A stretch of DNA of 54,432 nucleotides. Origin: Frankiales bacterium (GTDB lineage Bacteria; Actinomycetota; Actinomycetes; JAFAQI01). The stretch spans positions 1-54,432 of the forward strand of contig JAICXJ010000019.1 in assembly GCA_025980465.1 (NCBI GenBank), written 5' to 3'. Below, in pieces: positions 1 through 54,432 of this stretch. The notes under the pieces are model-generated. The model had not been told where the DNA came from and ran no database searches. It saw nothing but the letters and a program-made list of their open reading frames with translations. The translations under genes were made by a program, and so were the position numbers. Positions within the stretch are counted from its first letter, which is position 1, and each line of letters starts with the position of its first letter.

Positions 1-1
1 G

Positions 2-820
2 CTCGGGCTGATGCTCGGAATCATGATCGGGTACTACCAACTGACTCGCAGCACCGGACACGCAACGCTCGTCGACCTGTGGGCGGTCGTGACGTACGTG
101 ACGGTCGGGAGCGCGTCGCATCCATTCCCGCCGGGGATCGCGCAGGTGTGGACGCTGGTGGTCGAATGGGAGTTCTACCTGGTGTGGCCGGCGGTGTTGG
201 TCACGCTGCTGCGCCGCAACGTCTCGCGGCGAGTGATCGGCCTCCTCGTCGCCGTCGCAGCGGTCGCTGTCGCCGGGTTCAGGGCGCTGCTGTTTCATCA
301 CGACGGCGGCAACTGGATCCTCAGCTACCACTTCGCGTGGCTTCGCTTCGACGAGCTGCTGCTCGGCTGCGCGCTCGGTCTGCTCGCCGGCGAGCTGCGA
401 GTCCCCGGCTGGCTGCGAACGATCGGCCTGGCGGGCATCCTGCTCGCGATCTCGCGGGCAACCTATCCGGACCACTGGCTGTATCTCGGCGGCATGATGG
501 CGCTCGCGATCGCCACCGCCGCGGTCATCGCGCCGCGCCGGGTCGGCGGCTGGTGGGCGGACCGCATCCTCACCAGTGCGCCGATGGTCTGGATCGGGCG
601 GCTGTCGTACTCGCTGTATCTGTGGAGCGTGCCGACCGTGGCCGAGGTCGGCCGCCGCGGCGGCTCGATCCCGCTGGTACTTCGGGTAATCGTCGCGATT
701 GCTGCATCGTTCGCGCTCGCGGCGGCGTCGTACTACCTGGTGGAGAAGCGCTTCCGGCTCCCGTCGCGGCGCGCTCTTACGAATCAGGCGACGAGACCGA
801 CCGTGCGTGCTTCGTCGTAG
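2..820 (+). CDS. Acyltransferase family 3 (OafA/YrhL-like) membrane protein, 5' end outside the window
   Basis: This is the C-terminal part of an integral-membrane acyltransferase that transfers acetyl or similar acyl groups to surface sugars. The reading frame is open from base 2, so the start lies to the left and the catalytic N-terminal His region is not visible. What is seen is a run of hydrophobic helices and the family motif WTLVVEWEFYLVWP near residue 50 of the visible part, close to the usual W-S-L-x-x-E-E-x-F-Y-x-x-W-P. The last helix ends in SYYLVEKRFRLP, typical of the family. The 3' end overlaps the convergent HNH nuclease gene by 37 bp. By context it probably acylates the glycan made in this region, but the substrate cannot be read from sequence. 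Confidence 0.85.
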   Translation, partial: LGLMLGIMIGYYQLTRSTGHATLVDLWAVVTYVTVGSASHPFPPGIAQVWTLVVEWEFYLVWPAVLVTLLRRNVSRRVIGLLVAVAAVAVAGFRALLFHHDGGNWILSYHFAWLRFDELLLGCALGLLAGELRVPGWLRTIGLAGILLAISRATYPDHWLYLGGMMALAIATAAVIAPRRVGGWWADRILTSAPMVWIGRLSYSLYLWSVPTVAEVGRRGGSIPLVLRVIVAIAASFALAAASYYLVEKRFRLPSRRALTNQATRPTVRASS

Positions 821-2301
821 TACTTGTTGGCGAATTCACGGAAGCTCGATCCCCAGGCGTCGAGCATGTCGATGGCCCACTCGAACTCTTGGAGTTCTTC
901 GTCGGTGAGTGGTGGAGGTTCGGGGAGCGGGATCCCGTCGTCGTCGATGGCCCAGGGCAGGCCTGGGTCGGTGGCGGGTAGCCGGTCGGCGACGTGCTGG
1001 GGGATCTCTTCATCGTCATCGACGGGCTGGATCAGTCCGGCCGGGTAGCTCGGATGACGTTTGCGGTAGCTGCGGCCGAGCGGGCTGGTCCAGATCTCGG
1101 TCCCGTCGGGCAGCTGGTCGATCCGCCAGAACCGGCGGGTTTTGAGGTTGTGGTGGCGTCGGCACAGCGGGTGCAGGTTGCAGGTGCTGGTCTGCCCGCC
1201 GTCGGCCCAGTCGAGGCGGTGGTCCTCGTCACAGTCGATCGACGGTCGCAGGCAGCCTGGCATCGAGCAGCTCGGATGGACGGCTTTGACGATGTCATGC
1301 TGCCGCCTCGACGGCCGGTAGCGGCGGCGGCCGACGTCGACCACGGTGCCTTCGAGGGGGTCAGTGAGCAGCCGACGCAGCTGGGCGTCGTGGGTGAGTT
1401 CGCGGGCGGTTTCGGCGGTGATCGGCCCGTAACCGGCGAGCTCACCCGGGTTACGGGTCAGGCCGAGGTAGGTGGGCAGGTCCACGGTGACATCAGTGCG
1501 CACCACCGGCCAGTTGGCGATATCGCCGCCGAGGACCGCGTCGCGCAGCGCCTCGATCCGAAGCTGCCCGAGGTTGCGCGGGTCACCGTCGGCCTTCAGC
1601 TGCCTCGCGCGGGCGTCGAGGCGGTCACGGATCTGCTTCATGGTCGCGGCCGGCCCGTAACAGGACATGGTGGCCATGTCGTTTTCCTCACCGAACAGCA
1701 CCACGTCACTGTCGCGGCTCGCCTGCCCGGCGCGGTCCGCGGCACGATCCGGGTCGGCGGCCATGACGGCTTTGCGGGCGGCGCGGGCCAGCTCGGCCGG
1801 CGTCCACTCCCGCTCCACGGCGAGTGGGATCAGCCGCTCCTCGACGTACTTCGCCACCTTGGGGGTGCAGTGCCGGGTCACCTTCGCCAGCGCCTTCACG
1901 TGCGCGTAGGTGATCTCACCGCGCTCCAGCGCGGTCCAGGTCACACCGAGGGTGCTGGCGACCTGCTCGACCAGCGCCAGCTCGGCCATCATCGTCCCGA
2001 AGTTCACGTGCTGATACAGCGCCAGCTCCTGCGCCACCATCGAGGCGTCCTTACCCAACCGGCCCGAGCACTCCGACTGCGCCAGCATCGTCTGTGCCGC
2101 CAGCCACGCGCCGGCCCGCGACCACAGCGCCGCACAGCGGAACGCATCAAGATCGGACAGCGGCGCAGCGCGCAACCCATACAGCCCCGCGATCGTGCCT
2201 GGACTGATCGGCTTGGCCTCCAGCACATCCAGCAGGCGGGAGGCCGGCCGGCACATCGCCGCCCACAACTCCCGCTCCGCCGGATCCCGCAACCCCTGCA
2301 T
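784..2301 (-). CDS. DUF222 / HNH endonuclease domain protein (13E12-repeat type)
   Basis: A protein of about 505 residues with an N-terminal DUF222 region (roughly 20-330) and a C-terminal HNH nuclease fold. The metal and catalytic signature is visible as CSMPGC, then CDEDHRLDW, then NLHPLCRRHHNLK. Proteins of this architecture include the 13E12 repeat family of mycobacteria; their true function is unsettled (nuclease, possibly mobile). I chose ATG at 2301 over a longer frame to 2373 because a -10 hexamer TATGTT ends 6 nt before it, giving a leaderless mRNA. A perfect LexA box also lies just upstream, so the longer version would place the operator inside the gene. It looks like an intact accessory gene beside, not part of, the glycan locus. 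Confidence 0.88.
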   Translation of the reverse strand: MQGLRDPAERELWAAMCRPASRLLDVLEAKPISPGTIAGLYGLRAAPLSDLDAFRCAALWSRAGAWLAAQTMLAQSECSGRLGKDASMVAQELALYQHVNFGTMMAELALVEQVASTLGVTWTALERGEITYAHVKALAKVTRHCTPKVAKYVEERLIPLAVEREWTPAELARAARKAVMAADPDRAADRAGQASRDSDVVLFGEENDMATMSCYGPAATMKQIRDRLDARARQLKADGDPRNLGQLRIEALRDAVLGGDIANWPVVRTDVTVDLPTYLGLTRNPGELAGYGPITAETARELTHDAQLRRLLTDPLEGTVVDVGRRRYRPSRRQHDIVKAVHPSCSMPGCLRPSIDCDEDHRLDWADGGQTSTCNLHPLCRRHHNLKTRRFWRIDQLPDGTEIWTSPLGRSYRKRHPSYPAGLIQPVDDDEEIPQHVADRLPATDPGLPWAIDDDGIPLPEPPPLTDEELQEFEWAIDMLDAWGSSFREFANKYYDEARTVGLVA

Positions 2302-2330
2302 GGTTCGAACATACGTTCGACCACCGACAA
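2302..2330 (-). promoter_or_regulatory. Composite DNA-damage promoter: LexA (SOS) box overlapping a PafBC/RecA-NDp promoter
   Basis: Positions 2305-2320 read TCGAACATACGTTCGA, a perfect TCGAAC-N4-GTTCGA actinobacterial SOS box. On the minus strand, 2330-2308 read TTGTCGGTG, then 8 nt, then TATGTT, which fits the RecA-independent DNA-damage promoter consensus (tTGTCRgtg-N8-TAnnnT) recognised through PafBC. The -10 hexamer lies inside the LexA box, and 6 nt separate it from the ATG at 2301, predicting a leaderless transcript. LexA bound here would cover the -10 while PafBC could still activate it. Both motifs are seen directly; their action is inferred from known families. Confidence 0.88.
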
Positions 2331-2702
2331 GATCAAGGGAATGTCCGCAACCGGCCACAATCTGTGGAAACAAGGGCAGCAGCGGGACTCACATCAGCTC
2401 GCGTGCGGCAACGACGATCCCTGCCGTGTTCGGCAGGTACGCCACCTGCACAGTCGTGGCACCGATCGTTGCGGAACTGTGCCACGCGCAGTAGGTCACT
2501 TTCGGGAAGTTCGACGCCTACACGAGGTAGACCGCGCTCGCGTCCGGCGCGAGTTCGCCTGGAGGACCCTGCTGACCTCACTCACAATCGTGCTCGTTGA
2601 TGGCTGATGGGTCGGCGGTGCGGAGGAATCGAATCTTGCCGCCGCGGTCGATCAGCAGGTTCGTCGAAGTGCGGAGTCGCCGCGTCCGCAGTGGGCGATT
2701 TG
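2331..2702. other. Non-coding stretch between the HNH promoter and the end of cysQ
   Basis: No convincing gene is seen in these 372 bases on either strand. The only structure I can point to is a small hairpin at 2420-2437 (CCTGCCG, TGTT loop, CGGCAGG), without a following T-run on either side. It could be a weak terminator remnant or chance. The sequence is somewhat less GC-rich than the flanking genes. Confidence 0.5.
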
Positions 2703-3455
2703 CTAGCGAATGGTCGCTGCGAAGGCGTTGACCAGGCCCTCGGTCAGCGCCGGCTGGCACACCAGCAGTTGCTCGGTCAGCCGGGACGGCTTGTTGAACT
2801 CGAGTTCCTGACCATGCAGGTCGCTGACGTGCAAGCCGGCCTTGGCAGCCACGACAGCAGGTGCGGCGGAGTCCCACTCCTTCATCGGACCGCTGTGCAG
2901 ATAGGCATCGGCTTCACCAAGCACCACTGACATGGCCTTCATTCCCGCGCTGCCGATCGGCGTCAGAACGCCGCCGACCTGATCGGCTACCGAGACGACC
3001 CAGGCGGGTCGGCGAGTGCGGCTCACTGCGAGCCGGGGTTTGGCCTCGGGAACCGGAAGCGGCGGAAGCGGGTCGGCCGTCGACAGCGTGATGCCGCGGG
3101 CCGGCAGCGCGACGGCACCCTCGGTGAGGCCTTTCCCGCGCTCCCACAACGCAACGTGGACCGCCCAGTCGGTGCGGCCCTCCTCGCCGAACTCGGTCGT
3201 TCCGTCGAGTGGGTCGATGATCCAGAGCCGGTCGGCGTCGTGGCGACGCGCATCGTCCGCCGACTCCTCGGACAGCACGATGTCGTTGGGCCGATGTGTC
3301 TTCAGCTCGGCGAGCAGATGCACGTTGGAGTCGTGATCACCGCAGTCGCGCAGCGCCCAAGCGTCCCGAAATCCCACGCGATCGCGCAGGGCCAGGAGCA
3401 GCTCCCCCGATGACGTCGCCAGATCTCGAGCAAGCTCCGCGTCGGTAGGGCTCAC
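2703..3455 (-). CDS. cysQ: 3'(2'),5'-bisphosphate nucleotidase (CysQ-like, inositol monophosphatase superfamily)
   Basis: A 250-residue Mg-dependent phosphatase that, by family, converts PAP (the by-product of sulfotransferases) or PAPS to AMP or APS in the cytoplasm. Motifs visible are LSEES near residues 61-65, the metal and lithium-site signature WIIDPLDGTTEFG at 78-90, and the late motif MKEWDSAAP. The start is GTG at 3455, 7 bp after the cysN stop, so it is the last gene of a cysD-cysN-cysQ operon. A bare inositol-monophosphatase role is possible, but the operon with ATP sulfurylase makes PAP/PAPS turnover much more likely. PAP removal matters where sulfotransferases work, and two are encoded in this window. 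Confidence 0.9.
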   Translation of the reverse strand: MSPTDAELARDLATSSGELLLALRDRVGFRDAWALRDCGDHDSNVHLLAELKTHRPNDIVLSEESADDARRHDADRLWIIDPLDGTTEFGEEGRTDWAVHVALWERGKGLTEGAVALPARGITLSTADPLPPLPVPEAKPRLAVSRTRRPAWVVSVADQVGGVLTPIGSAGMKAMSVVLGEADAYLHSGPMKEWDSAAPAVVAAKAGLHVSDLHGQELEFNKPSRLTEQLLVCQPALTEGLVNAFAATIR

Positions 3456-3462
3456 CCGGAAA

Positions 3463-4704
3463 TCACAGAATCATTCCGGCGCCGACCGTGGAGCCGGTGG
3501 ACTCGTCGATGAGAAGGAACGAGCCGGTGGTGCGGTTGCGCCGGTACTGGTCGACGAACAAGGGCTTGGTCGTCCGCAGCTTGATCCGGCCGATCTCATT
3601 CAGGGTCAACGAGGTCGCGCTCTCGTCGCGATGCAGGGTGTTGACGTCGATGCGGTACTCGATGTCGCGGACCTGGGCGCGCACGTTGCGGGTAGTGTGC
3701 TTCACGGCGTACATCCCACGGTCCTGTAGTGGCTCGTCGGTGAGCCAGCACACCATCGCCTCGACGTCCTGCGTGGCCTCAGGCTTGTTCTGCGGTCGGC
3801 AGATCATGTCGCCGCGCGAGATGTCGATGTCATCGGCGAGTCGCACCGTCACCGACATCGGTGGGTATGCCTCGTCGACGGGTCCATCGGCGGTGTCGAT
3901 GCTCTCGATCGTCGTCGTCAGGCCCGACTCGAGGACGAGCACCTCGTCACCCGGCTTCATCACACCGCCCGCGACCGTTCCCGCGTAGCCGCGATAGTCG
4001 TGGTACGCCGAGGACTGCGGACGGATCACGTACTGCACCGGGAACCGCACATCGATCAGGTTGCGGTCGCTTGCGATGTGGACTTCCTCGAGGTGATGAA
4101 GGAGCGAGGAGCCGTCGTACCAGGGCATGTTCTCCGAGCGATGGACGACGTTGTCGCCCTTCAGCGCGCTGATCGGTATGAACGACAGGTCGCCGATGTC
4201 CAGCTTCGTCGCGAAGTTGCGAAACTCGTCCTTGAGCCGGTTGAACACGGCCTCGTCATAGTCGACGAGATCCATCTTGTTGACGCACAGCACGACGTGC
4301 GGAACGCGCAGCAGTGAGGCCAGGAACGCGTGCCGGCGAGACTGCTCGACGATGCCGTTGCGTGCATCGACTAGGACGAGTGCGAGGCTCGCGGTCGAGG
4401 CGCCGGTCACCATGTTGCGGGTGTATTGGATGTGCCCCGGCGTGTCCGCGATGATGAAGGTCCGCTTCGGCGTCGCGAAGTAGCGGTAGGCGACATCGAT
4501 GGTGATGCCCTGCTCGCGCTCTGCGCGTAGCCCGTCGGTCAGCAGCGCCAGGTTGACGTGCTCGTCGCCACGGTCACGCGAAGTGCGCTCAACCGCCTCG
4601 AGCTGATCCTCGAAGATCGATTTGGTGTCGTAGAGCAACCGGCCGATCAGCGTCGACTTCCCGTCGTCCACCGATCCGGCGGTCGCGAACCGCAACAGCT
4701 CCAT
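3463..4704 (-). CDS. cysN: Sulfate adenylyltransferase subunit 1, GTPase (CysN)
   Basis: The regulatory GTPase subunit of ATP sulfurylase, 413 residues; with CysD it makes adenosine 5'-phosphosulfate from ATP and sulfate. The G-motifs are intact: P-loop GSVDDGKST at 10-18, DTPGH at 87-91, NKMD at 142-145. Elongation-factor-like beta-barrel domains follow. It stops at the length of a stand-alone CysN: there is no fused APS kinase (CysC) domain, unlike mycobacterial CysNC, and no separate cysC lies in the window. The ATG is 3 bp downstream of the cysD stop, so the two are co-transcribed and probably translationally coupled. Confidence 0.96.
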   Translation of the reverse strand: MELLRFATAGSVDDGKSTLIGRLLYDTKSIFEDQLEAVERTSRDRGDEHVNLALLTDGLRAEREQGITIDVAYRYFATPKRTFIIADTPGHIQYTRNMVTGASTASLALVLVDARNGIVEQSRRHAFLASLLRVPHVVLCVNKMDLVDYDEAVFNRLKDEFRNFATKLDIGDLSFIPISALKGDNVVHRSENMPWYDGSSLLHHLEEVHIASDRNLIDVRFPVQYVIRPQSSAYHDYRGYAGTVAGGVMKPGDEVLVLESGLTTTIESIDTADGPVDEAYPPMSVTVRLADDIDISRGDMICRPQNKPEATQDVEAMVCWLTDEPLQDRGMYAVKHTTRNVRAQVRDIEYRIDVNTLHRDESATSLTLNEIGRIKLRTTKPLFVDQYRRNRTTGSFLLIDESTGSTVGAGMIL

Positions 4705-4707
4705 GGC

Positions 4708-5619
4708 TTAGAAGTAGCCCTCTTTCTTGCGGTCCTCCATCGCCGCCTCGGTCAACCGGTCGTCGGCGCGGGTAGCGCCCCGTTCGGTGATCCGGGTCGC
4801 GGCGATCTCGGTGATGATCTCGTCGAACGTCGCCGCGGTCGACTCGACAGCGCCGGTGATCGGGATGTCGCCAACCGTGCGGTAGCGCACCATCAGCCTC
4901 TGGATCTCCTCGCCCTCTCGCGGCGAGGTGTGCTCGGACACCGGCAGCCACATGCCATCCCGGGAGAAGACCTCGCGTTCGTGCGCGAAGTAGATGCTCG
5001 GCAGTTCGGCGTTCTCTTTTGCCAGGTAGCTCCAGATGTCGAGCTCGGTCCAGTTCGACAGCGGGAAGACCCGGATGTGCTCGCCCTTGTGATGCCGGCC
5101 GTTGTAGAGGCTCCACAGCTCGGGCCGCTGGTTCTTCGGGTCCCATTGGCCGAACTCGTCGCGGAAGCTGAACACCCGCTCCTTGGCCCGCGCCTTCTCC
5201 TCGTCGCGGCGAGCGCCACCGAACACCGCGTCGAAGCCATTCGACTGGATCGCGTCCAGCAGCGTCACGGTCTGCAACGGGTTACGAACGCCGTCCGGGC
5301 GCTCCTTGACCCGGCCGTTCGCGAGCGACTCCTCGACGCTCGCAACGACGAGTCGCAGTCCCATCTTCTGTACCGTGCTGTCGCGGAAGGCGAGCACCTC
5401 GGGGAAGTTGTGACCGGTGTCGACGTGCATCACCGGGAACGGGATCGGCGCCGGCCAGAACGCCTTGCGCGCCACATGGAGCATGACGACGGAGTCCTTG
5501 CCGCCGCTGAACAGCAGGACCGGGCGCTCGAACTCAGCCGCGACCTCACGGAAAATGTGGATCGACTCTGCTTCGAGCGCCTGCAGCGAGCTCAACTCGT
5601 ACGTGGTTGGCGCGGTCAT
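4708..5619 (-). CDS. cysD: Sulfate adenylyltransferase subunit 2 (CysD)
   Basis: The catalytic subunit of ATP sulfurylase, 303 residues, of the PAPS-reductase/PP-loop superfamily. The PP-loop SGGKDS lies at residues 38-43. The C-terminal stretch ending in DRKKEGYF is characteristic of CysD. I start it at the ATG at 5619 (MTAPTTYELSSLQ); the frame extends nine codons upstream but a plausible -10 hexamer (TATTCT, 5634-5629) lies there. It is the first gene of cysD-cysN-cysQ and is divergent from a glycosyltransferase gene across a 65-bp gap. The APS made could feed cysteine synthesis or, given the neighbours, glycan sulfation. Confidence 0.96.
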   Translation of the reverse strand: MTAPTTYELSSLQALEAESIHIFREVAAEFERPVLLFSGGKDSVVMLHVARKAFWPAPIPFPVMHVDTGHNFPEVLAFRDSTVQKMGLRLVVASVEESLANGRVKERPDGVRNPLQTVTLLDAIQSNGFDAVFGGARRDEEKARAKERVFSFRDEFGQWDPKNQRPELWSLYNGRHHKGEHIRVFPLSNWTELDIWSYLAKENAELPSIYFAHEREVFSRDGMWLPVSEHTSPREGEEIQRLMVRYRTVGDIPITGAVESTAATFDEIITEIAATRITERGATRADDRLTEAAMEDRKKEGYF

Positions 5620-5684
5620 GTGCCGAACAGAATACTGGTACGGCACCGGGATTCGGCCGGGCAGGCCGCCTACGCTGCATCGTC
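5620..5684. promoter_or_regulatory. Divergent intergenic promoter region, cysD / glycosyltransferase
   Basis: The minus strand has TATTCT at 5634-5629, 9 nt before the cysD ATG. The plus strand has TACGCT at 5671-5676, 8 nt before the GT start at 5685. Both fit TANNNT but the spacings are slightly long for leaderless starts, so assignment is tentative. Confidence 0.4.
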
Positions 5685-6581
5685 ATGACGGCTGAGGCGT
5701 CCGAGATCGACGTGGCCGTTGTGACCTGGAACACCCGCGACATCACCCTCGATGCGCTGACCCGGCTGTCCGCCAGCGAGGCGGCCGGACGGATCCGGAT
5801 CCTGCTGCGCGACAACGGATCAACGGACGGGACGGCCGCAGCGATCGCGGAGCGGTTGCCGACCGTCGACATCGAGGCCGGCACCGAGAACCTCGGCTTT
5901 GCGGCCGGCGTCAACACTGTGATCCGTCGAAGCACCGCTCCCTGGCTGCTGCTGCTCAACTCCGACGCCTGGCCCGAGCCCGGCGCGATCAGTGCGCTAC
6001 TCGACTGCGCTGCACGGCATCCCCGCGCGGCGGCGGTCGCGCCGCGATTAGAGCGCCCTGACGGGGCCCTCGAACCGTCCACCTGGCCGCTGCCCTCGCT
6101 GCGGGTCGGGATCAGTTCCGCGGTCCGGCCCGGCCGTTACCTATGGGCCCACGACGCGGAGCGAGCCGTCGACTGGGCAGTCGGCGCCGCCTGGCTGATC
6201 CGTCGCAGCGCCCTCGACGAGATCGGGGAGTTCGACGAGTCGCTGTTCATGTACGGCGAGGACCTCGACTGGTGCTGGCGGGCAGCCGAGGCGGGGTGGC
6301 AGATCTGGTTCACCCCCGCTGCCGTCGTCCGCCACATCGGCAACGCGTCCGGCGCTCAGCGGTACGGCGACCGACAGCCGGCCGCCTGGATCGCGAACTC
6401 GATCGTCGTGTACCGCCGCCGTCACAGCGCCGCCGTCACCCGAGCCTGGCAGCTGGCCAACTCGCTCGGAGCGGTCCTCGCGGCCCGCCGGGCCCGCCGG
6501 GCCGGTAACGCCGAGCTGGCCCGGCTTTGGTCGGTTCAGATCCGGGCCTGGCTCTCGCCCCGTGGGGGCGCGCCGGCATGA
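5685..6581 (+). CDS. GT2 family glycosyltransferase (WbbL/rhamnosyltransferase-like)
   Basis: A 298-residue cytosolic GT-A fold enzyme. It starts with the nucleotide-binding strand VAVVTWNTRD, followed by DNGSTDGT and ENLGFAAGVN, a pattern common in rhamnosyltransferases of the WbbL type. The metal-binding DXD equivalent is LLNSDAWPEPG. The acceptor-side acidic motif is MYGEDLDWCWR. The start is ATG at 5685; an upstream frame extension is rejected because it runs into the promoter region. Its stop overlaps the next gene by 4 bp (ATGA), so it heads a three-gene GT operon (5685-8799). The donor sugar is inferred only by family resemblance. Confidence 0.87.
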   Translation: MTAEASEIDVAVVTWNTRDITLDALTRLSASEAAGRIRILLRDNGSTDGTAAAIAERLPTVDIEAGTENLGFAAGVNTVIRRSTAPWLLLLNSDAWPEPGAISALLDCAARHPRAAAVAPRLERPDGALEPSTWPLPSLRVGISSAVRPGRYLWAHDAERAVDWAVGAAWLIRRSALDEIGEFDESLFMYGEDLDWCWRAAEAGWQIWFTPAAVVRHIGNASGAQRYGDRQPAAWIANSIVVYRRRHSAAVTRAWQLANSLGAVLAARRARRAGNAELARLWSVQIRAWLSPRGGAPA

Positions 6582-7783
6582 AGGTGCTCGTCGTCAGCAA
6601 CCTCTATCCACCGCACGCACTGGGCGGGTACGAGCTCTCCTGCCGCGACGTCGTCGACCGCTGGGTCGGCAACGGCCACGACGTCGAGGTCCTCACCACG
6701 CGGACTCGGTTTCATGACCCGGCCGACGATCCGCCCGAGCCACACGTCCACCGGGTGCTCGACTGGTACTGGTCCGATCACCGGGTGGTGCGGCCAGCAG
6801 TACGACGTCGGGGCCGCATCGAACGCGCCAACCAAAGCCAGCTTCGTCGTCGGCTCGAAGCCGACCCGCCCGACGTCGTGTCGTTGTGGGCGATGGGCGG
6901 CATGTCGATGGGTCTGATCTCGACCTGTGTCGAGCGGTCGTTCCCGATCGTGGCCGTCATCGAGGACGACTGGCTGGTCTACGCGCCGCGCATCGACGCC
7001 TGGTGCTCGGCATGGGCGAAGCGCCCGGCCTGGACCGCAGCTCTCGCGCAGCAGCTGACCGGCGTGCCGACCGGCATGCCGGTACTGCCGACCGACGCAC
7101 CGGTCGCCTTTGCCAGCCACTACCTGCAGGACCGCGCAAGGCGGGAGGCGTCGGTGGGCTTCACCAAGAGCACCGTGGTGCCGCTCGGCATCGACCCGAC
7201 TGACTTTCCGGCCCGCCGTCCCGGCGTCAGACCGTGGCGTGGGCAGCTTCTCGTCGTCGGCCGAGTCGAGCCGCGCAAGGGGTTCGACTCCGCCGTACGC
7301 TCCCTCGCCGAGCTTCCGGATGCGACGTTACGGGTGGTCGGAGCCGGCGACGACCGCCACCGCGACGACCTGCTGGCGCTCGCGACGGAGCTCGGGGTCG
7401 CCGATCGGGTTTCGATGACAGGTGGCGTCCAACGAAGCGAGATCGCGAGTGTGTACGCCGACGCCGATGCCGTGCTGTTCCTTTCGCGATGGGAGGAGCC
7501 ATTCGGGATGGTTCCGCTCGAGGCGATGAGCCAGGCGACACCGGTCATCGCCACCAGGCGGGGCGGCTCAGCTGAGTTCCTCACCGACAACCTCAACTGC
7601 CTGGAGGTGCCGGCTGATGATCCGGCCGCCGTCGCTGCCGCAGTCCGTTCGCTCGCCACTGATGAAGGACTACGGCGTCGCCTAATCAACGGCGGGCTGA
7701 CCACCAGCGCGGCGTACCGGGTGGATCGCTTCGCCGACGAGCTCGAGGCGATTCACCTCACCTCCGCGAGGACCCACTCGTGA
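6578..7783 (+). CDS. GT4 family glycosyltransferase
   Basis: A 401-residue GT-B retaining glycosyltransferase. The N-terminal strand KVLVVSNLYPPHALGGYE is the usual acceptor-domain start. The C-terminal half carries VVGRVEPRKGFD and the E-x7-E donor motif EEPFGMVPLEAM followed by PVIATRRGGSAEF. The ATG at 6578 overlaps the preceding GT2 stop by 4 bp, and its own stop overlaps the next GTG start by 4 bp, so translation is coupled through the trio. It probably adds one sugar to a lipid-linked intermediate at the inner face of the membrane; donor and acceptor cannot be read. Confidence 0.9.
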   Translation: MKVLVVSNLYPPHALGGYELSCRDVVDRWVGNGHDVEVLTTRTRFHDPADDPPEPHVHRVLDWYWSDHRVVRPAVRRRGRIERANQSQLRRRLEADPPDVVSLWAMGGMSMGLISTCVERSFPIVAVIEDDWLVYAPRIDAWCSAWAKRPAWTAALAQQLTGVPTGMPVLPTDAPVAFASHYLQDRARREASVGFTKSTVVPLGIDPTDFPARRPGVRPWRGQLLVVGRVEPRKGFDSAVRSLAELPDATLRVVGAGDDRHRDDLLALATELGVADRVSMTGGVQRSEIASVYADADAVLFLSRWEEPFGMVPLEAMSQATPVIATRRGGSAEFLTDNLNCLEVPADDPAAVAAAVRSLATDEGLRRRLINGGLTTSAAYRVDRFADELEAIHLTSARTHS

Positions 7784-8799
7784 TCGACGTCGATGCCGTC
7801 GAGCCGATCGACGTGCTCAAGAGCGCGTCCTGGGCGGGCATCACGCCACAGATCAGCGTCATCGTCGCGACCCACGACCGCGCCGGGTATCTCGGGGACC
7901 TCTTCGCCGCCCTCGCCGCGCAGGTCGATGCCCCGCCGTTCGAGGTCGTGATCGCCGACGACGGCTCGAGCGACAACACGTGGGCGGTGCTCGCCGAGCT
8001 GGTCGCATCAACCTCGCTGTCGGTGACCGCGCTGAAGCTGCGCGGCTGCGGCGGACCGTCGATCCCCCGTAACACCGCCGTGCAGCATTCGCGGGCGCCG
8101 TCGCTCGCGATCACCGACGACGACTGCCTGCCGAGTCCCCGCTGGCTCGCGGCGCTCACCCTCGCCGTCGGCTCCGGCGCGATCGCGCAGGGCGCGACCG
8201 TTGCCGCCGGCGCCGGTCGTGTCGGGCCGTGGGACCGCACCATCGAGGTCAACCGGCTGACCGGGCTGTGGGAGTCGTGCAACCTGGCGGTTCCGCGGTC
8301 GGTGTTCGATGCGGTCGGCGGCTTTCCGGTTCTCGACCTGCTGCCCCACGCCGGGCGCGGGTTCGGAGAGGACACCGTGTTCGGCGCCGCCGCCGCGCGG
8401 CTGGTGGGCGCCACCTGGACACCGGATGCGGTCGTGGCGCATCGCTGGATCCGCAGTGACTACCTCGGCTACCTCGACACCAAGCGCCGAATCGAAGGTC
8501 TCCCGGCGCTTGTGCAACAAGTGCCGGAGCTGCGGTCGCAGTGTTACCTCGGCCGGTTCCGCAACAAGCGCTCCGCCGAGTGTGACCTCGCCGTGGCGGG
8601 GCTGGCGCTGGCGTTGGTCCGGCGCCGGCCGGTCTACCTGCTCGCTGCCCTGCCGTGGCTGCGAACGCTGTCCGCCGCCGCGACCGAGCGGTGGGGTCGC
8701 CCGCAGCCGGTGCGGATGGCGCAGGAGGGGCTCGCCGACCTGGTCGCGCTCGGCGCGCTGATCCGCGGGAGCGCAACAACGGGGACTCTTCTCGGCTAG
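7780..8799 (+). CDS. GT2 family glycosyltransferase
   Basis: A 339-residue GT-A enzyme starting at GTG 7780 within a GTGA overlap. Visible motifs are VIVATHDRAGYL, ADDGSSDNTW, and the DXD-type metal site ITDDDC, with GFGEDTVFG as the later acidic motif. It is clearly paralogous to the enzyme at 19312-20307: both share the opening ATH-R block, the DAP-FEVVI-DDGS-D-TWAVL block and the DDDC site. The C-terminal 80 residues contain hydrophobic stretches that may associate with the membrane. It ends the operon 5685-8799; a convergent methyltransferase gene ends 5 bp further on. Confidence 0.88.
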   Translation: MIDVDAVEPIDVLKSASWAGITPQISVIVATHDRAGYLGDLFAALAAQVDAPPFEVVIADDGSSDNTWAVLAELVASTSLSVTALKLRGCGGPSIPRNTAVQHSRAPSLAITDDDCLPSPRWLAALTLAVGSGAIAQGATVAAGAGRVGPWDRTIEVNRLTGLWESCNLAVPRSVFDAVGGFPVLDLLPHAGRGFGEDTVFGAAAARLVGATWTPDAVVAHRWIRSDYLGYLDTKRRIEGLPALVQQVPELRSQCYLGRFRNKRSAECDLAVAGLALALVRRRPVYLLAALPWLRTLSAAATERWGRPQPVRMAQEGLADLVALGALIRGSATTGTLLG

Positions 8800-8804
8800 C
8801 TGCG

Positions 8805-9524
8805 TTAAATCGCCTTCTGCGCCCAGGCCCAGGTGAACAAGGTGCCAGGCTCGACCAGCCCCACCCGCCGCAGACCCGAATCACCGAGCATCCGGTCCAT
8901 CGCCGCCTGCGGCACCCGGGAGCCGAGGAACTGCGCGGCGTCGCGGCCGTGGCGGTCGGCTCGACCGAGGCGGCCCAACACCGCCATCCGGATGCGGTGG
9001 GCCCGCCAGCGCAGCACTCCCGGCGTCGCGTTCCACTGCATCGCGAGCACACCACCCGGCCGCAGTATCCGTGCTGCCTCCTGAATGTTGGCGCGGATCA
9101 TTCGACGGGTCGGAGCGTGCTGGAAGACCGTGAACGTCACGACCAGGTCCGCCGAACTGTCGGCCAATCCCGGTAGCGTCACGCCGTCGCCGACCCGGAA
9201 CTCCACGGCCGAGGCATCAACCAGCTCCCGTGCTCGCCGCACCATCGCCGCCGAGATGTCGACCCCCACGACGTGCTCGAACCGCTCGGCAAGTGCACTA
9301 CAGACCCGACCGAGGCCGGAGCCGATCTCGACCGCCAGCTCGTGGCCGGGAAGTGCGACCGGGCACTGATCGACGGCAATCGCTGCGATCCGGGCGCCGC
9401 CGACGCGGAACTTCTCCTGGTCCGGATGGTCGTAGTCGAGGCTGGTGTCGACGTAGAACATCGCGTTGCGTTCAGCGGCGTCGTCCCAGTAATTGCGCAT
9501 CGCCTTTGTCGATCGGCGCCCCAC
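8805..9524 (-). CDS. Class I SAM-dependent methyltransferase
   Basis: A 239-residue Rossmann-fold methyltransferase. The SAM-binding loop is VEIGSGLGR, followed by VVGVDIS as motif II and ARILRPGGVLAM as the post-motif strand. A GTG start at 9524 is chosen because TAGCCT lies exactly 6 nt upstream, predicting a leaderless mRNA. The ATG at 9500 is a possible internal alternative. It is divergent from the nucleotidyltransferase at 9547 and shares a symmetric promoter with it. By context it may methylate a sugar or sugar nucleotide; sequence alone does not say. Confidence 0.85.
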   Translation of the reverse strand: MGRRSTKAMRNYWDDAAERNAMFYVDTSLDYDHPDQEKFRVGGARIAAIAVDQCPVALPGHELAVEIGSGLGRVCSALAERFEHVVGVDISAAMVRRARELVDASAVEFRVGDGVTLPGLADSSADLVVTFTVFQHAPTRRMIRANIQEAARILRPGGVLAMQWNATPGVLRWRAHRIRMAVLGRLGRADRHGRDAAQFLGSRVPQAAMDRMLGDSGLRRVGLVEPGTLFTWAWAQKAI

Positions 9525-9546
9525 GACCGGAGGCTACCCTCAGCGG
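9525..9546. promoter_or_regulatory. Symmetric bidirectional leaderless promoter with shared -10 core
   Basis: The 10-mer AGGCTACCCT at 9531-9540 contains a minus-strand -10 (TAGCCT) and a plus-strand -10 (TACCCT) sharing the central TA. Exactly 6 nt on each side separate these from the GTG at 9524 (minus) and the GTG at 9547 (plus). Both transcripts would be leaderless. The same geometry recurs at 21432-21453. Confidence 0.75.
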
Positions 9547-10242
9547 GTGCGGGCCCTCATTCTGTGCGGCGGCCGCGGGGTGCGCAGCTGGCCGGCCACC
9601 GCTGAGGTCCCGAAGCCCATGCTGCGAGTCGGTGACCGACCGGCGCTGCATCACGTGATGACGATCTACGCCCGTCACGGGATCACCGAGTTCGTCCTCG
9701 CGGCCGGTTACAAACATGAGGTCATCGCGTCATCGCTGGACTCGCTTCCAGCCGATTGGACGGTAGATCTGATCGACACCGGTGATGAGGCCGACACCGG
9801 CGACCGAGTGCGCAGCTGCCTGGGCGAGTTGGGCGAGCGCTTCTACGTGACGTACGGCGATGGGCTCGGCGATGTCGACATCACCGCACTGACCCGACGC
9901 CACGAGGACCATGGCGGCGGCGCCACTGTCACCGCGGTGCCGTTGCCGTCGCAGTTCGGGACGTTGATCGTGGACGGCACCGACCAGGTCAAGGACTTCC
10001 GGGAAAAGCCGGTGCTGTCCGACCACATCATCAACGCCGGCTTCTTCGTCTTCGAGCGCGATGCGATCGCTCGCTGTGAAGGCAGCAGCCTCGAGCGCGA
10101 CATCCTGCCGGCGCTCGTCGCTTCGGGCGAGCTCTTCGTCTACCGTCACGAAGGCTTCTGGAAGTCGATGGACACCTACAAGGACGTGATCGAGCTCGAT
10201 CACCTGGCACGCGGGGAGCGGCCGCCATGGCTTCCGACCTGA
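9547..10242 (+). CDS. Sugar-1-phosphate nucleotidyltransferase, RfbF-like (glucose-1-phosphate cytidylyltransferase family)
   Basis: A 231-residue GT-A-fold nucleotidyltransferase that by family would activate a hexose-1-phosphate, most like CDP-glucose synthase (RfbF). The match is along the whole length: VRALILCGG at the N-terminus, KPMLRVGDRPALHHVM, TYGDGLGDVDI, DFREKP, INAGFFVFE and GFWKSMDTYKD. The signature loop is unusual: GGRGVRSW where most relatives have G-x-G-T-R-L, so the Thr is Val. The GTG start at 9547 follows TACCCT by 6 nt (leaderless). It overlaps the next epimerase gene by 16 bp. CMP/CDP versus TDP specificity is not proven by sequence. Confidence 0.85.
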   Translation: MRALILCGGRGVRSWPATAEVPKPMLRVGDRPALHHVMTIYARHGITEFVLAAGYKHEVIASSLDSLPADWTVDLIDTGDEADTGDRVRSCLGELGERFYVTYGDGLGDVDITALTRRHEDHGGGATVTAVPLPSQFGTLIVDGTDQVKDFREKPVLSDHIINAGFFVFERDAIARCEGSSLERDILPALVASGELFVYRHEGFWKSMDTYKDVIELDHLARGERPPWLPT

Positions 10243-11204
10243 CCGGCCGGCGGGTGCTTGTCACCGGAGCCTCGGGCTTCATCGGATCGCATCTGACCCG
10301 CCGACTGGTCCGTGAGGGCGCCGAGGTGCACGCCCTCACGAGCAGCGTCTCGTCTGTCTATCCGGCGCGGCTGCTCGACCTGCGCGAGTCGATCACGCTG
10401 CACGAAGCCTCACTGGACGACCGCGGCGCCATCCAGCTGCTTGCCGACCAGGTGCGGCCCGCGGTCGTCTTCCACCTCGGCGCCTACACGCATGTCGGCA
10501 AGTCATGGCAACGGGTCGATGAGTGCATCCAGGTCAACATCCAGGGCACCGTCAACCTGCTGATGGCGCTGGCACCGCACGGGTTCACCCGCTTCATCAA
10601 CACCGGAACGAGCGAGATCTACGGTGACGTCGATGCGCCGTTCGCCGAAGACGGCCCGGTGCATCCGATCTCGCCGTACTCGGTCTCGAAGCACGCCGCC
10701 GAGGAGTTCACCCGACTGTTCGGAGCGGCTCGATCGCTTCCGATCGTGCGAGTGCGGCCGTTCAACGCCTACGGCCCGATGCAGTCCCCGGACCGGGTGA
10801 TCCCGGAGATCATCACCCGCGGTTTACAAGGCCGGCCCCTGCACATGACTCAGGGCGTCCAGACCCGCGAGTTCAACTTCGTCGAGGACCTCGCTGACGG
10901 TTTCGTTCACATCGCGACCGCGCCGGGGGTCGACGGTGAGTTGTTCAACCTGGGCTGCGGGCTCGAGATGTCGATGCGCGACATCGCGATGCTGACGTTG
11001 TCACTGATGGGTAACCCGATCACGCCGCAGTTCGGCGCACTCGAGGAGCGACCGATCGAGATTCCGCGAATGTACGCCGACACCAACAAGACCGCGGACC
11101 GGCTCGGCTGGAGGCCGCGGACCTCGCTCGAGGACGGCCTGGTCCAGACGATCAACTGGTACCGCGACGCGCTGGCGACTGGCGCGTCGCCATTCGCGAG
11201 CTAG
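10227..11204 (+). CDS. NAD-dependent epimerase/dehydratase (extended SDR, sugar nucleotide)
   Basis: A 325-residue extended short-chain dehydrogenase. The Rossmann motif is TGASGFIGSH, and the catalytic set is TGTSEIYG plus YSVSK. Its central part, RVRPFNAYGP and REFNFVEDLADGF, resembles GDP-mannose 4,6-dehydratase and dTDP/CDP-sugar dehydratases. The ATG at 10227 lies inside the nucleotidyltransferase gene, so the two are coupled and probably act on the same sugar nucleotide. One reading is a CDP-sugar dehydratase or epimerase; another is a UDP- or GDP-sugar enzyme. The exact product is unknown. Confidence 0.88.
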   Translation: MASDLTGRRVLVTGASGFIGSHLTRRLVREGAEVHALTSSVSSVYPARLLDLRESITLHEASLDDRGAIQLLADQVRPAVVFHLGAYTHVGKSWQRVDECIQVNIQGTVNLLMALAPHGFTRFINTGTSEIYGDVDAPFAEDGPVHPISPYSVSKHAAEEFTRLFGAARSLPIVRVRPFNAYGPMQSPDRVIPEIITRGLQGRPLHMTQGVQTREFNFVEDLADGFVHIATAPGVDGELFNLGCGLEMSMRDIAMLTLSLMGNPITPQFGALEERPIEIPRMYADTNKTADRLGWRPRTSLEDGLVQTINWYRDALATGASPFAS

Positions 11205-11222
11205 CGCCACCGGCCGTCGCCC

Positions 11223-12296
11223 ATGCGCATCGCGATCGTTCATCCGTTCAGCTGGCCCGAAGTACGACGCGGCGGCGAACGCTACGCGCACGACCTCTCG
11301 GCATGGCTGGCCGACCACGGTCACCAGACGGACTACGTCACGGGCGGTCCGGCACATCGCGTCCGGATGGTCGACGGGGTGCGGATGGTGCAACTTCACC
11401 ATCGACACGGTGAGCGGTTGACCGGGATGGGCGTGACGAAGCTCGACAGCTTCGGCGCCGCGGTGCTGCCCTGGCTGGCCCGGCACCGATACGACGTCGT
11501 ACACGCCTTCGTTCCGACCGCCGCGATCGCTGCCCGGCTCGTCCGGCACCGCGTCGTCTACACCGCGATCGGGCATCCGATGGAGGTCGGCCGGGTCCGC
11601 TACCGAGACCTTCGAGTGCTGCGCGCAGCGACCCGTGCCGCGCACGTCACGACCGCGCTGTCGCAATCTGCGGCGGACGCAGCGGCGGAGCTCACCGGTC
11701 GCCGGCCGATGGTCGTCACCCCCGGCCTTCGCACCGATGTCTTCACCCCGGAGCTGTCGCCGCGGACCGGCCCGCCCCGGCTGCTGTTCGCCGCGCATGC
11801 GGGAGAGCCACGCAAGCGCCTGACGACGCTGCTCGCCGCCATGCCGGCGATCCTCGCCGACCTTCCCGACGCGAGGGTCCGCGTGTCCGGCGGCGGCGGG
11901 CTACCCGACGGCCTTGCTGCAGAGGTTCTGGCGGCCGTCGACGTCACCGGACCGGGCTCGCTGGAGGACGTGCCGCAACTGTTTCGTGGCGCGTCGGTGA
12001 CCGTGCTGCCCTCGGTCGACGAGGCGTTCGGGCTGGTACTCGTCGAGTCGCTTGCGTGCGGCACCCCGGTTGTCGCGAGCCGGTCCGGTGGGATGCCCGA
12101 GATCGTCACCGACGACGTCGGCGAGCTGGTGCCGCCTGACGACCCCGCCGCCCTGGCCGCGGCCGTCATCTCGGTCGTCCGCTACGCCGCCGAGCCGGAG
12201 ACGCCCAAGCGCTGCGCAGCGCATGCGGCCAACTGGAGTTGGGACCTGGTGGGTCCTCGCCATATTGCCGCGTACACCGCCGCCCAGACGGCATGA
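11223..12296 (+). CDS. GT4 family glycosyltransferase
   Basis: A 357-residue GT-B enzyme beginning MRIAIVHPFSWPEVRRGGER, the glycine-rich acceptor-side loop. The donor-site E-x7-E motif is DEAFGLVLVESLACG followed by PVVASRSGGMPEIV. It follows the epimerase gene by 18 bp and probably shares its transcript. The C-terminus WSWDLVGPRHIAAY is a common GT4 ending. It probably contributes one residue to the repeat unit or chain; its specificity is not readable. Confidence 0.9.
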   Translation: MRIAIVHPFSWPEVRRGGERYAHDLSAWLADHGHQTDYVTGGPAHRVRMVDGVRMVQLHHRHGERLTGMGVTKLDSFGAAVLPWLARHRYDVVHAFVPTAAIAARLVRHRVVYTAIGHPMEVGRVRYRDLRVLRAATRAAHVTTALSQSAADAAAELTGRRPMVVTPGLRTDVFTPELSPRTGPPRLLFAAHAGEPRKRLTTLLAAMPAILADLPDARVRVSGGGGLPDGLAAEVLAAVDVTGPGSLEDVPQLFRGASVTVLPSVDEAFGLVLVESLACGTPVVASRSGGMPEIVTDDVGELVPPDDPAALAAAVISVVRYAAEPETPKRCAAHAANWSWDLVGPRHIAAYTAAQTA

Positions 12297-12303
12297 TGCA
12301 ACG

Positions 12304-14358
12304 GTGACACGGGGGCGTACTGCGGCGATCGCAGCTGCGGCGATGCTGGGCGCCCTCATCGCCGGCTCTCCGACGTCCGGATCGGCTGCCTCGGCCGCCG
12401 GCCAGTCACGCCACGCGAGCCTGTCCCATCTGCGGGTATCGACCCACCACCTCCCGAGTACCGGTGGCCCGGTCACGGTCCGGGCGAAAGTGGCCGCCGC
12501 CGCCACCTGCCGGCTTCGGGTCCACCCGGGGGTGAAGCTCCATCACGCCGTCACCCCATGCCGTGGTGGCTCGGTCCGGTGGCGGCTACGACTCCCCGCC
12601 AACCGCACCTCGCGATCGGTCACCTACCGGCTGACAGTGATCGCGCATGCCCACCATCACACTCGGATCGTCCGCCAACGCTCCATCACGGTCGGCAGGG
12701 CACCAGCTCCCCGGCTGCACGCAATGTCGATCAGCACTCACGAGCTGCCCAGCATCGGCGGGCCGCTGAGCCTCACCGCGCAGCTGGCCCACAGCCGAAG
12801 GTGCTGGCTGACCTCGGCGCCCGCGATGCAGGGGCTGCCCGCCACCCGCAGCTGTCGACGTAGCGCGGTGAGGTGGCGGTTCACCGTCCCGCCCAATCCG
12901 ATGGCCTCATCAACGCAGTACACGCTCACGCTCCACGTCGCCGGGATCGGTAGCCGCGTCGTCACCGACCAACGCACCGTCACCGTTGCCGCGCAGTCAC
13001 CAACCTGCCCCGGGCAGACCGATACCTCGCTGCCCATCACGCGCGCGATCTTCAACGACCCGACGACAGGCCGGCCCGCGGACCAGGATGCGGTCGTCAA
13101 CGCCATGATCAACTTGATCTGTAGCACCTCGCCGCCGGCAAACGGGGTCCCGGCCTCGGTCAACTTCGCAATGTTCGTCGACGAATTGCCCGAGGTCGGT
13201 CAGGCACTGATCTGGGCGCACGACTCCCGCTCCGCGAACGTTCGCGTGATCCTCGACGGCTCGAACGCCGAACTCGTCGACCCGAGCGGCGTCATCACAC
13301 CGAACCCCGCCTACCAGGATCTGGTCGCCGGGCTGCCGGCCGGCTCCGTCGTCCTGTGCGGCGCCAACGCAGGCGTGGTCCCGCTGCCGGCCGACGGCGA
13401 CGTTCGACGCAGGGCCCAAGCAACCGCTCCGAGCACCGATCCGCAGGTTGTGACCCAGGCAGGCACCGCCTGCGCCGGCGACAACATCCTTCACACCAAG
13501 CTGCTCGCGATCTCCTCCGTCGACACTGCGGGCGATCCCGCGGTGATGACCAGCTCGCAGAATCTCAGCCCGCACAGCGAGCAGTCGGCCTACAACAACG
13601 CCCTGCAGGTCGTCGGTAGTCAGGCCCTGTACGACGCCAATGCGGCGTACGTCGATCAGCTGGCCACCGACACCCGAAACCCGACGCTTGGTGGTGATCT
13701 CGCTTCGGGCCCGGTCCGCACGGGTGCCGGCGACGTTACGCCGGGATTCTTCCCGCGCAACGACTCCGCCGCGTTCCCGCCGGACAACTCCTACGATGCG
13801 ACCAACGACCGGGCGACCGACGAGACAGCGGAACTGCTACGACACGTCTCGTGCACCCGCCCCGGCCGCTTCGCCGGGAGTCGGCACGGCGCAACGGCGC
13901 GGACGATGGTGCGGATCGCGATGTACTCCTTCGGCAGCCGCACGCTCGTGACGAATCGCCTCGTCGCACTGGCAACCGCAGGGTGCGACGTCCAGGTCGT
14001 CTACACCAGGATGCCGACGGCGACCCGGACGACACTCGTCGCCGGCGGCATCACCCCGGTCCGCTTGAGCGACTCGGCGTATCCACTCCCCGACGGCTCG
14101 ACGACCCGGATCTTCGTCCACGACAAGTACCTGCTCATCAGCGGTGCCTACAACGACGGCGGCACCATCGCTCGCAACCAGGACATCGTCCAGACCGGCA
14201 GCCAGAACCTCACCCAGGTCGGCCTGCATCACAACGACGACCAGGTGCTTCAGCTCCGGCAGACGGCGATCCGTGGCGGCGGCACGACGTCGGTGTTCAG
14301 CGCATACGCCACGAACTGGGGGCAGCTCCTGTCCCTGGCCAAGGCCGTGCGCGGCTGA
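12304..14358 (+). CDS. Secreted phospholipase-D-like protein with two N-terminal beta-type repeats
   Basis: A 684-residue exported protein starting at GTG 12304, 8 bp after the upstream GT; CATGAT lies 6 nt upstream and may be a leaderless -10. An N-terminal signal (TRGRTAAIAAAAMLGALIAG) is followed by two repeats of about 90 residues, each opening with S-T-H-x-L-P-S-x-G-G and holding two cysteines. Two PLD half-sites follow: H397-x-K399 with SSQN, and H606-x-K608 with GSQN. In both, the Asp of the usual HxK-x4-D is Ser (S404, S613). It probably acts outside the cell as a phosphodiesterase or transferase, but activity with altered motifs is uncertain. Confidence 0.85.
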   Translation: MTRGRTAAIAAAAMLGALIAGSPTSGSAASAAGQSRHASLSHLRVSTHHLPSTGGPVTVRAKVAAAATCRLRVHPGVKLHHAVTPCRGGSVRWRLRLPANRTSRSVTYRLTVIAHAHHHTRIVRQRSITVGRAPAPRLHAMSISTHELPSIGGPLSLTAQLAHSRRCWLTSAPAMQGLPATRSCRRSAVRWRFTVPPNPMASSTQYTLTLHVAGIGSRVVTDQRTVTVAAQSPTCPGQTDTSLPITRAIFNDPTTGRPADQDAVVNAMINLICSTSPPANGVPASVNFAMFVDELPEVGQALIWAHDSRSANVRVILDGSNAELVDPSGVITPNPAYQDLVAGLPAGSVVLCGANAGVVPLPADGDVRRRAQATAPSTDPQVVTQAGTACAGDNILHTKLLAISSVDTAGDPAVMTSSQNLSPHSEQSAYNNALQVVGSQALYDANAAYVDQLATDTRNPTLGGDLASGPVRTGAGDVTPGFFPRNDSAAFPPDNSYDATNDRATDETAELLRHVSCTRPGRFAGSRHGATARTMVRIAMYSFGSRTLVTNRLVALATAGCDVQVVYTRMPTATRTTLVAGGITPVRLSDSAYPLPDGSTTRIFVHDKYLLISGAYNDGGTIARNQDIVQTGSQNLTQVGLHHNDDQVLQLRQTAIRGGGTTSVFSAYATNWGQLLSLAKAVRG

Positions 14359-14359
14359 C

Positions 14360-15871
14360 TCAGCCGCGCAACCACCGCAGCGTTCCCAACGTCCGTCGCG
14401 CCGGGTCCGCTGGCCGCGAGTGGTAGATCACGAAGTGCGATCGGCCGCCGTGGTGCCGGGAGTAGTGGACGATGCCGTGCTGACGGGCACGGCGCAGCAA
14501 GCCAGGGATCGGCAGCGGCTTGTGAAGATGTAGGTCGTCCGCAATCGGCTCGAGGAAGTTGACGGCGACTAGATCAGCGAGCCCTTCGAGTCGAGCCAGG
14601 AAGCCGAACGGATCGTCGACGTGTTCGATGACGTCGAAGCTGTAGACCAACTCGAAGCCGCCCGGCACTTCACGCTCGACGTCGTGGACCGACGCCGGTA
14701 GCCCGCGGCGGTCCAGCCGCCAGCTCAGGTAGGCGGTGCTCGGGTTGGCGAAGTCGGCAAACTCGACGTCGTACCCGGCCTCGAGAAAGCGCAGCCCGTC
14801 GCTACCGATGCCGCACCCGTAGTCGAGCAGCCGGGATCCCGGACCGACCCGACGCCGGATCGCCTCGCGATAGGGCCGCTTGGTGCCGGACATCGCGAAC
14901 ACCGTCAGGTCGTAGAGATAGCCGCGCGAGGTCCGGTAGAAGGTCAGCTCATCCGGAGCGGCACGTTCCTCCTCCTCGACCACCCGCTGGTGACCCCGCA
15001 GCAACCGCTCGTCGAACTCGGGACCGAGATAGTCCTCGAGCTCACCGCGTTCCTGCTCCGCCTCGAACGCATCGAGGTAGGCCGGAGCGAAGCGTGCCAG
15101 CCACTCGTCGCGCGGCCGCCGCTGTCCCTCGACCGACCGGAACTTGTTCGCGAAGTACGGCGCGAACTCCGCTCGGCGCCGGGTCAGCAGATACTCACCG
15201 GCTGCCACGCCTCGCATCCGCCGCTCGAACGCCTCCTCGTCGTAGCTGTGAAGGTGTTCGGCCAGCGCTGCCGGCTCGTAGCGCAGTGTCATTCCGGCGT
15301 CGCGCAGCCGATACCCGAAGTCGAGGTCCTCGTAGTAATAGGTGAACTCCGGATCGAAGCCGCCGGCCCGGTCGAAGAGCCCCCGAGGAAGCGAGACGTT
15401 GCAGGAGTAGAACCGGCCCCAGCCGGCGTCGTCACCGTTGATCCCGGCGAAGTCGAACTGCATCCGAGAGTCATCGATCCAGTTGAGCAGCGGCGTGCGC
15501 CGGACTTCGGGGTGCCATTCCACCCGACCGAGTACGGCGACATCGGGCCCACCCTGTTTGTTGTGGCGGTCAAGGTGCGATGCCACGAGTGCACCGCTGG
15601 GGATCATGTCGTCCCCGAGGAACAACACCAACGGAGCTTCGGTCGCCGCGACGCCGGCGTTGCGCGCCTGCCCGGGGCCGCCGTGCTCGACCTGCATGAC
15701 CTCGACATCTGCTGGCACTTCCGGCACAGCCTGATCGGTGCCATCGACGACCACGACGGTGCAGAAGCCTCGAACCGAGGAGTGCGCGAGCCGGTCGAGG
15801 GTCCGCTGCAGGATCTCCGGCCGTTCCCGCGTCGGGATCACCACCGCGAGGTCGGTAGCGCGGTAGTTCAT
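14360..15871 (-). CDS. Bifunctional GT2 glycosyltransferase - SAM methyltransferase
   Basis: A 503-residue two-domain protein. Residues 1 to about 230 are a GT-A glycosyltransferase: VVIPTRERPE at the N-terminus, GGPGQARNAG, a metal site FLGDDM at 85-90, and YYYEDLDFGYRL. A linker of about 100 mostly charged residues follows, and the last 160 are a class I methyltransferase with LLDYGCGIGSDGLRFLEAG and YSFDVIEHVDDP. The ATG overlaps the sulfotransferase stop by 4 bp, making it the last gene of wzm-wzt-sulfotransferase-GT/MT. Inference: one polypeptide adds a sugar and methylates it, as a chain-end modification. Its stop is 1 bp from the convergent PLD gene. Confidence 0.9.
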   Translation of the reverse strand: MNYRATDLAVVIPTRERPEILQRTLDRLAHSSVRGFCTVVVVDGTDQAVPEVPADVEVMQVEHGGPGQARNAGVAATEAPLVLFLGDDMIPSGALVASHLDRHNKQGGPDVAVLGRVEWHPEVRRTPLLNWIDDSRMQFDFAGINGDDAGWGRFYSCNVSLPRGLFDRAGGFDPEFTYYYEDLDFGYRLRDAGMTLRYEPAALAEHLHSYDEEAFERRMRGVAAGEYLLTRRRAEFAPYFANKFRSVEGQRRPRDEWLARFAPAYLDAFEAEQERGELEDYLGPEFDERLLRGHQRVVEEEERAAPDELTFYRTSRGYLYDLTVFAMSGTKRPYREAIRRRVGPGSRLLDYGCGIGSDGLRFLEAGYDVEFADFANPSTAYLSWRLDRRGLPASVHDVEREVPGGFELVYSFDVIEHVDDPFGFLARLEGLADLVAVNFLEPIADDLHLHKPLPIPGLLRRARQHGIVHYSRHHGGRSHFVIYHSRPADPARRTLGTLRWLRG

Positions 15872-17130
15872 TCCGCCGCGCCGAGATAGCCGAGCTCACT
15901 CAACAGCGGTGCGGCCACGGCTTCGATCTCCCGCCGCTGCTCAGGTGAGAGGACCGCTCGCCACTTCCCGACCCCGATGTCGCCCACCGGCATCAGCGGT
16001 GTCACCCGCTCCCCGATCCGATGCTCGAGCAGGTTCGACGCTTCCGCCGACGGGGTCAGACCGATCCAGTCCCAGAGCTGGCCGACCAACTCTCGAGGGT
16101 CGTCGAACAACTGCTCGTAGCGGACCTCGCGAAAGTTCGGCAGTGCGGACGAGCCCTGCCGCACCCGGTTGACGGCGTCGACCCAGGTACGCGCGGCGGC
16201 AGTCAGGTCGCCGTCGGCGAATCCGGAGTGCGCCATCGACAGCACCGCGTCACGGCCGTCCCGCACGACATGCACGTAGTACGCGTCAGGAAATACCCGC
16301 GCCATCATCGGCAGCCGCCAGACGGTGGCCGGTGTCTTCTCGCATACGTGCGTCGCGCCGCGCGCTTCGGAGAGCAAACCGACCAGCAGCTCGTCACAGA
16401 ACTCCCGTAGCGCGCCGACGACGACGGTTTCACCGGCCGACTGCCGGATCTTGGTGGTCCAGAGCGGTGCAATGTCGGGAAACAGCCAGGTCTCGCCGGT
16501 CTCGGTGCCGGCCAGCTGTGGGTGGGCGGACAGCATCCGGTGCAACCAGGTCGTTCCGCTTCGGGCCGCCCCGAGGACCACGACGAGTCGACCGCCGAGG
16601 CGACTCGTCGACGCCGGCGGCGCCGGCAGCGCACCCACCGGTTCAGGTCGGGCGCCGACGTACGCCGCGATCCGACCAGCCGCCTCGTCCCGGTTCGCAG
16701 CGACCTCGGCCGTGGCGAAGCTCAGGTCCGCGACGTCCGAAACCGCATCGATGGCCGCCGCATCGCCGACCGCCACGACGACGGCGTCGGGCCACACCGA
16801 CCGCAGAAACGGCGCCAGCCGGGCGCCATCTGTGCAGGCGTCAAGCACGTTGCTGGTACCCGCGGCCAGCCATGGTGCGACGAGCAGATCGGCGAGCCGC
16901 CGCAAGGCGAGGTCGAACCGGCTGCGACTTGTCAGAGACGACACGCCCGCCGAGCCGTCGCCGGTCTCGAAACCCCACAGCAGCCGGCCGAAGGCGGCCA
17001 GCAGGTCCAGCCGGGGCCGCGGCACGGCCCACTCAGGACGGCGGGACAACGACGCCTCAAGCCGCCCGGCGCTCGCGTCGTCGGCGAGGACGATGACCGG
17101 TCGGTAGCTCCGCGCTCTCGACCCGGTCAC
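15868..17130 (-). CDS. PAPS-dependent sulfotransferase with an extra degenerate N-terminal half
   Basis: A 420-residue cytosolic sulfotransferase. The PAPS 5'-phosphosulfate loop is GAARSGTTW at about 187-195, and the 3'-phosphate motif is VVRDGRDAVLSM. The first 165 residues are extra and look like a decayed copy of the catalytic half. N-terminal RLAPFLRSVWPDAVVVAV aligns with C-terminal RLPMMARVFPDAYYVHVV, and the preceding ALR...D.LLV region matches too, while the phosphate-binding Arg and Ser residues are lost. The GTG start overlaps the wzt stop (GTGA). It probably sulfates the glycan exported by the neighbouring ABC pair, using PAPS built on APS from CysD/CysN. Confidence 0.9.
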   Translation of the reverse strand: MTGSRARSYRPVIVLADDASAGRLEASLSRRPEWAVPRPRLDLLAAFGRLLWGFETGDGSAGVSSLTSRSRFDLALRRLADLLVAPWLAAGTSNVLDACTDGARLAPFLRSVWPDAVVVAVGDAAAIDAVSDVADLSFATAEVAANRDEAAGRIAAYVGARPEPVGALPAPPASTSRLGGRLVVVLGAARSGTTWLHRMLSAHPQLAGTETGETWLFPDIAPLWTTKIRQSAGETVVVGALREFCDELLVGLLSEARGATHVCEKTPATVWRLPMMARVFPDAYYVHVVRDGRDAVLSMAHSGFADGDLTAAARTWVDAVNRVRQGSSALPNFREVRYEQLFDDPRELVGQLWDWIGLTPSAEASNLLEHRIGERVTPLMPVGDIGVGKWRAVLSPEQRREIEAVAAPLLSELGYLGAAE

Positions 17131-18317
17131 GGAGCGGCGCGGTGGAACGAGCCGCCGAGGTCGGCGACGCCGGAGGCCAGGCCGCGGCCGGAGACATAGA
17201 ACGTGACGGGGACGGCCCTCGCCAGCTGGACGCTGGTCCCGCCGTGCGCCGAGTGCAATGACGCCGTCGCGAAGTACCCGCCGCTCGGCAATCGGAGGGT
17301 GAGCCGCATCTCGTAGACACCGACCTCATCGGCCGCGAGTGGCGGGAACGGCGACATGAGGTTGGTGTCGGAGTAGACGACGGTGCCGGACTCCGCCGTG
17401 ATCGTCATTCCCATGACCGGATGATCGATGTCGGTCGTTGCTCGAACCGCCATCCGCAACACGACGTCGTCACCGCTGTCAAAGTGCAGCGTCGCCGCAG
17501 GGTCGGCGCCGCTGTGCAAGCTCAACGACTCGACCACCGCGCCGTGACTGACCAGCTCGCCCGCAAGGTAGACGTCCTCGGCGACCTCCTTGCCCACCAC
17601 GTTGTAGAACGCTGAGATCGCATCGAACGTAGGGCCGTCGAAGACCTTCTGACCGTGGCTCATCACGATCGACCGGCTGCAGAAGCCACGTACGACGTTC
17701 ACGTTGTGGCTCACGACGACGATCGTCGTCCCTTGTGCCCGGATCTCCTGCATGCGCGCGAAACACTTCAGCTGGAAGGCGAAATCGCCGACTGCGAGCA
17801 CCTCGTCGACCAGCAGCACGTCGGGCTCTGCCGCCACCGCGACCGCGAAACCGAGCCGGACGAACATCCCGGAGGAGTAGAACTTTACCGGGGTGTCGAT
17901 GAAGTCCTCGACCTCGGCGAACTCGACGATCGACTCGAAGCGGCGGTCGATCTCTGCCGTGGGCATACCGAGGATCGTGCCGTTGACGTAGACGTTCTCG
18001 CGCCCGGTGAGCTCGGGGTGGAAGCCGACCCCGACGGAGATCAGCGGCGCCACCTTTCCGCGCACCTTCACCACGCCGCTGCTCGGCGCGGTGACTCCGG
18101 ACAGCAACTGCAGCAGCGTCGACTTTCCGGCGCCGTTTCGGCCCAGCACGCCGACTGACTCTCCGGCGGCGATGTCGAGGTCGATGTCGGCGAGGGCGAG
18201 CAACGAACTTCGTCGGCTTCGGGCTCGCAGCCGCAGTGCGTTGATCAGCATCGGCGCGTCCTCGTACTTCACGTAGGACTTGCTGACGCCACGAAGCGAG
18301 ATGACCTGATTGCTCAC
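17127..18317 (-). CDS. wzt: Polysaccharide ABC transporter ATP-binding protein with C-terminal glycan-binding domain (Wzt)
   Basis: A 396-residue ATPase. Residues about 1-245 are the nucleotide-binding domain: Walker A GRNGAGKST, signature YSSGM, Walker B VLLVDEVLAVGD, and switch His in VVVSHN. The remaining roughly 150 residues are a beta-rich domain of the Wzt C-terminal type, which in O-antigen systems binds the modified end of the chain and confers export specificity. I use GTG 18317, whose GTGA overlaps the wzm stop; the frame is open much further upstream but there it lies within wzm. Downstream it overlaps the sulfotransferase start by 4 bp, which hints that the recognised chain end may be sulfated. 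Confidence 0.94.
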   Translation of the reverse strand: MSNQVISLRGVSKSYVKYEDAPMLINALRLRARSRRSSLLALADIDLDIAAGESVGVLGRNGAGKSTLLQLLSGVTAPSSGVVKVRGKVAPLISVGVGFHPELTGRENVYVNGTILGMPTAEIDRRFESIVEFAEVEDFIDTPVKFYSSGMFVRLGFAVAVAAEPDVLLVDEVLAVGDFAFQLKCFARMQEIRAQGTTIVVVSHNVNVVRGFCSRSIVMSHGQKVFDGPTFDAISAFYNVVGKEVAEDVYLAGELVSHGAVVESLSLHSGADPAATLHFDSGDDVVLRMAVRATTDIDHPVMGMTITAESGTVVYSDTNLMSPFPPLAADEVGVYEMRLTLRLPSGGYFATASLHSAHGGTSVQLARAVPVTFYVSGRGLASGVADLGGSFHRAAP

Positions 18318-19189
18318 AGCAGATCGACGAACACTCGGTCGCGACGGCATTGCAGCCAGAAGCCGATGCCGCCGAACACTAGGCACCAGCCGGCGCATGC
18401 CAGCACCGCGAGACCGTAGGACGAATCGGCACCGACGGTCGCCGCCCTGAAGATCTCGATTGGCCCGGCCGCCGGACCGATCGCGAGCAGGTGGCGCAAC
18501 GTTCCGTGCGGCCGCGACAGCGGATAGATGATCGGAGTCAGGTAGAAGCCGACCGACAGGACCGCCGTCACGATGTAGCGGATGTCGCGAAAGTAGACGT
18601 GAAGCGCCGACAGGCACAACCCGACACAGATCACCAGCAGCACGCAGAGCGCGGCGCCGGGGAAGACCAGCAAGAAGGCCACCCCCACGCCGTTTCCGAC
18701 GAGCACCGCCATGCCGAGCAGAAGCACCAGACCGATCACCAGCGGATAGACCGCGGACATCGCGGTGACCAGCACCGGAAGCGCCCGCGGGAAGTAGATC
18801 TTCCCGGCGAGCGCGACGTTGTCGACGATCGCAGTCGAGGCGGTCGGGCCGGCGTTGACGAGGTAGTTCCACGGCACGAGAGCGGCATACAAGAAGACCG
18901 CGTAGCCGCGTTGCGATCCGGCGACGCCACGACCGATCCCGACGACGTGGGTGAAGACGATCGCGAGGACGGTGGCCTGCACCAGCGGCACCCCAACCGC
19001 CCAGACAACTCCGAGCGCGGTCCGGCGGTACTTCACGTAGAAGTCCTTGCGGGCGAGGATGACGAGCACGCCGCGCGCCGCCCACAGCTCGCGCAGCATC
19101 ACGCGTGGAGGCGTCGAGGGGCCGCGAAGCTCGAAACCGGCTTCGGATCCCCCCTTCTCCGCGGCCGTCGGCGTGGCCGCGGTCGCCAC
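18314..19189 (-). CDS. wzm: Polysaccharide ABC transporter permease (Wzm)
   Basis: A membrane permease of the ABC-2 type, about 291 residues from the GTG at 19189, with six predicted helices. Visible features are the cytoplasmic amphipathic RKDFYVKYRRTALGVVWAV before the first helix and VYFRDIRYIVTAVLSVGFYLTPIIYP, both typical of O-antigen exporters. The start is unsettled: a strong Shine-Dalgarno AGGAGG (19210-19205) lies 15 nt before that GTG but ideally 6 nt before an in-frame ATC at 19198. It is the first gene of the four-gene operon ending at 14360, is divergent from a GT2 gene at 19312, and should form the channel with Wzt. Confidence 0.92.
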   Translation of the reverse strand: MATAATPTAAEKGGSEAGFELRGPSTPPRVMLRELWAARGVLVILARKDFYVKYRRTALGVVWAVGVPLVQATVLAIVFTHVVGIGRGVAGSQRGYAVFLYAALVPWNYLVNAGPTASTAIVDNVALAGKIYFPRALPVLVTAMSAVYPLVIGLVLLLGMAVLVGNGVGVAFLLVFPGAALCVLLVICVGLCLSALHVYFRDIRYIVTAVLSVGFYLTPIIYPLSRPHGTLRHLLAIGPAAGPIEIFRAATVGADSSYGLAVLACAGWCLVFGGIGFWLQCRRDRVFVDLL

Positions 19190-19311
19190 CGTCGTGATGG
19201 GTGTCCTCCTCGCTAGGTACGGCGGGACAGCCGCCCAACATCGTGTCACGCCTACCCGCGGAGACGCCGAATTCGCGCAACGACCGGGCGCCCTCGCTGC
19301 AAAATGGTCAC

Positions 19312-20307
19312 GTGCAGCCGGCCGCCGATCCGCGCCACCCGCTGGTCGCGGTGGTGATCGCCACCCACTCTCGAGCCCACCTACTACCCCGGCTCGTTGC
19401 CGCGCTCGAGGGCCAGCAGGATGCACCCGCGTTCGAGGTGGTGATCGTCGACGACGGGTCCACCGACGACACCTGGGCGGTCCTCAACCACCTGAGCCGA
19501 CGATCCGGGATCCCGCTGCGACCCATGCGACTGCTCCGTAACCGGGGGCCGGCGACCGCCCGCAACATCGGATGGCGAAGCAGCGCCGCTGAGCTGATCG
19601 CCTTCACCGACGACGACTGCGCGCCCGAACCGGGCTGGCTCGCCGGCCTCGCAGCGGGGCTTTCGACCGCGGGGATCGCTCAGGGCCGCACGATTCCCGA
19701 CCCGGCCCAGCTCGATCGCACCGGGCCGTTCAGCCGCACCCTGTCGGTGGATCGCGAAGACGGCTTCTACCAGACCTGCAATGTGGGATATCGGCGCGAT
19801 CTGCTCGAGCTCAACGGCGGATTCGAGGAGGCGTTTCGGTTCCCCGCCGGTGAGGACACCGACCTGGCGTGGCGAATCAAAGCCGGCGGCGCAACGACGA
19901 CCTTCTGTCCGGACGCGATCGTCCGGCACGACGTTCGGCCATCGGATCTCCTGACCGCGATCCGGGACAGCTGGCGGTGGCAAAGCGTCGCGCTTGCCCT
20001 CAGTCGTCACCCGCAGCTGCGCCAGCTGCTCCCGTCTCGATATGTGTGGCGGCGCTCGCATCAGCACGTCGTCACCGCCGTCGGCGGTCTCGCCCTGCTC
20101 GCAACCGCCCGCCGGTCGCGGCCGGCACAGATCGCGGCGGTTGCGCTCGCCTCGCCGTACGTCCGCTATCGAGTCGCGGCGGCGCCGCTACCGACGGCTG
20201 GCCCACGGCGGCGATGGGCACTGCTGCCTGCCGCGTTCGCAGTCGATGCGACCGAGGTGGTCGCCTGCCTGGTCGGCTCGATCCGGCATCGCAGCTTCGT
20301 GATCTAA
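19312..20307 (+). CDS. GT2 family glycosyltransferase
   Basis: A 331-residue GT-A enzyme: VVIATHSRAHLL, VDDGSTDDTWAVL, metal site FTDDDC, and the later acidic motif PAGEDTDLAWR. It is the closest paralogue of the enzyme at 7780-8799. I use GTG 19312 because CAAAAT lies 6 nt upstream, a near-consensus leaderless -10; the open frame upstream has no homology. The C-terminal 90 residues are hydrophobic and may bind the membrane. Its stop overlaps the convergent methyltransferase gene by 4 bp. Divergent transcription from wzm suggests joint use with the ABC export unit. Confidence 0.87.
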   Translation: MQPAADPRHPLVAVVIATHSRAHLLPRLVAALEGQQDAPAFEVVIVDDGSTDDTWAVLNHLSRRSGIPLRPMRLLRNRGPATARNIGWRSSAAELIAFTDDDCAPEPGWLAGLAAGLSTAGIAQGRTIPDPAQLDRTGPFSRTLSVDREDGFYQTCNVGYRRDLLELNGGFEEAFRFPAGEDTDLAWRIKAGGATTTFCPDAIVRHDVRPSDLLTAIRDSWRWQSVALALSRHPQLRQLLPSRYVWRRSHQHVVTAVGGLALLATARRSRPAQIAAVALASPYVRYRVAAAPLPTAGPRRRWALLPAAFAVDATEVVACLVGSIRHRSFVI

Positions 20308-21431
20308 CCGGTCTCGGCAGCGGAGAACGGTCCGGGCCAGATCCCGGCGGGCGGCACTTCGGAACCGCCCGGCACCCGACGGGCCACCATCATCAAGTGG
20401 CAGCCGAGCCGGTTGACGCCCGGAACCGCCTGGCACACCGCCTCGATCCGGTCGACGATCAGCCGCCCGGTCGCACCACGACGGTCGAGCCAGCGCGCGG
20501 TCGCACTCTGCGGCGGCGGGAACTCGAAGCTGGATGCCGCGATCGTCTGCAACCCGGCGGCGGCGAACATCCGCTTCGTCTCGGCCTGCTTGTGCCAGGT
20601 GTGGGGGAGCCAGATCGGCGGCGCGTCCTCGCCGTACAACGCCCGGCTCACTGGTTCCGGCCACACCCACGGCCGGTGCGCGATGACACCGTCGTGGCTG
20701 AACCCGACCGTCTTCTCCAGATAGGCGAGTGGGTCTGAGAGCGGGAACCGCAACGGCATCTCGGACGCGTTGTTCGTGGTCATCACGAGCACCCCACCGG
20801 TCCGCAAGACCCGCGCGATCTCCCACACCGCGAGCTCCGGTCGCAACAGGTGTTCGATGACCTCGGTCAACACGACGACGTCCACGGATCCATCCCGCAG
20901 CGGTAGCCGTTCTCCGTCGCCGCGGACGAAGGAGGTGCGCAGCTGTCCGCCCAGATCGCCGGCTCGCTTCGCGGCCGAGTCGATGTGGTGTCCGCCGAAG
21001 TCGAGCCCGATGTAGTGCGCTGACCGGTCGACCAACCGGTCCGCGACGAGCCCAGATCCGCAACCGATGTCGAGAACGGTCCCGCCGGGCGGAAGGTGCC
21101 GCCTCGTGGCGTCGCCCACCAGTCGGTAACGCATCTCGTGGCGATGACCGTGGTAGTCGCTCCACACGTCGAGCTCTTCCTCGACGGTCGGCACCGATTC
21201 GTTGTAGTGCCGCGAGAACGCCTCGGCGGTCGCGGTGCGTAGCAGTTCGTATTCGTGTGCAGTCGCCTCGATGCCGCGCTTGCGATACCGCGCATAGCTG
21301 GTCAGCCACACCGCACCGAGGCCGAGCGCGAGCCCGCGACGCACTGAGGACGGCGTACGGCGATGCAGGATCCCACTCAACAACACGGCCGGAAGGCCGA
21401 GTCGGGCGAGTCGTCCCGGTGCAACGGCCAC
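20304..21431 (-). CDS. SAM-dependent methyltransferase (class I, sugar/lipid type)
   Basis: A 375-residue protein. Motif I is VLDIGCGSGLVADRL, followed by YIGLDFGGHH, LTEVIEHLLRPE and VLRTGGVLVMTTNN, the order of class I methyltransferases. The N-terminal 50 residues are hydrophobic and may anchor it to the membrane. The GTG at 21431 follows TAATCT by exactly 6 nt, predicting a leaderless mRNA from a promoter shared head-to-head with the gene at 21454-22580. Its 3' end overlaps the GT2 gene at 19312-20307. The methyl acceptor is unknown; a glycan or its lipid carrier is likely from context. Confidence 0.85.
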   Translation of the reverse strand: MAVAPGRLARLGLPAVLLSGILHRRTPSSVRRGLALGLGAVWLTSYARYRKRGIEATAHEYELLRTATAEAFSRHYNESVPTVEEELDVWSDYHGHRHEMRYRLVGDATRRHLPPGGTVLDIGCGSGLVADRLVDRSAHYIGLDFGGHHIDSAAKRAGDLGGQLRTSFVRGDGERLPLRDGSVDVVVLTEVIEHLLRPELAVWEIARVLRTGGVLVMTTNNASEMPLRFPLSDPLAYLEKTVGFSHDGVIAHRPWVWPEPVSRALYGEDAPPIWLPHTWHKQAETKRMFAAAGLQTIAASSFEFPPPQSATARWLDRRGATGRLIVDRIEAVCQAVPGVNRLGCHLMMVARRVPGGSEVPPAGIWPGPFSAAETG

Positions 21432-21453
21432 GGCGCAAGATTACGGTTTCGAC
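21432..21453. promoter_or_regulatory. Second symmetric bidirectional leaderless promoter
   Basis: AGATTACGGT at 21438-21447 holds TAATCT on the minus strand and TACGGT on the plus strand, sharing the central TA. Six nt on each side lead to the GTG at 21431 (minus) and ATG at 21454 (plus). The total is 22 nt between opposing start codons, identical to the site at 9525-9546. Confidence 0.75.
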
Positions 21454-21495
21454 ATGCGGCGCCACCTCCACCACCTTCGGTGGACGAAGCGATGA
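21454..21495 (+). CDS. Candidate leaderless 13-residue upstream ORF coupled to the GT4 gene
   Basis: The only start codon correctly placed behind the plus-strand -10 TACGGT is ATG 21454. It opens a 13-codon frame rich in His and Arg (MRRHLHHLRWTKR) that ends in a TGA overlapping the ATG of the glycosyltransferase at 21492 (ATGA). A ribosome finishing this peptide would be positioned to restart on the GT. This may be a translational coupling device or merely a by-product; no homology is claimed. Confidence 0.45.
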   Translation: MRRHLHHLRWTKR

Positions 21496-22580
21496 GCGCG
21501 ATCGCGCACTACGTCGAACGCTGGCTGGAGCTCTCAGCCGGCTTCGTGGCGGGACACGTCGAGCGGTCGCGCCATCACGCCGTCGTCATCAGCCGGGACG
21601 GCTGGGAGAACCTGACGACGTTCCCGCACCGACCGAGGCACTCGCTCCATCACCTCCGCGATCGGGCACCGCAGCGGTGGAAGGCCACCGCGCTGAGGGC
21701 GCAGCTGCGGCCACTGCTCGCGGCGCACCGCTGCGATCTGGTCCATGTGCACTTCGGGTATCCGGCCTCCGACGTGCTCGAGGTGACCGGCCCGCAACGG
21801 CCCTACGTTCTGTCGCTTCACGGCCACGATGTGACGGGGCTGCTTCACCACGAGCCGGATCGTTATTGCCGGGTGGTCGGCGCAACCGATGCGGTGATCG
21901 TGCCGTCGCGGTTCCTCGCCAGGAAGGCGGCGGCGGCGGGCTTCGACCCGGACCGGATCGAGATCATCCCGGCCGGCGTGGACACCGCGTTCTTCTCCCC
22001 GTCGCCGCTCCCCGGCGATCCTCCGGTCGTCACGTTCGCCGGCAGGCTGGTGGAGAAGAAGGGACTGGACGTTCTTCTCGCCGCCTGGCCGCAGGTCCGC
22101 GATGCCGTGCCGGCCGCAACGCTGACCGTCCTCGGCGCCGGGCCGATGGCGGTGCTACTCGAGGATCCCCTACCGTCGGTCAGCTACCTGCGACCGGACC
22201 CGGTACGCCGGCACGAGCAGGTGCGCGACCTGCTCAGGCGAGCCTCGGTGGTGGTGTCCCCCAGCCTCACCGCCGCGGATGGTGACAGCGAAAGCCTGCA
22301 CTTGGTGAACCTGGAGGCCGGCGCGTGCGCGCGACCGGTGGTCTCGACGCACCACGGTGGGATCCCGGAGTACGTCGCGGACGGCGTCACCGGGCTGCTG
22401 GTGCCCGAGCGGGATCCCGAGGCACTCGCCACGGCCATCATCCGGATCCTCACCGACCGCCGACTCGCCCACGACCTCGCCGACCGGGCGCCGGATCACG
22501 TGGCGCAGTGGGAGCTCGGTCGCTGCGTCGCCCGGGTCGACGACGTCTACGACCGGCTACTGGCGCGCCGCCGGAAGTGA
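21492..22580 (+). CDS. GT4 family glycosyltransferase
   Basis: A 362-residue GT-B enzyme. The N-terminus MSAIAHYVERWLELSAGFVA resembles the opening of GT4 enzymes of the WcaL type. HGHDVTGLLH, FAGRLVEKKGLD and the donor motif ESLHLVNLEAGACARPVV are seen. I start at ATG 21492 because upstream codons in this frame look non-coding and a leaderless small ORF ends in an ATGA overlap here. The 3' end overlaps the convergent GT2 gene by 34 bp. It presumably adds one sugar; the donor is unknown. Confidence 0.88.
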   Translation: MSAIAHYVERWLELSAGFVAGHVERSRHHAVVISRDGWENLTTFPHRPRHSLHHLRDRAPQRWKATALRAQLRPLLAAHRCDLVHVHFGYPASDVLEVTGPQRPYVLSLHGHDVTGLLHHEPDRYCRVVGATDAVIVPSRFLARKAAAAGFDPDRIEIIPAGVDTAFFSPSPLPGDPPVVTFAGRLVEKKGLDVLLAAWPQVRDAVPAATLTVLGAGPMAVLLEDPLPSVSYLRPDPVRRHEQVRDLLRRASVVVSPSLTAADGDSESLHLVNLEAGACARPVVSTHHGGIPEYVADGVTGLLVPERDPEALATAIIRILTDRRLAHDLADRAPDHVAQWELGRCVARVDDVYDRLLARRRK

Positions 22581-23482
22581 CCCGATCGCACCGGCACCGC
22601 GAGCGCAGTGACCAGGCCGCGGACCATACCGAGCAGGCGGAGCACCGAGCCGGTGGCGCGGATCGGATCCCACCTCACCAGCTCGCCGACGATGGAGACC
22701 ACGCCCCAGCGCCAGAGGTCGTCGGTCGCGACCAGCCGGAACCGCCGCCGGTCGGTGCGGATCAGCTTGGCCATCCTGGCGCCGGCACCGACGCCGTAGC
22801 GGTGTTGCAGCCGGACGTACTCCCGGCCGCGCCGCCAATGCTCGTGTGCGGCTCCGGCGGCCGGTTCGTAGAAGCCGGTGGCGCCGGTGGCCAGGCAGCG
22901 GTCGAGCAGATCGGGATCCTCACCGGCCGGAAAGCGGGCACCCGGACCCATCACCTCGTCGAACCCGCCGACAGCTTCGAGGATCGTGCGATGCATGCCG
23001 AGGTTGGCACTGTGCCCGAGCATGCCTCGCGAGGTGCGGTCGAAAGCCATCGGCTCCGTCGCAGCCATCACGGTCAAGGCGAGCGTGCCTTGGTTGGCCG
23101 GTAGCTCGATCCGGCCGGCAACAAACGCAGCGCCTGGATGGGCCGCCAGTGCGGTCGCCATCGCATCGGCCCAGCCGGGCTCGACCCGGATGTCGTCGTC
23201 GAGAAAGGCGATCAGGTCGTGCCGGGCCTCGCGCCAGCCGACGTTGCGGGCGAGCGACACCCCGGGCCGTTCAGCGACCAGCAGCCGAGCGCCGGCCGCT
23301 TCAGCGACCGACCAGACCGGCTCCGGCTGATGCGATCCGGACTCGACGACGATCACCTCATCCGTCGGGGCAACCGAGGTCGCGAGCGCCTGTAGGGCGC
23401 CGGTGAGCAGCTCAGGTCGATCGCTTGTCGGCACCACCACTGACAGCGGCGGGCGGCGCCCAGCTGTCAACGCCTCGCTCAT
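22547..23482 (-). CDS. GT2 family glycosyltransferase
   Basis: A 311-residue GT-A enzyme: VVVPTSDRPELL, VVESGSHQPE, SLARNVGWREA, and metal site FLDDDI, with AGEDPDLLDRCL as the later acidic motif. The C-terminal part contains YGVGAGARMAKLIRTDRRR, a block shared with the enzymes at 23479, 29368 and 32454, so these four form a local paralogous family. ATG 23482 overlaps the preceding GT2 stop by 4 bp. The two adjacent, clearly related genes look like a tandem duplication that diverged. Confidence 0.88.
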   Translation of the reverse strand: MSEALTAGRRPPLSVVVPTSDRPELLTGALQALATSVAPTDEVIVVESGSHQPEPVWSVAEAAGARLLVAERPGVSLARNVGWREARHDLIAFLDDDIRVEPGWADAMATALAAHPGAAFVAGRIELPANQGTLALTVMAATEPMAFDRTSRGMLGHSANLGMHRTILEAVGGFDEVMGPGARFPAGEDPDLLDRCLATGATGFYEPAAGAAHEHWRRGREYVRLQHRYGVGAGARMAKLIRTDRRRFRLVATDDLWRWGVVSIVGELVRWDPIRATGSVLRLLGMVRGLVTALAVPVRSGHFRRRASSRS

Positions 23483-24399
23483 CGGCGCGACCGGAAGTGA
23501 CCGTTGTCGACCGGCACCACAATGGCCCGCAACACACCCAAGGGCATCGCCAGCAGGCGCAGCACCGTACCCACCGCCGGATAGAAGTGGCCGGCGCGCA
23601 GTTCGCGAACCAGCTCGCGCCGGCCCCACCGCAGGTTGTCGGCGGCCACGAACCGAGCGCGGTGGCGGTCGGTCCGGATCAGTTTGGCGATCCGCGCGCC
23701 ACTGCCGTAGCCGTACCGGGCATCGAGCAGCAGCAGCCGCCGCGGTCCCCGCCACTGCGAGTGCCAGGCGATCGCGCTCGGCTCGTAGCGCCCGCCGAGC
23801 CCGGCGGCGAAGCAGCGGTCGAACAGGTCGTGCTCCGGTGCCGCACCGAACCGGCCCCCCACACCCAGCGACTCGTCCCATCCGCCTAGCCGTTCTAGGA
23901 CGTCGCGCCGAGTTGCCAGGCTGGCCCCGTGGCCCAGGTTGCCGACGCTCGAGCCGTCGTAGGTCGCCGACGACTCCTCCCGTTTGATCGCGACATCGCG
24001 CGACGGCCGCTCGCCGGCCGGCGGCAGCACCCGGCCAGTGACGAACCCGGCGTCCGGATGGGCAGCCGCCGCGGCGACCAGGGCATCCCGCCAGCCGGCA
24101 TCGACCACCACGTCGTCGTCGGTGAACAGCACGATCTCGCCCCGACCGGCCCGCCATCCGGCGTTACGAGCGCGCCCGACGCCTGGTCGGTCACAACGGA
24201 CGACGACGGCACCGGCGGCGGCAGCGATCGTCGCGACGACCTTCGCATCCGTCGACGCGCTGTCGGCCACGATCAGCTCATCGTCGGCACGCAGCGCCGC
24301 CCGCAGCGAGTCCAGGCACGTCGAGAGCTGGCCAGGACGGTCCCGGGTGGGCACGACCACGGTCACCGTCGCGCGCTCGCTCGAAGAGGTCGGTTGCAC
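23479..24399 (-). CDS. GT2 family glycosyltransferase
   Basis: A 306-residue GT-A enzyme: VVVPTRDRPGQLSTCLDSL, VADSASTDA, GVGRARNAGWRAG, and metal site FTDDDV. The C-terminal block YGYGSGARIAKLIRTDRHR is shared with its neighbour. The start is GTG 24399; CAGTCT 6 nt upstream is a poor but correctly spaced leaderless -10. It is first in a two-gene operon with 22547-23482 and is divergent from the Wzz-like gene. Serial use of these two enzymes on successive sugars is plausible but unproven. Confidence 0.88.
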   Translation of the reverse strand: MQPTSSSERATVTVVVPTRDRPGQLSTCLDSLRAALRADDELIVADSASTDAKVVATIAAAAGAVVVRCDRPGVGRARNAGWRAGRGEIVLFTDDDVVVDAGWRDALVAAAAAHPDAGFVTGRVLPPAGERPSRDVAIKREESSATYDGSSVGNLGHGASLATRRDVLERLGGWDESLGVGGRFGAAPEHDLFDRCFAAGLGGRYEPSAIAWHSQWRGPRRLLLLDARYGYGSGARIAKLIRTDRHRARFVAADNLRWGRRELVRELRAGHFYPAVGTVLRLLAMPLGVLRAIVVPVDNGHFRSRR

Positions 24400-24517
24400 C
24401 GCCGCAGACTGTCACAACCCGCTTCGCGCAACCCTGATTCGCGCGGCGTCCGAAGCCCCGCTGCGGAGCGCACGCTAACGTGTCGCGCGTGCTCGTGTGC
24501 GCCGGTCTGGAGGGCCG
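24400..24517 (+). promoter_or_regulatory. Promoter and ribosome binding site of the wzz-like/wzy-like operon
   Basis: TAACGT at 24476-24481 is a TANNNT -10 candidate. It is followed by an untranslated leader of about 30 nt with a Shine-Dalgarno GGAGGG at 24509-24514, just ahead of the ATG at 24518. Unlike many neighbours this operon therefore looks leadered. Confidence 0.5.
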
Positions 24518-25159
24518 ATGGCCAGCGTCGACCCTGATCCGGTAGCCCCGCGGGGGCGCCAGATCACGATCCCGCTCGAGGTCAGCGCACTCACCGTCAT
24601 CCTTGCGCTGGCACTGGGTTTGGTCGCTGCCGGCGGCGCAGCGCTGTATCAGCGGCACAAGCCGACGAACTACTTCAGCCTGGCAGTGCTGCAGATCGAC
24701 CAGCCGCAGCAGGTCGCGACCGACACCGGCGACGCAACGCTGGCGAAACTGCAACGGCTTCGCTCCTACTACGCGGGCGTGCTCGACACCGAGGTGCTCG
24801 CCGCTCCGATCGCCAAGCAGGTCAACCTTCCGGTCGGTGCCGTCATCGGGTCCATCACGACCTTGATCAGCCCGTCGAACTTCCTGATCGACCTGTTCTC
24901 CCACGCGAAAACGCCGCAGCAGTCGCTCGCCATCGCGCAAGCGGCGACCTCTCAGTTGATCACCTACGTGCGAAAGCAACAGGTCAAGGCCGGGATCCCG
25001 GCCATCAACCGGGTCGTCCTGCGGGAAGTCACTCAGCCGGGCGCCGGCGTCAGGGTCGCGACCTCGACGAAGAAGGAGCTGATCGCCGGCGGAGTCGCGT
25101 TCGTAGTCGTCGCGGCCGCCTTCATCATCGTCGCGGACCTGCTTCGCCGCCGCTGGTGA
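24518..25159 (+). CDS. Wzz/chain-length-determinant-like membrane protein without kinase domain
   Basis: A 213-residue protein with a short cytosolic N-terminus, a transmembrane helix (about 25-45), an extracytoplasmic domain of about 120 residues, and a second helix near the C-terminus ending RRRW. This is the plan of polysaccharide co-polymerases that set chain length together with Wzy. No Walker motifs are present, unlike the BY-kinase at 48310. The start ATG 24518 has a good Shine-Dalgarno (GGAGGG). The wzy-like gene follows 21 bp downstream, supporting the pairing. Family membership rests on topology and context more than on strong motifs. Confidence 0.7.
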   Translation: MASVDPDPVAPRGRQITIPLEVSALTVILALALGLVAAGGAALYQRHKPTNYFSLAVLQIDQPQQVATDTGDATLAKLQRLRSYYAGVLDTEVLAAPIAKQVNLPVGAVIGSITTLISPSNFLIDLFSHAKTPQQSLAIAQAATSQLITYVRKQQVKAGIPAINRVVLREVTQPGAGVRVATSTKKELIAGGVAFVVVAAAFIIVADLLRRRW

Positions 25160-25180
25160 CGGGGCACTAGGACCCACCCG

Positions 25181-27280
25181 GTGGGTGCGCTTCTCGTCGA
25201 TCTGGTGACCGGTATCGCGGTCATCGTCACCATCTACGCGCGACCGACGGTCGTGCTCGGCATGCTCGTCACGTCGTTGCTGCTGGTGCCGGCGACGTTG
25301 ATCATGCCGCACCTCCACACGTCGTACGCGACCGTCAACCACGTACTGACACTGGCCGCGGCGCTGCGGCTGGCGCTGATGGCAAGACAGGGACACCGGC
25401 GGTTGTTCACTGCTACGCCGCTGCATCTCGCGCTGGGGATGCTGATTGTCACCTGGGTGGCCGACGGCCTGGTCTTCGCTCCGGGCAGCGGCGCTGCCGA
25501 CACTGCATTGCAGCGAGTCGTGGATCTCGGCTTCGTCGCCGGGTTCTTCGTCGTCGTCCTCGCGTTGATCCGGCTGATCGACAACCCACGCTTCGTGATG
25601 CGGCTCGTCGTCACGTCGTTCGCGGGCATGGTCATCATCGCCGTGGTCGAGCACTTCACGCATCAGGCATACGGCGACTGGCTGTTCACCAGGGCCGGCG
25701 CGCCGGGTTCGACGACCGCAGCACATGTCCTCGAGACCCGCGCCGGGCACCTTCGGGTGCGCTCGAGCTCGGAGTTCGCGCTGCAATTCGCGTGGATCGC
25801 CATCATGTTGCTGCCCCTTGTTACGGTCTTCATCACCCGGATGCGGCGTTGGGTCGTGATCGGACTGCCGCTGCTCGCGGCCAGCGCCGTCGCGACCTAC
25901 TGGACCTACTCCCGCAGCGCGGCCGCGGCGATTCCGGTTGTCCTGCTCCTCGTGGCCGTGCTGGTGCGGGACCGGCGGGCGACGTTGCTCGCCGCGTCGA
26001 GTGTGCTGGTCGCGGCCGCGTTGTTCGCTCTGGACCCAGCCATCCAGCATCATCTTTCGCTCGCCGTCGACCAGGGCTCGATCGGGGTGCGGTTCCAGCG
26101 ACTCCCGCCGATCCTGTCCGCGGTGTCACATCACGCGTTCCTCGGTCTCGGCATCGGTGGGTTGCAGGCGATCGGCGTCCCGACCACCGACAACTTCTAC
26201 CTCTACGCCTACGGTGACACCGGCGCAGTCGGCGCTGCCGTCCTGGTCGCCGTCTGCCTCACCGCACTCGCCCAGTCGGCGCGCGGGTTGATGGTGACCG
26301 ACCGGTTCCGGCGGCAGCTCGTCGTCGCGTCGCTGATCGGTCTGGTCGCATTCCTGGTCAGCGGCGGCGTCCTGGACTCGCTGCTGCTCACCCAGTCCGC
26401 CGAGCTGGTGATGGTGCTCCTTGCCATCGCCACGGCAGTGGCCGAGCCGGAGCTCGGGACCATCCCGATGCCGCAATGGTCGCTTCGCCGGGTCGCCTTC
26501 CTCAGCGGTCTCGGCGCCGTGGCCGGTGTCGTCGCACTACTTCTCGCGCCGGTGACCGTCTCGCAGGAGCGCTCGTTCTCGACCGTCTCCGCGCTGCGCA
26601 ATGCCGGCCCGTACGACGCAGTGACGAGCGGCCGGCTGCTCATTGCCAACGTGTGCGACATCGCGAAGGCGATCCAGCCGTCCCTCGCCGGCGTTCATTT
26701 CACCTGTCTCGATGACTTCGGTGCCGCCGGCGTCGGCACCCTGCGGGTCGAATCGCCCTCTGCCACCGCCACCCTCGCCGCCTATCAGACCCTGACCCGG
26801 ACCGTGACGGCATCCGCGGTCATGCGCGGTTTCCAGACCCAGAGCACCGGGCCGCCGATCTCCGCCCGCAGCACGATCTGGCGGACGGCTCCGGCCTCAC
26901 TTGCGGCGTTCGGGGCCGTGATCGGGCTCATCGCGCCGCTGCCGTGGCGGCGTCGCCAGAAGCTGCACCTCAGCCGATCCGGTCGATCAGCGCCAGCCGG
27001 GCCGCCGCCGCCTGCGACGGCCGATGGTGAGCAAGAACGTCCGCCCGTGCGGTCTGCGCCATCACCGCTCGCCGCTGTGGGTCAGCGAGCACCTCAGCGA
27101 GCGCCACAGCGAAGTTCGCCGCTGTCGCCCGCGTCACCGCCCCCTCCGATAGTGATAGTCCCTCGACGCCCGCCGCGGTCGTCACCACCGGCAGGCCCGA
27201 CGCCAGGGCGTCGAGCACCTTCATCTTCGGGCCACTCGTCGGCGGGCATGGAAAGGCCAGGACCGCGGCCCGGCGCATGA
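25181..27280 (+). CDS. O-antigen ligase/polymerase-like membrane protein (Wzy-like) with C-terminal Wzz-like loop
   Basis: A large polytopic protein of 699 residues with about ten helices. TYSRSAAAAIP and DNFYLYAYGDTGAVGA match the conserved SRxxxL and late-loop patterns of O-antigen ligase/polymerase proteins. After the last core helix a further TM-loop-TM unit (about 445-595) resembles a chain-length domain. The final 100 residues are Pro/Arg/Ser-rich and lie antisense to the GT4 gene at 26970-28016. No stop occurs before 27280, so this 311-bp overlap is either a genuine low-complexity tail or evidence of a sequence error near 26970. It probably polymerises repeat units outside the membrane. 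Confidence 0.8.
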   Translation: MGALLVDLVTGIAVIVTIYARPTVVLGMLVTSLLLVPATLIMPHLHTSYATVNHVLTLAAALRLALMARQGHRRLFTATPLHLALGMLIVTWVADGLVFAPGSGAADTALQRVVDLGFVAGFFVVVLALIRLIDNPRFVMRLVVTSFAGMVIIAVVEHFTHQAYGDWLFTRAGAPGSTTAAHVLETRAGHLRVRSSSEFALQFAWIAIMLLPLVTVFITRMRRWVVIGLPLLAASAVATYWTYSRSAAAAIPVVLLLVAVLVRDRRATLLAASSVLVAAALFALDPAIQHHLSLAVDQGSIGVRFQRLPPILSAVSHHAFLGLGIGGLQAIGVPTTDNFYLYAYGDTGAVGAAVLVAVCLTALAQSARGLMVTDRFRRQLVVASLIGLVAFLVSGGVLDSLLLTQSAELVMVLLAIATAVAEPELGTIPMPQWSLRRVAFLSGLGAVAGVVALLLAPVTVSQERSFSTVSALRNAGPYDAVTSGRLLIANVCDIAKAIQPSLAGVHFTCLDDFGAAGVGTLRVESPSATATLAAYQTLTRTVTASAVMRGFQTQSTGPPISARSTIWRTAPASLAAFGAVIGLIAPLPWRRRQKLHLSRSGRSAPAGPPPPATADGEQERPPVRSAPSPLAAVGQRAPQRAPQRSSPLSPASPPPPIVIVPRRPPRSSPPAGPTPGRRAPSSSGHSSAGMERPGPRPGA

Positions 27281-28016
27281 CCTCGACCGCGCTCGCCACC
27301 TCGCCAACGACCTCGATGCCCTCGCCCTCCGGCGGGTGGACCAGGCCGCGGCCGGCGACCAGCAGCCGCGCCTCCGGCAGCCGCCGGCGTACCGCCGGCC
27401 AGCCCGCGAGCAGGGTCCGCAGCGCGACCTGATTCGGCGGCCAGGCCCAGTCGGCGATCATCATCGCCACCGGCGCTTCGACCAGCGGCAGCACCTCGTG
27501 CGGCATCGGCTGGGTCACCGGACAGAGCTCGCGGACGCCCACCGCTGCGGCGACCCGCGCCGAAAACGCGATCGCGACATCGGCCCGGCGTACCGCTCGA
27601 CGCTCGGCCCGGATGGACTGAACGTCGGCCAGGCGCGGTTGCCGCAACGCGATGGCATCGAGTCGCGTCGAGTGGTAGACGGTCACCCCTCTCGCGGCCG
27701 CCGGCGCCACCGCCGGATACGACTCCGGCTCCTCCGCCCACGCGACCGCGTCAGCCGGCGGGCGCCAGCCGGCGGCGGCAATCCCGCCGCGCGGGTTGAG
27801 CAGGGTTGCCGGCCGACGCCGCCACCCGCCCGGGTCGTGGTACGGCGAACACCTCACCCAATCCGGTGGTGCGAGTCCCGCCGGCGCGACCCCCCAGCAC
27901 CAGGCTGAGACGTCATGACCTCGCGCCCGGGCGGCCTCCCAGATGGCGTAGACGTGACGCCCGGTAGCCGTGCCCTCCGGATGCGGGAGGTGATAGGTGA
28001 CGACCGCGATCTTCAC
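26970..28016 (-). CDS. GT4 family glycosyltransferase
   Basis: A 348-residue GT-B enzyme. It opens MKIAVVTYHLPHPEGTATGRH and has the donor-side block TSGPKMKVLDALASGLPVVTT, where the usual second Glu of E-x7-E is Asp. Its ATG overlaps the stop of the GT4 gene upstream by 4 bp (28013-28016). The last 311 bp are antisense to the end of the wzy-like frame, and the protein sequence remains GT-like across this overlap (VLAHHRPSQAAAARLALIDRI), so I take this strand as the constrained one. Confidence 0.88.
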   Translation of the reverse strand: MKIAVVTYHLPHPEGTATGRHVYAIWEAARARGHDVSAWCWGVAPAGLAPPDWVRCSPYHDPGGWRRRPATLLNPRGGIAAAGWRPPADAVAWAEEPESYPAVAPAAARGVTVYHSTRLDAIALRQPRLADVQSIRAERRAVRRADVAIAFSARVAAAVGVRELCPVTQPMPHEVLPLVEAPVAMMIADWAWPPNQVALRTLLAGWPAVRRRLPEARLLVAGRGLVHPPEGEGIEVVGEVASAVEVMRRAAVLAFPCPPTSGPKMKVLDALASGLPVVTTAAGVEGLSLSEGAVTRATAANFAVALAEVLADPQRRAVMAQTARADVLAHHRPSQAAAARLALIDRIG

Positions 28017-29203
28017 TGCGGCGACCGCTCGGCTGCAGCTCTCCAGACGCCCTCGAGCGCGCCGGCGCTGTCGGCCCAGCTGAAGTCATCGAGCACCCGT
28101 CGCCGCCCGGCGGCACCGGCGGCTCGAGCCGCGTGCGGGTCGCAGACCCACTCGACGATGGCGTCGGCAGCCGCCGCGATGTCCGGCGCGATGACGACTC
28201 CGGCGCCCGGGCCGATACCCGCCGCGCCGGCCGGTGATGCCACCACCGGCCGGCCCGCTGCCATCGCCTCGAGCACCTTGTTCTTGATGCCGGCTCCTGA
28301 CGTCATCCAGTCGACATGGACCGTGATGCGTTCGAGGTCGTCTCGGACATCGGCAACGTTCGTACGCAGCTCGACGCCGTGCGGATCGGCCAGCCGACGT
28401 ACCTCGCGTGGCGGTCGGCGTCCGACCAGCAGCACCCGCGTCTCCGGCACCTTCGCCCTGACCCGCGGCCAGATCTGGGTCACGAGGTCCCGCGCCGCAT
28501 CGACGTTGGCCCGGCTGTCGAACACGCCGTGAAACCCCAGCACCGGATCCCCGCCCGGCATCGGGGTCGGCTCAGGACCGGGGTCGACCCCGTTGCCGAC
28601 GACGACGACGTTCGCGCCCGGCGCAACGGCCCGGACCAGCTTGACATCCTCGGGGGTGACGACGACCACCGCCGCCAGGTGCGGGTAGTACGCCTGCTCG
28701 TGTCGACGTATCCGGGCCGGCTGGCCGGCCGACATCAGCCGCTGCACGGCCGGGAGCCGGCGGTTGCCGTGATTCGCCGACCACGGATCGATCGCCATGT
28801 GGACGGCCGGCAGCTGCGGCGCCCGTTGTGCCAGCCTCGCCGTGCCCCAGCCGTGCAGGTGTACCAGGTCGACGCCCTCGGCCACGACGGCATCGAATGC
28901 CTCGAGCAGACCCGGGCGTTCGACGTAACCGACATGTGCCGGCTCGCCGGTGCGTACCGACCAAGCGGTCCGTGACAGGAAGTCAGCAGTCCTCGATCGC
29001 CCGGCGCCGAACCATTTCAACCTGACTCCCGGCAGCAGCTCGACTGCTTCCGGCGGTGCCGGTGCTGCTGCCTGCCTGGCCCCGGCGGCGAGCACGGTGA
29101 TGTCATGGCGGGCAGCCAGCACCCGCAGATGATGGGCGAGCACGAACGCCGCGCCATCCGTCAGCTGCCACGGCTCCCAGGCGCTGACCACGGCGATCCG
29201 CAC
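28013..29203 (-). CDS. GT4 family glycosyltransferase
   Basis: A 396-residue GT-B enzyme. N-terminal VRIAVVSAWEPWQLTDGAA, central LHGWGTARLAQ, and the donor motif GAGIKNKVLEAMAAGRPVVAS define the family. GTG 29203 follows TAGCGT by 7 nt, a leaderless arrangement. An in-frame GTG 15 codons upstream lies in a duplicated copy of the same sequence and could be an alternative start. It heads a two-gene operon with 26970-28016 and is divergent from the GT2/GT4 pair at 29368-31307. Confidence 0.88.
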   Translation of the reverse strand: MRIAVVSAWEPWQLTDGAAFVLAHHLRVLAARHDITVLAAGARQAAAPAPPEAVELLPGVRLKWFGAGRSRTADFLSRTAWSVRTGEPAHVGYVERPGLLEAFDAVVAEGVDLVHLHGWGTARLAQRAPQLPAVHMAIDPWSANHGNRRLPAVQRLMSAGQPARIRRHEQAYYPHLAAVVVVTPEDVKLVRAVAPGANVVVVGNGVDPGPEPTPMPGGDPVLGFHGVFDSRANVDAARDLVTQIWPRVRAKVPETRVLLVGRRPPREVRRLADPHGVELRTNVADVRDDLERITVHVDWMTSGAGIKNKVLEAMAAGRPVVASPAGAAGIGPGAGVVIAPDIAAAADAIVEWVCDPHAARAAGAAGRRRVLDDFSWADSAGALEGVWRAAAERSPQ

Positions 29204-29286
29204 GGTCGGGACGCTACCGCGGCCCTGCGTGCGGTCCCAGGGCCGCACGGTCGGGACGCTACCGCGCCCTGCGTGCGGTCCCAGGG
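29198..29286. repeat. 45-bp tandem duplication covering the GT4 start and promoter
   Basis: Unit 1 is 29198-29242 (45 bp). Unit 2 is 29243-29286 and is identical except for one missing G in the CGCGG run. Each unit contains the minus-strand TAGCGT hexamer and the GTG, so the promoter/start cassette exists twice in tandem. This is a recent duplication by its near-identity. Confidence 0.9.
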
Positions 29287-29302
29287 CAATGTGACATTGC
29301 CC
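29284..29302. promoter_or_regulatory. Operator-like perfect palindrome, copy 1
   Basis: GGGCAATGTGACATTGCCC has two 9-bp arms around a single G. It lies in the divergent gap between two GT operons. The TGT-N-ACA centre suits a GntR-type or similar dimeric regulator, but no regulator gene is in the window. Confidence 0.6.
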
Positions 29303-29335
29303 GGCCCGAGGCGAGGTTCGCCCGCGATTTTCGGG

Positions 29336-29354
29336 GGGCAATGTGACATTGCTC
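29336..29354. promoter_or_regulatory. Operator-like palindrome, copy 2
   Basis: GGGCAATGTGACATTGCTC repeats copy 1 with one mismatch in the outer arm. Its centre is 52 bp from the centre of copy 1, about five helical turns, so both would face the same side of the DNA. It ends 13 bp before the GT2 ATG at 29368. Confidence 0.6.
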
Positions 29355-29367
29355 GGACAACGCGACA

Positions 29368-30273
29368 ATGGTGGGCGTGACGACGTTGGCGGTGGTCGTG
29401 TGCAGCCGCGACCGCGCTGACCGGCTTCGTGGCTGCCTGCCCGCGGTACTCGCCCAGCAGGCCGACGAGGTCTTGGTGATCGACTCGGCATCACGCGACG
29501 GCGCCACGGCGGAGGCCGCGACCGCACTCGGCGTCCGATGCATCAGGGTTGACCAGCCCGGACTGGCGCGGGCGCGCAACGCCGCGTTGCGCGCCACCAG
29601 CGCTGACATCGTCGCGTTCACCGACGACGACTGCATTCCGCACGGGGACTGGGCCGCCGCCCTCCATGCCCGCTTCACCCGTTCGCTCGTTGCGGGCGAG
29701 CGGGTCGGGTTCGTGACCGGTCGGGTCATCGCGACCGGCGGCGGCCAGCCGCTGTCGGTGCTGCTCGGTGCCGTGCCCCGGACGTTCCGCGCTGGCGACG
29801 ACGCCAGCCACGTCGGCCACGGCGCCAACCTGGCGGTTCGTCGCGAGTGCTGGGAGGCACTCGACGGGTTCGACGAGAGCCTCGGAGTCGGCGGCGAGCT
29901 GCTCGCCGCCGAAGACACCGACTTCGTCTGGCGGGCCCTTCGCTCCGAATGGCTCGGCCACTTCGAGCCGAACGCGGTGGTCGCTCACGAACAGTGGCGA
30001 GGCCGGCTGGCGGCGCTGCGAACCTCATACGGGTACGGCGTCGGCGCCGGCGCGGTCCGTACCAAGGTCCGTCGGCTCGCCGGCCGGAAGGCGGCCCGGC
30101 GGTTCTCGGCCGGGAGCCTTCGTCGTACCGCCGGGTTGGCGGTCACCGACGCCCGGTCCGGGTACGAGTTCGGTGCCGTGACGAACCTGGTCCGGCTCGC
30201 CGGGCTGGTGGTCGGGCGGACCCGCGCGGCGCGGTTCTCCCTCGACCACGGCCATCTCGTGTCGGCTCGATGA
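29368..30273 (+). CDS. GT2 family glycosyltransferase
   Basis: A 301-residue GT-A enzyme: LAVVVCSRDRADRLRGCLPAV, VIDSASRDGA, GLARARNAALRA and metal site FTDDDC, with LAAEDTDFVWRAL as the later acidic motif. The C-terminal YGYGVGAGAVRTKVRRL block and DHGHLVSAR ending tie it to the paralogues at 22547, 23479 and 32454. ATG 29368 is used; GTG codons at 29371 and 29377 are alternatives. The stop overlaps the next GT4 start (ATGA). Two operator-like palindromes lie directly upstream. Confidence 0.88.
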   Translation: MVGVTTLAVVVCSRDRADRLRGCLPAVLAQQADEVLVIDSASRDGATAEAATALGVRCIRVDQPGLARARNAALRATSADIVAFTDDDCIPHGDWAAALHARFTRSLVAGERVGFVTGRVIATGGGQPLSVLLGAVPRTFRAGDDASHVGHGANLAVRRECWEALDGFDESLGVGGELLAAEDTDFVWRALRSEWLGHFEPNAVVAHEQWRGRLAALRTSYGYGVGAGAVRTKVRRLAGRKAARRFSAGSLRRTAGLAVTDARSGYEFGAVTNLVRLAGLVVGRTRAARFSLDHGHLVSAR

Positions 30274-31307
30274 CCCGGCCGCTGGTGGTCGACGGCCGCT
30301 TCTTGGTAGTGCGGCCGACCGGGCTGCACCGGGTCGCGTCGAACTTCGTGGCGGCCGCCAAGGACGCCGGAGTGCCGATTCAGGTGTGGGCGCCGGGTGG
30401 CGTCGACCATCCGCTGATCGACCGGTCGGTGCCGATGCCGGCAGGGCGGCTGACCGGCAGGGTGTGGGAGCAGGCGGTGCTGCCGGCTGTCGCCCGGGGC
30501 CGGCCGATCTGGTCGCTGACCAACACGACTCCGGTTCTCGCACCCGGCATCGTCGTGGTGCATGACCTCGCGGTCGTGGTCGGGCCGGAGTGGTTCGCGG
30601 CGTCGATGCGCTGGTACGGCCGGGTCATGCTCTCCGGGGCCCGGCGGGCCCGGCGGGTCATCACGGTGTCGCATGCGATCCGTGACGAGCTGATGGCCGT
30701 CGGCGTCGAGGGCGACCGCATCTCGGTGGTGTCACCCGCGATCGATGACAAGTTCTCGCCGTCCACCGGCGATCAGGTCGCCGATACCCGCCGCAGACTG
30801 GGGCTGGACCGCGGCTACGCCGTGATGGTCGGCTGGGCGGATCCGCGCAAAGACGTCGCCACCGCCGTCGCGGCGCATCAGCGGGTCGTCACGCAACACC
30901 CCCACGACCTCGTGCTCGTCGGTGAGTCACATCCCACCTTCGCGCCGGTCGCTCTTGCGGACCTGGCCTCGGTACGCCGCGTCGGCCACCTCGGGGATCG
31001 CGATCTGATCCCGCTGCTCACCGGGGCGAAAGTGTTGCTGTATCCCAGTCGTTACGAGGGTTTCGGGTTGCCGCCGCTGGAGGCGCTGGCGTGCGGCACT
31101 CCCGCGGTCGCGAGCGACATCCCAGCCCTGCGGGAGAGCACCGCCGGCCTGGTCCCGCTCGTCGCCCCCGGCGACGTGGCCGGCTGGGCTGACGCGCTGC
31201 TCGCCGGCATCACCGGCGCCCTCAGCTGCCCGTCTCCTCCGGTACGTCCGTGGCGAGCGGTGGGACAGCAGTTGGCAGCTGCGTTATCGGCTGGATCGGA
31301 CGAGTGA
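30270..31307 (+). CDS. GT4 family glycosyltransferase
   Basis: A 345-residue GT-B enzyme: VDGRFLVVRPTGLHRVASNF at the N-terminus, then VVHDLAVVVGPEWF, GWADPRKDVATAV, and donor motif YEGFGLPPLEALACGTPAVAS. The GLHR loop and short N-terminal domain resemble mannosyltransferases of the WbaZ type, only as an inference. ATG 30270 overlaps the preceding stop by 4 bp. The last 86 bp are antisense to the end of the GT4 gene at 31222. Confidence 0.88.
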   Translation: MTRPLVVDGRFLVVRPTGLHRVASNFVAAAKDAGVPIQVWAPGGVDHPLIDRSVPMPAGRLTGRVWEQAVLPAVARGRPIWSLTNTTPVLAPGIVVVHDLAVVVGPEWFAASMRWYGRVMLSGARRARRVITVSHAIRDELMAVGVEGDRISVVSPAIDDKFSPSTGDQVADTRRRLGLDRGYAVMVGWADPRKDVATAVAAHQRVVTQHPHDLVLVGESHPTFAPVALADLASVRRVGHLGDRDLIPLLTGAKVLLYPSRYEGFGLPPLEALACGTPAVASDIPALRESTAGLVPLVAPGDVAGWADALLAGITGALSCPSPPVRPWRAVGQQLAAALSAGSDE

Positions 31308-32457
31308 CCGAGCCGTGAGTGACGACCTCGTCCATGACGTCGTCGAGCCTCGACACGAACGACTCAGCGGCGAACTGCTGCGCCCGGCGGCGGGTGGCTC
31401 GGCGCGAGATCAACCGTCCGCTCGGACCGTCGGCAGCCACCAGCCTCATCTGCTCAGCGAAGGCCCACGGGGTCGGCGGCAGCAGCCAGCCGGTGACGTT
31501 GTGAATGACACTCTCGCGGGGTCCACCGGCGTCGACGGCGAGAACCGCCGACCCCGATGCCATCGCCTCGAGCGGGACGATCCCCCAGTCCTCGTTGGGC
31601 GCGGTGAACACGACTGCGAGGCAGCGGGCGTACAGCGACGCAAGCTCCTCGTCACTCGGATGGATGAGGAACTCCACCGGCAGCCCGGCGGCGTGCTGCC
31701 GCAGCGTCTCCAGGTAGGGCCGGCTCTTGCTGTCGACACCACCGGCGATGACCATCGAGACATCGGTGCCTGCTTCGCGCGCCGCTCGAAGCGCCTGGAT
31801 CGCCAGCTCGATGCGCTTCTCCCACATGATCCGGCCCGCGACCAGGAAGAAGCGCTCCCGCGGCAGCTTGGGATGCAGCGTGAACTGCTCGAGGTCGACA
31901 CCGGGGTGCAGCACCTCGACCTCGTCATCGGACAGGCCGGCCTTCTCGATGCGGTGTGCGGTCTCCTCGCTGTTGGCGAGAATGTGCCGGTACCGCCGCC
32001 ACATCCGCTTGTCCACGGCCGAGAACCCGGGCGCCAGCGCGAGCAGGGCGGCGTACTTGCGCACGCTGCGGGTGCGTAGTGCCTGGCGGGTGACCGGGTC
32101 GTGCAGGATCTTCAGCGGGGTGTGGCAGTAGCAGACGGTCGGTACGTCGTTCCGTGCCATGACGAAGTCGCCGAGACCCTCTGATGACACCAGCAGCGCC
32201 TGCTCGTCGCGCAACGGCAGCTGGGTCCGGCCGATTCGGTAGGCCGCCTGGGCGAGGGCCGGCAGGCTGCGTCGTACCGACACCTGCGGCTCGAGGACGG
32301 TGATGTCGACGTCGCGCAGGCCGGGGAAGGTGCTCGCCGAGTCGTAGTGGTGGGTGTAGATCGTCCACTCGTGCCGACTTCGGCTGGCGATGTTGAGAAG
32401 CGTGCGTTCAATTCCCCCTGTCACGTAAATCCAGGGGTGGTAGAGCGCGAGCTTCAC
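31222..32457 (-). CDS. GT4 family glycosyltransferase
   Basis: A 411-residue GT-B enzyme: KLALYHPWIYVTGGIERTLL at the start, CYCHTPLKILHD in the acceptor domain, FLVAGRIMWEKRIELAI, and donor motif NEDWGIVPLEAMASG. The YCHTP motif is common in mannosyl- and glucosyltransferases acting on lipid-linked sugars. It is the last gene of a four-gene minus-strand operon (GH5, GT4, GT2, GT4), joined to the GT2 gene by a 4-bp ATGA overlap. About 28 C-terminal residues are encoded in the overlap with the convergent GT4 gene and are low in complexity. Confidence 0.9.
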   Translation of the reverse strand: MKLALYHPWIYVTGGIERTLLNIASRSRHEWTIYTHHYDSASTFPGLRDVDITVLEPQVSVRRSLPALAQAAYRIGRTQLPLRDEQALLVSSEGLGDFVMARNDVPTVCYCHTPLKILHDPVTRQALRTRSVRKYAALLALAPGFSAVDKRMWRRYRHILANSEETAHRIEKAGLSDDEVEVLHPGVDLEQFTLHPKLPRERFFLVAGRIMWEKRIELAIQALRAAREAGTDVSMVIAGGVDSKSRPYLETLRQHAAGLPVEFLIHPSDEELASLYARCLAVVFTAPNEDWGIVPLEAMASGSAVLAVDAGGPRESVIHNVTGWLLPPTPWAFAEQMRLVAADGPSGRLISRRATRRRAQQFAAESFVSRLDDVMDEVVTHGSVTRPIQPITQLPTAVPPLATDVPEETGS

Positions 32458-33335
32458 GAACGAATCCCTCTCGTTGCTCCGACTGCCCGACCGACGATAG
32501 TGCCCACGGTGCGGGTCGCGACGGTAGCAGCGCCGAACTCGTAGCCGTGCCGCAAATCATCTAACACAGGACGCACTCCCTGGGTGAAAATCGCCTCATT
32601 CAGCAAACGGCGTGCCCTGGGCCGATCCGAACGGGCCAGTCGGGCGAGCCGCACCCCCATGCCCTTTCCGTAACGCCAGTCGAGGCGCAGCAGCTGACGC
32701 CGGGTCCGCCACTGGTCGTGCTCGGCGATCGCGGTCGGCTCGAACAGCCCGGTCACACCCACCGCGAACAGCCGGTCGAACAGGTCGAGGTCCTCGGCGC
32801 TCGCCGCCCAGGTCCCGGGGCCGAGCGAGGCATCGAAGCCGCCGACGCTCTCCAGCGCGGAGCGCCGGACCGCCAGGTTCGCGCTGGCTCCAAGGTCACC
32901 GGACAGCCCCGGATGCAACACCTCCCGGGAGCTTCGGGAGGAGACCGCGACCGGGCGCTCGGCGGCCGCCTGATGCTCCGGGAGGACTATCCGGCCCGTC
33001 ACAAACCCAGTGCCGGCGTCGGCGAACCCGGCCACGATCGCGTCGGCCCACCCGGGATGGACGCGTACGTCGTCGTCGACGAACCCGATCAGGTCATGGC
33101 TGGCGTGCCGCCAGCCAGCGTTACGAGCGAGACTGGTCCCGGCGCGGTCGCAACGAACCAGCACCCCGCCGTACTCGTCGACCAGCCTCGCGACCTGCGC
33201 TGCCGCGCCCGATGCCGAGTCCGCAACGACGAGCTCATCACCCGCCACCAGGTCGGCGCGCAGCGCCGCGAGGCACCCCGCGAGCAGCTGCGGTCGGTCG
33301 CGGGTCGGCACTACGACGGACAGCGGCGCACGCAT
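32454..33335 (-). CDS. GT2 family glycosyltransferase
   Basis: A 293-residue GT-A enzyme: LSVVVPTRDRPQLLAGCLAAL, VADSASGAA, GTSLARNAGWRHAS and metal site FVDDDV. The C-terminal WRYGKGMGVRLARLARSDRPR block makes it a member of the four-gene paralogous set. ATG 33335 overlaps the stop of the upstream GT4 gene by one base (TGATG). Its own stop overlaps the next start. It probably acts in series with the flanking GT4 enzymes. Confidence 0.88.
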   Translation of the reverse strand: MRAPLSVVVPTRDRPQLLAGCLAALRADLVAGDELVVADSASGAAAQVARLVDEYGGVLVRCDRAGTSLARNAGWRHASHDLIGFVDDDVRVHPGWADAIVAGFADAGTGFVTGRIVLPEHQAAAERPVAVSSRSSREVLHPGLSGDLGASANLAVRRSALESVGGFDASLGPGTWAASAEDLDLFDRLFAVGVTGLFEPTAIAEHDQWRTRRQLLRLDWRYGKGMGVRLARLARSDRPRARRLLNEAIFTQGVRPVLDDLRHGYEFGAATVATRTVGTIVGRAVGATRGIRS

Positions 33336-34420
33336 CAGCCGGATCGCCCCGTCACCTCGCGGTACACCAGCTGGGTCGCTGCAGCGACCGCTGCGGTCGT
33401 GTGACCGGCAGCCGCAGCCTGGCCGGCCGCGGCGAACCTCGCCACCGCCTGGTCATCCGAGAGCAGTCGGCGCAGCTCGACCAGGACAGCCGCGGAGTTC
33501 CCGGCCGGTACGACGACCCCGGCCTCGAGGCGTTCCATCACTTCCGCGACAGCGGGATCGTCACTGCCGATGACCGGTCGGGCGTGGGTGGCAGCCTCGA
33601 CGACCGCAAGCGACGAGCCTTCCGGCCGGCGGCCGGGAACCGAGGCGACGACGACCAGCCGCACCCGCCCGAGCAATGACGAAACCCCCGCCTCACCGAG
33701 CCTGCCGAGGAACGCCACCCGGTCGCCGAGGGAGCGGGCGCGGTACTGAAGGGCGGCGCGCTCCGGGCCATCGCCGGCAATCAGCAGCCGGGCGCCTCTT
33801 GCCTCGGTGCCGAGCGCGATGAACGCATCGATGACGAGATCGACACCCTTGTCCGGGGCCAGCCGGGCGATCACCGCCACGTCACGGCACTCGGCCGCCG
33901 GCCGCACCTTCTCCACCGGCTCGATTGCCGGGACGCCGATGGTGGTCACCGCGGGCATCCTCGCCTCCCGCAGCAGCGCCGCGAGCCGATCGCTCACCGC
34001 AATCGTGGCGGCCAGCCGGCGCCGGGCGACCCGCTGGAGGATCTCGGCGCCGGCGCCCTCGGCGAGGCCCCGCGCCGACCGCGTCGGGTGCTCCCGCGCG
34101 CCGAGCATCCGCTGGTCGTGCACCGTCATCACGGCTGGGATCTCGCGCGCGACGGTGAGGACGCTTGCCGAGAGCTCCCGCCCGACGTTGTGGTGGTGGA
34201 TGACATCGGGCTGCACCGACGCGACCCGGTCGCTGACCAACCGGCGAGCCACCGGATCCCACGGATCGAGCAGCTTGGCTACGCCATGGTGCCGGCGCTC
34301 GCCCGCTACCAACGCGACGTCGTCGCCGGCCGCGCGCAACCCTGCGACCAGTCGGCGGATGTAGCTCTCCGCGCCGTAGCCGCTGTCGAGCGAGGCGTCG
34401 TGGACCATGAGGATCTTCAT
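33335..34420 (-). CDS. GT4 family glycosyltransferase
   Basis: A 361-residue GT-B enzyme: KILMVHDASLDSGYGAESYI, then IHHHNVGRELSASV and VMTVHDQRMLGA, a block typical of GT4 enzymes. VIARLAPDKGVDLVIDAF and the donor motif EGSSLAVVEAATHARPVIGS follow. ATG 34420 overlaps the GH5 stop by 4 bp (ATGA); the open frame upstream is within the GH5 gene and is not used. It is second in the operon 36057-31222. Confidence 0.9.
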   Translation of the reverse strand: MKILMVHDASLDSGYGAESYIRRLVAGLRAAGDDVALVAGERRHHGVAKLLDPWDPVARRLVSDRVASVQPDVIHHHNVGRELSASVLTVAREIPAVMTVHDQRMLGAREHPTRSARGLAEGAGAEILQRVARRRLAATIAVSDRLAALLREARMPAVTTIGVPAIEPVEKVRPAAECRDVAVIARLAPDKGVDLVIDAFIALGTEARGARLLIAGDGPERAALQYRARSLGDRVAFLGRLGEAGVSSLLGRVRLVVVASVPGRRPEGSSLAVVEAATHARPVIGSDDPAVAEVMERLEAGVVVPAGNSAAVLVELRRLLSDDQAVARFAAAGQAAAAGHTTAAVAAATQLVYREVTGRSG

Positions 34421-36057
34421 GCCGGCCGGTTCAGCGCGAAACCGGCGAGCAGCGGCATCCCGCCGGCGTTCGGCTCGATGGTGGTGCCGTCGGAAGCCGG
34501 CGTGTTCTGCACCAGATCGAACCGGCCGTCGGTCCCGCCGTCCCAGGCGAAGCCGCTCCATCCCCAGCCGTGTGCCTCGGCGTACGCGATAGCGCTCGCG
34601 TTGTAGCGACCATCGACACCGATATCGGGAAAGCCGAACTCCGTGACGACGACCGGGTTGCGCTTCCCGAAGCTCACCCAGCGATGCAGCGGCACCGAAG
34701 CGTCGTACGGCTTGGGGGTTGTGCATTGCGGCGGCGCGACGGTGCTGCACTGATACGCGTGCGCCCCGTACGCGATGTTGACTCCGTCGACCAGATCGCT
34801 GGGCGGGGTCTCGGCCTGGCCGATCCCACTGACGACGACAAGGTTCTTCGCTCCGGTACCCCTGACGGTCTGGTACAGCTGTTGCATCCCGGCCGCCGTC
34901 ACGTCCTGACCATTGGCGGTGAAGTCGCCGCCGAACAGCCAGGTCTGTTCGGGCACGTTCGGCTCGTTGAACAGGTCGAACGCGACCAACGGATTGCTCT
35001 TGTACCGGCTCGCCACTTCCTGCCAGAACGTGATCGCCCCTGGTGAGTCGGCCATCGGCGTCAGGCCGGGAGTTCCACAGTCACCGATGTCAGCGAAGTG
35101 CAGGTTGAGCAATGCCACCATTCCGCGCGAGGTCACCCAGTGAACGACCCGGTCGACGACCTGGGGGTAGTCGCGCTCGTACTGGCACGACGTGGTGAGC
35201 CATTTCTGCTCGCCGAGGGAGATCCGCACCTCGTTGGCGCCCCAGAGCTTGAGCTGGCCGATCTCGGCGTTGGTCGGCAACGGCGTCTTGGTGCCGCCTT
35301 CGAGCCCGAACCGCTGCAGCCCGCGCAGGATCAGCGGTCGGCCGCGGCCATCGAGGATCTGGTTGCCCCGGGTCCGCAACGGGCCGACGACAGGCGCTGA
35401 TCCGCCCGGCGTCTGGGCGATCGACGCGTCGTCGACGAGATGCCGCGCACCGACCCCGACCGTCGGGAAGCTGATGCCGAGCTGCACCTGCACCGTGCCC
35501 TTCGGTGCGATCGCCGCGACCGCCGCGACCGGCGTCCACGCCGACGTCGAGTCCGGCAGGGCCTCGCCCGGCTCGGTGTCAGTCACGGTGCCGGCCGAGT
35601 CGATGAAGCGAAGCTTGGCTCGGACACCTCGGACTGCGGTGACGGCCCGGATGTTCGCGGTACCGACGTACCGATCCAATTGGTTTGCGGGCTCGACCGG
35701 CGACCACGCTGTCATCGAGCCGCCGAGCGGGCTCGATGCCGACATCGCCAGCGAGCCGGCGCCGTGGTCCGCCGTCGTCGAAGTGACGAGCGCCGCGCCT
35801 GAGCCGGTCCACCCCCCGGTCGAGTGGTTGAAGGTCGCCGCGTCACCGCGGAGCCGCTGTACCGGAGAGATCGAGGCTACGACGGGCAGCGCCTTGATCG
35901 GGCCACCGGGCGGCGCAGGCGTCGGAGGCGGGCCGGAGCTGCGCGTCGCGATAATCGCGCCGACCGCGACGACGACCGTCACGATGAGAGCGACGCCGAC
36001 GACCCCGGCGCGCTCCTCCAACCGCCTACGGAAGCCGCCGGACACGTTTGAAAACAC
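34417..36057 (-). CDS. Membrane-anchored glycoside hydrolase family 5 (cellulase-like)
   Basis: A 546-residue protein. A short basic cytosolic segment and one helix (VVGVALIVTVVVAVGAII) anchor it outside the cell. Residues of about 55-225 look like a beta-sandwich carbohydrate-binding region, and the rest is a GH5 barrel. The acid/base Glu is E365 in FDLFNEPN and the nucleophile is E473 in VVTEFGFP. The start is GTG 36057; a GTG at 36045 is an alternative. As first gene of a GT operon it may trim, release or remodel the polysaccharide made here, analogous to glycosidases in other exopolysaccharide loci. Confidence 0.88.
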   Translation of the reverse strand: MFSNVSGGFRRRLEERAGVVGVALIVTVVVAVGAIIATRSSGPPPTPAPPGGPIKALPVVASISPVQRLRGDAATFNHSTGGWTGSGAALVTSTTADHGAGSLAMSASSPLGGSMTAWSPVEPANQLDRYVGTANIRAVTAVRGVRAKLRFIDSAGTVTDTEPGEALPDSTSAWTPVAAVAAIAPKGTVQVQLGISFPTVGVGARHLVDDASIAQTPGGSAPVVGPLRTRGNQILDGRGRPLILRGLQRFGLEGGTKTPLPTNAEIGQLKLWGANEVRISLGEQKWLTTSCQYERDYPQVVDRVVHWVTSRGMVALLNLHFADIGDCGTPGLTPMADSPGAITFWQEVASRYKSNPLVAFDLFNEPNVPEQTWLFGGDFTANGQDVTAAGMQQLYQTVRGTGAKNLVVVSGIGQAETPPSDLVDGVNIAYGAHAYQCSTVAPPQCTTPKPYDASVPLHRWVSFGKRNPVVVTEFGFPDIGVDGRYNASAIAYAEAHGWGWSGFAWDGGTDGRFDLVQNTPASDGTTIEPNAGGMPLLAGFALNRPA

Positions 36058-36090
36058 TACGTCGCGGTGAGTCGTTCACCGCCGGCTGGA

Positions 36091-36096
36091 TAGGTT
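36091..36096 (+). promoter_or_regulatory. Leaderless -10 element of the SDR gene
   Basis: TAGGTT lies 7 nt before the ATG at 36104, fitting TANNNT with leaderless spacing. Confidence 0.55.
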
Positions 36097-36103
36097 CTGC
36101 GCC

Positions 36104-36880
36104 ATGGATCTCAACGACACCTCAGCAGTTGTCACCGGCGGCGCCTCCGGTTTGGGAGCTGCCACCGCACGGTTGCTCGCCCAGCACGGAGTCGCCGTGG
36201 TCGTCGCCGACCTGCAGGACGACAAGGGCGAAGCGCTCGCGAAGGAGGTCGGCGGGGTCTACGTGCACTGCGACGTCACCAAAACCGATCAGATCATCAA
36301 CGCGGTCGACACGGCGCTCGGCATGGCGCCGCTGCGATCCCTCGTGTGCTGCGCCGGAATCGGTTCCGCCCAGCGCACCGTCGGTAAGGACGGCGAGTAC
36401 TCCTCGGCGTTCGACCTCGACAACTACAAGCTCGTCCTTGCGATCAACCTGATCGGCACGTTCGACTGCATTCGGATCGCAGCGACAGCGATGGGGCGCG
36501 GTAGTGCTGATGAGGACGGCCAGCGCGGTGCGATCGTGCTGACTGCCTCGGTGGCCGCCGAGGACGGCCAGATCGGACAGGCGGCTTACTCGTCGTCGAA
36601 GGGCGGCATCGTCGGTATGACGCTCCCGGTCGCGCGCGATCTGTCCGCAATCGGGGTCCGAGTCAACACGATCCTTCCGGGATTGATCGACACGCCGATC
36701 TACGGCGAGGGCGAGGCCTCGGAGGCATTCAAGGCCCAACTCGGCGCGCAGGTGCTGTTTCCGAAGCGTCTCGGCCATGCCGATGAGTTCGCCACGCTCG
36801 CACTCGAGATGCTTCGCAACAGCTACTTCAACGCGGAGTCGGTCCGTCTCGACGCAGGCATCAGGATGCAGCCTCGGTAG
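36104..36880 (+). CDS. Short-chain dehydrogenase, 3-hydroxyacyl-CoA dehydrogenase type II-like
   Basis: A 258-residue classical SDR. The cofactor motif is TGGASGLG, with D39-type acidic residue in VVADLQDD suggesting NAD. CAGIG replaces the usual NNAG. The catalytic set is TASVAA plus YSSSK. The ending VRLDAGIRMQPR and the overall order resemble 17-beta-HSD type 10/3-hydroxyacyl-CoA dehydrogenases of fatty-acid or steroid breakdown. It has its own leaderless promoter and stands alone between glycan genes on the opposite strand, so it is probably a metabolic gene not part of the glycan pathway. Confidence 0.85.
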   Translation: MDLNDTSAVVTGGASGLGAATARLLAQHGVAVVVADLQDDKGEALAKEVGGVYVHCDVTKTDQIINAVDTALGMAPLRSLVCCAGIGSAQRTVGKDGEYSSAFDLDNYKLVLAINLIGTFDCIRIAATAMGRGSADEDGQRGAIVLTASVAAEDGQIGQAAYSSSKGGIVGMTLPVARDLSAIGVRVNTILPGLIDTPIYGEGEASEAFKAQLGAQVLFPKRLGHADEFATLALEMLRNSYFNAESVRLDAGIRMQPR

Positions 36881-36883
36881 TCG

Positions 36884-37324
36884 CTATCGGTTGGTGAAAA
36901 CCCAGAACCGGGCTGCGATGAAGTTGATGGTCGCGTTGACCGCGATCGCCACCAGCTTGGCGAGCAGGTAGTACACACCGAGCTGATGCACGCCGGCAAC
37001 GATCAGCACGGTGGAAACGCCGTTGAAGATCACCATGATCGCGTAGCGCACGACCACCCGGCGGTGTTCAGCAGTCGACCGGAAGCTCCAGCTGTGGTTC
37101 AGCGAGTAGTTGATCGCGACACCGCAGCAGAAGGCGATCGCGGTCGCGAGCTCGAGCGGCACCCCAAGGGCGGAATGCAGCAGCGCCAGCAAGCCGAGGT
37201 CGGTGCCGGCCGCCAGGCAGCCCGTGATCGCCCATCGCACGAACGAACCCACGAGCGAGCGGGAACCGCTGGCGCCGCGCGGCTGCGCGCTCCGCGGCGT
37301 ATCCAGCAGCTGCTCGTTCGTCAC
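36884..37324 (-). CDS. GtrA family membrane protein
   Basis: A 146-residue protein with four transmembrane helices, the size and layout of GtrA/DPMS3-like proteins. FVRWAITGCLAAGTDLGLLALL and NYSLNHSWSF are characteristic. Members are thought to help flip or present polyprenyl-phosphate sugars to periplasmic glycosyltransferases. A partner GT-C enzyme is encoded at 45209. The start is GTG 37324, with CACAAT 6 nt upstream as a weak leaderless -10. It lies downstream of a GT4 and an FkbM methyltransferase gene on the same strand. Confidence 0.88.
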   Translation of the reverse strand: MTNEQLLDTPRSAQPRGASGSRSLVGSFVRWAITGCLAAGTDLGLLALLHSALGVPLELATAIAFCCGVAINYSLNHSWSFRSTAEHRRVVVRYAIMVIFNGVSTVLIVAGVHQLGVYYLLAKLVAIAVNATINFIAARFWVFTNR

Positions 37325-37371
37325 CGCGACATTGTGCCGGAAGCCCGCGCCGCCCTTCGCCGGAATCGCGG

Positions 37372-38286
37372 CTATCCCAGCCGCTTCGGCACCAGAACAT
37401 CGAAGGCACGTGCCGCAACCGCGTCATTGTCGCGCCGCACCGCCACGTCCCAGAAGTGGTAGCCGAGAGCCTTGCGACCCTCAGCAAGGACGGCGGCGTG
37501 CCGGGCGCCGTCGATGACATCGAACTGTCCGACTGGACGCCCCGCGTTGTCCCAGGCCGCCGCCCGCGAGTAACCCAACGTGGACAATCGCTCCCATAGC
37601 CGGTCGGGTTCGGCGAACCCGGCCGCGCGTGTCAGGCCCGGGTCGAACTCGAAGAAGACGACCGGATCGCAGTCGCGCCAGGTCGAGATCAGTTCCGGCA
37701 CCAGTGCAACGTCGAGGCCATCGGTGTCGGACTTGATCAACCGCACTGATGCGAAGTCCGGATACTGCGCGCGGAGCTCGCCGATCGACATCGACGTAAC
37801 GGTCGACGCCGCGTCCTCGACGAAGTGGGTCGTGGTTCCGGTGCTCCGCACCGGGCTGGCAGCCGACATCGGCAGGTCCGGCGCAGTCAGGAAGCACTCG
37901 ACCACCGTCACCGCATCGACATCTCCGACGTTGCGTCGCAGGTACGCCGACCAGTACGGGTCGCCTTCGACGCAGAGCACCCGCGCCGGTGTGCGGGCCA
38001 GGATCTGAAGCGCCGAGTCGCCGATGTTCGCCCCGACGTCGACGACGCGCAACGGCTGGTCGGCCGGATCGGTCCCGAGCGCGGCCGCGAGCTCGACGAG
38101 GTTCTGTCCGTACGTGGGCGTCGACCACGCGTAGTCAGGCAGCCGATGGGACCACGGCAGGTAGAGCTCGACTCCCTGGACGCGGCGACGAACGGTCCGG
38201 TTCGCGAACGCGCGCCGCAACGGTGAATTCGCCCGGGCATAGGACGCCACCCGCCGCAGGCCGGTCTTGATCGCCCCGGGAAGCAT
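37372..38286 (-). CDS. FkbM family methyltransferase
   Basis: A 304-residue class I methyltransferase of the FkbM type. VVDVGANIGDSALQIL is motif I, VLCVEGDPYW is motif II, and LIKSDTDGLDVAL is the FkbM signature with the acidic D-x-D-G-x-D core. Such enzymes O-methylate sugars or polyketides. I start at ATG 38286, 5 bp after the upstream GT4 stop, rather than further upstream inside that gene. It probably methylates a sugar of the surface glycan. Confidence 0.88.
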   Translation of the reverse strand: MLPGAIKTGLRRVASYARANSPLRRAFANRTVRRRVQGVELYLPWSHRLPDYAWSTPTYGQNLVELAAALGTDPADQPLRVVDVGANIGDSALQILARTPARVLCVEGDPYWSAYLRRNVGDVDAVTVVECFLTAPDLPMSAASPVRSTGTTTHFVEDAASTVTSMSIGELRAQYPDFASVRLIKSDTDGLDVALVPELISTWRDCDPVVFFEFDPGLTRAAGFAEPDRLWERLSTLGYSRAAAWDNAGRPVGQFDVIDGARHAAVLAEGRKALGYHFWDVAVRRDNDAVAARAFDVLVPKRLG

Positions 38287-38291
38287 CGTGG

Positions 38292-39440
38292 CTAGCCCTC
38301 GCCGTACTGGTCGATGGGCGGGATCCGCGCCGGTGCCGAGGGCCGTCGCCACAACGGGCCGGCACCACCGGCGATCGCGACATCACACGAATGCCGTACG
38401 CCGGTGGCCATGTTCGCCCACGTGTAGCGCGCGGCGAAAGCCTTCGCCGCCGCGAGCTGGTTCGCGGGGGTCTGCCAGGCCTCGACGATCGCATCGGCAA
38501 GCGCCCTGGCCTCCCAGTCGCGCATCAGCGTCGCGTGCCCGCCCGCCACCTCGACGAGGGCCGGATCCGGACTGATGACAAGTGGGATCCCGAGCCGCAT
38601 CGCCTCGGCCGCCGGCATCCCAAAACCTTCGAAGTCGGACGGAAAGACGACCAGCCCCGCCGCGGCGAAGCGTTCGTGCAACTCCTGGTCGGAAACCCAG
38701 CCGAGGGGTGTGACCAATTCGTCCAGCTTGAGGCGCTGGATCTGCGCCGTCACCGCTTCGCGGTCGCCGCCCGGAATACCGCAGAGCTGCAGTGGCCGAG
38801 CGCTGCCTTCATCGCGAAGCAGTGCCCAGGCGTCGAGCAGCAGGCCGACGTTCTTGTTGGCGTACGCCCCGAAACCGATGGCGTAGGGCGGATCGACGGG
38901 CGTCTTCGGGCGCGGCCAGTCGTCGGCTTGATCGGCGGCGAGGTACGCCAGTGCGACCCGGCTCGGGTCGATCCACGGCCGCGACGCGAGGAGGTCCTTC
39001 GTGGTCCGGTTGGAGATCGAGGCGATCGCGTCGGTCTGGCGTAGTCCGATGTCGTATGACACCCGCAGGATCCGGGCCGACCGACTGAACTGGTCGGGCC
39101 GCAACTCATGCCGCAGGTCATAGATGATCACCGAGCGCGGGCAGGGCAGCCGTACGACCGTGGTGGCCGGGATGACTCCGAGCATCACGTCGGCCCCGAC
39201 CTGCCGGCACAGCTTAGGAACGATGGTGTTCTGGGCGACTGTCCGGCGGCGCTTGTAGTGCTCCTCGATCGGCACGACATGCGGCGTCATGGACTCGGGG
39301 ACCGTCATCTGGGCCAGTGGCGTGGTCACGACATGTAGCTCGTCGCCGGTGTTGAGTTGTTCCCACCCCAGAAGCATGTTGTGAATGATTCGACCGAGGC
39401 TCGAGCCGGTAACCGGCAACGCATCGACGACGATCCGCAC
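38292..39440 (-). CDS. GT4 family glycosyltransferase
   Basis: A 382-residue GT-B enzyme: RIVVDALPVTGSSLGRIIHN at the start, IIYDLRHELRPDQF, then donor motif DFEGFGMPAAEAMRLGIPLVIS. GTG 39440 has a strong Shine-Dalgarno AAAGGAG 5 nt upstream (39451-39445), so the longer open frame is rejected. It heads the operon GT4-FkbM-GtrA and is divergent from the sugar dehydrogenase gene at 39583. Confidence 0.9.
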   Translation of the reverse strand: MRIVVDALPVTGSSLGRIIHNMLLGWEQLNTGDELHVVTTPLAQMTVPESMTPHVVPIEEHYKRRRTVAQNTIVPKLCRQVGADVMLGVIPATTVVRLPCPRSVIIYDLRHELRPDQFSRSARILRVSYDIGLRQTDAIASISNRTTKDLLASRPWIDPSRVALAYLAADQADDWPRPKTPVDPPYAIGFGAYANKNVGLLLDAWALLRDEGSARPLQLCGIPGGDREAVTAQIQRLKLDELVTPLGWVSDQELHERFAAAGLVVFPSDFEGFGMPAAEAMRLGIPLVISPDPALVEVAGGHATLMRDWEARALADAIVEAWQTPANQLAAAKAFAARYTWANMATGVRHSCDVAIAGGAGPLWRRPSAPARIPPIDQYGEG

Positions 39441-39536
39441 CGCAGCTCCTTTCGATCGACGCGGCGCAGCGTACCGTCGGCACCCGGCTGCCCGGAGCCG
39501 CCGGCGCGACCACCCACGGAAACCCGGCTGAGTTGC

Positions 39537-39582
39537 TAACCTTTGCAAGCCGCATCTGCATGTGTTGAGGGGTAACCAACTG
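39537..39582 (+). promoter_or_regulatory. Promoter and leader of the dehydrogenase/epimerase operon
   Basis: TAACCT at 39537-39542 fits a -10. A leader with Shine-Dalgarno GAGGGG (39567-39572) precedes the GTG at 39583 by 10 nt. An earlier in-frame GTG at 39562 has no comparable site. Confidence 0.5.
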
Positions 39583-40785
39583 GTGTCCGACCGCACGGAA
39601 ATCCACGAAGTCGTGGTGGTCGGAGGCTGCGGACGTGTCGGCCTACCGCTCGCCATCGCCTTTGCGAGCCAGGGCCTCAAGGTGCACTCCTACGACCTCA
39701 ACGAGGCCGTGGTGAAGCAGGTCAACGACGGCCTCATGCCGTTCGACGAGCCAGGCGCACCCCCGGTGCTGCAGGAGGCGCTTGCCGCCGGCCGGTTGGC
39801 GGCAACGAGCGACCCCTCGGTGATCGCCGGTGCCGACGCGGTGATCATCGTCATCGGCACGCCTGTCGACGAGCACCTCAACCCCGACCCGAACGCACTG
39901 CCACGAGCGCTGGTCCAGTGCAACCCGTACTTCCGCGACGGCCAGCTGATCGTCCTGCGCAGCACCGTCTATCCAGGCGTCACGCAGCTGGTCGAGAAGC
40001 GGCTCGCCGATCTCGGTGTCGACGTCTGCGTGACGTTCTGTCCGGAGCGGATCCTCGAAGGCCACGCGATGGAGGAGCTGTACTCGCTTCCGCAGATCAT
40101 CGGCGCCCGCACCGAGGAAGGTCATCAGCGGGCGTCAGCACTGTTCGGGCGGCTGACCGAGAATCTGGTGCTGACCACCCCGGAGGAGGCCGAGCTCGCG
40201 AAGCTCTTCACCAACGTGTGGCGATACATCAAGTTCGCCGCGGTGAACCAGTTCTACATGATCGCCAACAGCCAGGGCCTGGACTTCGAGCGGATCCGGC
40301 AAGCCATCGCCCAGGACTACGCCCGTGCCGCCGACATGCCGAGCGCCGGCTTCGCCGCCGGCCCGTGCCTGTTCAAAGACACGATGCAGCTCGGCGCGTT
40401 CAACGACAACGACTTCGCCCTCGGTCACGCCGCGATGCTGGTCAACGAGGGACTGCCGCTACACATCGTGAGCCGGCTGGAGACGCAGTACGACCTGGCA
40501 CAGCTCACGGTCGGCATCCTCGGGATGTCCTTCAAGTCGGGCTCCGACGACACCCGGTCGAGCTTGTCCTACAAGCTCAAGCGGATTCTCACCTTCAAGG
40601 CGAAGCAGGTCCTGACCACGGACCCGTATGTGACAACCGATCCGTCGCTGGTTCCGCTCGAGCAGGTGCTCGCCGAGTCCGACCTGATCATTCTCGCGAC
40701 TCCTCACAAGGACTACCAGGGCCTCACCTTCACCCAGCCCGTCGCCGACGTATGGAACTTCTTCGGCAACGGCGTAAGGATCTGA
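39583..40785 (+). CDS. UDP-sugar (WecC-like) 6-dehydrogenase
   Basis: A 400-residue nucleotide-sugar dehydrogenase that oxidises C6 to a uronic acid with two NAD. Seen: Rossmann GCGRVGLPLA, LRSTVYPGV, FCPERILEG, AELAKLFTNVWRYIKFA, the catalytic Cys in GPCLFKDT, and GMSFKSGSDDTR. The pattern is closer to UDP-N-acetylmannosamine dehydrogenase (WecC) than to UDP-glucose dehydrogenase, but the substrate is not proven. It begins a two-gene operon with the epimerase at 40797. Uronic acids would add negative charge to the glycan besides sulfate. The GTG at 39562 is an alternative start. Confidence 0.9.
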   Translation: MSDRTEIHEVVVVGGCGRVGLPLAIAFASQGLKVHSYDLNEAVVKQVNDGLMPFDEPGAPPVLQEALAAGRLAATSDPSVIAGADAVIIVIGTPVDEHLNPDPNALPRALVQCNPYFRDGQLIVLRSTVYPGVTQLVEKRLADLGVDVCVTFCPERILEGHAMEELYSLPQIIGARTEEGHQRASALFGRLTENLVLTTPEEAELAKLFTNVWRYIKFAAVNQFYMIANSQGLDFERIRQAIAQDYARAADMPSAGFAAGPCLFKDTMQLGAFNDNDFALGHAAMLVNEGLPLHIVSRLETQYDLAQLTVGILGMSFKSGSDDTRSSLSYKLKRILTFKAKQVLTTDPYVTTDPSLVPLEQVLAESDLIILATPHKDYQGLTFTQPVADVWNFFGNGVRI

Positions 40786-40796
40786 CGAGAGCTGAC

Positions 40797-41828
40797 ATGA
40801 CAACACGCAAGGTGCTCGTCACCGGCTCTGCCGGCTTCATCGGCGGCTACCTCGTCGAGCAGCTGCTCGATGCGGGTTGGACGGTCGCCGGCATCGACAA
40901 CTTCTCCAAGTACGGACCGGTTCAGCGCTCATATGACAACCATCCGAACTACGAGTTCGTCGAGGGTGACGCCCGAGACCCGGACCTGGTCGAGCGAATG
41001 CTTGACGGATGCGAGGCGTTCGTCGCCGGCGCCGCGATGATCGGCGGGATCTCCTACTTCCACGAGCACGCCTACGACCTGATGGCGATCAACGAGCGTA
41101 TCATCGCGGCTTCTTGCGACGCGGCGATCAAGGCCATGCGTAATGGCACCCTGCAGAAAGTCACGTACCTGTCGAGCTCGATGGCGTACGGCAGCACCGA
41201 TCGCTGGCCATCGGTCGAGGGTGATGAGCTGACAGTCCCACCGCCGGGGTCCAGCTACGGCTTCCAGAAGCTCGCAGTCGAATACTTCGCGCGCGCCGCG
41301 TGGGACCAGTACCAGCTCCCCTACACGATCGTTCGCCCGTTCAACGCTGTCGGCGTCGGCGAGACCCGGGCATTGGGAGACGTCGAAATCGAGTCCGGCA
41401 CTGTGAAGCTCGCACTCAGCCACGTCGTACCGGATCTGATCCAGAAGACGCTGAAGGGTCAGGATCCGCTGCACATCCTCGGCGATGGCAGCCAGGTCCG
41501 GTGCTACACCTACGGTGGGGACCTCGCCGCCGGCATCATCGCCTGCATGACTCATCCGAACGCGCGCAATGAGGACTTCAATATCTCCAACCCGACCGCG
41601 ACGACCGTCCTCGAGCTCGCCGAGGCCATCTGGCGCAAGATCAAGGGGCCGGACGTGCCACTACGGCTCGCGCACGACGAGCCGTTCGCACATGACGTGC
41701 AGAAGCGGATCCCCAGCGTCGAGAAGGCGAGGAGCCTTCTCGACTTCGAGGCGACCACCAGCCTCGACACCATGCTCGACGAGCTGATCCCCTGGATCGA
41801 AAAAGCTCTCGCCGACAACCTGCTCTGA
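40797..41828 (+). CDS. NAD-dependent epimerase/dehydratase
   Basis: A 343-residue extended SDR: TGSAGFIGGYLVEQLL at the cofactor site, VDNFSK-like DNFSKYGP, the catalytic SSSMAYG and YGFQK, and VRPFNAVGVGE. ATG 40797 lies 11 bp after the dehydrogenase stop, so the two enzymes probably act in sequence on one sugar nucleotide, for example as a uronic acid 4-epimerase or decarboxylase. The long frame upstream is the shadow of the dehydrogenase gene. It ends 90 bp before a strong terminator. Confidence 0.88.
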   Translation: MTTRKVLVTGSAGFIGGYLVEQLLDAGWTVAGIDNFSKYGPVQRSYDNHPNYEFVEGDARDPDLVERMLDGCEAFVAGAAMIGGISYFHEHAYDLMAINERIIAASCDAAIKAMRNGTLQKVTYLSSSMAYGSTDRWPSVEGDELTVPPPGSSYGFQKLAVEYFARAAWDQYQLPYTIVRPFNAVGVGETRALGDVEIESGTVKLALSHVVPDLIQKTLKGQDPLHILGDGSQVRCYTYGGDLAAGIIACMTHPNARNEDFNISNPTATTVLELAEAIWRKIKGPDVPLRLAHDEPFAHDVQKRIPSVEKARSLLDFEATTSLDTMLDELIPWIEKALADNLL

Positions 41829-41851
41829 ACCGCGCGCCAGTCGCCTGATTC

Positions 41852-41900
41852 CCCAGCGAAAACTGTGGAGTGACGCTGCTATTCCGCGCCTTTCGCTGGG
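41852..41900. repeat. Inverted repeat, 10-bp arms
   Basis: CCCAGCGAAA (41852-41861) pairs with TTTCGCTGGG (41891-41900) across 29 nt. It lies just 3' of the epimerase gene, before the main terminator, and may be an RNA stem protecting or ending that mRNA. Confidence 0.5.
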
Positions 41901-41917
41901 CGATCGGCGAGTGGCCG

Positions 41918-41974
41918 GCGCGAAAGAAGCGGGGCGGTAACCTCGCCCCGCTTCTTTCGCGCTCTTGCTTTTTT
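41918..41974. terminator. Strong, probably bidirectional, intrinsic terminator
   Basis: A perfect 19-bp stem: GCGCGAAAGAAGCGGGGCG (41918-41936), 7-nt loop GTAACCT, and its complement 41944-41962. It is followed by T-rich sequence with TTTTTT at 41969-41974. It sits between convergent genes and would stop both the epimerase operon and the rhodanese/DUF1416 operon. Confidence 0.9.
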
Positions 41975-41981
41975 CCTTGAT

Positions 41982-42281
41982 CTAGACCGAAATTCGGACC
42001 TCGGAGACCTCGCCCTTGGCGACCGTCACGTCGGCCGAGCCGCCGTCGTGGCCGCCACCCGGGATCGCTCGGACGGTCCAGGAGCCCGGCCGGGCGAAAA
42101 ACCGGAACTGCCCGGTCGCCGACGTCACGACCTCGGCGGTGAAGTCGCCGCCGGAGTCGAGCAGCCGGACGTAGCCGCCCGAGACCGGCGAGTCACCGGC
42201 GTACACCAGGCCCTGGATGACGGTCTCGCCGTCCGGGATTCCGGAACGGTCGATCGTCGCCTGATCGGGTGCACCGCACAT
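41982..42281 (-). CDS. DUF1416 protein (SseC-like)
   Basis: A 99-residue protein of the actinobacterial DUF1416 family, known in mycobacteria as SseC and found next to thiosulfate sulfurtransferase genes. It starts MCGAPDQATIDRSGIP and has a small beta-sandwich pattern (VIQGLVYAGD, GYVRLLDSGG, FRFFARPGSWTV). The ATG at 42281 is 1 bp after the rhodanese stop, so it is co-translated. Its molecular role is unknown; a function with the sulfurtransferase is inferred from conserved pairing. Confidence 0.9.
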   Translation of the reverse strand: MCGAPDQATIDRSGIPDGETVIQGLVYAGDSPVSGGYVRLLDSGGDFTAEVVTSATGQFRFFARPGSWTVRAIPGGGHDGGSADVTVAKGEVSEVRISV

Positions 42282-42282
42282 C

Positions 42283-43116
42283 TCAGACGTCCTTCTCGAT
42301 CGGAACGCCGACCAGTGAGCCGTACTCGGTCCACGAACCGTCGTAGTTCTTGACGTTCTCCTGCTCGAGGATCTCGTGCAACACGAACCACGTGTGCGCG
42401 CTGCGCTCGCCGATCCGGCAGTACGCGATCGTGTCCTTGCCGAAGTCGACGCCCTCTTCGCTGTAGAGCTTCTTGAGGTCGTCATCGCTTTTGAAGGTGC
42501 CATCCTCGTTGGCCGACTTCGCCCACGGGATGTTCACAGCCGATGCGATGTGACCGGCCCGCTGCGACTGTTCCTGCGGCAGGTGTGCCGGCGCGAGCAG
42601 CTTGCCGGAGAACTCATCCGGCGAGCGGACGTCGACGAGGTTCTGCACGCCGATCGCGGCGACGACCTCGTCACGGAAGGCGCGGATGTCGTTGTTCGGC
42701 GCCTTCGCCTGGTATTTCGTGGCCGGCCGGTTCGGCTGCTCCTCGACGAGCTCACGGCTGTCGAGCTCCCACTTCTTGCGGCCGCCGTCGAGTAGCTTCA
42801 CGTCCTGGTGGCCGTACAGCTTGAAATACCAGTACGCGTACGCGGCGAACCAGTTGTTGTTGCCGCCGTACAGCACGATGGTCTCGTCGTTGCTGATTCC
42901 TCGGTCGGACAGCAGAGCCTCGAACTTCTCTTTGCTGACGAAGTCGCGGATGACCGGGTCCTGCAGGTCCCGCTTCCAGTCCAGGCGCACGGCGCCCTTG
43001 ATGTGGTTCTTGTCGTACGCCGCGGTGTCTTCGTCCACCTCGACGAGGACGACGGACGGGTCGTCGAGATGCGCCTCGACCCAGTCGGCGTCGACGAGTA
43101 CGTCGGTACGAGCCAT
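42283..43116 (-). CDS. Thiosulfate sulfurtransferase (two-domain rhodanese, SseA/CysA2 type)
   Basis: A 277-residue tandem rhodanese that moves sulfane sulfur from thiosulfate to cyanide or thiol acceptors. The C-terminal domain has the catalytic Cys233 in the loop YCRIGERS; the N-terminal domain is inactive in the usual way. The ATG at 43116 has only a weak Shine-Dalgarno. It is paired with DUF1416 downstream, a conserved actinobacterial arrangement, and is more likely housekeeping sulfur metabolism than part of glycan sulfation. Confidence 0.94.
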   Translation of the reverse strand: MARTDVLVDADWVEAHLDDPSVVLVEVDEDTAAYDKNHIKGAVRLDWKRDLQDPVIRDFVSKEKFEALLSDRGISNDETIVLYGGNNNWFAAYAYWYFKLYGHQDVKLLDGGRKKWELDSRELVEEQPNRPATKYQAKAPNNDIRAFRDEVVAAIGVQNLVDVRSPDEFSGKLLAPAHLPQEQSQRAGHIASAVNIPWAKSANEDGTFKSDDDLKKLYSEEGVDFGKDTIAYCRIGERSAHTWFVLHEILEQENVKNYDGSWTEYGSLVGVPIEKDV

Positions 43117-43407
43117 GTCAGATCACTTTCTCGTGAGATGAGGGGGCCGCGACCGCGCCGCAGCGCGGTACGGCCGAGGGTTGAAACAGGTGAGACGGAG
43201 CTACACCAGACACAGACAAGTGGCCACGCGGCACAGATCCACCGCACGGCGGCTCCACAGCGCCGGCGACAGCCGCGGCAAACTGGGAGTGATCACAATG
43301 CCCAGCCTACGCACCAGGTTCGCGGGCCGCCAATCGGGTAGTTCTCAACTCATGCCATAATTAGTTACGCAGGCTAAGCATCTTCGCAACTCCCTAGAGG
43401 ACCACCA
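43117..43407. other. Divergent intergenic region, rhodanese / MFS exporter
   Basis: About 290 bases with no convincing gene. The right part is unusually AT-rich for this DNA: CATAAT at 43356-43361 is a -10 candidate for the exporter. A Shine-Dalgarno AGAGG (43396-43400) precedes its GTG by 7 nt. An imperfect palindrome TTAG-N9-CTAA lies at 43361-43377. Confidence 0.45.
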
Positions 43408-45186
43408 GTGCCCACCGCACCGCCCGCCGCGAGAAGTCGCAGCGGGATCGATTACAAGTGGATCGCGCTGTCGAACACGACGCTCGGCATCCTCATGGCG
43501 ACGATCAACAGCTCGATCCTGCTGATCGCCCTTCCCGACATCTTCCGCGGCATCAAGCTCAACCCACTCGCGCCCGGCAACACCCCGTATTTCTTGTGGA
43601 TCATGATGGGCTTCCTGCTCGTCACCAGCGTGCTCGTCGTCAGCCTGGGTCGGATCGGTGACATCTACGGGCGAGTCCGAATGTTCAATCTCGGGTTCGC
43701 GGTCTTCACACTCTTTTCAATCCTGCTCGCCGTTACCTGGCTGAAGGGCACCAGCGGCGCGCTCTGGATCGTGGTCATGCGGCTGGGACAGGGAGTCGGA
43801 GGAGCGTTCCTGTTCGCCAACTCCAGCGCGATCCTCACCGATGCATTTCCCGAGGATGAGCGTGGCTTGGCGCTCGGATGGAATGGCGTCGCGGCCATCG
43901 GCGGCTCGTTTCTGGGTCTCATCCTCGGCGGCCTGCTCGGGCCGATCGAATGGCATTTGGTCTTCGTACTCTCAGTGCCACTTGGCCTGTTCGGCACGGT
44001 CTGGTCATACCTGAAACTGAAGGACAACGGGGTCCGGACGCCGAGTCGCATCGACTGGGTCGGCAACGTGCTGTTCGCCGTCGGCCTCGTCGGGGTGCTC
44101 ACCGGAATCGTCTACGGCCTGCAACCGTACGGCGGACACACCATGGGCTGGACGAAGCCGTTCGTCCTCGTGTGCATGCTCGGCGGGCTCGCCGTACTCG
44201 CGATCTTCATCGTCGTCGAGACCAGGGTCGCCGATCCGATGTTCCGGCTGAACCTGTTCCGCATGCGGGCGTTCACCATGGGCAACCTGACCGGGCTGTT
44301 CACCGCGCTGTCGCGCGGTGGTCTGCAGTTCATGCTGATCATCTGGTTGCAGGGGATCTGGCTGCCCGAGCACGGCTACTCATTCGATCGGACTCCGCTG
44401 TGGGCCGGCATCTACATGATCCCGCTGACGGTCGGCTTCTTGATCTCCGGTCCGCTGTCGGGCCGGCTCGCCGACCGGTTCGGCGCCCGGCCGTTCGCCA
44501 CCGCCGGAGCGCTGCTGAGCGGGATCTGCTTCCTGTTGTTCAACTTGCTGCCGATGGACTTCAACTACGTCGCGTTCGCACTGCTGTTGACGCTGGTCGG
44601 CATATCGATGGGGTTGTTCTTCGCGCCGAACAACGCTGCGGTGATGAACTCGCTACCCGCCGACCAGCGCGGCGCCGGTGCCGGCATGCTGAACACCTTT
44701 CAGAACAGCGCCCAGGTGCTGTCGATCGGGGTGTTCTTCACCGTCATCACACTGGGCCTCGCGGCTCGCCTGCCGCACGCGATGCAGTCCGGTCTCGCGG
44801 CACAGGGAGTGCCGACTGCCCAGGCGCAGGCGATCGCGCATCTCCCACCGATCGGCACGTTGTTCGCCGCGTTCCTCGGCTTCAACCCCGTCCACCAGCT
44901 GCTGCCCTCGGCACAGGCGGCGCACGTGTCGGCGGCGCACTACACCTTCCTCACCGGCCGTGGCTTCTTCCCGCACCTCATCGCAGGACCGTTCGGTCAT
45001 GGCTTGCATCTGGCGTTCTATCTCGGCGCCGCCGGCTGCTTCCTTGCCGCCATCTTCTCTGCCCTGCGCGGCGGCCACGGCGGATCGATCGGCCGGGACC
45101 GCACCGAATCGATGGAGCTTGGTATCGCCGGAGCCGGCGAGGTCGCGATGGCCGAGGCCGGAGCCGGGATCGACGCCTCGATCTGA
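43408..45186 (+). CDS. MFS transporter, DHA2 (14-helix drug exporter) family
   Basis: A 592-residue membrane protein with about 14 helices. The early motif NTTLGILMATINSSILLIALPDI and the motif-A loop GRIGDIYGRVRMFN are typical of DHA2 exporters such as EmrB. LMRLGQGVGG-like VVMRLGQGVGGAFLFANS is motif B/C-like. GTG 43408 has a Shine-Dalgarno. A long loop near residues 450-530 separates the last helices. It stands alone and may export a drug or metabolite; no link to the glycan is evident. It ends 22 bp from the convergent GT-C gene. Confidence 0.92.
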   Translation: MPTAPPAARSRSGIDYKWIALSNTTLGILMATINSSILLIALPDIFRGIKLNPLAPGNTPYFLWIMMGFLLVTSVLVVSLGRIGDIYGRVRMFNLGFAVFTLFSILLAVTWLKGTSGALWIVVMRLGQGVGGAFLFANSSAILTDAFPEDERGLALGWNGVAAIGGSFLGLILGGLLGPIEWHLVFVLSVPLGLFGTVWSYLKLKDNGVRTPSRIDWVGNVLFAVGLVGVLTGIVYGLQPYGGHTMGWTKPFVLVCMLGGLAVLAIFIVVETRVADPMFRLNLFRMRAFTMGNLTGLFTALSRGGLQFMLIIWLQGIWLPEHGYSFDRTPLWAGIYMIPLTVGFLISGPLSGRLADRFGARPFATAGALLSGICFLLFNLLPMDFNYVAFALLLTLVGISMGLFFAPNNAAVMNSLPADQRGAGAGMLNTFQNSAQVLSIGVFFTVITLGLAARLPHAMQSGLAAQGVPTAQAQAIAHLPPIGTLFAAFLGFNPVHQLLPSAQAAHVSAAHYTFLTGRGFFPHLIAGPFGHGLHLAFYLGAAGCFLAAIFSALRGGHGGSIGRDRTESMELGIAGAGEVAMAEAGAGIDASI

Positions 45187-45208
45187 CCCCCGCCTTGTCG
45201 CTCCCGCG

Positions 45209-47272
45209 TCATTGCGGAGCGGTCACACACCCGCTCGAGCTGATTCGTGGCGGCAGCCGGTAGACCGTTCCTAGGGCACCCGCCATCACCTGACGGACAC
45301 CGGGGATCGCGGCGGTCCAGGTCATCAGCCGGGCGGTGTGCTCGAGGGGAAGCGGCTCGATCACCAGGTACTGGTCGCGGGCTGAGACGAGGACGTGCAC
45401 CAGCTGCGAGCACGACCCCGGTGCTCCGAAGGAGTTGTCGGGTGCCGTGACGCCGACGTAGTTGACCCGGTTCGCAAACGTCGGACCGTAGAAGGGGTAC
45501 TCGAGGCCGTGCCCGGACACCCCGATCCGCGCACCGGTCAGCCCGCCGAGGTAGGAGTAGATCGCGTCATTCGGACCGGCTGTGACGGCGTAGCGCTGTT
45601 TGAGGTACTTGTGCTGCAGTACGCCGCCGACCACGACCAGGGCGACGACACTCACCGCGCCGAGCGCCAGCCCGCAGTGACGCCACGGTGACCGGAGGAA
45701 CACAGCGGCTCCCCACAGTCCGGCGGCGCAGACCACGATCGCTGCTGCGATTCCCGGCGCGGTCGCCACCTTGCCAATGAACCTCGACAGCAGTAACAGG
45801 ACGATCGTGAAGCCGGTGAGTCCGACCGTCACGACGACGGCATGGCGGCGCAGCAGTTCAGCGGTCGCGAGCAACACCATCGCCAGCGCGAGAACCGGAA
45901 TCGCATAGCGGGTGTTCGTCGCGAAGAGCACGGGTTGGTTCGGTGCCCCGATCGCGGTGGTGGGCGTCAGCAGGTAGGCGATGAATCCCAGCACAGTAAC
46001 GACGCCGAGCATCCGGCGGCTCGGCGCCCGGTCGAACCCGATGGCGAGCACTGCGCCGGCGGCCATCAACAGCGCAGCCACCGGCCAGGCGCTGGTCCAC
46101 ACCACTTTCAAGCCGGGCACGAACCAATGCCGGATGACGCTCCAGTTGCCGAGGTAGTGAGCGACGGTGAAGGAGTAAGGCTTGACCTCGGGGTAGGGCA
46201 CGAAGGTCAGGCCGTGCCCGGCAACCCGCAGATCGAGGCTGGGTTGTGGCGATCCGACGATCACCCAGTCCCGGAGGTACCAGAAGCTGCCGGTGAGCAG
46301 GCCGGCCGCACCGATCGCGACAGCCACCCGGATCCGGTCGCCCCGCGCAACCACGGTCGCGCCGATCGCGATCAGCAGGACGGGGGCGACTAGCGGCAGC
46401 TTGGTCCCCGCGGCCAGGCCGAGCGCCAGCCCTGCGAGCGCGATCTCGAGGAGCCAGCCGGGCCGCGGTCGCCCGGCGCGAGGCAATCCGGCAATGAGCA
46501 GACACGCCACCCCGGCCAGCAGGAAAGCCATGCCGGGGATGTCGTTCAGCCCAGGGCCCGAGCTTGCCCCCGCGACGATCGGCAGCGCAAGAACCACTGC
46601 TCCGCCGGCCACCCCGGCGGCACCGACCCGCCAGCGGGCCCCGATGACCCAGCACGCCAACAGCGCCAGCCAGCCGAACAGCAGGTTCAGCCCGAACGTC
46701 GCGATGTCGGGCCGCGGGCCGAGCATCGCGATCGCATCGAGAAGCTCGACGTTGAACGGGTAATAGAGCGTGCCGTCGCTCGCGGCGGTCTGGTGAAGAT
46801 GGTCGAGGTTGTGGGTCTGGACCATCTGAGCTGCCTGGGTCAGGTGGTAGTGCAACGAGTCGAGGTCGGTCGGCCCGGTGTGGAGCGCACGTGCATCCCG
46901 GCCGAGCAGGACGGCCGAGATCGACATCACGCACACGACGAGCGATGCCAGCACGAGCCGGTCGGCGGGCGCGGTCGGCAGCCGGAGGCTGAGCCGCCGT
47001 CTCGCTGGTGCCGGGCGGCCGAGCGCCGCAACGATCGCCGCGACGGCGGCGCTCACCACCGCAAGCGGCCAGCGGCGAAGCCCGTCGGCGAGCCCCATGA
47101 GCTCGGCGACGACAACCAGGCCGGAGAGTGCAATCACAGCGCGCGCGAGCACAGCGGCGGCGGGGTCCCAACTCGGCAGGAGCCGGCGCTGGAGCCGCGC
47201 CGCCGCGAACGGCCACAGCGCGACTGTCAGAACGAGCGCAGAACTGCCTGCGATGTAATCGCCGACGTTCAT
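45209..47272 (-). CDS. GT-C type membrane glycosyltransferase-like protein (PMT/ArnT-like)
   Basis: A 687-residue polytopic protein with about 13 helices. After the third helix the first large loop carries DLDSLHYHLTQAAQM, an acidic-His pattern of GT-C enzymes using polyprenyl-phosphate sugars outside the membrane. A soluble C-terminal region of about 120 residues follows the last helix. GtrA (36884) could supply the lipid-linked donor. It is unlike mycobacterial Emb or PMT proteins in detail, so it may be an arabinosyl-, mannosyl- or other transferase. ATG 47272 has no clear Shine-Dalgarno. Confidence 0.75.
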   Translation of the reverse strand: MNVGDYIAGSSALVLTVALWPFAAARLQRRLLPSWDPAAAVLARAVIALSGLVVVAELMGLADGLRRWPLAVVSAAVAAIVAALGRPAPARRRLSLRLPTAPADRLVLASLVVCVMSISAVLLGRDARALHTGPTDLDSLHYHLTQAAQMVQTHNLDHLHQTAASDGTLYYPFNVELLDAIAMLGPRPDIATFGLNLLFGWLALLACWVIGARWRVGAAGVAGGAVVLALPIVAGASSGPGLNDIPGMAFLLAGVACLLIAGLPRAGRPRPGWLLEIALAGLALGLAAGTKLPLVAPVLLIAIGATVVARGDRIRVAVAIGAAGLLTGSFWYLRDWVIVGSPQPSLDLRVAGHGLTFVPYPEVKPYSFTVAHYLGNWSVIRHWFVPGLKVVWTSAWPVAALLMAAGAVLAIGFDRAPSRRMLGVVTVLGFIAYLLTPTTAIGAPNQPVLFATNTRYAIPVLALAMVLLATAELLRRHAVVVTVGLTGFTIVLLLLSRFIGKVATAPGIAAAIVVCAAGLWGAAVFLRSPWRHCGLALGAVSVVALVVVGGVLQHKYLKQRYAVTAGPNDAIYSYLGGLTGARIGVSGHGLEYPFYGPTFANRVNYVGVTAPDNSFGAPGSCSQLVHVLVSARDQYLVIEPLPLEHTARLMTWTAAIPGVRQVMAGALGTVYRLPPRISSSGCVTAPQ

Positions 47273-47435
47273 CGAGGCATCCGCATCCGCACATTCTCAC
47301 TGGCCATGCCGCTGCAACCCGGCAGCGACCATGCCACGATGGACAGCGAACTGACCGGCGGGACTGCAGATCTGGCCGTCGCGGCTCGACCATCCAGCTG
47401 CTGGCAACCGCCACCCGAACCAGGAGAACGAGGAC

Positions 47436-48305
47436 ATGGACTCCGCGACCGCTCCGGCGACACCGCAGCCGTCACACGACGACGACGCGAAGTGGGCACT
47501 GCTCCTCGAGTACGACGCCGCCGACTTCCGGGGCCGCCATGAGCTGCTCGACCGAGAGCGGATCACGGTGCGGGACATCGCAAGATGGCGCCGAGAGACC
47601 GCAAAGCTGCGAGCGTCGAACGGAAACGCCGGGCCAGTCCGCGCAGCCAAGTCCCGCGCCGGCAAGGCCGCTTCGGCCGGGGCCGACGCACCCCCCGAGT
47701 CTGCGCCGCAGCCCACTCCGGAGGAGCAGCCCACCGGCGTGGGCCGCTCCCGCCGACGGTCGAAGTCAGCCGAAGGCGCACCGCCGCCGCCCCCCGGCCC
47801 GCTCTCCGCGCTACGGAGCGACGTGGTGGCGGCACACGCGAGCGCGCTGGTCTACCACGCGGACGCACTGTCCCGACTGATGGCGGAGGCGCCGGCCAGC
47901 GCCGCCGGGTACCGCCGTCGATCCAGTCCGATCGAGCGCCTGACTGCTGCTGCGCAGGAAACCAGCGCCGCCGCCCGCGAGGTGTTGTCAGCGAGGCGCC
48001 GGTCAGGAGTCACCGACGCCCCGGCGCGCGACTCGGTCGACGTGTCGTCAGAGCTCACCGACATGCTCTCGACGCTGACCGACTACTCGAGCCTCGCGGT
48101 CGCCGTACAGCTGCTCGCCCGTGAGCTCGCACCCGGCGAGCAGGAAGCGGTGAATCCGCGGCGTACCCAGCCGGGCGAGCGCAACCGCCGGCCCTGGTGG
48201 GGCGCCGAGGAGGCCGACGCGCCGACCGAAAGCGCACCCCGGCGACGGACCAATCCCCGGCAGCCGCACAAGTGGGGCAGCCGCAACCAGGACGACGGCG
48301 ACTGA
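47436..48305 (+). CDS. Hypothetical protein with transposase-like helical N-terminus
   Basis: A 289-residue soluble protein I cannot assign. Residues 18-58 (WALLLEYDAADFRGRHELLD and RITVRDIARWRRETAK) resemble the helix-turn-helix start of IS3-type OrfA proteins. The middle is Pro/Ala/Arg-rich and disordered, and the part from about 125 to 240 is helical and may form a coiled coil. The C-terminus is charged and low-complexity. ATG 47436 has the purine-rich AGGAGAACGAGGAC upstream. It lies between a GT-C gene and the BY-kinase gene, convergent with the latter (5-bp gap). It may be a domesticated fragment or a lineage-specific protein. Confidence 0.7.
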   Translation: MDSATAPATPQPSHDDDAKWALLLEYDAADFRGRHELLDRERITVRDIARWRRETAKLRASNGNAGPVRAAKSRAGKAASAGADAPPESAPQPTPEEQPTGVGRSRRRSKSAEGAPPPPPGPLSALRSDVVAAHASALVYHADALSRLMAEAPASAAGYRRRSSPIERLTAAAQETSAAAREVLSARRRSGVTDAPARDSVDVSSELTDMLSTLTDYSSLAVAVQLLARELAPGEQEAVNPRRTQPGERNRRPWWGAEEADAPTESAPRRRTNPRQPHKWGSRNQDDGD

Positions 48306-48309
48306 CCCG

Positions 48310-49827
48310 TCAGGTTGCCGAGGTAGGTGGCCCTCCGACCGGCACGGCCTCATCTGCCGCGTCGTTCGATTCGCCCTTCTTCCGACCGAAGCGGCGCTTT
48401 CCGTCGCTTCCGCTCTCGCTCACCGTGCGCTGACCGGGGGCGGAGTCGCGGAGCAGCGGCATCGCGCTGTCCGGGTAGTACTTGTCGTAGCCCGCGTAGA
48501 CGCCGGATTCCTTGCGGCTGGCATTGAGCACCAGCCCATAGAGATGAGCGTCGACCGCATCGAGGGCGGCGAGTGCTCGGGTGACCTGCTGCCGCTTGGT
48601 CTTGCCCTGCCGGACGACCAGGACAGTGCCGCTCGCGGACGCTGCCAGCAGCGATGAGTCGGCCACCGGGAGCAACGGTGGCCCGTCGATGATCACCACA
48701 TCGCAGTGATCCTCGAGCTCGGTCATCAGGCGGTCCATCTGCTCGCCCGCGAGCATCTCGCTGGGATTCGGGGGCAGCGGCCCGGCGGCCAGGATGCGCA
48801 GCTTCAGGTCCCCGCCACCCCACGACTGAAGGGCCTCGCTCCAGTGGGTCCACCCCATCAGCACCGACGTGAGCCCGACAGCGCGTTCGACACCCATGTA
48901 CTCCGCCACCGTCGGGCGCCTGAGGTCGCCGTCGAGCAGGATGACATCGACCCCGATCTGCGACAGGGCGACGGCGAGATTGCAGGCTGCGGTGGTCTTG
49001 CCTTCCTCGGCGACGGCAGACGTGACGAGGATCGAGCGAGGCTGCTCGTCGATCTGTGCGAACTGCAGGTTGGTCCGCAGCTGGCGGAAGGCTTCGCCTC
49101 GCCCCGGACCACGCATTCCCGCGACAACCACCGGATGTTTCGCCGTATCTCGGTCAAACGGGATCGCCGCCAGTGCCGGCACTCGGAACCGCTCCCGCAG
49201 GTCGTCGGTCGACTTCACGCTGGAGTCGATCGAATCTCGGATGAATGCCAACGCGATTCCGATCGCGGCACCGACCAGAGCCGCGGCGATCAGATACAGG
49301 GTTGTCTTCGGCGACGACGGCTTCGATGGCGGGAACGCCGGGTTGGCGATGCTCGCGGTCACCGGCGACTGGCTGTTGGCAGTCGTCTCGATCGTTTTGA
49401 TGTAGGCGGCCAGGCGAGTGGCGACCGCGTTGGCGATGTTTGTCGCCCGCACGGCGTTCGCGTCGGTCGCGGTGATGTTCAGCAGTTCTGTCGCGGTCGG
49501 GCTGCTCGCCGACACCTTCGACTTCAGGGTCTCCCAGGAATACGGCAGATGAAGCTTCTGAACGACGGGCGCGAGCACCTGGTAGTCGTCCACGATCTGG
49601 GTGTAGGAGGACATCCGCTGCTCGACTGCTGCAACGCCGGCATAGGCGTTGGCCGCGGAGTCTCCAACCGTCCCGGTCGAGGCGTTCACGAACATCTGCG
49701 CGGTGGCGCTGTATTTCGGCGTCACGACGTTGACGTACGCAGCAACGCCCGCGATCACGACCAGCATGGAAACCGCTACGACTCGCCAGCGCTTGCGAAG
49801 CGCCGACGCCATCTCCACAAGACTCAA
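48310..49827 (-). CDS. Wzz-type chain-length protein fused to BY-kinase (CpsD/CapB-like)
   Basis: A 505-residue protein. Residues 1-205 form the TM-loop-TM polysaccharide co-polymerase part. The rest is a tyrosine kinase: Walker A AVAEEGKTT, Walker A' VILLDGDLRRP, and Walker B VVIIDGPP. A Tyr-rich cluster follows (VYAGYDKYYPDS), the expected autophosphorylation site. It regulates polysaccharide assembly by cycles of phosphorylation. I use TTG 49827, which has the Shine-Dalgarno AGGAG 8 nt upstream; ATG six codons later is a fallback. It sits near Gmd and the Wzx-like flippase. Confidence 0.93.
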   Translation of the reverse strand: MSLVEMASALRKRWRVVAVSMLVVIAGVAAYVNVVTPKYSATAQMFVNASTGTVGDSAANAYAGVAAVEQRMSSYTQIVDDYQVLAPVVQKLHLPYSWETLKSKVSASSPTATELLNITATDANAVRATNIANAVATRLAAYIKTIETTANSQSPVTASIANPAFPPSKPSSPKTTLYLIAAALVGAAIGIALAFIRDSIDSSVKSTDDLRERFRVPALAAIPFDRDTAKHPVVVAGMRGPGRGEAFRQLRTNLQFAQIDEQPRSILVTSAVAEEGKTTAACNLAVALSQIGVDVILLDGDLRRPTVAEYMGVERAVGLTSVLMGWTHWSEALQSWGGGDLKLRILAAGPLPPNPSEMLAGEQMDRLMTELEDHCDVVIIDGPPLLPVADSSLLAASASGTVLVVRQGKTKRQQVTRALAALDAVDAHLYGLVLNASRKESGVYAGYDKYYPDSAMPLLRDSAPGQRTVSESGSDGKRRFGRKKGESNDAADEAVPVGGPPTSAT

Positions 49828-49950
49828 GAGGGGATCTCCTGCGCTCGCTGTTGTCTCGCGCTCGGGGCCGAGCGGACTCAGGGTAATTCAAGTTCCTGAG
49901 GATTTCCGGTGGCTCAAACCGCCCCGCGGCTACCGGTCCACCCGGTTACG

Positions 49951-49956
49951 TACAGT
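49951..49956 (+). promoter_or_regulatory. Leaderless -10 element of gmd
   Basis: TACAGT lies exactly 6 nt before the GTG at 49963, fitting TANNNT with leaderless spacing. Confidence 0.6.
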
Positions 49957-49962
49957 TGTCGG

Positions 49963-50955
49963 GTGCCGAGAGCGCTCATCACGGGAATCACCGGGCAAGA
50001 CGGGCTGTACCTCGCCGAGTTGCTGACCGGCAAGGGCTACGCCGTCTTCGGGCTGGTCCGCGGACAGTCGAACCCGAAGGTCCAGCTGGTCGAAAGCGTG
50101 GTCCCCGGCGTCGAGCTGATCGAAGGGGACCTCACCGACCTGCCCTCGCTGATAAGCGCGATGGAGATCGCCCAGCCTGACGAGGTCTACAACCTCGGCG
50201 CGATCTCCTACGTGGGGCTGTCGTGGCGGCAGGCTGAGCTCACCGGAGACGTCACCGGCATGGGCGTGCTGCGAATGCTCGAGGCAATCAGGATCGTCAC
50301 CAGCAATGACATGGGGCGGGTCCGGTTCTACCAGGCATCGAGCAGCGAGATGTTCGGCAAGGTGCGGGAGGTGCCACAGACCGAGGCGACCGCCTTCCAT
50401 CCACGGTCGCCGTACGGCGTGGCGAAGACCTTCGGTCACTACATGACGGTCAACTACCGCGAGTCGTACGACGCGTTCGCCTGCTCCGGCATCCTGTTCA
50501 ACCACGAGTCACCCCGCCGGGGAGTTGAGTTCGTCACCCGCAAAGTCAGCCGCGGCGTCGCCCGAATCGCGCTTGGGCTGCAGGACACGATCACGCTCGG
50601 CAATCTCGACGCCCGGCGAGACTGGGGATTCGCAGGCGATTACGTCGAGGCGATGTGGCAGATGCTCCAACAGCCGGAGCCTGGCGACTACGTGATCGCC
50701 ACCGGCGAGACCTGGTCGATCCGCGATCTCCTCGACCTGGCTTTCTCGCGCATCGGGATCGAGGACTGGTCGTCGTATGTCGAGCAGGACCCGAGGTTCA
50801 TGCGCCTCGCCGAGGTGGATGACCTCATCGGTGACGCCGCGAAGGCCAAGCAGACACTCGGATGGAAGCCAACCGTCAACTTCACGGAGCTCGTTCAGAT
50901 GATGGTCGACGCGGACCTGGAGAGCGAGCGCCTGCGCCGGCCGCCCGGGGCCTAG
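49963..50955 (+). CDS. gmd: GDP-mannose 4,6-dehydratase
   Basis: A 330-residue extended SDR. Family hallmarks are [31 protein letters not shown], the catalytic SSSEMFGK with [13 protein letters not shown], and [15 protein letters not shown]. It makes GDP-4-keto-6-deoxymannose, precursor of GDP-fucose, GDP-rhamnose or GDP-perosamine. No reductase (WcaG/Rmd) is recognisable beside it; one of the other SDRs here might serve. The GTG at 49963 is used because TACAGT is 6 nt upstream (leaderless); codons before it lie in the promoter. Confidence 0.95.
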
Positions 50956-50962
50956 CAGCCGG

Positions 50963-52327
50963 TCAGGCGAGCGGTGGCGTCACCGTCGGCAGTTGACCGG
51001 ACGCGATCGGTACGTCGTCGATAGGAGCGTCGGTCGCAGTCGCTGCCTCGGGCTCCCCTCCTGCCCGCCCCTGGCCGGGAAGATCCGACTTACGGTGTCG
51101 TCCGGCCGGAGCCTGGCCTCGGGTGTAGCCGAGCATGATCACCCACCAGGTCAGGGCCAACGCCCCTTGCCCCATGGCAACGGCCCATAGCGCGCCGAGG
51201 GCGCCGTGGATGATGCTCCCCGTGACGGTGGCGGTCAGGTACACGACGGCGCCTGCCACATCAACGACGATCGCCCGTTGGATCAGGCGCATACCGAGCA
51301 TCGCGGCCCGACCACCCGTCATCAGGCCGAGAAACACGATCTGCGCGGCGGTGGGGACGAGCAGCGGCTTCGCCGTGGTCCAGGTGCCTCCGAGGACAAG
51401 CCTTCCCACCGGGTCAGGCAGTAAGACCAACACCACAGCGTTGAGGACCGCCACGGTCCCGGCGACCGTCGTGGTGCGCAGCGCGTGGTGTCGGGCCCGG
51501 ATGTAATCGGCCGGTGCGCGCGAGACCTCGGTGATGCAGGCGGCCACCGCGGCGATCTGGAACGTGCCGAACGGGCGCACGAGCAGGATCGTTCCCTGGA
51601 CGCCGCCGAGCTGCCGAGCGCCGACAATCGCCCCGACCACGCTCGACGTCGCCAGCGCCGTTCCCTGTGTCGATCCATACGACACGAGATAGCGCCACGA
51701 GAAGTGCCAGGTGTATTTCAAGAACGAGATGGTCAGTCGAGGCCGGTAGTCCCGATATTGCCCAAACAGCAGCAGGCCGCTGAGCGCTCCGGTGCCGGCC
51801 CAGACGGCGATGAAGTGCACCAGGTTGTGGTCGTGGACCACCACCAGTCCGGCGACTCCGCCGAACACGAGGATCAACCAGGCGGTGTCCAGCACGAGCG
51901 ATCGGACTGGACGCTGCGTGGCGAAGCCGAGATAGCGGCCGAGATCCTGCAGCACCAAGAACGGAAGGCAGACGCCGAGAACAATCAGGGCTCCACCGAG
52001 TCGAGTGCTGAACTGCTGCACGCCGAACCCGACCGCGATCGTGAGGGCCGCCAGTGCAAGGCCCACCAAGCTGCTAGTCGCGATCACCTCGCTGGGCCGC
52101 TCTTGCGCTTCGACCGGATGCACGAGCAACGGGTCGGACACCAGCGCCCGCGAGACACCCTGCAGCACGATGTAGACCAAGAAGACAATGCCGAACAACC
52201 CGAACGAGGAAACCGGGAGCAACCTGGCGGCAAGCAGGGCGATCACGACGTTCGACGCGCCCGCGACCGCCTGGTCGATCGTGATCAACCCGAGCCGGCG
52301 ACCGGCTGTGCGCTGGCCGCGGCTCAA
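50963..52327 (-). CDS. Polysaccharide flippase-like membrane protein (Wzx/MOP superfamily)
   Basis: A 454-residue protein with 11-12 predicted helices and the repetitive layout of PST/MOP flippases. AARLLPVSSFGLFGIVFLVY near the N-terminus is the usual first conserved segment. The C-terminal 60 residues are hydrophilic and low-complexity. The start is TTG 52327 with a strong Shine-Dalgarno AAGGAG 6 nt upstream. It would move lipid-linked units across the membrane for Wzy-type polymerisation, a second route beside the ABC pair. It is divergent from the second sulfotransferase. Confidence 0.82.
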   Translation of the reverse strand: MSRGQRTAGRRLGLITIDQAVAGASNVVIALLAARLLPVSSFGLFGIVFLVYIVLQGVSRALVSDPLLVHPVEAQERPSEVIATSSLVGLALAALTIAVGFGVQQFSTRLGGALIVLGVCLPFLVLQDLGRYLGFATQRPVRSLVLDTAWLILVFGGVAGLVVVHDHNLVHFIAVWAGTGALSGLLLFGQYRDYRPRLTISFLKYTWHFSWRYLVSYGSTQGTALATSSVVGAIVGARQLGGVQGTILLVRPFGTFQIAAVAACITEVSRAPADYIRARHHALRTTTVAGTVAVLNAVVLVLLPDPVGRLVLGGTWTTAKPLLVPTAAQIVFLGLMTGGRAAMLGMRLIQRAIVVDVAGAVVYLTATVTGSIIHGALGALWAVAMGQGALALTWWVIMLGYTRGQAPAGRHRKSDLPGQGRAGGEPEAATATDAPIDDVPIASGQLPTVTPPLA

Positions 52328-52415
52328 CCGCTGCTCCTTGCCACCGCGTCAAGCCTCCAGCACGAGTCGAACCGAGCGATCCGCAACCCTACCGACTGCG
52401 ATAGCCGCGCGCTGA

Positions 52416-52454
52416 TAGCGTTCGGCGACGTTTGGAACCGGGTGGAGGTCACCG
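52416..52454 (+). promoter_or_regulatory. Promoter and ribosome binding site of the second sulfotransferase
   Basis: TAGCGT (52416-52421) is a -10 candidate. GGAGG (52444-52448) lies 6 nt before the TTG at 52455, so the rare start is well supported. Confidence 0.5.
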
Positions 52455-53435
52455 TTGGTCCGGGAGCCGGATTTCCTCATCGTCGGCACACCCCGTTCAG
52501 GTACGACCTTCGTACAGCGCCTCGTCTGTGAACTGCCGGGCGTGCGGGTCCCCTGGGAAACCCACTTCTTCGACCCCCATTTCTGGCAGATTCGCAACCG
52601 CTATTCATTTCCGCTCGGACATGACGACCTCGTCGCACTTCTCAACGAATACCAACGGATCTATTTCGCCGGTCGGGCCGGCTTGGATCGGGCCGGTATC
52701 GCGCAAATCGTCGACCTGCTGGGCGGACAGTGCCGTGACCCCGTTGAGCTGTTCTCCGCGCTGCTTCAGGTCCTTGCTTCGGATCAGCCGGTCATCGGCG
52801 CGAAGGACCCGTACCACCTCAAGTGGTGGCGCCCACTTTCACGTGCGCTTCCGAACCTCAAGTTGATCTGTGTGGTGCGAGACCCGCGCGCCGTTGTCGC
52901 GTCGGTGTTGGAGCTGGGATGGGCGTCTGACGCAGTCGTGACCGCGAGCATCTGGCGGGACGACGTCCATCGCGCCCGAGCGGCTGCAAAGTCACTGGGC
53001 CCGCAGCGCTGCATGCTCATCCGGTACGAGGATGCCGTCAGCCGTCCCGACGCGCTTCGTGCGAGATTCGCCTCGTTCCTCGGCATCGACGAGGCGGATT
53101 CACTGCAGAGCGTTTCGCCCGAAGCGCTGTTTCGGGAGTCCGAGACCTGGGTCAGCCGCGCCGCGGAAGCACCCGATCCGGACCGCATCTCGGTGTGGAC
53201 CGATCGGCTGAGCGAGGACCAGCAGTTGGCGATCGCGGCGGTCTGCCGGCGGGAGATGCGCGACCTGGGTTACGAGCTCCCACATCTGACGGCCGCCAGG
53301 ATTGCGCAGGCGCGGCTCAAGGCCGGCCCTACGACGCAGCTCCGGGTCCTCGAGAGGTGGGCGAGAAGCCGCGCCCGGGACGCTTCGATTCGCTATGTCA
53401 CGCGAGGCTGGCGCAGTCAGCCAACCCGGGCCTAG
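52455..53435 (+). CDS. PAPS-dependent sulfotransferase
   Basis: A 326-residue single-domain sulfotransferase. The PAPS loop VGTPRSGTTFVQRL lies at about residues 10-23, and the 3'-phosphate motif is CVVRDPRAVVASVLELGW. The C-terminal region is basic and lacks membrane helices, so it is cytosolic. The TTG start at 52455 has a good Shine-Dalgarno. It overlaps the convergent GT gene by 4 bp. With the enzyme at 15868 it gives the locus two sulfotransferases that share only the PAPS-binding motifs, suggesting two different sulfation sites. Confidence 0.92.
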   Translation: MVREPDFLIVGTPRSGTTFVQRLVCELPGVRVPWETHFFDPHFWQIRNRYSFPLGHDDLVALLNEYQRIYFAGRAGLDRAGIAQIVDLLGGQCRDPVELFSALLQVLASDQPVIGAKDPYHLKWWRPLSRALPNLKLICVVRDPRAVVASVLELGWASDAVVTASIWRDDVHRARAAAKSLGPQRCMLIRYEDAVSRPDALRARFASFLGIDEADSLQSVSPEALFRESETWVSRAAEAPDPDRISVWTDRLSEDQQLAIAAVCRREMRDLGYELPHLTAARIAQARLKAGPTTQLRVLERWARSRARDASIRYVTRGWRSQPTRA

Positions 53436-54432
53436 CCCCAAATTCCCGAGTCGCGGACAAAGCCCGACTTCACCCGCTGCGCGACTGCCGGGAACCGCTT
53501 CCTGAGCCGTCCGTACTCGTCCGGAAATATCAGCCGGGAGCTCTTGGCGAAGTCTCCCACCAAGCCTCGGAATTCAGACTTGCGGGCGCTGCGACGCCAG
53601 GTGTTCCATCGGTCGGCATCCTCGGGGAGAAATGGCGACGGCAGCTCGCCGAACTGCTGGCCGCCGGCCTCTCGATAGGCACGACGCAGATGCCGGGAGA
53701 TCCGGCGACCGTCGGTATCACGCGAATACGGGTACGGCGGCGGGTCCGGAAGCGTTTGCCGGAAGTGGCGAACCCGCTCGGCGTACTCCTTGGCAAGCAC
53801 GTCAACCGAGCCGCTCTGACGCAGGTGCGCCGTCGAGCTCTCGAACCGGGTCGAGAGTTCCTCCGGGTTGTCCGGATCGAAAGCATGGAAGTGGAACAGC
53901 CGGAGTGGGTCCCCGCTGCTCGTGATGACGTACCCGTCGGTGCCGAGGTCGAGCGGGCGTTCGTGCAGGTTCCCGACGCCAACGTTGTAGCCGGCGTGTC
54001 GCCAAGTACCGGCGCGAAACAGCGGCGCGCCGATATCCATCCACTTCTGGTCGACGAACAATCCCGACAGTGGGTCCCATACGCACTCGGTGCGCAAGTG
54101 GTTCCACCACCAATCGAGGAACCGAAGCGCTCGGCGGTCGACCGCGCAGAAACCGAGGTTGTAGAACCCGACCGTAAGCAGATGGCCCTCGCTGAGGAAA
54201 CCATCCGGAGTGACCGGCTCGAGGAAGTGCGGCGTCAGCAGAATGCCGCCTTCGGTCGCGGCGAGGTCGACCGGCAGCTCCGTCATCGGCGCCACCACAT
54301 ATGTGTCGGGATCGAGATAGGCAACCTGCTCGTGATCGCCCAACAGAGCGGTGAACAGCAATGGCTTCACCGCTGTCGCGAACTCCACCAGGTTGTAACT
54401 CGTTGCGAGATGGAGAACCGCCCGCTTGCTCA
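53432..54432 (-). CDS. Glycosyltransferase with DXD motif (GT-A, GT8-like), 5' end outside the window
   Basis: The frame is open to the right edge, and the residues encoded there (HLATSYNLVEFATAVKP) continue the fold, so the N-terminus is missing. The visible 330 residues contain the metal site VAYLDPDTYVV, a GFYNLGFCAVD segment, and FVDQKWMDIG, the order of GT8-like retaining enzymes often paired with GT4 enzymes in surface polysaccharide loci. A late FHFHAFDPDN may hold the metal-binding His. An internal GTG at 54388 is not taken as the start. The donor is unknown. Confidence 0.8.
   Translation of the reverse strand, partial: SKRAVLHLATSYNLVEFATAVKPLLFTALLGDHEQVAYLDPDTYVVAPMTELPVDLAATEGGILLTPHFLEPVTPDGFLSEGHLLTVGFYNLGFCAVDRRALRFLDWWWNHLRTECVWDPLSGLFVDQKWMDIGAPLFRAGTWRHAGYNVGVGNLHERPLDLGTDGYVITSSGDPLRLFHFHAFDPDNPEELSTRFESSTAHLRQSGSVDVLAKEYAERVRHFRQTLPDPPPYPYSRDTDGRRISRHLRRAYREAGGQQFGELPSPFLPEDADRWNTWRRSARKSEFRGLVGDFAKSSRLIFPDEYGRLRKRFPAVAQRVKSGFVRDSGIWG

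Follow-up and report, generated by a model that had tools for sequence, protein, structure and literature searches.

In mycobacteria and their relatives, there are two DNA-damage programmes, derepression by LexA and activation by PafBC, and both may act at a single promoter. A candidate case is a promoter of the Frankiales bacterium contig JAICXJ010000019.1, located in the window (the whole analysed stretch of 54,432 nt), where motifs of both regulators overlap in front of a DUF222/HNH gene. According to our analysis, this is probably a leaderless, LexA-repressed and PafBC-boosted gene of the 13E12 type, encoding a putative nuclease and gated by DNA damage.

Layout of the Focal Promoter

Direct reading of the minus strand at 2336-2299 yielded TTGATC-TTGTCGGTG-GTCGAACG-TATGTT-CGAACC-ATG. 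The locus comprises the following features:

784..2301, minus strand: DUF222 (PF02720) protein with a C-terminal HNH motif, 505 aa (DUF222 E 4e-13)
1138..1269, minus strand: HNH region C-x4-C-x6-C-x-x-D-H...N...C-x-x-H-H-x-x-K, residues 345-388
2299..2301, minus strand: predicted leaderless start ATG, 6 nt past the -10 and 3 nt past the box
2305..2320, either strand: perfect LexA operator TCGAAC-N4-GTTCGA, covering the -10 hexamer and the stretch to about -4 of the predicted start
2308..2313, minus strand: -10 hexamer TATGTT within the LexA box (box positions 8-13), kept in 9/9 class I promoters (defined below)
2322..2330, minus strand: PafBC -26 element TTGTCGGTG, matching TTGTCRGTG at 9/9 positions
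2331..2336, minus strand: -35-like TTGATC, 17 nt upstream of TATGTT, where relatives have TTGAC
2355..2367, either strand: inverted repeat CCACA-N3-TGTGG, 2 mismatches from a DnaA box and only a weak candidate

The motif behind the PafBC -26 element is described in PMC8151990 and its -26 position in PMC11804915. A preliminary description of this DNA had reported a perfect TCGAAC-N4-GTTCGA operator at 2305-2320, a full PafBC/RecA-NDp match at 2330-2308 with its -10 inside the operator, and an ATG 6 nt after this -10. The operator was recovered with 0 mismatches at exactly these coordinates, and a pattern scan of the whole window found no other perfect copy. Every base of the PafBC match and the 8-nt spacer between TTGTCGGTG and TATGTT were likewise correct, as was the position of the ATG (2301-2299). 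The -35-like TTGATC, which agrees with TTGACA at 4/6 positions, had been left unmentioned and is added here.

Since the reading frame stays open upstream as far as a TTG at 2373, it does not fix the start codon. The ATG at 2301 is a predicted start, placed by means of the relatives and an annotated Mycobacterium adipatum gene, in which the start-to-box distance equals that of the focal gene. The 6-nt distance from the -10 to this ATG, together with the relatives, suggests a leaderless transcript. The CCACA-N3-TGTGG copy gave no DnaA-box match within 1 mismatch.

Rarity of the Site in the Genome

The 3.45 Mb genome has a single copy of the full consensus TTGTCRGTG-N8-TANNNT, located at the focal site (2330-2308, minus strand), and 0 copies of its reversed control. 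An order-3 Markov simulation of 3.45 Mb served as the genome-wide null model. It produced 0 full PafBC sites versus 1 observed, one perfect LexA site (2 matches counting both strands) versus 8 observed, and no combined LexA/PafBC site. From the base composition (68% GC), the probability of finding all nine bases at precisely the PafBC distance was estimated at about 5e-6 per promoter. A chance origin of the focal overlap is unlikely. A genome scan allowing 2 mismatches in the PafBC motif returned 82 matches per strand versus 43-46 for the reversed motif and was discarded as too noisy for regulon definition.

LexA and PafBC Machinery of the Host Genome

The host genome encodes pafA-pafB-pafC, lexA and recA; pafB and pafC are present as WYL/WCX and HTH_PafC domains adjoining the Pup ligase. 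Three 1-mismatch LexA boxes belong to lexA, while recA has a 1-mismatch LexA box plus a separate PafBC-like site, CTGTCGGTA-N8-TACGGT. The recA gene itself (L052, C63:33886-35937) comprises two matching blocks ~1,075 nt apart within one open frame of 759 aa and is apparently intein-bearing.

Perfect LexA boxes were found at six of the seven DUF222 genes of this genome, which represents 6/8 of its perfect boxes in total. The remaining two are located at the start of an imuA'-type gene (C58) and before a methyltransferase/dinB operon (C9). The C9 box (C9:30359-30374, L061) is the same 16-mer as the focal one, belongs to a TTGACG-17-TATGTT promoter and precedes the methyltransferase gene and dinB. 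Two DUF222 copies, L058 at the 193 kb end of C11 and L060 at the end of C60, share their C-terminal peptide and both run off their contigs, which suggests near-identical repeats that broke the assembly.

Promoter Architectures of DUF222 Genes

A search of the upstream regions of other DUF222/HNH genes, as proposed in the preliminary description, showed that the overlap recurs in several registers in many actinobacteria. Two classes were distinguished. Class I includes the focal gene and eight relatives (n = 9). Here, the LexA box TCGAAC[GA]TATGTTCGA encloses the -10 TATGTT, and the start codon follows 0-4 nt past the box. A TTGAC-like -35 precedes the -10 by 17 nt, with TTGA at that offset in 8/9 promoters. 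A PafBC-like element is present in two of the nine, the focal promoter (TTGTCGGTG) and L077 (GTGTCGGGG), and both have a weaker -35 (TTGATC and TGGACA, respectively); the other seven have a TTGAC -35 and no TGTC. As judged from these elements, PafBC is not a conserved input in the focal ortholog group, and the LexA/-10 overlap is conserved.

Class II includes most other DUF222 genes. In this architecture, TGTC precedes the box by 17 nt, the last base of TANNNT is also the first base of the box, and the PafBC element is present in most paralogs. The box contains the start codon, TCGAACNN-ATG-TTC-GAN, and the encoded proteins start with MFE or MFD; in a second phase, TCGAAC-ATG-NG-TTCGA, the N-termini are MSS or MRS. 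Because the first codons (ATG/GTG-TTC-GAN, e.g., in L212, L089 and L159) are part of the LexA operator, the operator restricts the class II N-terminus to MFE/MFD. Promoters whose box coincides with the -10 or directly follows it are commoner than the focal register, in which the box contains the -10.

An additional form of overlap was observed in the DUF222 genes L246-L252 of Tsukamurella tyrosinosolvens, where degenerate LexA-like boxes merge into a -10 of the TAGAAT/TACGAT type just before the start, as in L252 (TCGAACAGGCGTACGAT).

Spacing between the PafBC Element and the LexA Box

The spacing was assessed in 297 genomes of the class, using perfect LexA boxes that have a TGTC at a distance of 9-27 nt. 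TANNNT followed TGTC at exactly 12 nt in 59 of the ~140 distinct matches listed, and the runner-up offset had 11 matches. This peak matches the spacing within TTGTCRGTG-N8-TANNNT and that within TGTC[GA]G-N10-TANNNT, the latter reported for M. tuberculosis (PMC8151990), and points to PafBC. The same assignment is supported by 47 fused promoters that were chosen on TGTC and [TC]ANNNT alone and include related sequences, so that they are not independent events: their unselected bases (R 0.93, G 0.68, T 0.40, G 0.72) recover the PafBC consensus as TGTCRGTG. The start codon was found 7 nt past the -10 in 41/47 of them.

In promoters taken without selection for TGTC, this word occurred 17 nt before the box in 11/18 class II promoters of the same family and in 9/17 promoters from named genera, including Actinotalea, Actinomycetospora and Pseudonocardia (both counts again include related sequences). 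An equal frequency of TGTC at neighbouring offsets was tested for and was not seen. At DUF222 genes without a box (Lentzea, Streptomyces, Kibdelosporangium), PafBC-like sites were detected at only 2 of 38 no-box loci, both in one Frankiales MAG.

Recurrence of the Focal Register

The focal register, defined as TGTC-N5-box with TA at the -10 position, was found at 9 sites in 8 of 394 genomes; the reversed control gave 0. An ORF start 3 nt past the box was present at four of the nine sites: the focal one, one in a sister genus (G006) and two paralogs in a genome of a different family (G038). One of the G038 copies has the full TTGTCGGTG-N8-TAGGTT, and its DUF222 match (E 1.5e-4) is below the Pfam cut-off. 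The focal-type matches in G122, G004, G008 and G359 are not located at DUF222 starts. On plasmid pMYC1 of M. adipatum, an annotated DUF222 gene has TTGTCGGTG-N8-TATTGT beneath a 1-mismatch LexA box, with the annotated ATG 3 nt past the box.

The preliminary description had presented the fusion of the two inputs as a feature of this gene. The fusion is real, but it is not isolated: by its layout, the focal promoter belongs to a module that is widespread at DUF222/HNH genes and occurs in more than one register.

DnaA-box words (TTRTCCACA) were also overrepresented upstream of DUF222 promoters, 40-73 bp from the LexA box at several loci (L055, L057, L070, L073, L079, L084 and others). The exact word occurs upstream of 6/27 DUF222 promoters in the family (permuted-word mean 0.05), 2/16 in named genera and 1/22 in genus g11 (family f5), which is rich in fused promoters, some carriers being paralogs. 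Upstream of related promoters, the shorter words TGTGGA/TCCACA are likewise overrepresented.

Properties of the Encoded Protein

The focal protein scored 49.7 bits against PF02720 (cut-off 24.4), and its match to the HNH profile PF01844 (E 0.084) was below the cut-off. Residues C345, C350, C357, H361, N375, C380, H383, H384 and K387 are invariant among relatives; these conserved HNH residues and the family membership make the protein a putative nuclease. The AlphaFold model had a mean pLDDT of 59, with the HNH part below 50. A Foldseek search with this low-confidence model returned nothing at E ≤ 0.001, the best match being ParB/Spo0J-like, and the NCBIfam and PADLOC profile libraries assigned no meaningful function. 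Phage records contained no DUF222 relative and hence gave no evidence of phage carriage.

A role of DUF222/HNH-type proteins in mismatch repair has been suggested speculatively (PMC4181829), and the REP13E12 loci of M. tuberculosis are gene-conversion hotspots without a defined function (PMC13061034). Our preferred guess is a recombination-provoking nuclease timed to repair.

Proposed Regulation and Alternative Explanations

Without DNA damage, a LexA dimer bound at 2305-2320 would cover the -10 and block RNA polymerase. Upon accumulation of ssDNA, RecA filaments would trigger LexA self-cleavage and free the -10, and the same ssDNA would activate PafBC. PafBC is known to bind ssDNA, to join promoter-bound RNAP-sigma-A and to link the -26 element with region 4 of the sigma factor (PMC11804915). 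At the focal promoter, it would engage TTGTCGGTG at -26 and bridge to region 4 of sigma-A, compensating for the weak -35 TTGATC, and transcription would start at or beside the A of the ATG.

LexA is expected to act as the dominant lock, because the PafBC-RNAP complex should be kept off a promoter whose -10 lies under bound LexA. PafBC may be a booster rather than an absolute requirement, since the focal promoter keeps a -35; this weak TTGATC could allow PafBC-independent transcription after LexA cleavage. A need for LexA cleavage plus a response to PafBC, as first suggested for this promoter, is plausible. The likely purpose would be to restrict a self-harming or recombination-provoking nuclease to active DNA repair.

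Several other explanations were weighed. Control by LexA alone, with TTGATC-17-TATGTT as a sigma-A promoter, LexA over its -10 and a functionless TTGTCGGTG match, is unlikely. It would fit the seven class I promoters that lack a PafBC element and follow the plan TTGAC-17-TATGTT, with the -10 in the LexA box, as well as the dinB-operon promoter of the same genome, which shares this plan (TTGACG-17-TATGTT) and the identical box. Against it stands the agreement of all nine bases at precisely the PafBC distance (about 5e-6 per promoter), in the one full match that the genome contains, and TGTCGGTG is also carried by other lineages with the same box register. Even less probable are independent, OR-like inputs, where PafBC-driven polymerase displaces or outcompetes LexA and either pathway alone induces the gene. 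Mycobacterial recA is indeed inducible by either pathway, but from separate promoters (PMC5656591); here, a single -10 lies under the operator, so bound LexA should exclude polymerase, and PafBC without RNA polymerase does not bind its motif (PMC11804915).

Two further explanations are highly improbable. If the gene began at TTG 2373, from which the frame is indeed open, or elsewhere, the box would be intragenic and the promoter reading wrong. This was rejected on the start positions of relatives: the nine class I starts lie 0-4 nt past the box and class II starts inside it, the annotated M. adipatum start agrees with the ATG, and the focal N-terminus aligns with relatives from ATG 2301 onward. 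In favour of a chance co-occurrence of the two motifs is that the window had been read without a null model; it was rejected on three results: no combined site in the simulated 3.45 Mb, 0 reversed patterns in 394 genomes, and the sharp spacing peak.

Dual LexA/PafBC input on one leaderless promoter, as proposed in the preliminary description, is the reading we retain; judged from sequence, it is well supported by the fixed geometry, the recurrence and the presence of pafBC, lexA and recA. A broader model can be offered only tentatively, and we regard it as doubtful: DUF222/HNH genes across actinobacteria would share a fused PafBC site, -10, LexA operator and often first three codons as a true two-key gate requiring both LexA cleavage and active PafBC, and in some lineages the DnaA box 40-73 bp upstream would add a third, replication-linked input.

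Comparison with Known Systems and Significance

Published work has already placed 13E12/HNH genes under LexA, and several genes under both LexA and PafBC. In M. tuberculosis, 10 HNH/13E12 genes were listed in the LexA regulon (PMC4181829), five RecA-dependent HNH genes were reported (PMC8151990), and several genes carry both an SOS box and RecA-NDp (PMC8223512). The focal gene has the same TCGAAC-N4-GTTCGA box as the 13E12-family HNH genes of the mycobacterial regulon, but adds a fixed-spacing PafBC element and a predicted leaderless start fused to the operator. With respect to PafBC/RecA-NDp promoters (TTGTCRGTG-N8-TANNNT; TGTC[GA]G-N10-TANNNT), the focal site fits all specified bases and the spacing; unlike in typical ones, its -10 sits in a LexA operator and a weak -35 is retained. 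Sites for both inputs are also present at recA in mycobacteria and in the host genome, yet as two separate sites and promoters (LexA promoter P2, PafBC promoter P1), whereas a single -10 is common to both at the focal gene. The host dinB-operon promoter (C9:30359) resembles the focal one in its identical 16-mer, the -10 in the box and the -35 17 nt away, but has no PafBC element and is not leaderless. No description of the fused, start-codon-containing layout was found in the literature searched, in which coverage of key primary papers was incomplete; its novelty is provisional, and an earlier description of the overlap is possible.

A fused promoter of fixed geometry that recurs throughout a gene family in tractable genera would open AND, booster and OR logic to a direct test, with point mutations confined to about 40 bp. 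The findings point to DUF222/HNH genes as being among the most tightly damage-gated in these genomes, and their start codons must double as LexA operator.
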